Assembly: GCA_028873535.1 (NCBI GenBank)
Contig: JAGWIJ010000011.1
Location: 1 to 45,019, forward strand
Origin: Pseudomonadota bacterium
Lineage (GTDB): Bacteria > Pseudomonadota > Gammaproteobacteria > Burkholderiales > Ferrovaceae
DNA: 45,019 nt
Direction: 5' to 3'
Of this stretch, positions 1-45,019 are shown piece after piece (the first letter of the stretch is position 1; every line of letters starts with the position of its first letter). Under the pieces are notes generated by a model. The model had not been told where the DNA came from, did no database searches, and saw nothing but the letters and a program-made list of their open reading frames with translations. The translations under genes and the position numbers were made by a program.

Positions 1-1478
1 TCGGTCTCATCCACCCAGGGGTAGGGAAGGCTGGCCAGGCGCGCCAGGAATGCCGGCTGCGCCGGCGCGGGCAGGTCGAAGCCGATCAGCACGCGTGCCG
101 TGTCGGCTCCGTGGTTGCGATAGTGGAACAGGCTGATGTTGTGCGCGCTGCCCAGGGCCTGCAGGAAGCCGATCAGCGCGCCCGGGCGTTCCGGGAATTC
201 GAAGCGGAACAGACGCTCGTCGTCGGCACGGCGCGTGCGGCCACCGACCAGGTGGCGCACGTGCAGCTTGGCCAGCTCGTTGTCGGACAGGTCGATGGTG
301 GCGATCCCGGCATCCTTGAGTCCCTGCAGCAGCAGCGGGATATCGGCCTGGTTGGCCACGCCGACGCCGACGAACACGTGCGCCTCGCCCTCGCGCGAAT
401 AGCGATAGCCGAACTCCGTGATGTTGCGCCGCCCCAGCGATTCGCAGAAGCGCAGGAAGCTGCCGGGCTGCTCGGGAATGGTGGCGGCAAACAGCGCTTC
501 GCGATGCTCACCCAGTTCGGCGCGCTCGGCGACGAAATGCAGGCGGTCGAAATTCATGTTGGCACCGCAGGCCACGGCGACCAGGGTCTGGTCGCGCGCG
601 CCGGTCTTTTCGACCCAGGCCTTGAGGCCGGCAACGGCCAACGCACCGGCGGGTTCCAGCACCGAGCGCGTGTCGTCGAACACGTCCTTGAGCGCGGCGC
701 AGATCGCGTCGGTATCGACCAGCACCATTTCGTCGACCAGGGTCTGACACAGGCGGAAGGTTTCCTCGCCCACCAGCTTGACCGCCACGCCGTCGGCGAA
801 CAGGCCGACCTGTTCCAGGCGCACGCGATGGCCGGCGGCCAGCGAACGCGTCATGGCATCGGAATCGACCGGCTGCACGCCGATGATGCGGGTCTGCGGC
901 GAGATCCGCTTGATATAGCTGGCCACGCCGGCGATCAGGCCGCCGCCGCCCACCGCCAGGAACACGGCGTCGATCGGGCGCTGGTGCTGGCGCAGGATCT
1001 CCATGCCGATGGTGCCCTGCCCGGCGATGACGTCCGGGTCGTCGTAGGGATGGATGAAGGTCAGGCCGCGTTGCTCGGCCAGCTTGAGGGCGTGCTGGTA
1101 GGCATCGTCGTAGGAAGTCCCTTCGAGGATCACTTCCGCCCCGCGGCTGCGCACGGCGTCGACCTTGATCTGCGGCGTGGTCTCCGGCATCACGATCAGC
1201 GCACGCGTACCCAGGCGCTGCGCGCCGAGCGCCACCCCCTGGGCATGGTTTCCGGCACTGGCAGCGATCACGCCGCGCGCCAGTTCGGCGGGGTTCAGGC
1301 GCGCCATCTTGTTGTAGGCGCCGCGCAGCTTGAACGAGAACACCGGCTGCAGATCTTCGCGCTTGAACAGCACGCGGTTGCCGGTGCGCGCCGACAGGCG
1401 CGGTGCTTCGGTAAGGGGACTTTCGATCGCCACGTCGTAGACGTGGGCGGTCAGGATGCGTTCAAGATAGTCGCTCAT
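1..1478 (-). CDS. ilvA: Threonine ammonia-lyase, biosynthetic (3' end cut by window edge)
   Basis: This PLP enzyme converts L-threonine to 2-oxobutanoate and ammonia, the first committed step of isoleucine synthesis in the cytoplasm. The protein starts MSDYLERILT at the ATG complementary to 1476-1478. The PLP lysine is Lys50 in FSFKLRGAYN, and a Gly-rich loop (GGGGLIAG) for the PLP phosphate follows. The C-terminal third reads as the two ACT-like regulatory domains of the long form, which binds isoleucine. About 492 codons are visible; the family usually has 500-515, so only a short tail is missing to the left. It is divergent from rpiA across 48 bases. I am sure of the family; the isoleucine regulation is inferred from the long-form architecture. 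Confidence 0.95.
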   Translation of the reverse strand, partial: MSDYLERILTAHVYDVAIESPLTEAPRLSARTGNRVLFKREDLQPVFSFKLRGAYNKMARLNPAELARGVIAASAGNHAQGVALGAQRLGTRALIVMPETTPQIKVDAVRSRGAEVILEGTSYDDAYQHALKLAEQRGLTFIHPYDDPDVIAGQGTIGMEILRQHQRPIDAVFLAVGGGGLIAGVASYIKRISPQTRIIGVQPVDSDAMTRSLAAGHRVRLEQVGLFADGVAVKLVGEETFRLCQTLVDEMVLVDTDAICAALKDVFDDTRSVLEPAGALAVAGLKAWVEKTGARDQTLVAVACGANMNFDRLHFVAERAELGEHREALFAATIPEQPGSFLRFCESLGRRNITEFGYRYSREGEAHVFVGVGVANQADIPLLLQGLKDAGIATIDLSDNELAKLHVRHLVGGRTRRADDERLFRFEFPERPGALIGFLQALGSAHNISLFHYRNHGADTARVLIGFDLPAPAQPAFLARLASLPYPWVDET

Positions 1479-1497
1479 GATCAGGGGGCAAGGTATG

Positions 1498-1520
1498 CTG
1501 TCAACCTGACATCGTGACAG
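1498..1520. promoter_or_regulatory. TGTCA/TGACA inverted repeat between ilvA and rpiA
   Basis: TGTCA at 1499-1503 and TGACA at 1507-1511 form an inverted repeat around three bases. A further TGACAG at 1515-1520 also mirrors CTGTCA at 1498-1503. The cluster lies directly upstream of the rpiA start in a very short divergent intergenic region. It may be an operator. The half-sites resemble Pho-box halves, but the 11-base spacing of a true Pho box is absent. Confidence 0.3.
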
Positions 1521-1526
1521 AAAACC

Positions 1527-2189
1527 ATGAGCCAGGATGCATTGAAGCAGGCAGCCGCAGCGGCCGCCCTCAAGGAAGTGCCGGACGACGCGGTAGTCGG
1601 CGTGGGCACAGGATCCACCGTCAACTTCTTCATCGACGGCCTGGCGCGCATGCGTGGGCGCATTGCAGGCGCGGTGTCGAGCTCGGAAGCGAGTTCGGCG
1701 CGCCTGAAGGCCGCCGGCATCGAGGTGCTCGACCTCAACAGCGTGGACGAGCTGCCGCTCTATGTGGATGGCGCCGACGAGGTCACGCGCCACCTGCACA
1801 TGACCAAGGGGGGTGGCGGTGCGTTGACGCGCGAGAAGATCGTCGCCGCGGTGGCGCGGCGCTTCGTGTGCATCGTCGACCAGAGCAAGCTGGTCGGCCG
1901 CCTCGGCGCCTTCCCCGTGCCGGTGGAGGTGATCCCCATGGCGCGCTCCTACGTGGCACGCGAGATCGCGAGACTGGGTGGCCAGCCCGTGCTGCGCACG
2001 GGTTTCACGACCGATAACGGAAATGTCATCCTGGACGTGCGAAATATGCAGATCCTGAATCCGGTCGAGCTGGAGGATGCGCTGACGCGCATCACCGGTG
2101 TCGTCACCTGCGGGCTGTTCGCCCGCCGCGGTGCCGACGTGCTGCTGGTGGCAGGAAGCGACGGCGTCCAGCGCCTGTTGCCGGAATGA
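1527..2189 (+). CDS. rpiA: Ribose-5-phosphate isomerase A
   Basis: RpiA interconverts ribose 5-phosphate and ribulose 5-phosphate in the pentose phosphate pathway. In an autotroph it also supplies ribulose 5-phosphate to phosphoribulokinase. The 220-residue length is typical. Visible signatures are the phosphate loop GTGST (27-31), the active-site DGADE (81-85) and [11 protein letters not shown] (94-104). The ATG at 1527 gives the normal N-terminus; no strong Shine-Dalgarno sequence precedes it. phoU starts 30 bases after the stop, so the two are probably co-transcribed. It lies away from the cbb genes further right. Confidence 0.96.
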
Positions 2190-2218
2190 AAGCAGAACGA
2201 CCCCAGGAGGAGAGCGGC

Positions 2219-2923
2219 ATGGCAAGCGAACATACCAGCAAGCAGTTCGACGCGGAACTGGAGGGCATCCGCGCACGCGTGCTCAAGATGGGCGGGCTGG
2301 TCGAACAACAGATCACCCAGGCCATCGAGGCGCTGACCGAGGGCGACATCGGCATGTCCGAGCAGGTCAATGCCCAGGACCACGAAGTCAACGGCATGGA
2401 AGTGGGCATCGACGAGGACTGCACGCATATCATCGCGCGCCGTCAGCCGGCCGCCGGCGACCTGCGCCTGATCGTGGCCGTGATCAAGACCATCACCGAT
2501 CTGGAGCGCATCGGCGACGAGGCCGCGAAGATCGCGCGCCTGACCAAGGCGGTGCACAGCTCGGACCGCATCTTCCGTCCGCGCATCATCGAGCTGCGCC
2601 ACGCCGCCAGCATCGGTGTGCAGATGCTGCGCAAAAGCCTGGACTCCTTTGCACGGCTGGACGCGATGAGCGCCGCCCAGGTGCTGCGCGAGGATCAGGC
2701 GGTGGACGACGCCTTCCGCGGCATCCTGCGCCAGCTGATCACCTTCATGATGGAAGACCCGCGCACCATCTCGCCGTCGATCGAGATCCTGTTCGCCGCC
2801 AAGGCGCTGGAGCGCATCGGCGACCATGCGAAGAACATCGCCGAATACGTGATCTACCTGGTCAAGGGCAAGGACGTGCGGCACATCGCCGTCGAGCAGA
2901 TCGAACGCGACGTGCTGGGCTGA
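2219..2923 (+). CDS. phoU: Phosphate transport system regulator PhoU
   Basis: PhoU is a cytoplasmic helical protein that links the PstSCAB phosphate transporter to the PhoR sensor kinase and keeps the Pho regulon off when phosphate is plentiful. The 234-residue protein shows two related three-helix repeats, each with the family metal-binding pattern: DLERIGDEAAKI (94-105) and ALERIGDHAKNIAEY near 200. I chose the ATG at 2219 because AGGAGG lies just upstream; an in-frame ATG at 2186 would overlap the rpiA stop. The pst genes are not in the window. A candidate Pho box is present near 38.68 kb, upstream of a secreted phosphatase. Confidence 0.95.
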   Translation: MASEHTSKQFDAELEGIRARVLKMGGLVEQQITQAIEALTEGDIGMSEQVNAQDHEVNGMEVGIDEDCTHIIARRQPAAGDLRLIVAVIKTITDLERIGDEAAKIARLTKAVHSSDRIFRPRIIELRHAASIGVQMLRKSLDSFARLDAMSAAQVLREDQAVDDAFRGILRQLITFMMEDPRTISPSIEILFAAKALERIGDHAKNIAEYVIYLVKGKDVRHIAVEQIERDVLG

Positions 2924-2928
2924 GGGGC

Positions 2929-2954
2929 CGGCGGGCAGGCACGACCGCCCGCCG
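2929..2954. terminator. Candidate bidirectional hairpin between phoU and yggX
   Basis: CGGCGGGC at 2929-2936 pairs with GCCCGCCG at 2947-2954 around a 10-base loop, in the 39 bases between two convergent genes. There is no T-tract on either side, so it may only act weakly, or as a transcript-end stabiliser. Confidence 0.4.
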
Positions 2955-2962
2955 CCGAGCGC

Positions 2963-3232
2963 TCAGGCCTTGGGCACGTAGCCGGACGCCTGTTCGGCAC
3001 CGGCACCGAAGAAATGCGCCTCCATCTGCTGCTGGAGGTACTTGCGTGCGCCAGCGTCCATCAGGTTGAGACGGTTCTCGTTGATCAGCATCTTCTGGTG
3101 TTCCAGCCAGCCCTTCCAGGCCTCGCGTGACACCTGTTCGTAGATGCGCCGGCCCAGCTCGCCCGGATAGGGCGGCTGGTCGAGGCCTTCGGCCTCACGC
3201 TGCAGCTTGACGCAATGGATGATTCGGCTCAT
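2963..3232 (-). CDS. yggX: Probable Fe(2+)-trafficking / oxidative damage protection protein YggX
   Basis: YggX-family proteins are small cytoplasmic proteins that help protect iron-sulfur enzymes from oxidative damage, perhaps by handling Fe(II). The 89-residue length is standard. The conserved Cys7 is present (MSRIIHC), followed by the family segments [12 protein letters not shown] and [15 protein letters not shown]. Its ATG overlaps the argA stop codon (TGATG on the minus strand), so translation is probably coupled to argA. The yggX-argA pairing recurs in betaproteobacteria (established knowledge), although no shared function is obvious. Confidence 0.95.
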
Positions 3233-4644
3233 CAGTGTTCACCGTGGTTGTGGTGGTGGTTGCCGCCGTGCAGGCGGCTGGCGCCGAGTTGCGGCGACGG
3301 CAGCGCGGGTGCCGGCAGGGCAGTGGGTGCGAGATCCTTGACGAAGATCTTGGAACGCCGTTCGTAGTTGTACAACTCCTGCTTGCGCTGCGGCAGTTCG
3401 GCAACGGTGGTTTCGCGGAAGCCGCGTTCCTCGAACCATTGTCCGGTGCGCGTGCTGAGCAGGAACAGTCGACGGATGCCGCGCTGGCGTGCCTGGTATT
3501 CGACATGACGCAGCAGGCTGTCGCCGCGCCCGAAATTGCGGTGCAGGGGATTGATCGCCAGACAGGCCAGCTCGGCCGAGGCCTCTTCGGAGAAGGGGTA
3601 GAGCGCCACGCTGCCGATGATCTGGTCCTTGTACTCGAGCACCCAGAAGCGGTTGATTTCCTGGCGCAGCAGTTCCCGGTCGCGACGCACCAGGATGCCG
3701 TCGGCCTCGAGCGGCTCAATCAGACGGATCAGGCCGGGAATGTCCGCTTCGGTGGCGGCGCGCAGCACGTCGGGAATGTCCGGACGCACCATGGTCCCGA
3801 CCCCTTCACGCGTGAACAGCTCCTGCAGCAGGGCCCCGTCGACGTGCCGGCTGATCAGGTGGGTGCGCGCCACGCCCTGGTGGCAGGCGCGCGCGGCGCA
3901 GGGCAGGTAGATGCGCACGTCCTCGGACTGGCCGGGGTGGTCCTGCAGCAGCTGCTCGGCGCCGCTGGCGGACAGTTCGGGCACCACGGCACCGCTGGCG
4001 TCGATGGCCCCCTGCGATTCACACATGAAAATGAGCTTTTCCGCCTTGAGCGCGATCGCGGCAGCCGTCGCCACATCCTCGACGGTCAGGTTGAAGATTT
4101 CGCCGGTGGGCGAATAGCCCAGCGGCGGCAGCACCACGATCTCGTCGTCCTCGAGCCGGCGCGCGATGCCGATCGCGTCGACCTTGCGCACGAAGCCGGT
4201 GTGCTGGAAGTCGACGCCGCTGACCACGCCGACCGGTCGTGCCGTGATGAAATTGCCGCTGGCCACGCGGATGTCCGAGCCGGCCATCGGCGAATCGGCC
4301 ACGGCGCGCGACAGCAGCGCCTCGATTTCAAGGCACACCGCGCCGGCCGCCTCGACCACGCAGCGCAGGCTGGCATCGTCGGTGACGCGCCGGTCGCCCA
4401 CCATGTGCGGCACGATGCCGCGTTCGCTCAGGCGCGCGTCGATCTGCGGGCGCGCGCCATGGACCAGCACCAGCTGCACGCCCAGACTTTCGAGCAGGTT
4501 GAGATCGTGCACCAGGTCGAGAAATTCGGGCGCCGCCGCACACTCGCCGCCAAAGGCGATGACGAAAGTGCGGTCACGGAAGGCGTGGATGTAGGGCGCC
4601 GCAGCACGGAACCATTCGACGATATTGGCGGGATCTGGGCTCAT
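3232..4644 (-). CDS. argA: N-acetylglutamate synthase with His-rich C-terminal tail
   Basis: ArgA acetylates L-glutamate with acetyl-CoA, the first step of arginine synthesis. The 470-residue protein has an N-terminal amino-acid-kinase fold (FVIAFGGE and [12 protein letters not shown] near the start), which normally binds arginine for feedback inhibition. A C-terminal GNAT acetyltransferase domain carries the acetyl-CoA loop [11 protein letters not shown] chose the ATG at 4644 ([12 protein letters not shown]) by family alignment; upstream in-frame sequence is rsmE in another frame. A TATAAT sits six bases before this ATG. The last ~30 residues are a Pro/Ala linker ending in [11 protein letters not shown], which I do not expect in the family and which could bind metal. 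It is followed by yggX, with overlapping stop and start. Confidence 0.93.
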
Positions 4645-4650
4645 GCGCGG

Positions 4651-4656
4651 ATTATA
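4651..4656 (-). promoter_or_regulatory. -10 box (TATAAT) six bases before the argA ATG
   Basis: On the minus strand TATAAT is followed by exactly six bases and then the argA ATG. Transcription would start at or next to the A of the ATG, giving a leaderless mRNA. The hexamer includes the rsmE stop codon TAA. No convincing -35 is seen, and argA could also be read from rsmE. Confidence 0.45.
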
Positions 4657-5407
4657 GGGAAGAACCGGGCATGGCACGGTAGTCGCCGTGCCATGCCTGC
4701 AAGGCGGCGATCGCCGCCAGCGCGGCCGTCTCGGTGCGCAACACGCGCGGTCCCAGGCGCACGCCACGGAAACCGGCAGCGGCAAGCCGGTCGGCTTCGG
4801 CGGGATCGAAACCGCCTTCGGGTCCGACCGCCAGGATCACGCCAGCCGGCGGCACCGCCAGCGCGGCGACATCGAGTGGCGCATCGGGTGCCAGACACAG
4901 GCGCAGGCCCTCGGTCGGCAGCGCTGCCAGCCAGGCCTCGAGGCCCTGGAGCGCGCCCACCGGCGGCACGCGCACGCGGCCGCACTGCTCGCAGGCGGCG
5001 ACGACCACGCCCTGCCAATGCTGCAGCCGGCGCGTGGCGCGCTCGCCGTCCAGGCGCACCACCGAGCGGCGCAGCGCCAGCGGATCGATCCTGGCCACGC
5101 CGAGCTCGACTGCCTTCTGCAGCGCCCAGTCGAACTTGTCGGCCGCCGACAGGCCCTGTCCCAGCGTGATCGCCAACGCCGATTCGACCGCCGGCTGCTC
5201 CGGCGCCAGCAGCTTGAGCCAGCACTGCTCGCGCTCGACCGCAGTGACCGTGCCGGCGAATTGCCGGCCGCTGCCGTCGAACACCTGCACCTGCGCGCCG
5301 GGAGCCAGGCGCAGCACGCGCACGGCGTGGTGGCTGGCGGCCGGCGGCAGCGGCCAGGGCGCACCGAGGGTGGGCGTGACGGGACAGAAAAAGCGCGGGA
5401 TGTGCAT
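4652..5407 (-). CDS. rsmE: 16S rRNA (uracil(1498)-N3)-methyltransferase RsmE
   Basis: RsmE methylates N3 of U1498 in 16S rRNA using S-adenosylmethionine. It is a SPOUT-class enzyme: the C-terminal knot shows AVGPEGGFDPAE and RLGPRVLRTETA, and an N-terminal PUA-like domain begins MHIPRFF. I prefer the ATG at 5407 (251 aa) because family members start just before PRFF. The in-frame ATG at 5437 lies within or next to the likely promoter, though a transcript beginning there is possible. argA begins seven bases after the stop on the same strand, so rsmE-argA-yggX may form one transcript. Confidence 0.93.
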   Translation of the reverse strand: MHIPRFFCPVTPTLGAPWPLPPAASHHAVRVLRLAPGAQVQVFDGSGRQFAGTVTAVEREQCWLKLLAPEQPAVESALAITLGQGLSAADKFDWALQKAVELGVARIDPLALRRSVVRLDGERATRRLQHWQGVVVAACEQCGRVRVPPVGALQGLEAWLAALPTEGLRLCLAPDAPLDVAALAVPPAGVILAVGPEGGFDPAEADRLAAAGFRGVRLGPRVLRTETAALAAIAALQAWHGDYRAMPGSSL

Positions 5408-5434
5408 CGCGGAGGGACGAAAGCTGCGTTGCAG

Positions 5435-5446
5435 CATGTTAGCATG
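5435..5446. promoter_or_regulatory. Shared, two-way extended -10 element between rsmE and the monophosphatase gene
   Basis: The 12 bases CATGTTAGCATG read as an extended -10 (TG-n-TAnnnT) on both strands: TGTTAGCAT on plus and TGCTAACAT on minus. On the minus strand TTGACC lies upstream, 17 bases before CATGCT and 21 before TAACAT. It sits exactly between two divergent genes. Confidence 0.45.
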
Positions 5447-5473
5447 GGGTCTTTGGTTTTCTGGTCAATCCGG

Positions 5474-6313
5474 ATGGCGAACCCAAGCGCCACTGGCGCT
5501 TCCGACCCCGAGCTGCCGGTGCTTGCCGGACTCATCGAAGGGGTCAAGCGCGTGGCTCACCAGGAAGTGATGCCGCGCTACCTCAACGTGGCCCGGCATC
5601 GCAAGAGCGATGGCAGCCTGTTCACGCAGGCGGATCTGGCAGCGCAGGAAGCGCTGACCGAGGAATTGCGCGCGCTGGTCGACTGCCACTTCCTGGGCGA
5701 GGAAATGACCGAGGCCCAGCAGAAGGCGCTGTGGGAGGCCGGCAGCGAGGGCCTGTGGTGCGTCGACCCGATCGACGGCACCTCCAATTTCGTCAACGGA
5801 ATCCCTTATTTCGCGGTCTCGGTCGCCCTGGTACGTGCCGGACGGCCGGTGCTGGGCGTGGTCTATGACCCGGTGGCCGACGAATGCTTCTACGCCCAAC
5901 GCGGCGGCGGGGCCTTCCTGAACGGCGAGCCACTGCCGATCAAGGAAAGCGTCGGGACCCTGCGCGAAGCAATCGCGGAGGTCGATCTCAAACGCCTGCC
6001 GCGCGAACTCGCCAAGCTGCTCGGACACGCGCCGCCGTATGCCTCGCAGCGCAACTTCGGCGCCAGCACGCTGGAATGGTGCTACGTGGCGGCCGGGCGT
6101 TTCGATGTCTATCTGCACGGCGGCCAGAAGCTGTGGGACTACGCGGCAGGCTCGCTGATCCTCGAGGAGGCGGGCGGCCATTACTGCGGGCTGTACGAAG
6201 ATGACTTCTGGGGCAATGACCCGTTCCGGCGCTCGGTGATCGCGGCACTGCGGCCGGACCTGTTCGCCGACTGGAAGACCTGGATCCGGACGCGCTTGCA
6301 GCAGCAAGCCTGA
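5474..6313 (+). CDS. Inositol-monophosphatase-family phosphatase (SuhB/CysQ-like fold)
   Basis: This is a Mg2+-dependent, Li+-sensitive type phosphatase of the inositol monophosphatase superfamily. The exact substrate (inositol phosphate, PAP or another sugar phosphate) cannot be read from sequence. The 279-residue protein carries the metal-binding motifs in order: GEE (75-77), DPIDGTSNF (98-106) and WDYAAGSLILEEAGG (about 221-235). I chose the ATG at 5474 (MANPSATG) because the in-frame ATG at 5444 lies inside the putative -10 element. It is divergent from rsmE. Only SuhB or HisN-type neighbours would narrow the function, and none are present. Confidence 0.88.
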   Translation: MANPSATGASDPELPVLAGLIEGVKRVAHQEVMPRYLNVARHRKSDGSLFTQADLAAQEALTEELRALVDCHFLGEEMTEAQQKALWEAGSEGLWCVDPIDGTSNFVNGIPYFAVSVALVRAGRPVLGVVYDPVADECFYAQRGGGAFLNGEPLPIKESVGTLREAIAEVDLKRLPRELAKLLGHAPPYASQRNFGASTLEWCYVAAGRFDVYLHGGQKLWDYAAGSLILEEAGGHYCGLYEDDFWGNDPFRRSVIAALRPDLFADWKTWIRTRLQQQA

Positions 6314-6406
6314 TTGCGGCACAACGCGGCAGCCGGGAAACCTTTTGGCGCGCCGGAACTCAAACACGAGGCAAGTACATTGCCCGATCCCGAATGGAGG
6401 CGCGCC

Positions 6407-6919
6407 GTGGCGAGATTAGCGATACGCATCGGATTTGCCACTGCCCTGTTGGCCTTGGCCTCTGCGGCTGCTGGCTTCGGCGGTCACGGCGGCGGCGGTC
6501 ACGGTGGCGGCAGGGGAGGCGGCGTCCACAGCGCTGGCGCATTTCAGGGCGGCGGCTTCCGCGGTGGCGGCGGGGGTGGCTACCATGGGGGCTATAGCGG
6601 CTACCGTGGCGGCTACGGTGGCGGTTATGGCGGCTACGGTGGCGGCTATGGCGGATATGGCGGCTATCGAGGATGGGGCGGCTACCCTTACGGCGCTGGC
6701 GTCGCCTACCTGGGCTTCTACGACCCCTACCCCTACTATCCGTGGTGGGACGCCGGGCCCTGGTATGGCGGATATCCTGCGCAGGTCGTGGTTGCGCCCG
6801 CCGTGGCCACGCCGCCCGGCCAGGTGTTCTACCGCTACTACTGCCGGGACACGGGCAGCTACTATCCCGATGTGCCTACCTGTGCCTCGCCCTGGCTGAA
6901 GGTGATTCCGACGCCGTGA
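6407..6919 (+). CDS. Secreted Gly/Tyr-rich repeat protein of unknown function
   Basis: The GTG at 6407 follows GGAGG by six bases and opens a typical signal peptide (basic start, hydrophobic stretch to about residue 20, Ala-rich cleavage region). The mature part is a low-complexity run of GGH, GGYGG and GYRGG repeats to about residue 90, then an aromatic Tyr/Trp/Pro-rich stretch. It ends with a conserved-looking tail, YYCRDTGSYYPDVPTC...WLKVIP, with two cysteines. Similar Tyr-Tyr-Cys...Tyr-Tyr-Pro tails occur in small proteobacterial envelope proteins of unknown role (from memory). The protein is 170 residues long. I do not assign a function; an exported or outer-membrane-associated structural protein is the most that can be inferred. 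Confidence 0.75.
   Translation: MARLAIRIGFATALLALASAAAGFGGHGGGGHGGGRGGGVHSAGAFQGGGFRGGGGGGYHGGYSGYRGGYGGGYGGYGGGYGGYGGYRGWGGYPYGAGVAYLGFYDPYPYYPWWDAGPWYGGYPAQVVVAPAVATPPGQVFYRYYCRDTGSYYPDVPTCASPWLKVIPTP
6597..6680 (+). repeat. Short imperfect tandem repeats coding GGY units
   Basis: GGCGGCTA(C/T) and GGTGGC-type units recur every 9-12 bases through this stretch and encode the GGYGGYGG run of the secreted protein. Such tracts can expand or contract by slippage. Confidence 0.7.
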
Positions 6920-6925
6920 TGGCGT

Positions 6926-7852
6926 TCAGGCAGGCAGGGTGCTGGTGGCGAATTCGCCGATCACGACTTCTGCGTGCTCGAGCAGGAAACTCTTGAAGGC
7001 GCGTGCCACCGGCGGCAGACGCTTGTCCTTGAGATGGACCAGGTTCCAGTCGCGCACCACCGGCAGCCCCTGTACCGGCAGGATCACCAGATTGCCGGTC
7101 TGCAACTCAAGCTTGAGGGTATGCAGCGACAGCAGGCTGATGCCCATGCCAGCGATGACCGCCTGTTTGATGATCTCGTTACTGCTCATTTCCATGCGCG
7201 CATTGACCTTGAGGCCGTGCTCGCTGAACAGGCGCTCAAGCAGTTGGCGCGTGCCTGAGCCTTTTTCGCGCACGATCATCGGCTCCTCGGCAATGCGCGC
7301 CACCGACAGTCGCTTGGCCTGAGCGAAGCGATGGCCGGGCGGCGCGATCACCACGTGGGGATTGCGCGCGAAGGGCTCGGCCGCCACTGCGGCCTCGGCC
7401 GGCGGACGCCCCATCACCGCCATGTCAACGTCGTTGTCGGCCAACTGCTCGAGGATGCGCTCGCGGTTGCCGACCGTCAGGCGCAGCTGCACGTCCGGAT
7501 GGACCTCGCAGAATTTTGCCAGCAGCATGGGCATGAAATACTTGGCAGTGCTGATGATGGCAATGTCGAGGCGGCCGCGCACGCCCTGGCGCAGGCTTTC
7601 CATCGCCTCCTTGGCTTCACGCAGCTGGCGCGCCACCACGCGGCAGTGGTGGTGCAACTCTTCGCCGGCCTCGGTCAGGTGGATTTTCTTGCCGACCTGT
7701 TCGAGCAGGGGCAGGCCCACCGTGTCCTCCAGCTGGCGGATCTGCATTGAAACCGCGGGCTGGGTCAGGTGCAGTTCCTCGGCCGCGCGCGAGAAGCTCA
7801 GCAGGCGCGCCACCGATTCAAAAATCTGCATCTGTCGGAAGGTGAAGTGCAC
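6926..7852 (-). CDS. cbbR: LysR-type regulator, CbbR-like
   Basis: LysR-type regulators use an N-terminal winged helix-turn-helix (here about residues 17-37, SFSRAAEELHLTQPAVS) and a C-terminal co-inducer domain. The protein starting VHFTFRQMQIFE at the GTG at 7852 matches the usual CbbR N-terminus and gives 308 residues. A longer in-frame ATG at 7936 would run into the promoter region of fba. Being divergent from fba-prk supports a role in activating Calvin-cycle genes. CbbR normally responds to metabolites such as phosphoenolpyruvate or NADPH (family knowledge). A paired TAA-N8-TAA element matching the CbbR-type TNA-N7/8-TNA pattern lies in the intergenic region. Confidence 0.85.
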   Translation of the reverse strand: MHFTFRQMQIFESVARLLSFSRAAEELHLTQPAVSMQIRQLEDTVGLPLLEQVGKKIHLTEAGEELHHHCRVVARQLREAKEAMESLRQGVRGRLDIAIISTAKYFMPMLLAKFCEVHPDVQLRLTVGNRERILEQLADNDVDMAVMGRPPAEAAVAAEPFARNPHVVIAPPGHRFAQAKRLSVARIAEEPMIVREKGSGTRQLLERLFSEHGLKVNARMEMSSNEIIKQAVIAGMGISLLSLHTLKLELQTGNLVILPVQGLPVVRDWNLVHLKDKRLPPVARAFKSFLLEHAEVVIGEFATSTLPA

Positions 7853-7955
7853 AGGGAATACGGGCAGGTGTCGGAATGGACCAAGGTTACACGCACCGCC
7901 GCATGCCTCAAAGGGGATCCCGGCGCACAATGTCATGTGCCTGCCGCGCGCGACT

Positions 7956-7964
7956 TGCTAAAAT
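7956..7964 (+). promoter_or_regulatory. Extended -10 element for fba
   Basis: TGCTAAAAT fits the extended -10 pattern TG-n-TAnnnT and lies 55 bases before the fba ATG. No good -35 is seen, as expected for a promoter that needs a LysR-type activator. Confidence 0.45.
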
Positions 7965-7970
7965 CAGGGG

Positions 7971-7990
7971 TTGTAACCGGCGTGTAACCG
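7971..7990. promoter_or_regulatory. Candidate CbbR operator (tandem TGTAACCG)
   Basis: TGTAACCG occurs at 7972-7979 and again at 7983-7990, 11 bases apart, about one helical turn. This gives TAA-N8-TAA, matching the TNA-N7/8-TNA pattern reported for CbbR sites. An inverted copy, GGTTACAC, lies at 7885-7892, nearer cbbR. Confidence 0.5.
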
Positions 7991-8018
7991 CGCCAAGAAC
8001 ACTCGGAGAGAACCTGTC

Positions 8019-9062
8019 ATGGCTTTGATTTCGCTGCGCCAACTGCTCGATCACGCCGCCGAACACGACTACGGCGTGCCGGCATTCAACGTCAACAATC
8101 TGGAGCAGTTCCAGGCGATCCTGCAGGCGGCGGCCGAAACCGACAGCCCGGTGATCCTGCAGGCGTCGGCCGGCGCGCGCAAATACGCCGGCGAACCCTT
8201 CCTGCGCCACATGCTGATGGCGGCCATCGAAAGCTATCCGCAACTGCCGATCGTCATGCACCAGGACCATGGCGCCAGTCCGGACGTCTGCCAGCGCTCG
8301 ATCCGCTCGGGCTTCAGCTCGGTGATGATGGACGGATCCTTGCGCGAAGACATGAAGACCCCCGCCAGCTACGACTACAACGTCGACGTGACGCGCCTGG
8401 TGGTGCGCATGGCGCATGCGGTCGGCGTGTCGGTGGAAGGCGAACTGGGTTGTCTGGGATCGCTGGAATCCGGCCTGGCGGGCGAAGAGGACGGCTCGGG
8501 CGCCGCTGGCGTGCTGTCGCACGAGCAGATGCTGACCGATCCCGACGAAGCGGCGCGCTTTGTCGCCGATACCGGCGTCGACGCCCTGGCGATTGCCATC
8601 GGCACCTCGCACGGGGCCTACAAGTTCAGCCGCAAGCCCACCGGCGACATCCTGGCGATCGATCGCATCAAGCAAATCCACGCCCGGATCCCCAACACCC
8701 ATCTGGTGATGCACGGTTCCAGCTCGGTGCCACAGGAATGGCTGGCGGTGATCCGTGAATACGGCGGCGACCTCAAGGAGACCTATGGCGTGCCAGTCGA
8801 GGAAATCCAGCTCGGCATCCGCCACGGCGTGCGCAAGATCAACATCGACACCGACATCCGCCTCGCCATGACCGGCGCGTTGCGGCGCGCCTTCCACCAG
8901 GATCCTGCCGAGTTCGACCCGCGCAAGTACATGAAGGAAGCCAGCATTGCCGCGCGCGGCGTCTGCAAGGCGCGCTTCGAAGCCTTCGGCTGCGCCGGCT
9001 GGGCCTCGAAAATCCAGCCGCTGCCGCTGGAAGCGATGGCCGAACGCTACCTGAAGCGCTGA
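8019..9062 (+). CDS. fba: Class II fructose-1,6-bisphosphate aldolase (Calvin-cycle type)
   Basis: The enzyme interconverts fructose 1,6-bisphosphate with glyceraldehyde 3-phosphate and dihydroxyacetone phosphate; in the Calvin cycle it also makes sedoheptulose 1,7-bisphosphate. It is a Zn2+-dependent class II aldolase of 347 residues. HQDHG (81-85) holds the catalytic Asp and a zinc His, and the DHAP-binding loops ([23 protein letters not shown]) follow. GGAGAG lies ten bases before the ATG. It is the first gene after the cbbR-divergent promoter and is followed by prk after 63 bases, consistent with a small cbb operon (often called cbbA/fbaA). Confidence 0.96.
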
Positions 9063-9073
9063 GAAAGGCTGTC

Positions 9074-9108
9074 GGCAGGGCGCGCCGGCTGCCTGCCGCC
9101 GCCCTGCC
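9074..9108 (+). other. Hairpin in the fba-prk spacer
   Basis: GGCAGGGCG (9074-9082) pairs with CGCCCTGCC (9100-9108) over a 17-base loop that can fold further. There is no T-tract, so an RNA-stability or partial-termination element between the two Calvin genes is more likely than a full terminator. Confidence 0.45.
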
Positions 9109-9125
9109 CTGCTATCCTGCCCGGC

Positions 9126-10031
9126 ATGTCGATCGCCCACCCCATCATTGCAGTCACCGGTTCGTCCGGAGCCGGCACCACCTCGGTCAAGCGCACCTTC
9201 ACGCACATATTCCGGCGTGAAGGCATCCATGCCGCCTATGTCGAGGGCGACAGCTTCCACCGCTACGATCGCGACGGCATGAAGCGCGCCATCGCCGAAT
9301 CCGACCAGGGTGGCGGCAAGCCGGTGTCACATTTCGGCCCCGAGGCCAACCTGTTCGAAGAGCTGGCCGAGCTGTTCCGCTGCTATGGCGAGAACGGTGG
9401 CGGCAAGATCCGCCACTACGTGCATGACGATGCCGAGGCGATGATCTACGACCAGCCGCCCGGCACCTTCACCGATTGGGAGGACGTGGCGCCGGACACC
9501 GACTGCCTGCTCTACGAGGGCCTGCACGGCGGCGTGGCGACCCCGACCGCCGATGTGGCGCAGCATTGCGACCTGCTGATCGGCGTGGTGCCGATCGTCA
9601 ACCTGGAGTGGATTCAGAAGATCCATCGCGACACCAAGACGCGTGGCTACTCGATCGAGGCCGTCACCCACACCATCCTGCGGCGCATGCACGACTACGT
9701 GCATTTCATCACGCCGCAGTTCTCGCGCACCCACATCAACTTCCAGCGCGTGCCGGTGGTCGACACCAGCAATCCCTTCGTGGCACGCGATATCCCGACC
9801 CTGGACGAAAGCCTGCTGGTGATCCGCTTCCGCAATCCGCGCGGCATCCAGTTCCCCTACCTGCTGTCGATGATCGACGGTTCGTTCATGAGCCGCGCCA
9901 ACTGCATCGTGGTGCCGGGTGGCAAGATGGAACTGGCCATGCAGCTGATCCTGACCCCGATGGTGCAGCAGCTGCTGGAAAACCGTGCACGCGGAGTGCG
10001 CACTTTCGACCCGGTGTTCCCGCTGCGCTGA
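9126..10031 (+). CDS. prk: Phosphoribulokinase
   Basis: Phosphoribulokinase uses ATP to convert ribulose 5-phosphate into ribulose 1,5-bisphosphate, the RuBisCO substrate, and is a marker of the Calvin cycle. The 301-residue protein has the nucleotide-binding P-loop GSSGAGTTS (12-20), then EGDSFHRYDR, the acidic segment YEGLHGG, and the proteobacterial-type C-terminal region. The ATG at 9126 has no Shine-Dalgarno sequence; a TATCCT lies seven bases before it. It follows fba in the same orientation. With cbbR next door, the organism probably fixes CO2 autotrophically, although RuBisCO must be encoded elsewhere. Confidence 0.95.
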   Translation: MSIAHPIIAVTGSSGAGTTSVKRTFTHIFRREGIHAAYVEGDSFHRYDRDGMKRAIAESDQGGGKPVSHFGPEANLFEELAELFRCYGENGGGKIRHYVHDDAEAMIYDQPPGTFTDWEDVAPDTDCLLYEGLHGGVATPTADVAQHCDLLIGVVPIVNLEWIQKIHRDTKTRGYSIEAVTHTILRRMHDYVHFITPQFSRTHINFQRVPVVDTSNPFVARDIPTLDESLLVIRFRNPRGIQFPYLLSMIDGSFMSRANCIVVPGGKMELAMQLILTPMVQQLLENRARGVRTFDPVFPLR

Positions 10032-10086
10032 CGACGCCGTCACGGCCTCCGGGCGCGCGGCCGACGCAGGGCCGGCCGAAGGAAAT

Positions 10087-10115
10087 TTGAATGCCGGCGC
10101 GCGCTCAGGGATAAT
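10087..10115 (+). promoter_or_regulatory. Sigma-70-type promoter for the tkt operon
   Basis: TTGAAT at 10087-10092 and GATAAT at 10110-10115 are separated by exactly 17 bases and lie 40 bases before the tkt ATG. This is the best-formed promoter in the window and separates tkt-gap-pgk from fba-prk. Confidence 0.7.
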
Positions 10116-10154
10116 GTCGCGCCCCCCTCCGTAGCCGCCCCAGACGCCCAGAAT

Positions 10155-12152
10155 ATGACCGCTGCCTCCCCCCGGGATCTCGCCAACGCGCTGCGCGTGC
10201 TGGCCATCGACGCCGTCCAGAAAGCCAATTCGGGACACCCCGGCATGCCCATGGGCATGGCCGACATGGCGGAGGCGCTGTGGAACCGGCATCTGCGCCA
10301 CAACCCAGGCAATCCGCACTGGGCCGACCGCGACCGCTTCGTGCTGTCCAACGGCCACGGCTCGATGCTGATCTACGGCCTGCTGCACCTGAGCGGCTAC
10401 GCGCTGGGCATCGACGACCTCAAGGCCTTCCGGCAGCTGCATTCGAAGACGCCGGGACACCCCGAGCACGCGCTCACCCCGGGCATCGAGACCACCACCG
10501 GTCCGCTCGGCCAGGGGCTTGCCAATGCCGTCGGCATGGCCATCGCCGAACGCATGCTGGCGGCCGAGTTCAACCGGCCCGGCCACACCATCGTCGACCA
10601 TCACACCTACGTGTTCCTGGGTGACGGCTGCCTGATGGAGGGCATTTCGCACGAGGTGTGCTCGCTGGCGGGCACCCTGGGACTGTCCCGGCTGATCGCG
10701 CTCTACGACGACAACGGCATTTCGATCGACGGCGAGGTGCAGGGCTGGTTCGGCGACGACACGCCGGCGCGCTTCCGCGCCTATGGCTGGAACGTGATCG
10801 CGCCGGTGGACGGCCACGACGCCGATGCCGTGTCGGCCGCCATCGCGCAGGCGCGCAATGGCGACCGCCCCACGCTGATCTGCTGCAAGACGCGCATCGG
10901 CAAGGGCTCGCCGGCCAAGGAAGGCAGTGCCGAGGCGCACGGCGCGCCGCTGGGCGAGGCCGAGATCGCCGCCACGCGGAAGGCGCTGGGCTGGTCGCAT
11001 GCGCCGTTCGAGATTCCGGCCGAGGTCTATGCCGGCTGGGATGCGCGCGCGCGCGGCGCCGCCGCCGAAGAGGACTGGAACCGGCGCTTCGCCGCCTACC
11101 GCCAGGCATTCCCGGCCGATGCCGCCGAATTCCTGCGCCGCCAGGCCGGCGACCTGCCGGGCGGCTGGAGCGCCGCGGTGCAGGCCCTGGACGCCCAGGT
11201 GCGCACCCAGGCCGCCACCATCGCGACGCGCAAGGCCTCGCAGAACGCGATTGCTGCGCTGGCTGCCGTGCTGCCCGAGCTGGTCGGCGGCTCGGCCGAC
11301 CTGACCGGCTCCAACCTGACCAACTGGCCCGGCATGCGCACCTTCGACGCCGACAGCGGCGGCCGCTACCTCAACTATGGTGTGCGCGAGTTCGGCATGA
11401 GCGCCATCATGAACGGCCTGGCGCTGCACGGTGGCCTGATCCCCTTCGGCGGCACCTTCCTGACCTTTGCGGACTATGCGCGCAATGCCGTGCGCATGGC
11501 CGCGCTCATGAAGCTGGGCAGCATCTTCGTCTACACCCACGATTCGATCGGCCTGGGCGAGGACGGCCCCACCCACCAGCCCGTCGAGCACCTGGCCAGC
11601 CTGCGCGTGATGCCGGGCCTGGACGTATGGCGTCCGGCCGACACGCTGGAAAGCGCCTACGCCTGGATCTGCGCAGTCGAGCGCAATGACGGCCCCAGCG
11701 CGCTGGTATTCAGCCGCCAGAACCTGCCCTACCTGGCCGACAGCGCGCGCAGCGGCGACGACCTGCGCCGCGGCGGCTACGTGCTGCGCGAGGCGGCCAA
11801 TGGCAAGCCGCAGGCAGTGCTGATCGCCACCGGATCGGAAGTGGCGCTGGCGCTGCAGGCGCAGGAAGCGCTGGCGCTGGACGGCATCGCGGTGCGTGTG
11901 GTGTCGATGCCCTCCACCTCGGTGTTCGACCGCCAAGCTGCCGACTGGCAGGCACGCGTGCTGCCGCGCGGCCTGCCGCGCGTGGCCGTGGAAGCGGGCA
12001 GCAGCGATCTGTGGCGCAAGTACGTCGGACTGGAAGGCCGGGTCATCGGACTGGACCGCTTCGGCGAATCCGCCCCGGCAGGTGCGTTGTTCAAGCTTTT
12101 CGGTTTCAGCGTCGAACGTGTGGCAGCCGCCGTGCGTGACGCCTTATCTTGA
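10155..12152 (+). CDS. tkt: Transketolase
   Basis: Transketolase moves two-carbon units between sugar phosphates in the pentose phosphate pathway and in the regenerative phase of the Calvin cycle. The protein is 665 residues, the usual length. It shows the substrate-binding start ([21 protein letters not shown]), the thiamine-diphosphate motif beginning GDGCLMEG near residue 156 and ending NGISIDG, and the transketolase pyrimidine domain ([16 protein letters not shown]). A good promoter precedes it. gap follows after 17 bases, so tkt-gap-pgk is probably one operon. Confidence 0.97.
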
Positions 12153-12169
12153 GAGGGGAGTCGAACACC

Positions 12170-13186
12170 ATGGCTATCAAGGTCGCCATCAACGGCTACG
12201 GCCGTATCGGTCGCAATGTGCTGCGTGCGCTCTATGAATCCGGCCGCAACAAGGATATCCAGGTGGTCGCGATCAACGACCTGGGCAGCCCCGAGACCAA
12301 TGCCCACCTGACGCGCTACGACACGGCGCACGGCCGCTTCGGTTTCCCGGTGGCCGTCGAAGGCGGCGACCTGGTGGTGGCCGGCGACCGCATCAAGGTG
12401 TTCGCCGTGCGCAACCCGGCTGAACTGCCCTGGGGCCAGCTCGGCGTGGACGTGGTGCTCGAGTGCACCGGCTTGTTCACCAGCAAGGAAAAGGCCGGCG
12501 CCCACCTGGCCGCCGGCGCGCGCAAGGTGCTGATCTCGGCGCCCGGCGGCAAGGACGTCGACGCCACCGTGGTGTACGGCGTCAACCATGGCGTGCTCAA
12601 GGCCAGCCACAGCGTGGTGTCCAACGCCTCGTGCACCACCAACTGCCTGGCGCCGCTGGTCCAGCCGCTGCATCAGGCGCTGGGCCTGGTCAAGGGCCTG
12701 ATGACCACCGTGCACGCCTACACCAATGACCAGGTGCTGACCGACGTCTACCACACCGACCTGCACCGTGCGCGTTCGGCCACCATGTCGATGATCCCGA
12801 CCAAGACCGGTGCCGCTGCTGCCGTCGGTCTGGTGCTGCCCGAGCTCAATGGCCGCCTGGACGGCTTCGCCGTGCGCGTGCCGACCATCAATGTCTCGCT
12901 GGTCGACCTGACCTTCGAAGCCGCGCGCGCCACCAGCGTGGACGAAGTCAACGCCATCATGAAGGCCGCTTCGGAAAGCCCGGCGCTGAAGGGCATCCTG
13001 AACTACAACACCGAGCCGCTGGTGTCGGTGGACTTCAACCACGACCCGGCCTCCAGCACCTTCGACGCCGGCCTGACCAAGGTTTCCAACGGCAACCTGG
13101 TCAAGGTGCTGTCCTGGTACGACAACGAGTGGGGCTTCAGCAACCGCATGCTGGACACCACGACTGCCTGGATGGCCGCCAAGTGA
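12170..13186 (+). CDS. gap: Glyceraldehyde-3-phosphate dehydrogenase, type I
   Basis: GAPDH interconverts glyceraldehyde 3-phosphate and 1,3-bisphosphoglycerate with NAD(P). It serves glycolysis and, in reverse, the reduction phase of the Calvin cycle. The 338-residue protein has the Rossmann start [10 protein letters not shown] and the catalytic Cys155 in [10 protein letters not shown] chose the ATG at 12170 (MAIKVAING) after the purine-rich GAGAGGGGAG; an upstream in-frame ATG at 12149 is inside tkt. The stop overlaps the pgk start (GTGA). Coenzyme preference cannot be judged safely from sequence alone. Confidence 0.96.
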
Positions 13187-14370
13187 GTGCGCCCCGCTTC
13201 GTCCGCCTCGACGATCTTTCGCTGACCGGCAAGCGGGTGCTGATCCGGGCCGACCTCAACGTGCCGCTGGAAGGCGGCCGGATCACCGATGACACGCGGA
13301 TCCAGGCCAGCCTGCCGGCGATCCGCAAGGCCCTGGCGGCCGGCGCACGCGTGCTGCTGATGTCGCACCTGGGCCGCCCGGAAGAAGGTCATTTCGACCC
13401 GGCCCTGTCGCTGGTGCCGGTGGCCGAACGCCTGGCGAGCCTGCTCGGCCAGCCGGTCTACCTGCACCAGGGCACGCCCGAATCGGCACGCGCCGAGCCG
13501 GGCCAGCTGGTGCTGCTGGAGAACGTGCGCTTCAACAAGGGCGAGAAAAAGGACCGCGAGGAACTGGCGCGCGCCTATGCCAGCCTGTGCGACATTTTCG
13601 TGATGGACGCTTTCGGCACTGCGCACCGTGCGGAGGCCTCCACCCATGGCGTCGGCGTTCACGCGCCGGTGGCCTGCGCCGGTCCGCTGCTCGCCGCCGA
13701 GCTGGATGCCCTGGGCCGTGCCCTGCTGCAGCCCGCGCATCCGCTGGTGGCGATCGTCGGCGGCTCCAAGGTCAGCACCAAGCTGTCGGTACTGTCCACG
13801 CTGGCCGGCAAGGTGGATCGCCTGATCGTGGGCGGCGGCATCGCCAACACTTTCCTGCTGGCCTGCGGGCATCCGATCGGCAAATCACTGGCCGAGCCCG
13901 ACCAGGTGCAGGTGGCGCGCGACATCATGGCCACCCTGGCGGCGCGCGGCGCGGCGGTACCGATCCCGACCGACGTGGTGGTGGCCAAGAGCTTCGCCGC
14001 CGACGCCACGGCGACCGTCAAGCCGGTAGCCGAGGTGGCCGCCGATGACCTGATCCTGGACATCGGCCCGCAGACCGCGGCCGCACTGGCGCAGATCGTG
14101 GCCGAAGCCGGCACGGTGGTGTGGAATGGACCGGTGGGCGTATTCGAGTTCGAGGCCTTTGCCGGTGGCACCGAAGCGCTGGCACGCGCCGTGGCGGCCA
14201 GCGCGGCGTTCAGCATCGCCGGTGGCGGCGACACGCTGGCGGCGATCGCCAAATTCGGCATCTCCGACCAGGTGTCCTACATCTCCACCGGCGGTGGCGC
14301 CTTCCTCGAATTCCTGGAAGGTCGCGAGCTGCCGGCGGTGGTCATGCTGGAACGGCGCGCCCGTACCTGA
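13183..14370 (+). CDS. pgk: Phosphoglycerate kinase
   Basis: PGK transfers phosphate between 1,3-bisphosphoglycerate and ADP; in the Calvin cycle it runs toward 1,3-bisphosphoglycerate. The 395-residue protein has the N-terminal signature [18 protein letters not shown], the ADP-region GGSKVSTKL and the C-terminal [10 protein letters not shown] chose the GTG at 13183, which overlaps the gap stop codon (GTGA) and gives the family N-terminus [12 protein letters not shown]; in-frame codons upstream lie within gap. Translation is therefore probably coupled to gap. Confidence 0.95.
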
Positions 14371-14397
14371 GCTGTAACTGCGCACCGGGCAGTACAC

Positions 14398-14438
14398 TTG
14401 CCTGCCCTGCCCGCTGCCATCCGGTGGCAGGCAGGCAA
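14398..14438 (+). other. Nested hairpin in the pgk-pyk spacer
   Basis: TTGCCTGCC (14398-14406) pairs with GGCAGGCAA (14430-14438), and inside it CTGCCA (14414-14419) pairs with TGGCAG (14425-14430). The two stems share base 14430. There is no T-tract. It may be a leader element of pyk or protect the 3' end of the pgk message. Confidence 0.45.
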
Positions 14439-14503
14439 CAGACCTGGCGTCCACAGCCGGCGACCAGGCCCTCACGCAAGGCCAACCCCCCGGAGACCGT
14501 TCC

Positions 14504-15937
14504 ATGACCCGCCGCACAAAAATCGTCGCCACCCTTGGCCCCGCCTCGAGCGACCCCGAGGTTCTCGAACGCATGATCCGCGCCGGCGTGGACGTGTTCC
14601 GGCTCAACTTCTCGCACGGCAGCGAGGCCGACCACATTGGCCGCGCCGAACTGGTGCGCAGCGTGGCTGCCAGGATCAACCGCACCGTCGGCATCCTGGC
14701 CGACCTGCAGGGTCCCAAGATCCGCGTCGGCAAGTTCCAGGACGGCCGCGTCACCCTCAACACCGGTGACACCTTCCTGCTCGACGCCGAATGCCAGCTT
14801 GGCAACCAGGAGCGCGTGGGCCTGGACTATCCCGAGCTGCCGAACGACGTCAAGCCGGGTGACACCCTGCTGCTCGACGACGGCAAGATCGAACTCACGG
14901 TGGTGCGCGTCGACGGCCTGGTGGTCAACACCCGGGTGGTCCAGGGCGGCGTGCTGTCCAACAACAAGGGCATCAACCGGCGCGGCGGCGGACTGACCGC
15001 CCCCGCGCTGACCGCCAAGGACTACGAGGACATCCGTACGGCTGCCAAGATGCAGGCGGACTTCCTGGCGGTGTCCTTCCCGCGTTCGGGCGAGGACATT
15101 CGCGAAGCGCGCACGCTGATGCGCGCCGCCGGCGGCAACGCGCAGATCATGGCCAAGATCGAGCGTGCCGAGGCGATCGAGATGCTCGAGGACATCATCG
15201 ATGCCTCGGACTCGATCATGGTGGCGCGCGGCGACCTGGCGGTGGAAGTGGGTGATGCCGCCGTCCCTGCCATGCAGAAGCGCATGATCCGGGCCGCCCG
15301 GCGCAAGCACAAGGCGGTGGTCACGGCGACCCAGATGATGGAGTCGATGATCAGCAGCCCGGTCCCGACCCGCGCGGAAGTGTCCGACGTGGCCAACGCC
15401 GTGATCGACGGCACCGACGCCGTGATGCTGTCGGCCGAATCGGCAGTCGGCAAGTTCCCGGTGGAAACCGTGAGCGCCATGGCGCGCGTGTGCCTGGAAG
15501 CCGAGAAGGAAGTGCTGGCGCACGCGCCTGCGCAGGAGCCGGGCTACGACCGCCAGATCAACCAGGTCGAACTGGCGATCTCGCACGCGGTGGTGTTCAC
15601 GGCGCGCCATCTGGGCGTGAAGGCGATCGCCGCGCTGACCCAGAGCGGGACGACCGCACGCTTCATGTCGGCCATGGACCTGCCGGTGCCGATCTACGCC
15701 ATGTCGCCGTCGGCTGAAACCCAGCGCAAGGTCACGCTGTTCAAGGGCGTGTACCCTGTCGCCTTCGAGCACGCGACGCGCGACGCCGAGGAAGTGATGG
15801 CGCAGGCCGAGGACTGCCTGAAGAAGGAAGGCGCGGTGGTGCCTGGCGACCTGATCATCCTGACCATCGGCGAACCGATCGGCAAACCGGGCGGCACCAA
15901 CACCATGAAGATCATCCGCGTGAGCGGCAACTCCTGA
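14504..15937 (+). CDS. pyk: Pyruvate kinase
   Basis: Pyruvate kinase converts phosphoenolpyruvate and ADP to pyruvate and ATP at the end of glycolysis. The protein is 477 residues with the expected order of motifs: [12 protein letters not shown] at the start, FRLNFSHGS, the catalytic lysine region [12 protein letters not shown], and TATQMMESM. The C-terminal domain for allosteric effectors is complete (residues from about 350). CGGAG lies upstream of the ATG. It is separated from pgk by a 133-base spacer that can form a hairpin, so it may have separate control. purC starts 16 bases after it. Confidence 0.97.
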
Positions 15938-15953
15938 GGCCCTGAAACCCTCC

Positions 15954-16844
15954 ATGCAGACTTCGTATCCCGCCATTCTCGAATCCGACATCCGCAGCCT
16001 GCCGCTGCTGGCGCGCGGCAAGGTCCGCGACGTCTATGCGGTGGACGAGCAGCACCTGCTGCTGGTCACTACCGACCGGCTGTCGGCCTTCGACGTGGTG
16101 TTCCCGACCCCGATTCCGGGCAAGGGCCGCATCCTGAACACCCTGTCGAATTTCTGGTTCGAGAAGCTGGGGCACCTCGTGCCCAACCACCTGACCGGCA
16201 TCGACCCGGAAAGCGTGGTTGCGGAGCGCGAGCGGGATCAGGTGCGCGACCGCGCGGTGGTGGTGCGGCGGCTCAAGGCGCTGCCGCTGGAGGCGGTGGC
16301 GCGCGGCTACCTGGAGGGATCGGGCTGGAAGGAGTACCAGGACCATGGCACGGTCTGCGGCATCACGCTGCCGGCCGGCCTGGTACGTGCCGACCGCCTG
16401 CCGCAGCCGATCTTCACGCCGGCCACCAAGGCGGCGGTGGGCGACCACGATGAGAACATCGACTTCGCGCGCGCCTGCGCGCTGGTGGGCACGGCGCTGG
16501 CCACGCAGGTGCGCGACACCACACTGGCGCTTTACGAGGCCGCAGCGGAGTTCGCGCTGGGGCGCGGCATCATCATTGCCGACACCAAATTCGAATTCGG
16601 CACCGATGCGCAGGGCGATCTGGTGTGGATCGACGAAGCGCTCACGCCCGATTCCTCGCGCTTCTGGCCGCGCGCCAGCTACCGGCCCGGCAGCAGTCCG
16701 GAGAGTTTCGACAAGCAATTCCTGCGCAACTGGCTGGAGGCCTCCGGCTGGGACAAGCAGCCGCCGGCACCGGCGCTGCCCGACGAAATCGCGCTCGGCA
16801 CCGCGGCGCGCTACCAGGAAGCGCTGGACCGCCTGACCGCCTGA
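15954..16844 (+). CDS. purC: Phosphoribosylaminoimidazole-succinocarboxamide synthase
   Basis: PurC (SAICAR synthetase) joins aspartate to CAIR with ATP in purine synthesis. The 296-residue form is the longer type common in betaproteobacteria. It shows the start [14 protein letters not shown], the conserved [28 protein letters not shown], and the catalytic [17 protein letters not shown] region. It sits 16 bases after pyk. The pyk-purC linkage is seen in related betaproteobacteria (from memory), and the two are probably co-transcribed. Confidence 0.95.
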
Positions 16845-16862
16845 GCGGCCGTGCCACCGGAG

Positions 16863-16881
16863 CGCCCGGAACTGGCGGGCG
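16863..16881 (+). terminator. Weak terminator candidate after purC
   Basis: CGCCCG (16863-16868) pairs with CGGGCG (16876-16881) around a seven-base loop, 18 bases after the purC stop. A short pyrimidine-rich run (CCTTTC) follows rather than a true T-tract. Confidence 0.3.
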
Positions 16882-17108
16882 AGTCCTTTCAGGCGCCGGC
16901 AAGGGCACGCCACGTCAGGCAGGTGAGAAAAGTCAAATATATTGCCTCTCAATAGCTTGGGTGGCAAACTGAAAGCCATATTGGGAGAGCTGGCGCCCGT
17001 TTCCGGGGGGAGACGCGTCGGCTGTGGCAGGCCGCGTGCGCACGCCCTGCCCGTGGCCAGCGTCGCGACCGACGCCGTCCCGCCAACTGCTTTGGAGAAG
17101 ACCTCGAG
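16882..17108 (+). promoter_or_regulatory. purC-pilin intergenic region, probable promoter zone
   Basis: This stretch separates the metabolic genes from the pilin operon. A conspicuously AT-rich patch at about 16930-16985 is the likely promoter area, but I cannot pick a convincing -35/-10 or sigma-54 pair. GGAGAAG at 17094-17100 is the ribosome-binding site of the first pilin gene. Confidence 0.35.
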
Positions 17109-17615
17109 ATGCTTTGCGTCCCTGACCAGCGCGCGCGGCGTCAGCGTGGAATACCTGGCCGGAGTGCAGGTTTCACGCTGATGGAAATCATGGTGACAGT
17201 CGCTCTGGTGGCGGTGCTGGCGCGTCTGGCCTTGCCCACCTACCAGAGCTACGTGCTGCGCGGCAAAGTCTCGCAGGCCTTCAGCCAGCTCGCGTCGTGG
17301 TCAATCGGCATGCAACAGGTCTACCAGGACAACCGCAGCTACGCGAGTGGTGGTGCCACCACCTGCCTGAGCAGCGGCGCCGGCGCGGCGCCCAGCACCA
17401 ATACCGGCGACTTCAGCTACAGCTGCAGCAACATGGCGGCCACCACCTTCACGCTGACCGCCACCGGCAAGAGCGGCACCAGCGTCGCCGGCTACACCTA
17501 CTCCGTGGACCAGAATGGCGCGCGCACCACGGTCACGCCAGCCGGCGCCACCTTTCCCTCCAGCCCGGCCGGCGCCAGCTGCTGGGTGGCAAGCAGCAGC
17601 GGTGCCTGCTATTGA
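17109..17615 (+). CDS. Type IV pilin-like protein, PilE/minor pilin
   Basis: This is a type IV prepilin. A basic leader of 21 residues ends in Gly, PilD would cut before FTLMEIMVTVALVAVLARLA, and Glu5 of the mature N-terminus is present. The hydrophobic helix is followed by a globular domain with four cysteines (two in TCLSSG...SYSCSN and two near the C-terminus, SCWVASSSGACY), fitting the disulfide-bounded D-region. GGAGAAG precedes the ATG by eight bases. It heads a six-gene operon with FimT, PilV, PilW, PilX and PilY1, so a PilE-type minor pilin is more likely than the major subunit. The leader is rather long, and no alternative start codon is available in frame. Confidence 0.85.
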   Translation: MLCVPDQRARRQRGIPGRSAGFTLMEIMVTVALVAVLARLALPTYQSYVLRGKVSQAFSQLASWSIGMQQVYQDNRSYASGGATTCLSSGAGAAPSTNTGDFSYSCSNMAATTFTLTATGKSGTSVAGYTYSVDQNGARTTVTPAGATFPSSPAGASCWVASSSGACY

Positions 17616-18079
17616 TGCGCCGCGCTGCCGGATTCGGGCTGATTGAACTCATGATCGCCATCGCGATGATGGGAATGCTGGCCAGCTATGCCATCCCGGC
17701 ACTGCGCAACAGCGTCAACACCGGGCGCGCGCGCGCGGTGGCGCAACGTTTCCAGCAGGACTTCGCGTGGCTGCGCGGGCAGGCCACCACCGGATCGCAC
17801 ATCATCACGCTGACGGTCAACAGCGACTGCAGCTGGACCGCGGTCGAAGACAACAGTGCCGTCAATGCGCACTCCTTCACGACGGCCCAGCTCGCCACGG
17901 CCGCCCCCGGAATCGGCTGCTCGCTGGGCACGGGCAGCCTGCCCCTGAGCTTCACGTTCGACAATCAGGGCTTTGTCGGCAACGCAGCCGCTCTCACCTT
18001 CAGCGCCAGCAGCGGCCAGACTTTTCCGCTGCAGATCCTGGGTTCGGGGACGCTGGTGCGGATCAACGGCGCCTCATGA
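17615..18079 (+). CDS. fimT: Minor pseudopilin FimT/GspH-like
   Basis: FimT/FimU proteins are minor type IV pilins that help start pilus assembly; some bind DNA. The 154-residue protein has a very short leader (MRRAAG), then FGLIELMIAIAMMGMLA with Glu5, and a GspH-like beta-rich domain. Its ATG overlaps the previous stop (TGATG), so translation is coupled. The order FimT-PilV-PilW-PilX-PilY1 matches the conserved tip-complex operon. Cysteine pairs are at SDCSW and GIGCSL. Confidence 0.85.
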   Translation: MRRAAGFGLIELMIAIAMMGMLASYAIPALRNSVNTGRARAVAQRFQQDFAWLRGQATTGSHIITLTVNSDCSWTAVEDNSAVNAHSFTTAQLATAAPGIGCSLGTGSLPLSFTFDNQGFVGNAAALTFSASSGQTFPLQILGSGTLVRINGAS

Positions 18080-18576
18080 GACGCCGCCCCCCAGGCCGCC
18101 ACGGCCGGCAAGGCCAGTCAGGCTTCATGCTGCTCAGCGTGCTGATGGCCGCAACCATCTTCGCCATGGGCCTGCTCGGTTTTTCACTGGCTTATGCGCG
18201 CTTCACCAGCGCGCTCACCCAGGACCAGTTCCTGCGCCAGATGGCGCCCGCCAGCAACGCCTTCTGGGGCGTGGTGCAGGCCAATCCGGCCATCATGGCC
18301 AGCATGGCCGGCACCTGGACCGCGACCAACTACGCCAATGCACCGGCCGCACTGCAACCCTGGCTGGCGCAGCTCACCACCGGCAGCACCGCGCTGCCCG
18401 GCGCCAGCATCACCATTGCCACCGGAGGCGATGCCGTCGCGGGCGGCAGCTGCTCCAGCACCACCGGCTGCACCGCAACGGTGACCCTTTCGTGGACCCA
18501 GAATGCCAGTGCCGATGCCGGCCAGACCGCCGCGATCACGCGCAGCCAGACCTTCAGTTACCAGTTCGGGCTCTGA
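18076..18576 (+). CDS. pilV: Minor pilin PilV-like, lacking Glu5
   Basis: PilV is a minor pilin of the pilus tip. The 166-residue protein has a 16-residue leader ending in Gly, followed by FMLLSVLMAATIFAMGLLG, which matches the PilV helix (AMGLLG) and is followed by a small domain with one close cysteine pair (SCSSTTGC). The residue at mature position 5 is Ser instead of the Glu usually seen in PilV. The ATG overlaps the fimT stop (ATGA). Identification as PilV rests on position in the operon plus the helix pattern. Confidence 0.8.
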   Translation: MRRRPPGRHGRQGQSGFMLLSVLMAATIFAMGLLGFSLAYARFTSALTQDQFLRQMAPASNAFWGVVQANPAIMASMAGTWTATNYANAPAALQPWLAQLTTGSTALPGASITIATGGDAVAGGSCSSTTGCTATVTLSWTQNASADAGQTAAITRSQTFSYQFGL

Positions 18577-19756
18577 GCGCGGCTTCTCGCTGATCGAGAT
18601 GCTGGTCGCGCTGGCGATCGGCCTCATGCTGCTGCTCGCGGTGATGACCGTGCAGCTCGGCGCGGCCAACCAGAACCTGCGCATCAGCGATACCACGCAG
18701 CGCGACAACGAACTGCGCGCCGCGCTCGACATGCTCACGCGCGACGTCGCGAGTGCCGGCTTCCTGCTGAGCTCCTCGGTGCCCAACTGCAGCGCGCGGC
18801 TCAACTACGACAGCGCCCTGCCAGCCGCCACCTACTTCGCGACGCCACAAGTGTCGGCGCTGGCCGGCAGCAGCGGCCTGCAGCTGCCCTTCGTGGCCGG
18901 CAGCGGGCTGACGCTGGACTATCCCACCACCGCCTCCGGCAACCGCTCCGATGTGCTGGTGCTGAACCAGGCGCTCGACGCCACGCAGTTCGGCGACCAG
19001 TCCGCCCCCACCACACCCACCTTCGCCAACAGCGCCTATCTGCCGATGAGCACTGGCCTGCTGCCGCTGGCCACGTCCGGGCGCGCCACCGCGGGCCACA
19101 TCGGCCTGCTGGCGATTCCGCTCAATGGCCAGCGGATCTGTCTGCGCATACCGATCACCTCCGTCGGCACGGCCAGCTCGAGCAGCTATGTGGCAAGCTC
19201 GGGCACGCTGATGCCGACCAACTTCTACACCGGCTTCTCGTCCAGTCTGGCCACCATCGGGCTGTCGGGCAGCAGCCTGTCCAACGCGCTGCTCATGCAG
19301 TCCAAGCTGATCGACATCGGTGCCCCGGCCGCCAGCAATCAGGTCAGCTATGTCTACTACGTGAGCAGCACCAGCTATGCCTGGCCGATGCTGATGCGAG
19401 CCAAGGTCAACGCGCTCAACGACACGCTGATCAGCGTGCAGCCGATAGCCGCCGGGGTGGTGTCGCTGCAGGTGCTGCTGGGCGTCGACACTACCGGCAG
19501 CGGCAGCGTGACCGCCTACCAGACCGGCGCCATGGTGGCCGCCAACAACAGCTACGCCAGCGTGCGCAGCGTGCGCATCGGCGTGGTCCTGCGCTCGCTG
19601 TATGCCGACCCCAGCTACACGGCGCCCGCCACGGTGAGCATCCCGGGGACCTCGACCAGCAGTCCGTTCACGCCCTTCACGGTCACTGCGACGCAGAACC
19701 GCCACGTGGCACAGATGACCGAGATCGCCTTGAGGAACACGCTATGGGCGCCATGA
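18503..19756 (+). CDS. pilW: Minor pilin PilW
   Basis: PilW is a large minor pilin that works with PilX and PilY1 in priming and capping the pilus. The prepilin site is GSERG followed by FSLIEMLVALAIGLMLLLAV, with Glu5 present. The remaining ~380 residues form a Ser/Thr-rich domain typical of PilW. Any start leaves the gene overlapping pilV: ATG 18503, GTG 18509 or ATG 18515 give leaders of 26, 24 or 22 residues. I list the outermost start, but the exact choice is uncertain. The stop overlaps the pilX start. Confidence 0.87.
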   Translation: MPVPMPARPPRSRAARPSVTSSGSERGFSLIEMLVALAIGLMLLLAVMTVQLGAANQNLRISDTTQRDNELRAALDMLTRDVASAGFLLSSSVPNCSARLNYDSALPAATYFATPQVSALAGSSGLQLPFVAGSGLTLDYPTTASGNRSDVLVLNQALDATQFGDQSAPTTPTFANSAYLPMSTGLLPLATSGRATAGHIGLLAIPLNGQRICLRIPITSVGTASSSSYVASSGTLMPTNFYTGFSSSLATIGLSGSSLSNALLMQSKLIDIGAPAASNQVSYVYYVSSTSYAWPMLMRAKVNALNDTLISVQPIAAGVVSLQVLLGVDTTGSGSVTAYQTGAMVAANNSYASVRSVRIGVVLRSLYADPSYTAPATVSIPGTSTSSPFTPFTVTATQNRHVAQMTEIALRNTLWAP

Positions 19757-20295
19757 CGCGCCGCGACGCGCGCGGCGAAGCGCTGATCCTGGTGCTGGTC
19801 ACCCTGCTGGTGATGTGCCTGGGCCTGCTGTACACGCTGCGCAGTGTCACCGTCGATGCGCAGATGAGCGGCAACACGCTGGCGCGGCAGAAAGACATGC
19901 AGGTGGCCGACATCGCGCTGCGCAACCTGGAAAGCCAGATCCTGGCGGTCTACGGCGCGCAGCCGCTGGAGGTCAGCGCCGGCAGCCAGACCTGGTATCG
20001 CGCAGTTCCCGCCGGCACCGCAGCGCCCACCGCCAGCTACTGGAACGCCTGCTCAGGCAACAGCAATACCACGCTGCGCTGCGCGGCCGAGACTGTCAGC
20101 GTGACCGTCGGCAGCGTGGTGCTGAACTACAACGTGCTGGCGGTGGTGCAGGCCACCGGCCAGAGCGACGACTACACCTGCGGCCTCACGCAATACCGCG
20201 CCCTGTACTACGACATCTTCCTCAACGTCACCGAACCCAACGGCGCCACCTCGTCCACGGTGGAAACGGTCTATCGGCTATGCACACTTTCCTGA
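19753..20295 (+). CDS. pilX: Minor pilin PilX
   Basis: PilX-type minor pilins have an N-terminal hydrophobic helix without Glu5, like GspK of type II secretion. Here the helix ALILVLVTLLVMCLGLLY follows RRDARGE, and the segment MSGNTLARQKDMQVADIALRNLE is the usual PilX signature. I chose the ATG at 19753 because it gives a four-base ATGA overlap with the pilW stop; the ATG at 19744 would add three residues. The protein is 180 residues with three cysteines in the C-terminal half of the domain. pilY1 starts 16 bases before this gene ends. Confidence 0.83.
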   Translation: MTRRDARGEALILVLVTLLVMCLGLLYTLRSVTVDAQMSGNTLARQKDMQVADIALRNLESQILAVYGAQPLEVSAGSQTWYRAVPAGTAAPTASYWNACSGNSNTTLRCAAETVSVTVGSVVLNYNVLAVVQATGQSDDYTCGLTQYRALYYDIFLNVTEPNGATSSTVETVYRLCTLS

Positions 20296-23200
20296 AACTC
20301 CGGCCCGGCGCGAATCCCGGCCGGCCTGCGCGGCGCGTGCGCGTGCTGCGCCATGCGCTGGTGCACCTGCTGGGCGTCTGCCTGGCGCTGTTGCCGGTCG
20401 CGCCGCTCACGGCCACTTCGTCGACCGCGCCGCAGGTGCTGATCGCGATCACCAATTCCTCGTCGATGGATGGCAGCACCGCGGGTGCGATCTACGTCGG
20501 CTCCGGCACCGTCAGCGACAAGTCCTTCTGGAACAGCTCCACATCACCGGCCAACTACACCCTTCCGGCCGATTTCACGCCGCCCATCGCCAGCAATGGC
20601 GACGGCACCGCGCCCTATACCAGCCCCTGCCCGGGCAGCAGCAGCTACGGCTGCGACAACGGCCCCAGCCGCCTCAACATCGCCAAGTCCGCCATCGCGT
20701 CGATGATCGGCAGCTACGGCAACCTGGTGAACTTCGGTCTGTACGACTACTCGACCGCCGGCAGTGCGGTCAGCCTTTTCAACACCTGGGTGTACTACAT
20801 GAGCCCGCCTTCGAGCTACAACGGCGGCGCCTTCGCCTTCAGCAACAGTGCGGCCAGTCCCGCCACCGGCACCGTCAACGTCCTCAATCCCTGCAAAGGC
20901 TACAACAAGCTCGGCAACGGCTCCACGCCGCGCTCCAACTGCCAGGCCGTGGCGGCGGTGCTGGGCAGCGGAACGCAGTCCGCGACCTACCTGACCGTCG
21001 GCGCATCGAGCGACGACCCGCTGATCAATGACGTCCTGTATGCCCCGGCCGCGCTCGGCCTGCCCGAGAACTTCGTGGCCTACTCGGGACCGACGCCGGC
21101 CAATCCCTACAACGCCTATTCGCTGACCAGCTACAACACCGGACTGGTGCAGGAAGCCTATGCCTCGACCGCGCCGACCGCCGTCGTCGGTGCCTGGGCA
21201 CTGGGGCCGACCAACGCCGGCTACGTACCCTACAGCGCAAAAGTCATGTTTTCCGCGCGCGGCTTCGGGTATTCGACAACGGCTGTCGCGAACAGCGGCA
21301 ACCTGGTCGCCGCCATGGGCAGCGCACCCGGCGGCAGCCTGCTCAAAAGCGCGCTGGCAACCGAGACCAACAATCCGCTGTCCAGCGAGATCAAGTCGGT
21401 CGCCAGCCAGTCGCCGGTCGGCGGCCTGATGAAGGGCGCTCTCGCCTACCTGAAATCGCTCACCGTGAGCACCTGCCAGTCGCAGTACGTGGTGCTGGTG
21501 ACCGATGGCCAGCCCACGCTGGACCTGGCCGGCCTGGCTTGGCCGCCGCTCGGCACCGCGGCCGCCAGCGGCTATGGTGCCTATGCCGCGTACAATGCCG
21601 ACGGCTCGTTGAATGCCAGCGGCACCAACCACCAGGCACTCAAGGACGCGGTCAGCCAGATCGCCGCGCTCAAGACCGCCGGCATCAAGACCTATGTGGT
21701 CGGACTGGGTGCCGGCGTCGACAGCAGCGTCAACGTGGCTGCGGCGCAGGCGCTCACCGCCATGGCGATTGCCGGCGGCACCTCGACCTTCTTCCCCGCC
21801 ACCAGCCAGTCCGCCCTGAGCACGGCATTCAGCGGCATCCTGGGGCAGATCACGGCGCCCACTGCGGTCAGCGCGCCGGTCGGTCCGCTCAGCGTGGCGG
21901 CGGGCAACGGCTACGAATACCTGCCGGTCAGCCAGCCCAATCCGAGCTATGGCACGGTGTCGGCCTATGCGACGAGCGGCAGCGGCGCGACGGCTTCGAC
22001 ACCGTCGTGGGAGGCGGGCGCCCTGATGAGCGCCAGCACACGCGCCGCGGCGCTTTATTCGACCGGCGTGGATGGCAGCTCGATCAGCCTGCTGAGCGCG
22101 CTCGATGCAGCCGCTTTCAATCTTTCCGCCACCAACTGCATCACCACCACGGCAACCATCGTCAACTACACCGCGGACCCCAGCTACGCCGGCGTGACCG
22201 GCTGCAGCTTCCTGGCCGGGCGCGCCAGCGGAACCTTCCTGGGCACCTTCAGCGCCCAGAACGGCGCGCGCTACGTCGGGCCGCCCAACAACAGCCAGCT
22301 GGTCAGCGACAGCAGCTACGTGAGCTACGCCACCGGGCTGGCCAGCCGCTCGCCGCTGCTGATGTTCAGCGACAACGACGGCTTCCTGTATGCGCTCAAT
22401 GCCCGGACCGGCGCACTGGCCTGGGGCTGGACGCCGCGCAGCCTGGTGGCGCAACTGCAGTACTTCAGCGTGTTCCAGGGCAACCAGTACATGAATGGCG
22501 GCTTTGCGGTGGTCGACGCCAAGGACGCCAGCGCCGCCTGGGGCAGCTATGTGGTGGGCAGCGCGCAGGGCGGCGCCGAGCACTATGTGCTGCGCCTCAA
22601 CAGCAGTGGTGCGCCGGCGGCGCAGGTCTATGAGCTCAAGGTCAGCGGCGCCAGTTCGCCGGGCGACGCCGCGGTCACGTCGACCGGTACGGCGCCGCTG
22701 CGCCAGTCACCGCAGATCGCCTGGATCAACGGCTCGGCCTACGCACTGTTCGTGCTCAATGCCTCCGGCCACAGCACCCTCTACGAAGTCAACGTGGCGA
22801 CTGGCGCCGCCACCTCGGTCGCGCTGGCGCCCGTGGTGAGCAGCGCGCTGTCGTATGCCGCCGCGACAGGCAGCCTGTACTTCGGCAGCAGCAGCGGCGG
22901 CATCTGGAGCCTGCCGATCAGCGGCAATGCGGCGACCGACGCCGGCCTGATCCTGCAGATCGGCACCACCGTCAACCCCACCAGCAGCACCACCGCGGTG
23001 CCCAACGTGCTCTACGTGGGCTACACCGAAATCCAGGGCATCCCCTACGTTTACGCGCTCAATCCCGCCCAGCTGACCGTGTTCGGGGTCGGCAGCGGCG
23101 GCTGGACACCGCTCTGGGCCGCCACACCCAGTGCCGGCTATGCCTGGTCAAGCGGCAGCTTCAGCAGTTCCACCAGCGTCAATGCCCTGCAGGCCGGCGC

Positions 23201-23537
23201 TCTGGTCTCGGATGCACCGCTGGTGACGAGCGGCGCGCTGGTGGTACCCGAGTGGGTGGCCGCCACCGGCGGCGGCTGCGGCGTCGGCACCGGCTACTAC
23301 AGCTTCTTCAACCTCGCCCAGGGCAAGTTCCCGACCGGGGTGTTCGGCTGGAACGGCACTGCGGTGACGGGCGCGCTGGCGCTTGGCGGCGGCGCCGCCT
23401 ACACGCCCAACGCCGTCGTGACCAACACCGGGGTCAGCCTGAACGTCGGCAGCGCCGGAGACCTCAAGCCGGCGGGATCGCTCGCCCTGAAGGTGGTCAA
23501 CCGGGCAACCGTATCCGGCTGGCGCGTGGTCAACTGA
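20280..23537 (+). CDS. pilY1: Type IV pilus tip protein PilY1
   Basis: PilY1 is a large exported protein at the pilus tip that promotes pilus extension, adhesion and surface sensing. The 1085-residue protein has a basic N-terminus and a hydrophobic segment (about 25-45). A von Willebrand factor A-like region follows (ITNSSSMDGS near 57-66, LVTDGQPTLD near 405), then a C-terminal PilC/PilY1 propeller (LLMFSDNDGFLYALNARTG near 695). The metal site reads TNSSS instead of the classic DxSxS; related betaproteobacterial PilY1 proteins often have a similar NSQSMDG (from memory). I could not locate the propeller calcium loop. The start lies within the pilX 3' end, the last of the coupled overlaps. 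Confidence 0.88.
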   Translation: MHTFLKLRPGANPGRPARRVRVLRHALVHLLGVCLALLPVAPLTATSSTAPQVLIAITNSSSMDGSTAGAIYVGSGTVSDKSFWNSSTSPANYTLPADFTPPIASNGDGTAPYTSPCPGSSSYGCDNGPSRLNIAKSAIASMIGSYGNLVNFGLYDYSTAGSAVSLFNTWVYYMSPPSSYNGGAFAFSNSAASPATGTVNVLNPCKGYNKLGNGSTPRSNCQAVAAVLGSGTQSATYLTVGASSDDPLINDVLYAPAALGLPENFVAYSGPTPANPYNAYSLTSYNTGLVQEAYASTAPTAVVGAWALGPTNAGYVPYSAKVMFSARGFGYSTTAVANSGNLVAAMGSAPGGSLLKSALATETNNPLSSEIKSVASQSPVGGLMKGALAYLKSLTVSTCQSQYVVLVTDGQPTLDLAGLAWPPLGTAAASGYGAYAAYNADGSLNASGTNHQALKDAVSQIAALKTAGIKTYVVGLGAGVDSSVNVAAAQALTAMAIAGGTSTFFPATSQSALSTAFSGILGQITAPTAVSAPVGPLSVAAGNGYEYLPVSQPNPSYGTVSAYATSGSGATASTPSWEAGALMSASTRAAALYSTGVDGSSISLLSALDAAAFNLSATNCITTTATIVNYTADPSYAGVTGCSFLAGRASGTFLGTFSAQNGARYVGPPNNSQLVSDSSYVSYATGLASRSPLLMFSDNDGFLYALNARTGALAWGWTPRSLVAQLQYFSVFQGNQYMNGGFAVVDAKDASAAWGSYVVGSAQGGAEHYVLRLNSSGAPAAQVYELKVSGASSPGDAAVTSTGTAPLRQSPQIAWINGSAYALFVLNASGHSTLYEVNVATGAATSVALAPVVSSALSYAAATGSLYFGSSSGGIWSLPISGNAATDAGLILQIGTTVNPTSSTTAVPNVLYVGYTEIQGIPYVYALNPAQLTVFGVGSGGWTPLWAATPSAGYAWSSGSFSSSTSVNALQAGALVSDAPLVTSGALVVPEWVAATGGGCGVGTGYYSFFNLAQGKFPTGVFGWNGTAVTGALALGGGAAYTPNAVVTNTGVSLNVGSAGDLKPAGSLALKVVNRATVSGWRVVN

Positions 23538-23553
23538 GCCGGCGCCGGCGCGT

Positions 23554-23580
23554 GCGGCACCGCCAGATGCCGGGCGCCGC
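23554..23580. terminator. Candidate hairpin between pilY1 and the TauE/SafE gene
   Basis: CGGCA and TGCCG (about 23555-23572) pair around eight bases, flanked by further GC-rich complementary sequence (GCGGC ... GCCGC). It lies in the 45 bases between convergent genes and lacks a T-tract. Confidence 0.3.
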
Positions 23581-23582
23581 TG

Positions 23583-24386
23583 TCAGAACCAGCCGAGTTG
23601 CGCGGCCAGCATGCGCAGCGCGATCGCGCCCAGCACCAGCGCAAAGGTGCGCCGCAGCGTCTGCACCGGCAGCCGGTGCGCGGTACGTGCGCCCAAGGGC
23701 ACCGCGAAGAAGCTGCTGAGCGTGACGCCGGCAAACGCCGGCAGGTAGACATAGCCCAGGCTGCCGGCCGGCAGGCCGGGCACCGACCAGCCATTGATGG
23801 CGTAGCCCAGGGTGCCTGCCAGCGCAATGGGGAAGCCCAAAGCCGCCGACGTGCCGATCGCCTCGTGCATGCCGATGCTGCACCAGAGCAGGAAACTGAC
23901 GGTGAGCGAGGCGCCGCCGATGCCGACCAGGCTCGAGAAGCCGCCGATCAGCGCGCCCACCGCAGCAAGCAGCCACGCGCCGGGCGCGCGCACATGGGGC
24001 TGGGGCTGCACCGGCCGCCACAGGCCCTGGGCGACAAAGAGCAGGAACAGCAGGAACAGCCACTTGAGCGGCGCAGCCGGCAAGGCCGCCGCCAGGAAGG
24101 TGCCCGCCAGACTGCCGGTCAGGATCGCCGGCGCCATGCCGCGCACCATCGCAAGATGGACCGCCTGATGGCGATGGTGGGCGCGCATGCTGACCAGGCT
24201 GCTGACCAGGATGCAGGCCAGCGAGGTACCGAGCGCCATGTGCATGGCGTGACGCGCCGGGAATCCCTCCGCCTCGGCGGCCAGCAGGAAGGCCGGCACC
24301 AGGATGGCGCCGCCGCCGATGCCCAGCAGGCCGGCCAGGAAACCGGTGACGATGCCGATCGGCAGGTACAGCCAGAGCAGCGCCAG
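23583..24386 (-). CDS. TauE/SafE-family membrane permease, probable CTG start
   Basis: TauE/SafE proteins are multi-pass inner-membrane carriers linked to export or uptake of sulfur-containing or organic anions; the substrate here is unknown. The 267-residue reading shows about eight hydrophobic segments and the repeated family motif, GLLGIGGGAILVPAF near the N-terminus and SSLVGIGGASLTVSF in the second half. No ATG, GTG or TTG opens the full frame. After the EVE stop codon the frame runs TGA-AGT-CTG, and AGGAGG lies eight bases before that CTG. The next usable start, GTG at 24299, would delete the first helix and the GIGGG motif. I therefore place the start at the CTG at 24386. Confidence 0.85.
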   Translation of the reverse strand: MALLWLYLPIGIVTGFLAGLLGIGGGAILVPAFLLAAEAEGFPARHAMHMALGTSLACILVSSLVSMRAHHRHQAVHLAMVRGMAPAILTGSLAGTFLAAALPAAPLKWLFLLFLLFVAQGLWRPVQPQPHVRAPGAWLLAAVGALIGGFSSLVGIGGASLTVSFLLWCSIGMHEAIGTSAALGFPIALAGTLGYAINGWSVPGLPAGSLGYVYLPAFAGVTLSSFFAVPLGARTAHRLPVQTLRRTFALVLGAIALRMLAAQLGWF

Positions 24387-24389
24387 ACT

Positions 24390-24854
24390 TCAGCCCTCCT
24401 GCAGCAGGCGCTGGATCACCCGCCATTCGGCGGCACTCACGGGCGTGATCGACAGGCGGTTGCCGCGCGCCAGCAGGCGCATTTCCTGCAGATCCGGATG
24501 CGCCCGCAGTTCCGCCAGCGACAGCAGGCGCGTCTTGTGAACCAGACGCACATCGACCTGGAACCAGCGCGGCAGCTCCCGGCTGGCCTTGGGATCGTGG
24601 TAGCGGCCGCCCGGCTCGAACTGGGTGGGATCCGGATAGGGCGGGCTGGCCACCTCGGCGATGCCGGCCACGCCAGGCTCGGCGCAGCTCGAGTGGTAGA
24701 ACAGCACGCCGTCGCCGGGACGCATCTGGTCGCGCATGAAGTTGCGCGCCTGATAGTTGCGCACGCCGTACCAGCCCACAGTGGCAGCGGGCATGGCGGC
24801 GAGGTCGTCGACGCTGACGTCGCCGGGTTCGGATTTCATCAGCCAGTAGGCCAT
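24390..24854 (-). CDS. EVE-domain protein
   Basis: EVE domains are PUA-like folds thought to recognise modified bases in RNA or DNA. The 154-residue protein is a single domain: MAYWLMKSEPGDVSVDDL at the start, WYGVRNYQARNFMRDQM, FYHSSCAEPGVAGIAEV and the C-terminal RLSITPVSAAEW. I chose the ATG at 24854; in-frame codons upstream fall in the 6S RNA gene. Its position after zapA and 6S RNA fits other betaproteobacteria (from memory). Its last codons contain the AGGAGG used by the downstream TauE/SafE gene. Its cellular role is not established. Confidence 0.92.
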   Translation of the reverse strand: MAYWLMKSEPGDVSVDDLAAMPAATVGWYGVRNYQARNFMRDQMRPGDGVLFYHSSCAEPGVAGIAEVASPPYPDPTQFEPGGRYHDPKASRELPRWFQVDVRLVHKTRLLSLAELRAHPDLQEMRLLARGNRLSITPVSAAEWRVIQRLLQEG

Positions 24855-24874
24855 GGCGATCGGATGCGGTATTT

Positions 24875-25062
24875 GGGGTCCCCCGACGGCACTGCCCAGG
24901 TTCGCATCTTGAACCCATACCTTAATAGGTGGGCGCCGGCCGGCCGCCTCAGGTACGTCCGCGTGGGACGCGCACACTGGCGGCCTGTGGGCAAGCACCC
25001 GGGGTCAGATGATTATCGGTTCAAAGAATCTTGAACCTGGGCAAACGCCGCAGGGGACGAAA
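24875..25062 (-). ncRNA. ssrS: 6S RNA
   Basis: 6S RNA binds the sigma-70 RNA polymerase holoenzyme by mimicking an open promoter and lowers transcription in stationary phase. The minus-strand transcript would be about 185 bases, the usual size. Its ends pair over a long distance: GTCCCC (25058-25053) with GGGGAC (24883-24878), then TGCCCAGGTTC with GAACCTGGGCA, leaving an interrupted central region and a GC-rich terminal arm. It lies directly downstream of zapA, the conserved proteobacterial location. Ends are approximate. On each side of the centre a local hairpin can also form (GGTTCAA/TTGAACC at 25018-25037, GGTTC/GAACC at 24899-24915 on the plus strand). Confidence 0.82.
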
Positions 25063-25070
25063 CTGAACGA

Positions 25071-25382
25071 TCAGAACAAGGAGTCCTGTTCGAAGAAACA
25101 GCGGTCGAGCCGCTGGTCGATCTCCCGGATTCTACGCCGGGCTTCGTGCGAATCGTAGCTTTTGCTCTGGTCGGAGAACAGGAAGTCGTGGGCGATGTTG
25201 AGCGCCGCGGTGATCGCGATCTTCTCGGCACCCAGCAGCTTGCCGGCCTCGGCCACTTCGCGCATGCGGCTGTCGAGCAGCAGCGCGGCCTCGAGCAGCT
25301 TGCCCTCCTGGCCGGCCGGGCAGGCCACCCGGTATTCGCGCCCGAGCAGGGTGATCTCGACCTGCCGTGCGGCGTCGCTCAT
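25071..25382 (-). CDS. zapA: Cell division protein ZapA
   Basis: ZapA binds FtsZ and cross-links its filaments in the division ring. The 103-residue protein has the N-terminal domain (VEITLLGREYRVACPAGQE), the conserved segment LLLDSRMREV...KIAITAALNIAHDFL, and a C-terminal coiled coil. GAGGT precedes the ATG. It follows the zapB-like gene by 11 bases and precedes 6S RNA, the usual arrangement in beta- and gammaproteobacteria. Confidence 0.93.
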   Translation of the reverse strand: MSDAARQVEITLLGREYRVACPAGQEGKLLEAALLLDSRMREVAEAGKLLGAEKIAITAALNIAHDFLFSDQSKSYDSHEARRRIREIDQRLDRCFFEQDSLF

Positions 25383-25393
25383 GGTGGTCGACC

Positions 25394-25585
25394 TCAGCCC
25401 GGCATGCGGGCGAGCAGCCCCTCGATGCGGCGCCGGCTTTCTTCCAGCTTCTCGCTCAGGCGCTTCACCTCATCGCTGCGCGTGGCGAGCTGCTGACGCA
25501 GGTCCTGGTTCTCGGCGCGCAGGCGCTCGCATTGCTCGACGGCGCGCGCCGCCTTGGCTTCCAGCTGACTCAGTTCAGGTTCCAT
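25394..25585 (-). CDS. Small coiled-coil protein, ZapB-like
   Basis: The 63-residue protein is almost wholly a heptad coiled coil (LSQLEAKAARAVEQCERL, ENQDLRQQLATRSDEV, LSEKLEESRRRIEGLL). Small coiled-coil proteins encoded just before zapA are annotated as ZapB-like (TIGR02449-type) and may help link ZapA to the division ring. That role is inferred from position and shape. TATAAT lies exactly six bases before the ATG, suggesting a leaderless message. Confidence 0.8.
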   Translation of the reverse strand: MEPELSQLEAKAARAVEQCERLRAENQDLRQQLATRSDEVKRLSEKLEESRRRIEGLLARMPG

Positions 25586-25591
25586 GGCGCG

Positions 25592-25597
25592 ATTATA
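25592..25597 (-). promoter_or_regulatory. -10 box six bases before the zapB-like ATG
   Basis: The minus strand reads TATAAT, six bases, then ATG at 25585. A transcript starting at the usual distance would begin at the start codon. No -35 is visible. Confidence 0.5.
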
Positions 25598-25642
25598 GTC
25601 GGCCCGGTGGCCGCCGGGGGAGGGGATCGTCGACGGGCAACG

Positions 25643-25648
25643 TATAAT
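25643..25648 (+). promoter_or_regulatory. -10 box for msbA
   Basis: A perfect TATAAT lies 20 bases before the msbA ATG, leaving a short leader with AGGA as a possible ribosome-binding site. No clear -35 is seen. With the minus-strand TATAAT at 25592-25597 it forms a divergent promoter pair. Confidence 0.5.
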
Positions 25649-25668
25649 CGCGGCATGAGGAACCTTCG

Positions 25669-27435
25669 ATGAAGGCGGGGCAGCTCGCCGAAACGCGTCG
25701 CCTGTACGCGCGCCTGCTGGCGCAGGTGTGGCCCTATCGCTGGCAGTTCGGCATCGCGCTGGTCGGCATGGTGCTGACCGCAGCCACCGAGCCGGCCTTG
25801 CCGGCCCTGCTCAAGCCGATGCTGGACCAGAGCTTCGTGCGCAAGGATCCGACCTGGAAGCTGCTGGTGCCGGTCGCGCTGGTGGCGCTGTTCCTGGTGC
25901 GTGGCGTGGCCAACTTCATCTCCAAGTTCGCCATGAACTGGGTCGGCAACAAGGTGGTCACCGACCTGCGCAACCGCATGTTCCAGCGCCTGCTGGTGCT
26001 GCCGGCCGGATTCTTCGACGACCATCCCAGCGGCCACACCATCTCGCGCATCACCTATGACGTGGCCCAGGTGATGACCGCCGCCACCAGCGTGGTCACC
26101 AATCTGGTGACCGACACCTTCGTGGTGATCGGCCTGCTGGGCTGGCTGGTGTGGCTGAACTGGAAGCTGACCAGCGTGACCATCCTGGCCGCACCGCTGA
26201 TCTGGCTGATCGTACGCACCTTCAACCGGCGCCTGCGTGCCGTCAGCCGTGAGGCACAGGCGGCGATGGGCGACCTGACCAGTCTGACCGGCGAGGCGAT
26301 CGCCTGCCACAAGGTCATCAAGGTGTATGGCGGCCAGGCCACGGAAGCGCGTCGCTTCGACGTCGCGGTCAACCGCCTGCGGCATTTCAACATGAAGCAT
26401 TCCACCGCCGCCGCCGCCAATGTGCCGCTGGTGCAGCTGGTTGCCGCGCTGGCGATCGCCGTGATCGTGTGGTTCGCGATCCAGCAGTCCTCGCGCGACG
26501 AGACCAGCGTGGGCGGCTTCGTGTCCTTCATCACCGCGATGATCATGCTGCTCGCACCGTTGAAGCGCCTGTCCGACCTCAGCGAGTCGCTGCAGCGCGG
26601 GCTGGCGGCCGCGGAAAGCGTGTTCGCGCTGATCGACACGCCGCCGGAACCCGACCAGGGCCGGCGCGACCCGGGCCGTGCCGAAGGTGCTTTGCGCTTC
26701 GAGGGCGTTGGTTTCCGCTATGCACGCGCCAATCGCGCGGCGGTCGAAGACTTCGACCTGGAGATCGCGCCCGGCCAGACGGTGGCGCTGGTCGGCAGTT
26801 CAGGCAGCGGCAAGACCACGGTGGCCAATCTGGTGCCGCGCTTCCTGCGGCCGGGCAGCGGCCGCATCCTGCTCGACGGCATCGACCTGGAGGACCTGCA
26901 ACTGCAGTCACTGCGCCGCAATGTGGCGCTGGTGAGCCAGGAAGTGCTGCTGTTCAACGACACCGTCGCCAACAATATCGCGTATGGCCCGCTGCACGAC
27001 AGTCCGCGCGAAGCGGTGATCGAAGCGGCACGCGCGGCGCATGCGCTGTCCTTCATCGAAGGTCTGCCGCAGGGCTTCGACACCCTGATCGGCGAGAACG
27101 GCGCGCGCCTGTCGGGCGGACAGCGCCAGCGCCTGGCGATCGCACGCGCAGTGCTGAAGAATGCACCGGTGCTGGTACTCGACGAAGCCACCTCGGCGCT
27201 CGATACCGAATCCGAGCGTCATGTGCAGGCAGCGCTGGACCGTCTGATGGCCAACCGCACCACGCTGGTGATCGCGCACCGCCTGTCGACGGTGGAGAAG
27301 GCCGACCGCATCGTGGTGCTCGAGCAGGGCCGCATCGTCGAATCGGGCGATCACCAGAGCCTGCTCGCGCGCCAGGGCGCCTACGCGCGTCTGGTGCAGA
27401 TGCAGAGCGCCGAAGGCCTGATCGGCGTCGCATGA
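25669..27435 (+). CDS. msbA: Lipid A export ATP-binding/permease MsbA
   Basis: MsbA is a homodimeric inner-membrane ABC exporter that flips lipid A-core to the periplasmic face. The 588-residue half-transporter has six N-terminal membrane helices (to about residue 320), then the nucleotide-binding domain: Walker A GSSGSGKTT (about 376-384), signature LSGGQRQR (about 481), Walker B VLVLDEAT (about 501-508) and the switch His in VIAHRLST. The genes around it (GT9 transferase, waaC, waaA) support a lipopolysaccharide role over a drug exporter. Its stop overlaps the next start (ATGA). Confidence 0.94.
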   Translation: MKAGQLAETRRLYARLLAQVWPYRWQFGIALVGMVLTAATEPALPALLKPMLDQSFVRKDPTWKLLVPVALVALFLVRGVANFISKFAMNWVGNKVVTDLRNRMFQRLLVLPAGFFDDHPSGHTISRITYDVAQVMTAATSVVTNLVTDTFVVIGLLGWLVWLNWKLTSVTILAAPLIWLIVRTFNRRLRAVSREAQAAMGDLTSLTGEAIACHKVIKVYGGQATEARRFDVAVNRLRHFNMKHSTAAAANVPLVQLVAALAIAVIVWFAIQQSSRDETSVGGFVSFITAMIMLLAPLKRLSDLSESLQRGLAAAESVFALIDTPPEPDQGRRDPGRAEGALRFEGVGFRYARANRAAVEDFDLEIAPGQTVALVGSSGSGKTTVANLVPRFLRPGSGRILLDGIDLEDLQLQSLRRNVALVSQEVLLFNDTVANNIAYGPLHDSPREAVIEAARAAHALSFIEGLPQGFDTLIGENGARLSGGQRQRLAIARAVLKNAPVLVLDEATSALDTESERHVQAALDRLMANRTTLVIAHRLSTVEKADRIVVLEQGRIVESGDHQSLLARQGAYARLVQMQSAEGLIGVA

Positions 27436-28493
27436 GCGCGCGACCGCGCCGGGTGCTGGTGGTCTGCACGCGCCGCATCGGCGACGTGCTGCTGACCACG
27501 CCACTGATCCGCAGCCTGCGGCTGGCCTGGCCGCAGGCGCGCCTGGAGGCACTGGTGCTGCCGGGCACCGAAGGCATCCTGCAGGGCAATCCCGATCTCG
27601 ACGCCGTCATGGTCACGCCGCGCGGCGGCTGGCGCGTGCGGCTGGCCTTCCTGCGCCGCCTGTTCCGCAGCTACGACCTGGCCTGTGCCGCCACCGGTTC
27701 GGACCGCGCGCGCCTGCTGGCGCGCTGGGCCGGTCGCCGCTGCATCGGCCTGTGGTCGCGCAACGATCCGGCCTGGGGACGCCAGCTGCTGCCCGGCACC
27801 TGGCTGGACTTCGACGAACTCGACGAGCACGCCATCGAGTCGCCGCTGCGCATCGCCGCGGCGCTTGGCATCGAGCCACGGCGCGAAGTGGTGCCGCCGG
27901 CGCCCAGGAGCTCGCCCGACCTGCCGGAATTGCGCCAGCCGTATGCGGTGATCCATCCCTGGCCCAAGTTCCGCTACAAGGCCTGGCCGCGCGAACGCTG
28001 GCTGGCGCTGGGCCGTGCGCTGCAGGACGACGGCCTGCAGGTGGTGGTGAGCGGCGGCCCGGATGCCCAGGAACGAGCCTTCTGCAGCGAACTGTGCAGC
28101 GCCCTGCCCGGCAGCGTCGACCTGGCCGGCCGGCTGGGCTTCGCCGAACTCGCCGAGGTGATCGCGCGTGCGCACGTCTACATCGGTCCCGACACGGTGA
28201 TGACCCATCTGGCAGCAGCGGTCGGTGCGCCGACAGTCGCGCTGTTCGGCCCCTCGAATCCGGTGCGCTGGGGCCCCTGGCCGGCCGGTCTGCAGGAAGC
28301 CGGCAGTCCGTGGCCGCGCCGCGGCAGCGGTCGCTCGGGCCGGGTGTGGCTGATGCAGGGGCCGGGCGACTGCGTACCCTGCCTGCTGGAAGGCTGCGAC
28401 CGCCATGTCGACAGCCGTAGCCGCTGCCTGGAAGAGCTTTCCGTCAGCCAGGTGGCGGCGGCGGTGGCGCAGGCCATGCTGCTGAAGGACTAG
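27432..28493 (+). CDS. Glycosyltransferase family 9, heptosyltransferase III-like
   Basis: GT9 enzymes add ADP-heptose to the growing lipopolysaccharide core at the inner face of the membrane. The 353-residue protein shows the family start RRVLVVCTRRIGDVLLTTPL, the HPWPKFRYKAWPRERW acceptor/donor region and the conserved GPDTVMTHLAAAVGAPTVALFG block. A Cys-rich segment, DCVPCLLEGCDRH, is typical of the WaaQ-like (heptosyltransferase III) branch. The ATG overlaps the msbA stop (ATGA). It converges on the glycosyltransferase gene, and the two stop codons share the sequence CTAG. Confidence 0.88.
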   Translation: MSARPRRVLVVCTRRIGDVLLTTPLIRSLRLAWPQARLEALVLPGTEGILQGNPDLDAVMVTPRGGWRVRLAFLRRLFRSYDLACAATGSDRARLLARWAGRRCIGLWSRNDPAWGRQLLPGTWLDFDELDEHAIESPLRIAAALGIEPRREVVPPAPRSSPDLPELRQPYAVIHPWPKFRYKAWPRERWLALGRALQDDGLQVVVSGGPDAQERAFCSELCSALPGSVDLAGRLGFAELAEVIARAHVYIGPDTVMTHLAAAVGAPTVALFGPSNPVRWGPWPAGLQEAGSPWPRRGSGRSGRVWLMQGPGDCVPCLLEGCDRHVDSRSRCLEELSVSQVAAAVAQAMLLKD

Positions 28494-29257
28494 GGCGTTC
28501 CGTCACGGCGCTGCTGCTGCAGCAGCCACAGCTTGGCGTAGCGGTACCAGGTGGCCTCGGCATTCGACACCGCCAGCATCAGCCCGTGCGCGCCGTCGAG
28601 GATGCTGCCGCGCAGCAGCCAGGTGCGGAAGAAGGCCCAGGCTGCATGCCCGGCCGCACCGGCGATGGTGGTGCGCCGGCCGCGCGCATACGCCTGGGCG
28701 GCGCCTTCGCTGGAGTAGCGGTCGATCTTGTCGAGCACTTCTTCCAGGCTGGCATAGGTGCGGTGTGCCAGGGCATGCTGCAACGTGCCCTGCGGCCCCG
28801 GCGGCGGGATCAGGCGCTCGTGCACCCGGTCGTCGCTGAAGCGTGCACCTTCGCGGCGGAACAGGCGCAGCACATGGTCGGGCCACCAGCCGCCATGGCG
28901 CAGCACCTTGCCGCAGTAGCTGGAGGCACGCGGCAGGCGCCAGGCCACATGTCCCTGCGGCTGCGCCAGCACGGCCTGGATCTCGTTGGCAAGTGCCGGC
29001 GAGACCGTCTCGTCGGCGTCGATCGACAGCACGTAGTCGCCCTGCGCCAGCGCCAGGGCGCGGTTCTTCTGCACGCCAAAGCCTTGCCAGTCGGTGGCGT
29101 GCCCGACGCGCGCACCGTGGGCACGCGCAATGGCAACGGTGTCGTCGCTGCTGCCGCCGTCCAGCACCACCACCTCGTCGGCAAAAGCCACGCTGGCCAG
29201 TGTGGCGCCGATGTCGGCGGCTTCGTCACGCGCGATGATGATCACCGACAGGCGCAT
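28490..29257 (-). CDS. waaE: Glycosyltransferase family 2, WaaE/KdtX-like
   Basis: This is a GT-A fold sugar transferase. The 255-residue protein has the N-terminal nucleotide-sugar fold MRLSVIIIARDEAADI, the loop VVLDGGSSDDT, the WQGFGVQKNRAL motif characteristic of WaaE (a core beta-1,4-glucosyltransferase) and the DXD-type SIDADE. The C-terminal half is amphipathic and may sit on the membrane. TGAGG precedes the ATG at 29257; a longer frame upstream lies in the epimerase gene. It starts ten bases after the epimerase stop, so the two are co-transcribed against the flanking LPS genes. The specific sugar added is inferred only. Confidence 0.87.
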   Translation of the reverse strand: MRLSVIIIARDEAADIGATLASVAFADEVVVLDGGSSDDTVAIARAHGARVGHATDWQGFGVQKNRALALAQGDYVLSIDADETVSPALANEIQAVLAQPQGHVAWRLPRASSYCGKVLRHGGWWPDHVLRLFRREGARFSDDRVHERLIPPPGPQGTLQHALAHRTYASLEEVLDKIDRYSSEGAAQAYARGRRTTIAGAAGHAAWAFFRTWLLRGSILDGAHGLMLAVSNAEATWYRYAKLWLLQQQRRDGTP

Positions 29258-29267
29258 GCGATCGGCC

Positions 29268-30275
29268 TCAGCTGCGGAAGTAGTCGCGGTACCAGCGCGC
29301 GAAGTGCGCGATGCCTTCGGCCAGCGGCGTCGCCGGCGCGAAGCCGACGGCGGCGGCCAGGTCGTCGACGTCGGCCGCCGTGGCCTCGACGTCGCCGGCC
29401 TGCATCGGCAGCAGTTCACGGATCGCCTTGCGGCCAAGACTGTCCTCGAGCGTGGCGATGAAGGTCTCGAGCGCCACCGGCGTATGGTTGCCGATATTGT
29501 AAAGGCGCCAGGGCGCGTCGCTGGTGGCGGGATCCGGACGCTCGCGCCGGAACGCCGGATCCGGCCGGGCCGGCTGTGCCGCAATGCGCACCACCGCCTC
29601 GACGACGTCGGCCACGTAGGTGAAGTCGCGCGCCATGCGTCCCTGATTGAAGACCTGGATCGGCTGGCCGGCCAGGATGGCACGCGCGAACAGACAGGGT
29701 GCCATGTCGGGACGTCCCCAGGGGCCGTAGACCGTGAAAAAGCGCAGCCCGGTGCAGGGCAGACCGAAGGTGTGCGCGTAGGCATGCGCCATCAGTTCGT
29801 TGGCACGTTTGGTGGCCGCGTAGAGGCTGACCGGGTGGTCGGCAGCATGGTGCTCGCTGAACGGCAGCTGGGTGTTGCTGCCGTAGACGCTGGAAGTGCT
29901 CGCGTAGACCAGGTGCGGCACCTGCGCCTGACGGCAGGCCTCGAGCACGCAGCCGAAGCCCTGCAGATTGCTGTGCAGGTAGGCCAGGGGATGGCTCAGC
30001 GAGTAGCGCACGCCGGCTTGCGCCGCCAGATGGATCACGGCATCGAAGGGCCCGTGCGCGAAGGCTTCGGTCAGCGTGCCGGCATCGGCGACATCGCCTT
30101 GCAGGAAGCGGAAGCCCGGAACCGCGGCGAGCCGCGCCAGGCGGTCGCGCTTGAGGCGCGGATCGTAGTAGTCGTTCAGGTTGTCGAGACCGATCACCCG
30201 ATCACCCTGCGCGAGCAGACGCTCACAGCTGTGCATGCCGATGAATCCGGCAGCACCGGTCACGAGAACACGCAT
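29268..30275 (-). CDS. NAD-dependent nucleotide-sugar epimerase (UDP-glucuronate 4-epimerase-like)
   Basis: This short-chain dehydrogenase-type epimerase inverts a hydroxyl of a UDP-sugar. The 335-residue protein has the NAD motif GAAGFIG (7-13), HLAAQAGVRYS, and the catalytic Ser/Tyr/Lys set (STSSVYG and YAATK). The patterns LDNLNDYYDPRLKRDRL and RFFTVYGPWGRPDMA are typical of UDP-glucuronate 4-epimerases, making UDP-galacturonate for surface polysaccharide. I chose the ATG at 30275; upstream in-frame sequence crosses the divergent waaC promoter. Two TATGCT elements (overlapping, TATGCTATGCT) lie about 30-40 bases upstream. Confidence 0.88.
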   Translation of the reverse strand: MRVLVTGAAGFIGMHSCERLLAQGDRVIGLDNLNDYYDPRLKRDRLARLAAVPGFRFLQGDVADAGTLTEAFAHGPFDAVIHLAAQAGVRYSLSHPLAYLHSNLQGFGCVLEACRQAQVPHLVYASTSSVYGSNTQLPFSEHHAADHPVSLYAATKRANELMAHAYAHTFGLPCTGLRFFTVYGPWGRPDMAPCLFARAILAGQPIQVFNQGRMARDFTYVADVVEAVVRIAAQPARPDPAFRRERPDPATSDAPWRLYNIGNHTPVALETFIATLEDSLGRKAIRELLPMQAGDVEATAADVDDLAAAVGFAPATPLAEGIAHFARWYRDYFRS

Positions 30276-30353
30276 CGATCGGCAGCCAGCGAAAAGTGGC
30301 GGCCAGCATAGCATACCGGTCCGCATGATCCCGCCGCGCCCGGGCGCTGCAGG

Positions 30354-30359
30354 TAGAAT
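30354..30359 (+). promoter_or_regulatory. -10 box six bases before the waaC ATG
   Basis: TAGAAT is followed by six bases and then ATG. No -35 is visible and no ribosome-binding site fits in between, so a leaderless message is possible. Confidence 0.4.
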
Positions 30360-30365
30360 GGCGGC

Positions 30366-31331
30366 ATGCCCTCGCTGCTGCTGGTCAAGACCTCGTCCCT
30401 GGGGGACGTCATCCACGCGCTTCCGGTGCTGAGCGACCTCGCACGCGCCCGGCCCGACTGGAAGGTGCATTGGGTGGTGGAAGAAGCCTTCGCCTGCCTG
30501 CCGGGCCTGCATCCCTTCACCCACAAGATCGTTCCGGTGGCGCTGCGGCGCTGGCGGCGCGCCCCCTGGCGTGCCGAGCACCGGCGCGAATGGGCGGCGC
30601 TGCGCGCGCGCCTGGATGCCTTGCAGCCGGATCGCGTGCTCGACCTGCAGGGCCTGTTGAAAAGCGCCCTGCTGTGCCGGCTGGCGGGCGGCGAGCACCA
30701 TGGCTACGACTGGCAGAGCGCACGCGAACCGCTGGCCAGCCTGTTCTACGACGTGCGCCACCGGGTGCCGCGCGAACAGCATGCCGTGGTGCGCAACCGC
30801 TGCCTGGCGGCGCTGGCCATGGACTGCGATGCCGGCGCACCGTGCGACTACGGCCTCCACGACAGCTGCGTCGCCGCGCGCGCCGCCGAACCCGGCGCAG
30901 CGCCCCTTGCGGTGCTGCTGCATGGCACCAGCCGGGACGACAAGCTATGGCCACCGACGCACTGGGTGCGACTGGGCCAGACGCTGGCGCAGCGCGGCCT
31001 GCAATGCCTGCTGCCGGCCGGCAATGCCGGCGAGGCGCAAAGGGCGGCCATTCTGGCGGAGCACATTCCCGGTGCACGCTGCCTGCCGCCGGGCCCGCTG
31101 GCAGCGCTGCTGCCGGTGCTGGCGGGCGCCCGCCTGGCGGTCGGCGTCGATACCGGACTGACCCATCTGGCCACCGCTTTCGGACTGCCCACGGTGGCGG
31201 TCTTCACGGCCACCGATCCGGCCGCCACCGGCGTGTTCGGCAGCGCGGCGGCGGTCAACCTGGGCGGCATCGGGCGCTGCCCCATGCCGGCCGAGGTGCT
31301 GGGCGAGCTGGAGCGCCTGGGTGCCTGCTGA
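30366..31331 (+). CDS. waaC: Lipopolysaccharide heptosyltransferase I
   Basis: WaaC adds the first L-glycero-D-manno-heptose to Kdo2-lipid A, using ADP-heptose. The 321-residue GT9 protein shows the WaaC start LLLVKTSSLGDVIHALPVL, then VHWVVEEAF, the LDLQGLLKSALL segment and the C-terminal GARLAVGVDTGLTHLATAFG. It overlaps waaA by 11 bases, so both inner-core enzymes are probably translated from one message. It is divergent from the epimerase gene across 90 bases. Confidence 0.94.
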   Translation: MPSLLLVKTSSLGDVIHALPVLSDLARARPDWKVHWVVEEAFACLPGLHPFTHKIVPVALRRWRRAPWRAEHRREWAALRARLDALQPDRVLDLQGLLKSALLCRLAGGEHHGYDWQSAREPLASLFYDVRHRVPREQHAVVRNRCLAALAMDCDAGAPCDYGLHDSCVAARAAEPGAAPLAVLLHGTSRDDKLWPPTHWVRLGQTLAQRGLQCLLPAGNAGEAQRAAILAEHIPGARCLPPGPLAALLPVLAGARLAVGVDTGLTHLATAFGLPTVAVFTATDPAATGVFGSAAAVNLGGIGRCPMPAEVLGELERLGAC

Positions 31332-32661
31332 ACCACGTCGCACGGTGTGGCGCGCGCCGGGAGCGGGTGCGCGCCTGCTGTATGGTACTGCGCTGCAGTT
31401 GCTGCTGCCGGTGCTGCTGGCACGCCAGTGGTGGCGGGGCCGGCAGCTGCCCGAATTCCGCGCCCACTGGCGCGAGCGCCTGGGCCGCTACGCGCAGCCG
31501 GCGCTGCCCGCCGTGTCCGCAGCGGCAGGTGCATCACCGCAGCGGATCTGGGTTCACGCGGTATCGCTGGGCGAGACCCAGGCCAGCCTGCCGCTGCTGC
31601 GTGCGCTGCAGGCGCGCTGGCCGCACGCCGAGCTGGTCCTCAGCCACATGACGCCGACCGGTCGTGCCGCCGGCGCCGGCTTCGGTCTGGCCGGCCTGCA
31701 TCAGGCCTACCTGCCCTACGATGCACCCGGCGCGATGGCGCGTTTCCTGGACCATTTCCGGCCGCAGCTCGGCCTGCTGATGGAAACCGAGGTATGGCCG
31801 GGACTGGTCGGCGCAGCGCAGGCGCGCGGCTGTCCGCTGGTGCTGGTGAATGCGCGCCTGTCGGCACGCAGCCTGCGCGGCTATCGGCGCCTGGGTGGAT
31901 TCGCGCGCGCCGTGTTCGCGGGCCTGGCCGCGTGTTGCGCGCAGACCGAGGCCGACGCGCAGCGCCTGCGTGAACTCGGTGCCGGGCCGGTGGCGGTATG
32001 CGGCAACCTCAAATTCGACATGGGCATGCCGGCCGGCGAGGATGCCCTGGCGGCGCAGTTCCGCGCCTGGTGGGGCGAGCGGCCGGTGTGGCTGGCAGCC
32101 AGCACGCGCGAAGGCGAGGAAGCGCTGCTGCTCGACGCCGTGGCGCGGCTCGACGCACGCAGCCTGCTGCTGCTGGTGCCACGCCATCCGCAGCGATTCG
32201 AGGACGTGGCGGCACTGGTGCAGGCACGCGGTCTGCCGCTGGCGCGCCGGTCGGCCAGCCAGGCCGTCGCGCCGCCATGCCGGGTGGTGCTGGGCGACAG
32301 CCTGGGTGAGCTGGGCGCCTACTATCGCAGTGCCGCGCTCGCTTTCGTGGGTGGCAGCCTGTTGCCGCTGGGTGGCCAGAACCTGCTCGAAGCCTGCGTG
32401 CGCGGCTGCCCGGTGCTGCTCGGTCCGCACACCTTCAATTTTGCCGACGCGGCGGCGCAGGCAGTCGACTGCGGTGCAGCCTTGCGCGTGGCGGACAGCG
32501 AAGGGCTGGCGCAGGCGGTGTCGGCCTTGCTGGCGGACGCGCCACGACGTGCGCGCATGGGCGAAGCGGGACGGGCCTTTGTGGCGCGCCACCGCGGTGC
32601 TACGGCGCGCAGTCTGGCCGTGATCGAAGCGGTGTGGGCGCGCAGCGCGCGCCCACTCTGA
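31321..32661 (+). CDS. waaA: 3-deoxy-D-manno-octulosonic acid transferase
   Basis: WaaA (KdtA) transfers Kdo from CMP-Kdo to the lipid A precursor at the inner face of the membrane. The 446-residue protein has an N-terminal hydrophobic anchor (LLYGTALQLLLPVLLARQW), the catalytic Glu85 in HAVSLGETQAS, METEVWPGL, the CMP-binding ASTREGEE and GGSLLPLGGQNLLEA. It begins with GTG at 31321 inside the waaC 3' end. Its stop abuts the stop of the convergent methyltransferase gene (TGATCA). Confidence 0.94.
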   Translation: MPAEPRRTVWRAPGAGARLLYGTALQLLLPVLLARQWWRGRQLPEFRAHWRERLGRYAQPALPAVSAAAGASPQRIWVHAVSLGETQASLPLLRALQARWPHAELVLSHMTPTGRAAGAGFGLAGLHQAYLPYDAPGAMARFLDHFRPQLGLLMETEVWPGLVGAAQARGCPLVLVNARLSARSLRGYRRLGGFARAVFAGLAACCAQTEADAQRLRELGAGPVAVCGNLKFDMGMPAGEDALAAQFRAWWGERPVWLAASTREGEEALLLDAVARLDARSLLLLVPRHPQRFEDVAALVQARGLPLARRSASQAVAPPCRVVLGDSLGELGAYYRSAALAFVGGSLLPLGGQNLLEACVRGCPVLLGPHTFNFADAAAQAVDCGAALRVADSEGLAQAVSALLADAPRRARMGEAGRAFVARHRGATARSLAVIEAVWARSARPL

Positions 32662-33315
32662 TCAGAAGCTGAAGCGCACCGGCTCGGCGGCGTTGCGCAG
32701 CGCCGGGATCACGGTCTCGAACAGAACCTTGCTGCTGAAGCCCTGCGCGGTGCGCGTCCACAGGCGCGCGCTCATCACCGGGGCATCGCCGACCACTGCC
32801 AGCAGGCGCCCGCCGGGGGCGAGGCGCTGCAGCAGCGCGGTCGGCTCGGCCGGCAGCGAACCCGACATCAGGATGGCGTTCCAAGGCCCACCTTCGATCC
32901 AGTCGCGCGCGCCGTCGCCTTGCACCACACGCACCTTGCGTCCGGGTGCCGCGGCAGCCACGCGCAGGGCGGCGCTGGCCGCGAGTTCGGGCACGATCTC
33001 GACGCTCAGCACCTCGGCAGCCAGGTGCGCCAGCAGCGCAGCGACATAGCCGCTGCCGGTGCCGATCTCAAGCACACGGTCGGTCGGTTCGATGGCCAGT
33101 TCCTGGACCATGCGCGCTTCCATGCGCGGCGGCAGCGTGCTGACGCCGTGGCCGAGCGGAATGGCCAGATCGGCGAAGGCCAGGTCGCGCGCGGCGGCCG
33201 GAACGAAATCCTCACGCCGCAGCTGGAACAGCAGATCGAGCACCTTGGGATCCAGCACGTCCCAGGGACGCACCTGTTGCTCGACCATGTTGAAGCGTGC
33301 CTGCTCGATGTTCAT
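32662..33315 (-). CDS. Protein-L-isoaspartate O-methyltransferase family (Pcm-like)
   Basis: The family methylates isoaspartyl residues in damaged proteins with S-adenosylmethionine. The 217-residue protein has [18 protein letters not shown] as the SAM-binding loop, the Pcm-like [25 protein letters not shown] and a C-terminal arm. This short subgroup (start [20 protein letters not shown]) is common in betaproteobacteria and may not repair isoaspartate, since the canonical substrate-binding residues are only partly kept. I chose the ATG at 33315; a TATAAT at 33361-33356 gives a leader of about 34 bases. Confidence 0.87.
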
Positions 33316-33355
33316 GTCAACCTGCCAGTGCCGGGCGACCGTGCCGCGTGTGCGC

Positions 33356-33361
33356 ATTATA
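33356..33361 (-). promoter_or_regulatory. -10 box for the Pcm-like gene
   Basis: TATAAT on the minus strand lies 40 bases upstream of the ATG at 33315, with AGG near the start codon. No clear -35 is seen. Confidence 0.45.
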
Positions 33362-33476
33362 CCAAAGGCCGGCTGCCGGCCCGGCCGGGTTTTGTTGCGG
33401 CGCTTCGCGCTACACTGGCCGGCACCCGTGGCGCCCGGCGGCCGCGGACTCCGACAATACCGGCAAAGGATGCGCA

Positions 33477-34730
33477 ATGAAGTCAGGGGCGGGCAGGCTC
33501 TACCTGTGGGTGGTTCTGGGAATCGTCATCGGCGGCACCATCGGGGTGATGGACCCCAAAACCGGCGTGGCCTTGAAGCCGCTGGGCGATGCTTTCATCT
33601 CGCTGGTCAAGATGATGATCAGCCCGGTGATCTTCTGCACGGTGGTGCTGGGTATTGCCGGTGCCGGCGACATGAAAAAGGTCGGGCGCGTGGGCGGCAA
33701 GGCCCTGCTCTACTTCGAAGCGGTGTCCACGTTGGCCTTGCTGATCGGCCTGATGGTGATGAACACGCTGCAGCCCGGCAAGGGCTTCAACGCCGATCCG
33801 GCCCAGCTCGATGCCAAGGCGGTGGCCGACTACGCCAAGCAGGCCACCGAGCAGAACACGGTCGGCTTTCTGATGCACATCATTCCCAAGACCCTGGTCG
33901 ATGCGTTCACGGCCAATGGCGACCTGCTGCAGGTGCTGCTGGTGGCAGTGCTGTTCGGCTACGCGCTGGTGCGGCTGGGCGAGCGCGGGACGATCCTGCA
34001 CAAGTTCATCGAGGAAGCCTCGCATATCTTCTTCGGCATGATGAACGCCATCATGAAGGTGGCCCCGATCGGTGCCGGCGGTGCGATGGCCTTCACGCTG
34101 GGCAAGTTCGGCATCAAGGCGCTGCTGCCGCTGGCCAAGCTGATGGGCACCTTCTACCTGACCTGCGGCCTGTTCGTGCTGGTGGTGCTGGGCAGCATCG
34201 CTGCGCTGACCGGCTTTTCGATCCTGCGCTTCCTGGTCTACATCAAGGACGAACTGCTGACCGTGCTCGGCACCTCGTCCTCGGAGACCGGCCTGGTGCC
34301 GCTGATGGCCAAGCTGGAACGTCTGGGCTGCTCCAAGTCGGTGGTGGGTCTGGTGGTCCCGTCGGGCTACTCCTTCAACCTGGACGGCACCAACATCTAC
34401 ATGACCATGGCCGCGCTGTTCGTGGCGCAGGCGCTCAATGTCGACCTGTCGCTGCAGGAAGAACTGACCCTGCTGGCCGTGGCCATGCTGACGTCCAAAG
34501 GCGCGTCCGGCGTGACCGGCGCAGGCTTCATCACGCTGGCCGCAACGCTGGCGGTGGTGCCATCGGTGCCGGTGGCCGGCCTGGCGCTGATCCTCGGCAT
34601 CGACCGCTTCATGTCCGAAGCGCGCGCGATCACCAACTTCATCGGCAACGGCGTGGCCGCCATCGTGGTGTCGCGCTGGGAAGGCGAACTCGACCGCGAG
34701 CGGCTGAAGTCCGAACTCGGTAGCAGCTGA
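33477..34730 (+). CDS. dctA: C4-dicarboxylate/proton-sodium symporter, DctA-like
   Basis: DctA-type carriers of the DAACS family import succinate, fumarate, malate or aspartate with protons or sodium. The 417-residue protein has the first membrane segments ([16 protein letters not shown]), the re-entrant loop serine-rich motif [13 protein letters not shown], the cation/substrate helix [19 protein letters not shown] and the second hairpin [17 protein letters not shown] chose the ATG at 33477 after AAAGGA; a -10-like TACACT lies at 33411-33416. Glutamate (GltP-type) transport remains possible, but the motifs look more like DctA. Confidence 0.88.
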
Positions 34731-34807
34731 AACCCGTGCCTGGATGGCGCGACGCAACATCGACGGTGCTTGCCGGCGCTGCGTGATTGCAGTAGCGTCC
34801 TGGCATG

Positions 34808-36840
<2,033 letters not shown>

Positions 36841-36845
36841 AAAGA

Positions 36846-36871
36846 AACGGGCGGCCGAGGCCGCCCGTTTG
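36846..36871. terminator. Intrinsic terminator after thiC, bidirectional
   Basis: AAACGGGCGGC (36846-36856) pairs perfectly with GCCGCCCGTTT (36861-36871) around CGAG. The A and T ends make it usable on both strands, between thiC and the convergent phosphatase gene. Confidence 0.8.
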
Positions 36872-36891
36872 CCAGCGCCTTGCCTTGCCGA

Positions 36892-38577
36892 TCAGAACAG
36901 GTCGGGCAGCACCGAGGTGCCTTCGATACGCACCGCGTCCAGCGACTGCGGATCCAGGCCCAAGGCCTTGAGCACGGTCGGGGCCACCTGGGTGGTCTCG
37001 ACAAAGGCGCTCACGGTGCGCTTGTGCAGATCGGGATTGGAAACCAGCAACACGACGTTGGTGTCGTCGAATGCGAAGCCGCCGTGCTCGGCCTGCTTTT
37101 TCGAACTTCCCGTGTAGGTGTGGCCGATGTTCGGCTGAACGATGATGTCCGGCACCCGTGCGTCACCGCCGTCGGCGGGCAGGCCCGGCTTGTTGAACAT
37201 GGTGGTCAGCGACTCGCCGTGGAAGATCTCGCCGATGGCCAATTGCGACGCATTGGCTTGCAGGGTAGCCACCGCGGAATCGGTATCGCAGCCCTTGATC
37301 GACTGGTCCAGCCAGATCAGCGCGATGTCGTCCTGGGTCGGGCCGATGCCGGTCGGGTTGTTGGGCGACTCGGAGAAGGGCAGGCAGCTGGCCAGCACGT
37401 CAGCCGGGGTCGAACCGACCTTGGCTTGCGCCACGAAGCGCGCGGGGTCGATTGGCGACTGGCCATGCTTGGCGGTGACCACCACCAGGGTCGATTCGAG
37501 CAGGCCGTTCTGCTTGAGAGCCTGCACGAACTTGCCGATGCTGGCGTCCACAAAGGCGAATTCGCCGGCCAGCGGCGTGCTCGGCGTGGCCTTGGCGTCC
37601 AGGTAGCCGCCGACCAGGTGCGGCGTCTTGGTCTTGTCGATCAGCTTCTGGCCCACGCTGACTGCCTGGAAGTTCATGCCGAACACGGCCGGCACCGGCG
37701 CCGGGCGTGCGCCTGAGTGGTCCTTGCCGCTGATCTGGTTGACGACGGCGTTGACCTTGATGGCGTCATAGCACTGGATGTTGGCAAACGAGTTGGTCCA
37801 GGAGCTGTTGTCGGACAGCGTGTCCTGCACGCTGCTGCAGTCGACGCCGGTGGCCGTGGTCACCCCGGGCAGGCCGATCACGCTGGAGTTGATTTCCGGG
37901 CTGAAGTAGTCGTCCAGGTTTTCGCCGTGCTTGCTGGGGCCACCGACAGCGGAATAGGCCGGGTGCTTGTCCGACCAGGCGGTGTAGCGGCCGGCGGCGT
38001 GCAGCACGCCGAAAATGGTGTTGGTGCGCACGAAGTTCCAGGGATAGACCGGCGCGCAGTGCTGGAAGGGGTCGCGCGGCAGCTTCAGCGGGTCGATCGC
38101 GGCCATGCCGCCGTCGGCCAGCGCAGCGCCCTTGGTGCCACCGTTGAGCAGGCTCTGGTCGAGGTCGATGCCTTCCTCGTATTCGGTGGTGGTGCCGTTG
38201 GCCGTGCCTTCGCTGCAGCTGCCGCCGGCGACGCCGTTACCGGTGGTGATGGTGGGCGGCGCGAGTACGCGGTCGTAGGCCACATCATAGAAGGCACCCA
38301 CGCTCTTGGGCGTGCCACCAGAGACGATGGCCATGAGGCCAGGGAAGGAATCGGACGTGCGCGAGGTGGTGGTGCGCGTGTAGTTGACACCGTGGTGACC
38401 GAGCGCTGCCAGGTTCGGGCAGGCGCCATTGGCCACGCAGTTCTGGAAATCGACCGCGTGCATGCCGTCGACGCTGATCAGCAGCACGTGCTTGTAGGTG
38501 TCGTCAGCCTGGGCGGCCAGCGGGGTGAAGCCGGTGAAGGTCGCGGCAAGGGCCACGGCGAAGAGCTTGCGTTGCAT
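36892..38577 (-). CDS. Secreted alkaline phosphatase-superfamily phosphodiesterase/phosphatase
   Basis: The 561-residue protein starts with a signal peptide (MQRKLFAVALAATFTG..., cleavage near AAQA-DD) and belongs to the nucleotide pyrophosphatase/phosphodiesterase branch of the alkaline phosphatase superfamily. Visible metal-site and nucleophile regions are HVLLISVDGMH, TSDSFPGLMAIVSGGTPKS (Ser/Thr nucleophile region), TAKHGQSPI and AEHGGFAF. Eight cysteines suggest disulfides in the periplasm. GGGGGA lies before the ATG at 38577. A Pho-box-like element about 100 bases upstream suggests induction by phosphate starvation, so release of phosphate from organic esters is plausible. The real substrate is unknown. 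Confidence 0.85.
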   Translation of the reverse strand: MQRKLFAVALAATFTGFTPLAAQADDTYKHVLLISVDGMHAVDFQNCVANGACPNLAALGHHGVNYTRTTTSRTSDSFPGLMAIVSGGTPKSVGAFYDVAYDRVLAPPTITTGNGVAGGSCSEGTANGTTTEYEEGIDLDQSLLNGGTKGAALADGGMAAIDPLKLPRDPFQHCAPVYPWNFVRTNTIFGVLHAAGRYTAWSDKHPAYSAVGGPSKHGENLDDYFSPEINSSVIGLPGVTTATGVDCSSVQDTLSDNSSWTNSFANIQCYDAIKVNAVVNQISGKDHSGARPAPVPAVFGMNFQAVSVGQKLIDKTKTPHLVGGYLDAKATPSTPLAGEFAFVDASIGKFVQALKQNGLLESTLVVVTAKHGQSPIDPARFVAQAKVGSTPADVLASCLPFSESPNNPTGIGPTQDDIALIWLDQSIKGCDTDSAVATLQANASQLAIGEIFHGESLTTMFNKPGLPADGGDARVPDIIVQPNIGHTYTGSSKKQAEHGGFAFDDTNVVLLVSNPDLHKRTVSAFVETTQVAPTVLKALGLDPQSLDAVRIEGTSVLPDLF

Positions 38578-38661
38578 GGAATCCCCCAATCGATTGGCAG
38601 TGGGCGACGCGCACAGGCGCGGGCCCCTTGTCCGGCCGCGAATGCGACTGTGACTGGGCAG

Positions 38662-38695
38662 ACCTTAACGATTCCTCATGACCCGCTCGTGACAG
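38662..38695 (-). promoter_or_regulatory. Candidate Pho box and -10 for the secreted phosphatase
   Basis: Reading the minus strand, CTGTCAC (38695-38689), four bases, then GGGTCAT (38684-38678) matches the two-repeat PhoB box spacing of 7-4-7. Ten bases further is TAAGGT (38667-38662), the distance at which a -10 follows a Pho box that replaces the -35. Confidence 0.55.
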
Positions 38696-38750
38696 CAAGG
38701 TGCCGCGACATCCGGCATCCACAGCCCAATGATGCTGCGGAAGTGAGCGC

Positions 38751-39587
38751 TCACCCGACGATGATCACAACCACCGCTGCAAACAGGCAGTAAGCGCCAA
38801 AAAAGTGCCAGCGTCCGTGTTCCAGCCAGCCCGACAGCCAGCGCAGCGCGAGCAGGCCCGCCAGGAAGCTGAGCAGCATGCCGAGCAGGCCCGGCGCCAG
38901 TGCCGACAGCCAGTCGCCCTGCAAGGCGGCGCCCGGTGTCTTGAACAGGCGCAGCACCTCCTTGACGATCACCGCCGGCGTGAGCACGACGGCCAGTGCG
39001 AAACTGAATTCCTCGGCACGCCGACGCTCCACCCCGAGTGCGAGACCGGTGGAGATGGTCGCGCCGGAGCGCGAAAAGCCGCGGAAGGGCAGGCACAGGC
39101 CCTGCACGGCACCGATCCACAGCGCGCGGCCGCGCGTCATGTCACCACGATGGTCCTGGCCGAGGTGCGCCGACACGATGATCAGCACGCCAGCGGACGC
39201 CAGCGCGGCGGCCATCAGGCGCGCATTGCCGAACAGCTGCTCGATCTCGAAATCCGGCGCATTGTGCGCCACCACGCGCTTGATCAGCTTGAGCAGCAGC
39301 AGCCCGACCACGCCGGTCGCAGCGGTCGCCACCAGCACGTTGATTGCATTGCGACGGAAGTCGGCAGCGGTCGCGAACCAGCTGTCGCGCCAGGACTGCC
39401 AGAAGTAGAGGATGACCGCGAACATGGTGCCGGTGTGCAGCATGACCAGCAGCAGGGTCAGCCCGGGCGCTGTGGGGTCGAGTCCCATCAGCTTTTCGGC
39501 AACGATGACGTGCGCGGAACTGGACACCGGCAGCAGTTCGGCTGCGCCCTGGACGACGGCCAGGATCAGGATTTGCAACAGGTTCAT
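38751..39587 (-). CDS. uppP: Undecaprenyl-diphosphatase, UppP/BacA family
   Basis: UppP removes a phosphate from undecaprenyl diphosphate at the outer face of the membrane so that the lipid carrier can be reused for peptidoglycan and polysaccharides. The 278-residue protein has about eight hydrophobic segments and the two active-site blocks in variant form: QGAAELLPVSSSAHVIV (commonly EG.TE.LPVSSTGH) and PFRGFSRSGATIS (commonly PG.SRSG). The catalytic Glu, Ser-Ser and Arg-Ser-Gly are kept. I chose the ATG at 39587 (MNLLQILIL). The gene follows chpA on the same strand after 127 bases. Confidence 0.85.
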   Translation of the reverse strand: MNLLQILILAVVQGAAELLPVSSSAHVIVAEKLMGLDPTAPGLTLLLVMLHTGTMFAVILYFWQSWRDSWFATAADFRRNAINVLVATAATGVVGLLLLKLIKRVVAHNAPDFEIEQLFGNARLMAAALASAGVLIIVSAHLGQDHRGDMTRGRALWIGAVQGLCLPFRGFSRSGATISTGLALGVERRRAEEFSFALAVVLTPAVIVKEVLRLFKTPGAALQGDWLSALAPGLLGMLLSFLAGLLALRWLSGWLEHGRWHFFGAYCLFAAVVVIIVG

Positions 39588-39714
39588 GGCGGCGGTGTTG
39601 ATTTGCGGGAGGCCAGAGTGTCCCATAGCCCGGCGCAGTGCAGCAAAGCACGCGTCGCCGCCGTGACAGCCGCGCCGGGCCGTGGCTGCGGCAGCGGCCC
39701 GGCGCGGCTGCGCG

Positions 39715-42700
39715 TCAGCGCACCAGGCTCAGCACCACCGCACCGCCGGCCGCCTGCGGCGCTGGCGCCTCGGGCGGCCGCAGCTGTGCCGGCAAGCGGT
39801 CGCTGGAATGCAGCAAGGTGCCCAGCAGCGCCAGCAGGTCCTCTTCGCGGTAGGGCTTGCCCAGATAGCCCTGCACACCCAGGGTGTCGGCGTGATTGCG
39901 GTGACGCTCGGCCGTGCGCGAAGTGATCACCACCACCGGCAGGTCACGCGTACGCGCGTCGGCACGCAGGCGCGTGACCAGCTCGAAGCCATCCATGCGC
40001 GGCATCTCGACGTCGAGCAGCATGGCATCCGGCACGAAATCGGCCAACTGATCCAGCGCGTCCTGGCCGTCCTTGGCCAGGCGGACCTGGAAGCCGGCGC
40101 GTTCGAGCAGACGGGTGGTCACGCGCCGCACCGTGATGGAATCATCGACCACCATCACGGTCGCCGCTTCCGGCTGCGGTTCTGCCGACAGCAAGGCTTC
40201 GGGAATCAGGCCGTCGGCGCCCACGGCCAGCGGCACCGGATTGAGGATCAGCACGATGCGCCCGTTGCCCAGCACCGAGGCACCGCTGACCCCGGGAACG
40301 CGCGCCAGGTGCGGACTGACCTGCTTGACCACGATTTCCTGCGCGCCGGCCAGTTCGTCGACGCGCAAGGCGCAACGGCGGTCGCCGCTACGCAGGAACA
40401 CCAGCTGCTGGGTGCCCTGGGGTTCGGGATCGCCGCTGCCCAGACCAAGCACACGGTTGAGGCTGGTCAGCGGATAGCGCAGGCCCTGCCACATGGCGGC
40501 GCGCTCGCGATAGAGATCGGCCAGCGCCTCGCGCGCGACCGGACGCACCTGCTCGACCAGTGGTGCCGGAATGGCAAACCAGGCATCGCCGGCACGCACC
40601 ACCACCGCCTGGACCGTGGCCAGCGTGACCGGGATCACCAGCGTGAAATCGGTGCCGGCGCCCGGCCGGGTATCGAGATGGATGCGGCCGCCCAGGCTGA
40701 TCACCTCGCTGCGTACCACATCCAGGCCGACGCCACGCCCGGCCAGGCTGGTCACGGCACGCGCGGTGGAGAAGCCCGGGCGGAAGATCAGCTGCAGCAA
40801 TTCCTCGTCCGGACAGGGCTGGCCGGCCGCCAGCAGGCCGTTGGCTTCGGCCTGGGCGCGCACGCGCGCCAGGTCGACGCCACGACCGTCATCGGAAATC
40901 CTCAGCGCGACTTCGTGTTCGCCGGGCGTGAGCTGGATGGTCAGGCGGCCCTGCTGGGGTTTGCCCAGATCACAACGCACTTCGGGTGTCTCGATGCCGT
41001 GCACGGCGGCATTGCGCAGCAGATGCTCGAGCGGCGCTGCCAGGCGCTCCAGGATCGAGCGATCGACCTCGTTCTGACCGCCGTCGAGCTGGAACTGCAG
41101 TTCGCGGCCCGACTCGCGCGCCGCCTGCCGGGTGGTGCGTTGCAGGCGCTCGGCCAGGCTGGCAAAGGGCACCATGCGCGCGCGCAGCAGATCCTGCTGC
41201 AGGTCGCGGATCACCCTGCCCTGCTGACGCAAGGCCAGTTCGACCTCGTCGACACCGCGCCGCAGGCCCTGGTGCACGGTCTGCACATCGTCGATGCCTT
41301 CGGCCAGGGTGCGCGCCAGCTCCTGCAGGCGCGAGTAGCGATCCATTTCGAGCGGGTCGAAGCCGTGGCTGCTGCCGCTGTCGCTCAACGTGGCCGGCAA
41401 GGCCCGTTCGGCATGGATTTCGATTTCGCGCAGCTGGCTCTTGAGGCGCTGGATGTTCTCGCTGAGATCGCCCAGGCCGCGTTTGAGCTGGCCGGCTTCG
41501 GTTTCCAGACGCGCGCGGCCGATGCCGGCCTCGCCGGCGGCATTGGCCATGCGGTCCAGCGCTTCGACGCGGATGCGCAGCAGCGGACTGACAGCTTCGG
41601 CCTGTGCCTCGGCCGGCGGCGCAGCGGCGGCGGCGTTGGTCTGGTCGGCTGACGCCGGGCCCGTTACTGCTGACGCCTCGGCGACGGGCATGGCTGCCGG
41701 CGTCGGCTCCGGTTCGGTCAGTTCGGCCGGTTCGGGCATTTCGGGCATTTCGGGCATTTCGGCCAGTTCGGCCAGTTCGGGCTGCCTGGGCGCTTCGGCT
41801 ATGGGGGGCAGCGCTGGCAGCGGCTGGTCGGTCACTTCAGGCGGCGGCAGCACATGCGGCAGGTCAGTGGCTGCGGGCGCCGGCAGCGCATGCGGCTGGC
41901 CGGAGGCTTCGGGATCCGCCAGCCGCTCGATCCCCAGCGCGAGGTGGTCCAGACCGGCCTGGATGTCCTCGAACGCCGCAGCATTGGCTTCGGCGCCGCC
42001 TTCGCTCCAGCGCAGCACCAGATCTTCCAGGCGGTGCGCCAGCGCTCCCTGGCGCAACAGGCCGCTCATGCGCGCGCTGCCCTTCAGGGTGTGCAGGCCA
42101 CGCTTGAGCGCACGTGCGCCACGTTCGGCGCTGCCCCCTTCGCTCCAGGCACGCAGCGCAGCGTCGAGCTGCGGCAGCAGTTCGGCACATTCCTCGCGGA
42201 AGATCGGCAACAGGTCGGGATCGGGGTGATCGATCGCTTCGACATCCAGCGCGGGCAGCACGGTGGCCGACGCGCGCTCCTCGGCGGCCGGCGCCTGCGC
42301 AAGCTGCTCGCGCAACAGGTCGGCGTCGCGGCACAGCACGCGCACCAGCTCTTCGGCGGGCTGCAGCGGCCGACCTGCGACGAGGTCGGCGCGCATGTCG
42401 GCCAGCACCGCCACTGCGGCGTGCAGACGTTCGATGGCCGGGCTTGCCAGCGCGGCACTGTGCATGCCCGCCAGGACCTCGAGCAGGGTTTCCATGGCGC
42501 GCGCCAACGCCGCCATGCCGGGATGTTCGGCGGTGCGCGCGATGCCGGCCAGGGTATGGACGGCGCGCAGCGCATCGGCCGGACGCGCGACGGCGCCGGC
42601 AACGTGGCCGAGCGCGGTGCGCAGATCCTCGATGCGGTCGCCGGCTTCTTCCAGGAAGATGTCCTGCAGGCTGATCAACGGCGCCAGGTCCAGCGCCGGC

Positions 42701-44373
42701 TGCAGGCGCATTGACCGCGCGCGCTCGATCAGCGGGGCGGCCGGCAGCGCCAGGCTGCGGTCCGCTGCCAGGCGCGCCAGCCAGCGTTCGAGTTCGCGCG
42801 CGGCATCTTCCAGCAATTGCGCAGGCAAGGCCCAGGGCTGCTCGCCGCGCGGCAGCCAGGCCGCCAGGGTATGGTCAAGCTCGCCGCACAGCTGGGCCAG
42901 CGGCAGCATGCCGGCGACCAGCCCGCTGCCACGCAGGGTCTGCAGGCTGGCACGCGCATGCTCCACGACACCGTCGGCGAGTTCCGCCGCCGACAGCAGG
43001 GCGGCGTCGGCATGCAGCGCGCGCAGCAGCGCGTCGGCTTCTTCCAGGAACACGCCCAGCAGGGATTCATCGATGGCCTGCGCCAGCTGCAGCGGCTCGG
43101 CCGGGGCATTGCGCGCGGGTTCATGGGCGCCGGCGCCGGGCAGGTCGCGCAGGCGTTCGCGCAAGGCCGCCAGCTGCACGCCGGCCAGCGCATCGCCGGC
43201 CGCCATCGATTCGGCGTAGAGCTGCAGTCCGGCCAGGCATTCGGCCACCGGCTCGAGGTGTGTTTCTGTCAGCTGGCCGGCCACCGGAAAGCCTGACAGT
43301 GCCTGGCGAGCGTCCTGGAGCAGCAGCATGGCGGCATCCTCGCCGCGCGCGTCGAACTGCTGCGCGGCGTCCGCCAGCAACGCGTCCAGGCGCGACGGCA
43401 GCGCGTCGGCGGCTTGCGCACGGAACCACGCTTCCAGCGCCTGCTCGGCCTGACCGAGCGTGCCGGCGATGGCCAGCCAGGCGGCCTGATCGGGTGCGGC
43501 GACAGCATCGGCCGCGCGGCCGGGGCCGGCCGCCAGCAGTTCCGGCACGCGTGCCGCGCACAGGCGCGCGCTCAGCGTCGCGCCCGGTTCGCTGAAACTG
43601 CTGGCCAGGAACAGCGCCTCGCGCACCAGGGCGTCATTCGGGATATCGTCAGCGCTGGCGTTGAGACGCAGCTGGCGGTCAGCACGCGTGCACAGGCGGC
43701 GCAGCGCCACCGCGGCGACGGCATCCGAGCGCTCGGCCGGAATGGCCGCGAACACGTCGGCGAGCAGTTGCCAGCGCGCAGCGCCGAAGCAGCCCGGAAC
43801 CTGTCCGGCCACTGCCGTCAGGGTGGCAGCCAGGGCCTCGATGCGGCCTTCTTCACCCGGGGAGCGCAATGCGGCCAGCAGCGCACGCTGGTAGTCGGCG
43901 CGCAGGCGGCGCGCGGTCGGCGTCTGCGCAGCAGGCGCGGGGGTGCCGGCCGGCAGCGTTGCAAGATCGGGATGGAACAGTTCGGTCGCGTGGTACTCGC
44001 AACCGCGTGCGGCGCCCAGCGCCTGCAGGGCCGGCAGCATGGCCAGATCGCTGACACCCTGCCCTTCCAGCCGCGCGCCGAGGTTGCTGCGCAGCGCCGC
44101 GATGGCGGCACGGCAGGCCTGGGTGGTGGTGGCGTCGGGCCGGCCTGCGGCCGCCGTCAGCGCCTGTTCGAGTTCTTCGGCCAGCCGTCGCGGCCCCGGC
44201 AACTCGACCATGTGCAGGGCGCCGCTGACCTGATGCAGGTGCGCCAGCACCAGGATGCGGCTTGCCGCATCGTTCCAGTCCAGCTGCTCCAGCGCGCGCC
44301 CGACTTCGTCGAGTGCCACTTCGATTTCGGGGTAGACCCAGGCGAGCGGGCCGCCGGCATTGGAATTGAACAT
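39715..44373 (-). CDS. chpA: Hybrid chemosensory histidine kinase ChpA/PilL
   Basis: ChpA/PilL is the CheA-type kinase of the Pil-Chp system that controls twitching motility and cAMP. The 1552-residue protein has, in order, a degenerate N-terminal HPt-like domain (HLHQVSGALHMV, near 45), further HPt-like segments including HTLAGIARTAEH near 606, and a canonical HPt near 759 (HTLKGSARMSGLL). A Pro/Glu/Ala linker with a repeat precedes a dimerisation helix, then come the CheA ATPase domain (N box LEHLLRNAAVHG near 1120, DDGRGVDL near 1160, GRGVGLDVV near 1218) and a CheW-like domain. A C-terminal receiver has VVDDSITVRR near 1410 and its Asp in MLLDVEMPRMDG. The ATG at 44373 lies ten bases after the pilJ stop. 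Confidence 0.93.
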   Translation of the reverse strand: MFNSNAGGPLAWVYPEIEVALDEVGRALEQLDWNDAASRILVLAHLHQVSGALHMVELPGPRRLAEELEQALTAAAGRPDATTTQACRAAIAALRSNLGARLEGQGVSDLAMLPALQALGAARGCEYHATELFHPDLATLPAGTPAPAAQTPTARRLRADYQRALLAALRSPGEEGRIEALAATLTAVAGQVPGCFGAARWQLLADVFAAIPAERSDAVAAVALRRLCTRADRQLRLNASADDIPNDALVREALFLASSFSEPGATLSARLCAARVPELLAAGPGRAADAVAAPDQAAWLAIAGTLGQAEQALEAWFRAQAADALPSRLDALLADAAQQFDARGEDAAMLLLQDARQALSGFPVAGQLTETHLEPVAECLAGLQLYAESMAAGDALAGVQLAALRERLRDLPGAGAHEPARNAPAEPLQLAQAIDESLLGVFLEEADALLRALHADAALLSAAELADGVVEHARASLQTLRGSGLVAGMLPLAQLCGELDHTLAAWLPRGEQPWALPAQLLEDAARELERWLARLAADRSLALPAAPLIERARSMRLQPALDLAPLISLQDIFLEEAGDRIEDLRTALGHVAGAVARPADALRAVHTLAGIARTAEHPGMAALARAMETLLEVLAGMHSAALASPAIERLHAAVAVLADMRADLVAGRPLQPAEELVRVLCRDADLLREQLAQAPAAEERASATVLPALDVEAIDHPDPDLLPIFREECAELLPQLDAALRAWSEGGSAERGARALKRGLHTLKGSARMSGLLRQGALAHRLEDLVLRWSEGGAEANAAAFEDIQAGLDHLALGIERLADPEASGQPHALPAPAATDLPHVLPPPEVTDQPLPALPPIAEAPRQPELAELAEMPEMPEMPEPAELTEPEPTPAAMPVAEASAVTGPASADQTNAAAAAPPAEAQAEAVSPLLRIRVEALDRMANAAGEAGIGRARLETEAGQLKRGLGDLSENIQRLKSQLREIEIHAERALPATLSDSGSSHGFDPLEMDRYSRLQELARTLAEGIDDVQTVHQGLRRGVDEVELALRQQGRVIRDLQQDLLRARMVPFASLAERLQRTTRQAARESGRELQFQLDGGQNEVDRSILERLAAPLEHLLRNAAVHGIETPEVRCDLGKPQQGRLTIQLTPGEHEVALRISDDGRGVDLARVRAQAEANGLLAAGQPCPDEELLQLIFRPGFSTARAVTSLAGRGVGLDVVRSEVISLGGRIHLDTRPGAGTDFTLVIPVTLATVQAVVVRAGDAWFAIPAPLVEQVRPVAREALADLYRERAAMWQGLRYPLTSLNRVLGLGSGDPEPQGTQQLVFLRSGDRRCALRVDELAGAQEIVVKQVSPHLARVPGVSGASVLGNGRIVLILNPVPLAVGADGLIPEALLSAEPQPEAATVMVVDDSITVRRVTTRLLERAGFQVRLAKDGQDALDQLADFVPDAMLLDVEMPRMDGFELVTRLRADARTRDLPVVVITSRTAERHRNHADTLGVQGYLGKPYREEDLLALLGTLLHSSDRLPAQLRPPEAPAPQAAGGAVVLSLVR
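41713..41784 (-). repeat. Nine-base tandem repeat inside chpA
   Basis: Eight units of TTCGG(N)C(N)(N) on the plus strand, three of them identical TTCGGGCAT, run end to end. They encode triplets of the type (Ala/Pro)-Glu-(Leu/Met/Pro) in the linker before the kinase domain. The nine-base period keeps the frame. Confidence 0.85.
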
Positions 44374-44383
44374 GATCAGGCGT

Positions 44384-45019
44384 TCAGAGGCGGAAGCCGG
44401 CGATCGATCCGCGCAGGTCTTCGGCAAGGGCATTGAGGTCGCCGATGGTGCCGGCCGTTTCGGTGGCGCCTTCGCGCACCACCTGGGTGAGCTGGAGCAC
44501 TTCGTCCATGTGACGCGAGATCTGGCCGGTCACCGCCACCTGGGACTCGGTGGCACGCGAGATGGCCTCGATCAGTGCCGCCTGCTGGCGCGTGACGGTG
44601 CGGATCTCGTCGAGTTCCTGGCCGGCAGCGTCGGCGCGGCGCGCGCCCTCCACCACTTCGGCGGTGCTCTGCTCCATGGCCACCATGGCGTCCATGGTGT
44701 CGTTCTGGATGCCCTTGACCAGGGTGCCGATGGCGCGCGTGGCTTCGGCCGAGCGCTCCGCAAGCTGTTGCACTTCTTCGGCCACCAGCGAGAAGCCGCG
44801 CCCGGCTTCGCCGGCGGCAGCCGCCTGGATCGAGGCGTTCAAGGCCAGCAGATTGGTCTGTTCGCTGATGTCCGCGATCAGTTCGACGATCTCGCCGATC
44901 TCCTGCGAGCGCTCACCCAGGCGCTTGATGCGCTTGGAGGTGTCCTGGATCTGGGCGCGGATCTCGGACATGCCACGGATGGTGTCCTTGGCGGCGTCCT
45001 CGCCCTTGGCGGCCGCGCC
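44384..45019 (-). CDS. pilJ: Methyl-accepting chemotaxis protein PilJ (5' part outside window)
   Basis: PilJ is the receptor of the Pil-Chp system and senses surface contact or pilins through its periplasmic part. Only the C-terminal ~211 residues are visible: the signalling hairpin EQTNLLALNASIQAAAAGEAGRG followed by FSLVAEEVQQLAERSAEATRAIG, typical of PilJ, and the returning helix ending EDLRGSIAGFRL. The reading frame stays open to the window edge, so the gene continues to the right, where pilI, pilH and pilG are expected. chpA starts ten bases after its stop, as in other Pil-Chp operons. Confidence 0.93.
   Translation of the reverse strand, partial: GAAAKGEDAAKDTIRGMSEIRAQIQDTSKRIKRLGERSQEIGEIVELIADISEQTNLLALNASIQAAAAGEAGRGFSLVAEEVQQLAERSAEATRAIGTLVKGIQNDTMDAMVAMEQSTAEVVEGARRADAAGQELDEIRTVTRQQAALIEAISRATESQVAVTGQISRHMDEVLQLTQVVREGATETAGTIGDLNALAEDLRGSIAGFRL

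Follow-up and report, generated by a model that had tools for sequence, protein, structure and literature searches.

A probable CTG start codon in a TauE/SafE permease gene adjoining an EVE-domain gene in a Ferrovaceae contig

Initiation at CUG is established in bacteria, though weak: according to the available part of PMC11497404, CUG makes up 0.024% of bacterial initiation codons, and in a study quoted there its output was 0.86% of that of AUG. We assume that the published rate rests on annotation that mostly cannot call CTG. Among the bacterial genes with CUG starts named in the accessible part of PMC5960689 are E. coli ano, plasmid repA and Deinococcus deserti rpsL. Switches between initiation codons were counted by Belinky et al. 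2017 (PMC5622118), whose text, in the part at hand, gives 2 AUG-to-CUG switches in 61,358, 1 GUG-to-CUG in 5,080 and 1 UUG-to-CUG in 2,468. The same part states that stronger Shine-Dalgarno (SD) sequences accompany weaker starts, and that no significant association was found when SD changes were combined with start switches. Re-initiation by a ribosome that has just terminated works across gaps of a few nucleotides and falls off sharply as they widen: in three E. coli gene pairs a gap of 2 nt lowered it by 5, 20 and 70% (PMC10666635, in the portion available). Among the papers listed in our literature search for TauE, SafE and start codons none looked related, as judged by title and beginning of the abstract, and those listed in the search for the CUG initiation codon were, judged likewise, viral or eukaryotic work.

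The locus described here lies in a stretch of 45,019 nucleotides from a Ferrovaceae genome, called the window below. In it a TauE/SafE permease gene that lacks a canonical start for its conserved N-terminus follows an EVE-domain gene.

Anatomy of the EVE-TauE junction

The elements of the junction are the following, G002, G003 and G004 being relatives of the same genus:

24390..24854, minus strand: gene of an EVE-domain protein (PF01878), 154 aa plus stop, starting at ATG 24854
24395..24400, minus strand: AGGAGG, Shine-Dalgarno-like, within the last EVE codons CAG GAG GGC, spacer of 8 nt
24390..24392, minus strand: TGA, stop of the EVE gene, aligned with the TauE start codon of G002, G003 and G004
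24387..24389, minus strand: AGT codon between the EVE TGA and the CTG
24384..24386, minus strand: CTG, proposed start codon of the TauE/SafE permease, near-cognate, in-frame, with a well placed SD
24297..24299, minus strand: GTG, first canonical codon of the TauE frame, residue 30 counted from the CTG
23583..24386, minus strand: TauE/SafE permease coding sequence (PF01925), CTG to stop, 267 aa, 70-71% identical to the four same-genus orthologues

An earlier note on this DNA had described a full-length TauE frame without ATG, GTG or TTG, an AGGAGG (24400-24395) eight bases before a CTG (24386-24384), and a single codon between the EVE stop and this CTG (TGA-AGT-CTG). Each of these observations was confirmed on the minus strand. 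The TauE frame is bounded upstream by the EVE TGA and contains no canonical codon until GTG 24299. No canonical start retains the conserved TauE N-terminus, and the CTG is well positioned for re-initiation: 8 nt separate it from the AGGAGG, which ends two bases 5' of the TGA, and the gap from the EVE stop is 3 nt. The CTG sits 21 codons before the GxGGG motif (codon -21).

The protein read from the CTG matches PF01925 over profile positions 2-237 of 237 (E 2.2e-48, 165.5 bits for a cut-off of 32.6), a full-length match that places it in the TauE/SafE family, and the upstream gene matches the EVE profile PF01878 at E 3.6e-51. A structure model was built with AlphaFold2 from 5 sequences (mean pLDDT 79.9) and numbered from the AGT codon that precedes the CTG (residue 1). 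In this numbering the predicted helix 1 spans residues 2-22, helix 2 spans residues 27-40, and GTG 24299 is residue 31. On the model, a protein started at this GTG would lack helix 1, the GIGGG turn and the beginning of helix 2, which bears out the claim that it would cost the protein its first membrane helix and GIGGG motif. A gene caller restricted to ATG, GTG and TTG would accordingly return a 238-aa TauE without helix 1. No solved structure related to TauE by sequence was found at E up to 1.

Initiation at a different near-cognate codon, such as CTG 24380 or a more internal ATC, is very unlikely: several in-frame CTG and ATC codons do follow, but CTG 24380 is 14 nt from the AGGAGG and the ATCs fall within predicted helix 1. 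Neither did we find unusual openness of the mRNA at the CTG start, which folds about as strongly as its shuffles (z 0.00 and 0.89). Relaxed initiator decoding was rejected, the one initiator-type tRNA found in the window's genome having the usual GGG/CCC anticodon stem. A search for 16S gave no match in this genome; the same search matched in 9 of 14 control genomes.

Two RNA elements were detected elsewhere in the window. A 6S RNA (24876-25059, minus strand, RF00013, 64.2 bits) lies between the EVE gene and a short ORF (25382-25071) which, by gene order, may be zapA. A TPP riboswitch (RF00059, 68.9 bits) is found at 34801-34894 on the plus strand.

Same-genus junctions and the loss of the old start

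The genus comprises five genomes, that of the window (G000) and G001 to G004, and EVE adjoins TauE in all five. The TauE start overlaps the EVE stop as GTGA in G001 and G002; it is an ATG within TGATG in G003, with a TTG immediately before it, and an ATG directly after TAA in G004. Stop and start therefore overlap or touch in 4/4 relatives, compared with a distance of +3 nt in the window. An overlap or a gap of a few nucleotides being the mark of such pairs, the same-genus junctions are, judged by this layout, of the termination-reinitiation type. In the four relatives, the 75 nt inspected at each junction contain no AGGAGG.

With codons numbered from the first G of GxGGG, the TauE start falls at -22 in G001 and at -23 in G002, G003 and G004; the window has its EVE TGA at -23 and its CTG at -21. 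CTG serves as TauE start in none of the four (0/4), all of which have GTG or ATG one or two codons upstream; their codon aligned with the window CTG is TTC in G002, G003 and G004 and ACG in G001, that is Phe three times and Thr once. Since the relatives start one or two codons upstream and the aligned codon is internal in them, a simple ATG-to-CTG change at 24386 was rejected. The earlier note had offered two readings, a real non-canonical start or a recent ATG-to-CTG change, and had proposed aligning the junction in close relatives to see whether ATG or CTG is present: ATG or GTG is there, upstream, and none stands at the codon aligned with the CTG. The second reading is thus not supported, and the first, a real CTG start, is the best supported.

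The start positions of the relatives and their aligned Phe and Thr residues indicate that the ancestral TauE start probably lay one or two codons further upstream and disappeared in the window's lineage, apparently together with a small insertion or deletion at the junction. We infer the route of this loss from the relatives' junctions: from the overlapping junctions of G001 and G002, a base difference and a length difference are needed to reach the window state, whereas from the TGATG junction a two-base loss would be enough.

These alignments also bear on read-through of the EVE stop, by which low-level TGA suppression would produce an EVE-TauE fusion. EVE and TauE share a frame in the window, with the TGA as sole stop between them, but such a shared register is expected one time in three, the two frames differ in G001, G002 and G003, and in G004, where they agree, the ATG follows the TAA. 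We regard read-through as barely credible.

The loss of the start could be recent and the permease gene on its way out. The gene would then be silent, or would give a truncated, defective product from GTG 24299, with the CTG unused. We consider this unlikely. The species is represented by one genome, a small junction change accounts for the start loss, and a nearby CTG is unsurprising in a leucine-rich stretch where this codon is frequent. On the other side, the frame runs uninterrupted through 267 codons, at 70-71% identity to all four same-genus orthologues, 24 of the 30 codons ahead of GTG 24299 encode the same residue as in G002, and the AGGAGG is correctly spaced for CTG 24386, although none of these three points dates the loss. 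Over codons -20 to +7 the window differs from G002 by 15 synonymous and 4 nonsynonymous codon differences, and from G001 by 6 and 6.

Frequency of missing starts and of CTG in the genome and the family

To judge how exceptional the locus is, we drew samples of 0.83 Mb from the window's genome and 1.09 Mb from the sister genome G002. A first comparison of 174 pairs gave 19 flags in G000 and 13 in G002, swamped by shadow frames, and was replaced by one using a GC3 filter. Sampled G000 genes with a homologue in sampled G002 numbered 212, from which 11 were dropped for having no upstream stop in the contig, leaving 201 tested. Aligned sequence ahead of the first canonical start was flagged in 9 of these 201, and 2 of the 9 were judged real from codon-position composition and reading: the TauE gene and prfB (L081:5672-6733, minus strand; TIGR00020, 510 bits). 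The latter has no canonical start in frame for its conserved N-terminus, presumably as expected from its known programmed frameshift. In the reverse comparison 12 of 209 G002 genes were flagged and none was judged a real missing start, ten on composition alone; L048 and L096, flagged with coding-like third positions, were rejected, having no Pfam or NCBIfam match and lying antisense to frames with coding-like sequence. Missing starts are exceptional in this sample, and there is no sign of a frameshift-ridden assembly. A general loss of starts in the window's genome was rejected, with no excess among the 201 genes.

An assembly or base-calling error, the true genome having a normal TauE start, is in our view quite improbable. 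The window is one of the 193 contigs of a fragmented genome, probably a MAG, and one wrong base in the CTG would suffice. Against this, the window differs from the overlapping junctions of its nearest relatives in length as well as in bases, the 201 sampled genes show no general excess of missing starts, and the CTG found in six genomes of two other genera (see below) shows the state to be natural, which leaves room for a local error.

In the same sample AGGAGG has a frequency of 2.6e-4 per coding position, which gives about 0.0018 for finding it 4-10 nt ahead of any one codon. It occurs within 16 nt of the start in 1 of 174 sampled starts, and AGGAG or GGAGG in 11 of 174, the starts being roughly assigned as the canonical codon closest to the alignment start. 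The arrangement AGGAGG-N4-10-CTG near a stop was present at 2 of 201 gene ends, the window EVE end among them. The AGGAGG is modest evidence for the CTG start, as it was noticed post hoc and several in-frame CTGs were available.

We then surveyed 163 distinct TauE N-termini or junctions, window included, of the same order save perhaps L034 and L035, two loci from a named collection. They are part of the matches found, one search alone having matched in 219 of 300 genomes; genera and families are designated by numbers (g109, g67, f11, f23), not names. Under a first rule covering codons -33 to -16, a canonical codon was present in 115 of 117, the window and L189, which lies within L248, being without. 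Once the clustering of starts was apparent, the rule was narrowed to -26 to -19. Only this narrower rule reveals the g67 cases, since they have a TTG at -18, and L250 had satisfied the first rule only through a GTG at -33. With the narrower range, 152 of 163 N-termini have a canonical codon, at -21 in 83 of the 152, where the codon nearest -21 was counted, which favours that position. The 11 others are the window, three from g109, three from g67, three with an ATG slightly further out at -27 to -29 (L259, L269 and L304), and one that looks frame-shifted, with an out-of-frame ATG just before a T run (L293, the second TauE match of G371).

CTG occupies the start position in 7 of the 163, in three lineages: the window, g109 and g67. 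The expectation at 0.024% is about 0.04 CUG starts in 163 genes. All three g109 species (family f11; L248, L249 and L250) have the CTG, followed by GAY CAN TGG, and in the other f11 genera read an ATG, GTG or TTG stands at the TauE start or close to it. For g67 (family f23) we read four of the 12 matching genomes: three species have CTG (L228, L232 and L237), and in the fourth, L197, the same codon, -25, is GTG. Aligned without gaps, the g67 species agree with one another at 13-18 of 36 nt ahead of the CTG and at 53-56 of 60 nt beyond it; in g109 the figures are 14-24 of 36 and 48-53 of 60, and L249 and L250, unlike L248, share about 12 nt (about four codons) immediately ahead of the CTG. Conservation thus begins at or just before the CTG in both genera, and these codons look like true starts. 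Variation in the six codons separating the CTG from the next canonical codon of g67, the TTG at -18, falls on 4 of 6 third positions and on 1 of the 12 remaining ones (Fisher p 0.022), a coding-like pattern, and in two of the three g67 CTG species the frame contains a stop five codons ahead of the CTG. In all three g109 species an in-frame ATG or GTG occurs 11-15 codons upstream, in mostly unconserved sequence, from which TauE may have an extended N-terminus. By eye, no clear SD was seen in the g67 sequences or in two of the three g109 sequences. Some distant relatives appear to have adopted CTG independently.

As a control, 0 of 39 EVE starts lacked a canonical codon, a wider range of 12 codons being used. 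The TauE family also tends towards weak starts: GTG or TTG was counted in 47 of the 152, some of which may be chance codons near -21, versus a non-AUG codon in 1 of 39 EVE starts. Set against these small EVE and genome controls, the excess of CTG in TauE is suggestive, not proven; the window was pre-selected, so that the survey contributed two further CTG lineages, one of them found after the rule was narrowed. We put forward only tentatively, as a doubtful possibility, that CUG is a recurrent and maintained start of a TauE/SafE subfamily often linked to EVE: it would have arisen three times or more in the order, and genera would have kept it because little of the permease is needed. The sharing of CTG starts by several species of a genus would suggest that the published CUG frequency is an underestimate.

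Proposed initiation and comparison with known systems

The explanation we favour, with a probability of about two in three, combines initiation at CTG 24386-24384 after loss of the old junction, coupling to EVE and weak output. The ancestral GTG or ATG would have overlapped or touched the EVE stop and been reached by ribosomes just finishing EVE. A small junction change, including a change in length, would have eliminated it, so that the EVE TGA now stands where it was. Ribosomes that terminate at this TGA would be held by the AGGAGG two bases upstream of the stop and would re-initiate 3 nt past it with fMet-tRNA, an SD with an 8-nt spacer being able to place the CTG in the P site. The expected outcome is a full-length permease made weakly; it is plausible, given the published CUG output, that the CUG start limits its expression. 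Natural junctions at which a start has been lost beside a stop would offer a clean test of the trade-off between start codon, SD and re-initiation.

Compared with other TauE/SafE permeases of PF01925, the window protein is full-length, has the GIGGG and GIGGA stretches and gives an all-helical model; the start codon is the only difference. The window TauE probably uses a true CUG start and would then be an addition to the known rare CUG-initiated genes. With those listed in the accessible part of PMC5960689 it shares the proposed CTG initiation, with its first-position mismatch to the fMet anticodon. It differs from them in that the evidence is comparative only, and in its conserved permease product, its recurrence in the family and its termination-reinitiation position.

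Like the SD-compensated start switches of PMC5622118, as the part at hand describes them, the window pairs a weak start with a strong SD, but its start would have moved one or two codons downstream, with no switch at the same codon. In g67, GTG in one species and CTG in the others at a single codon are consistent with a point switch, and no clear SD accompanies them. Such compensation is not a rule, because g67 and two g109 sequences have no clear SD and because that part of PMC5622118 gives no significant association. A parallel to the inferred event is the frame-shifted cI gene rescued by a non-natural start (PMC6397469, in the part available), where likewise the loss of one base near the start forces the use of a non-canonical codon, with weak, working output. 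That case is a laboratory circuit using the codon ACA, whereas the window junction is natural and its codon is CTG.
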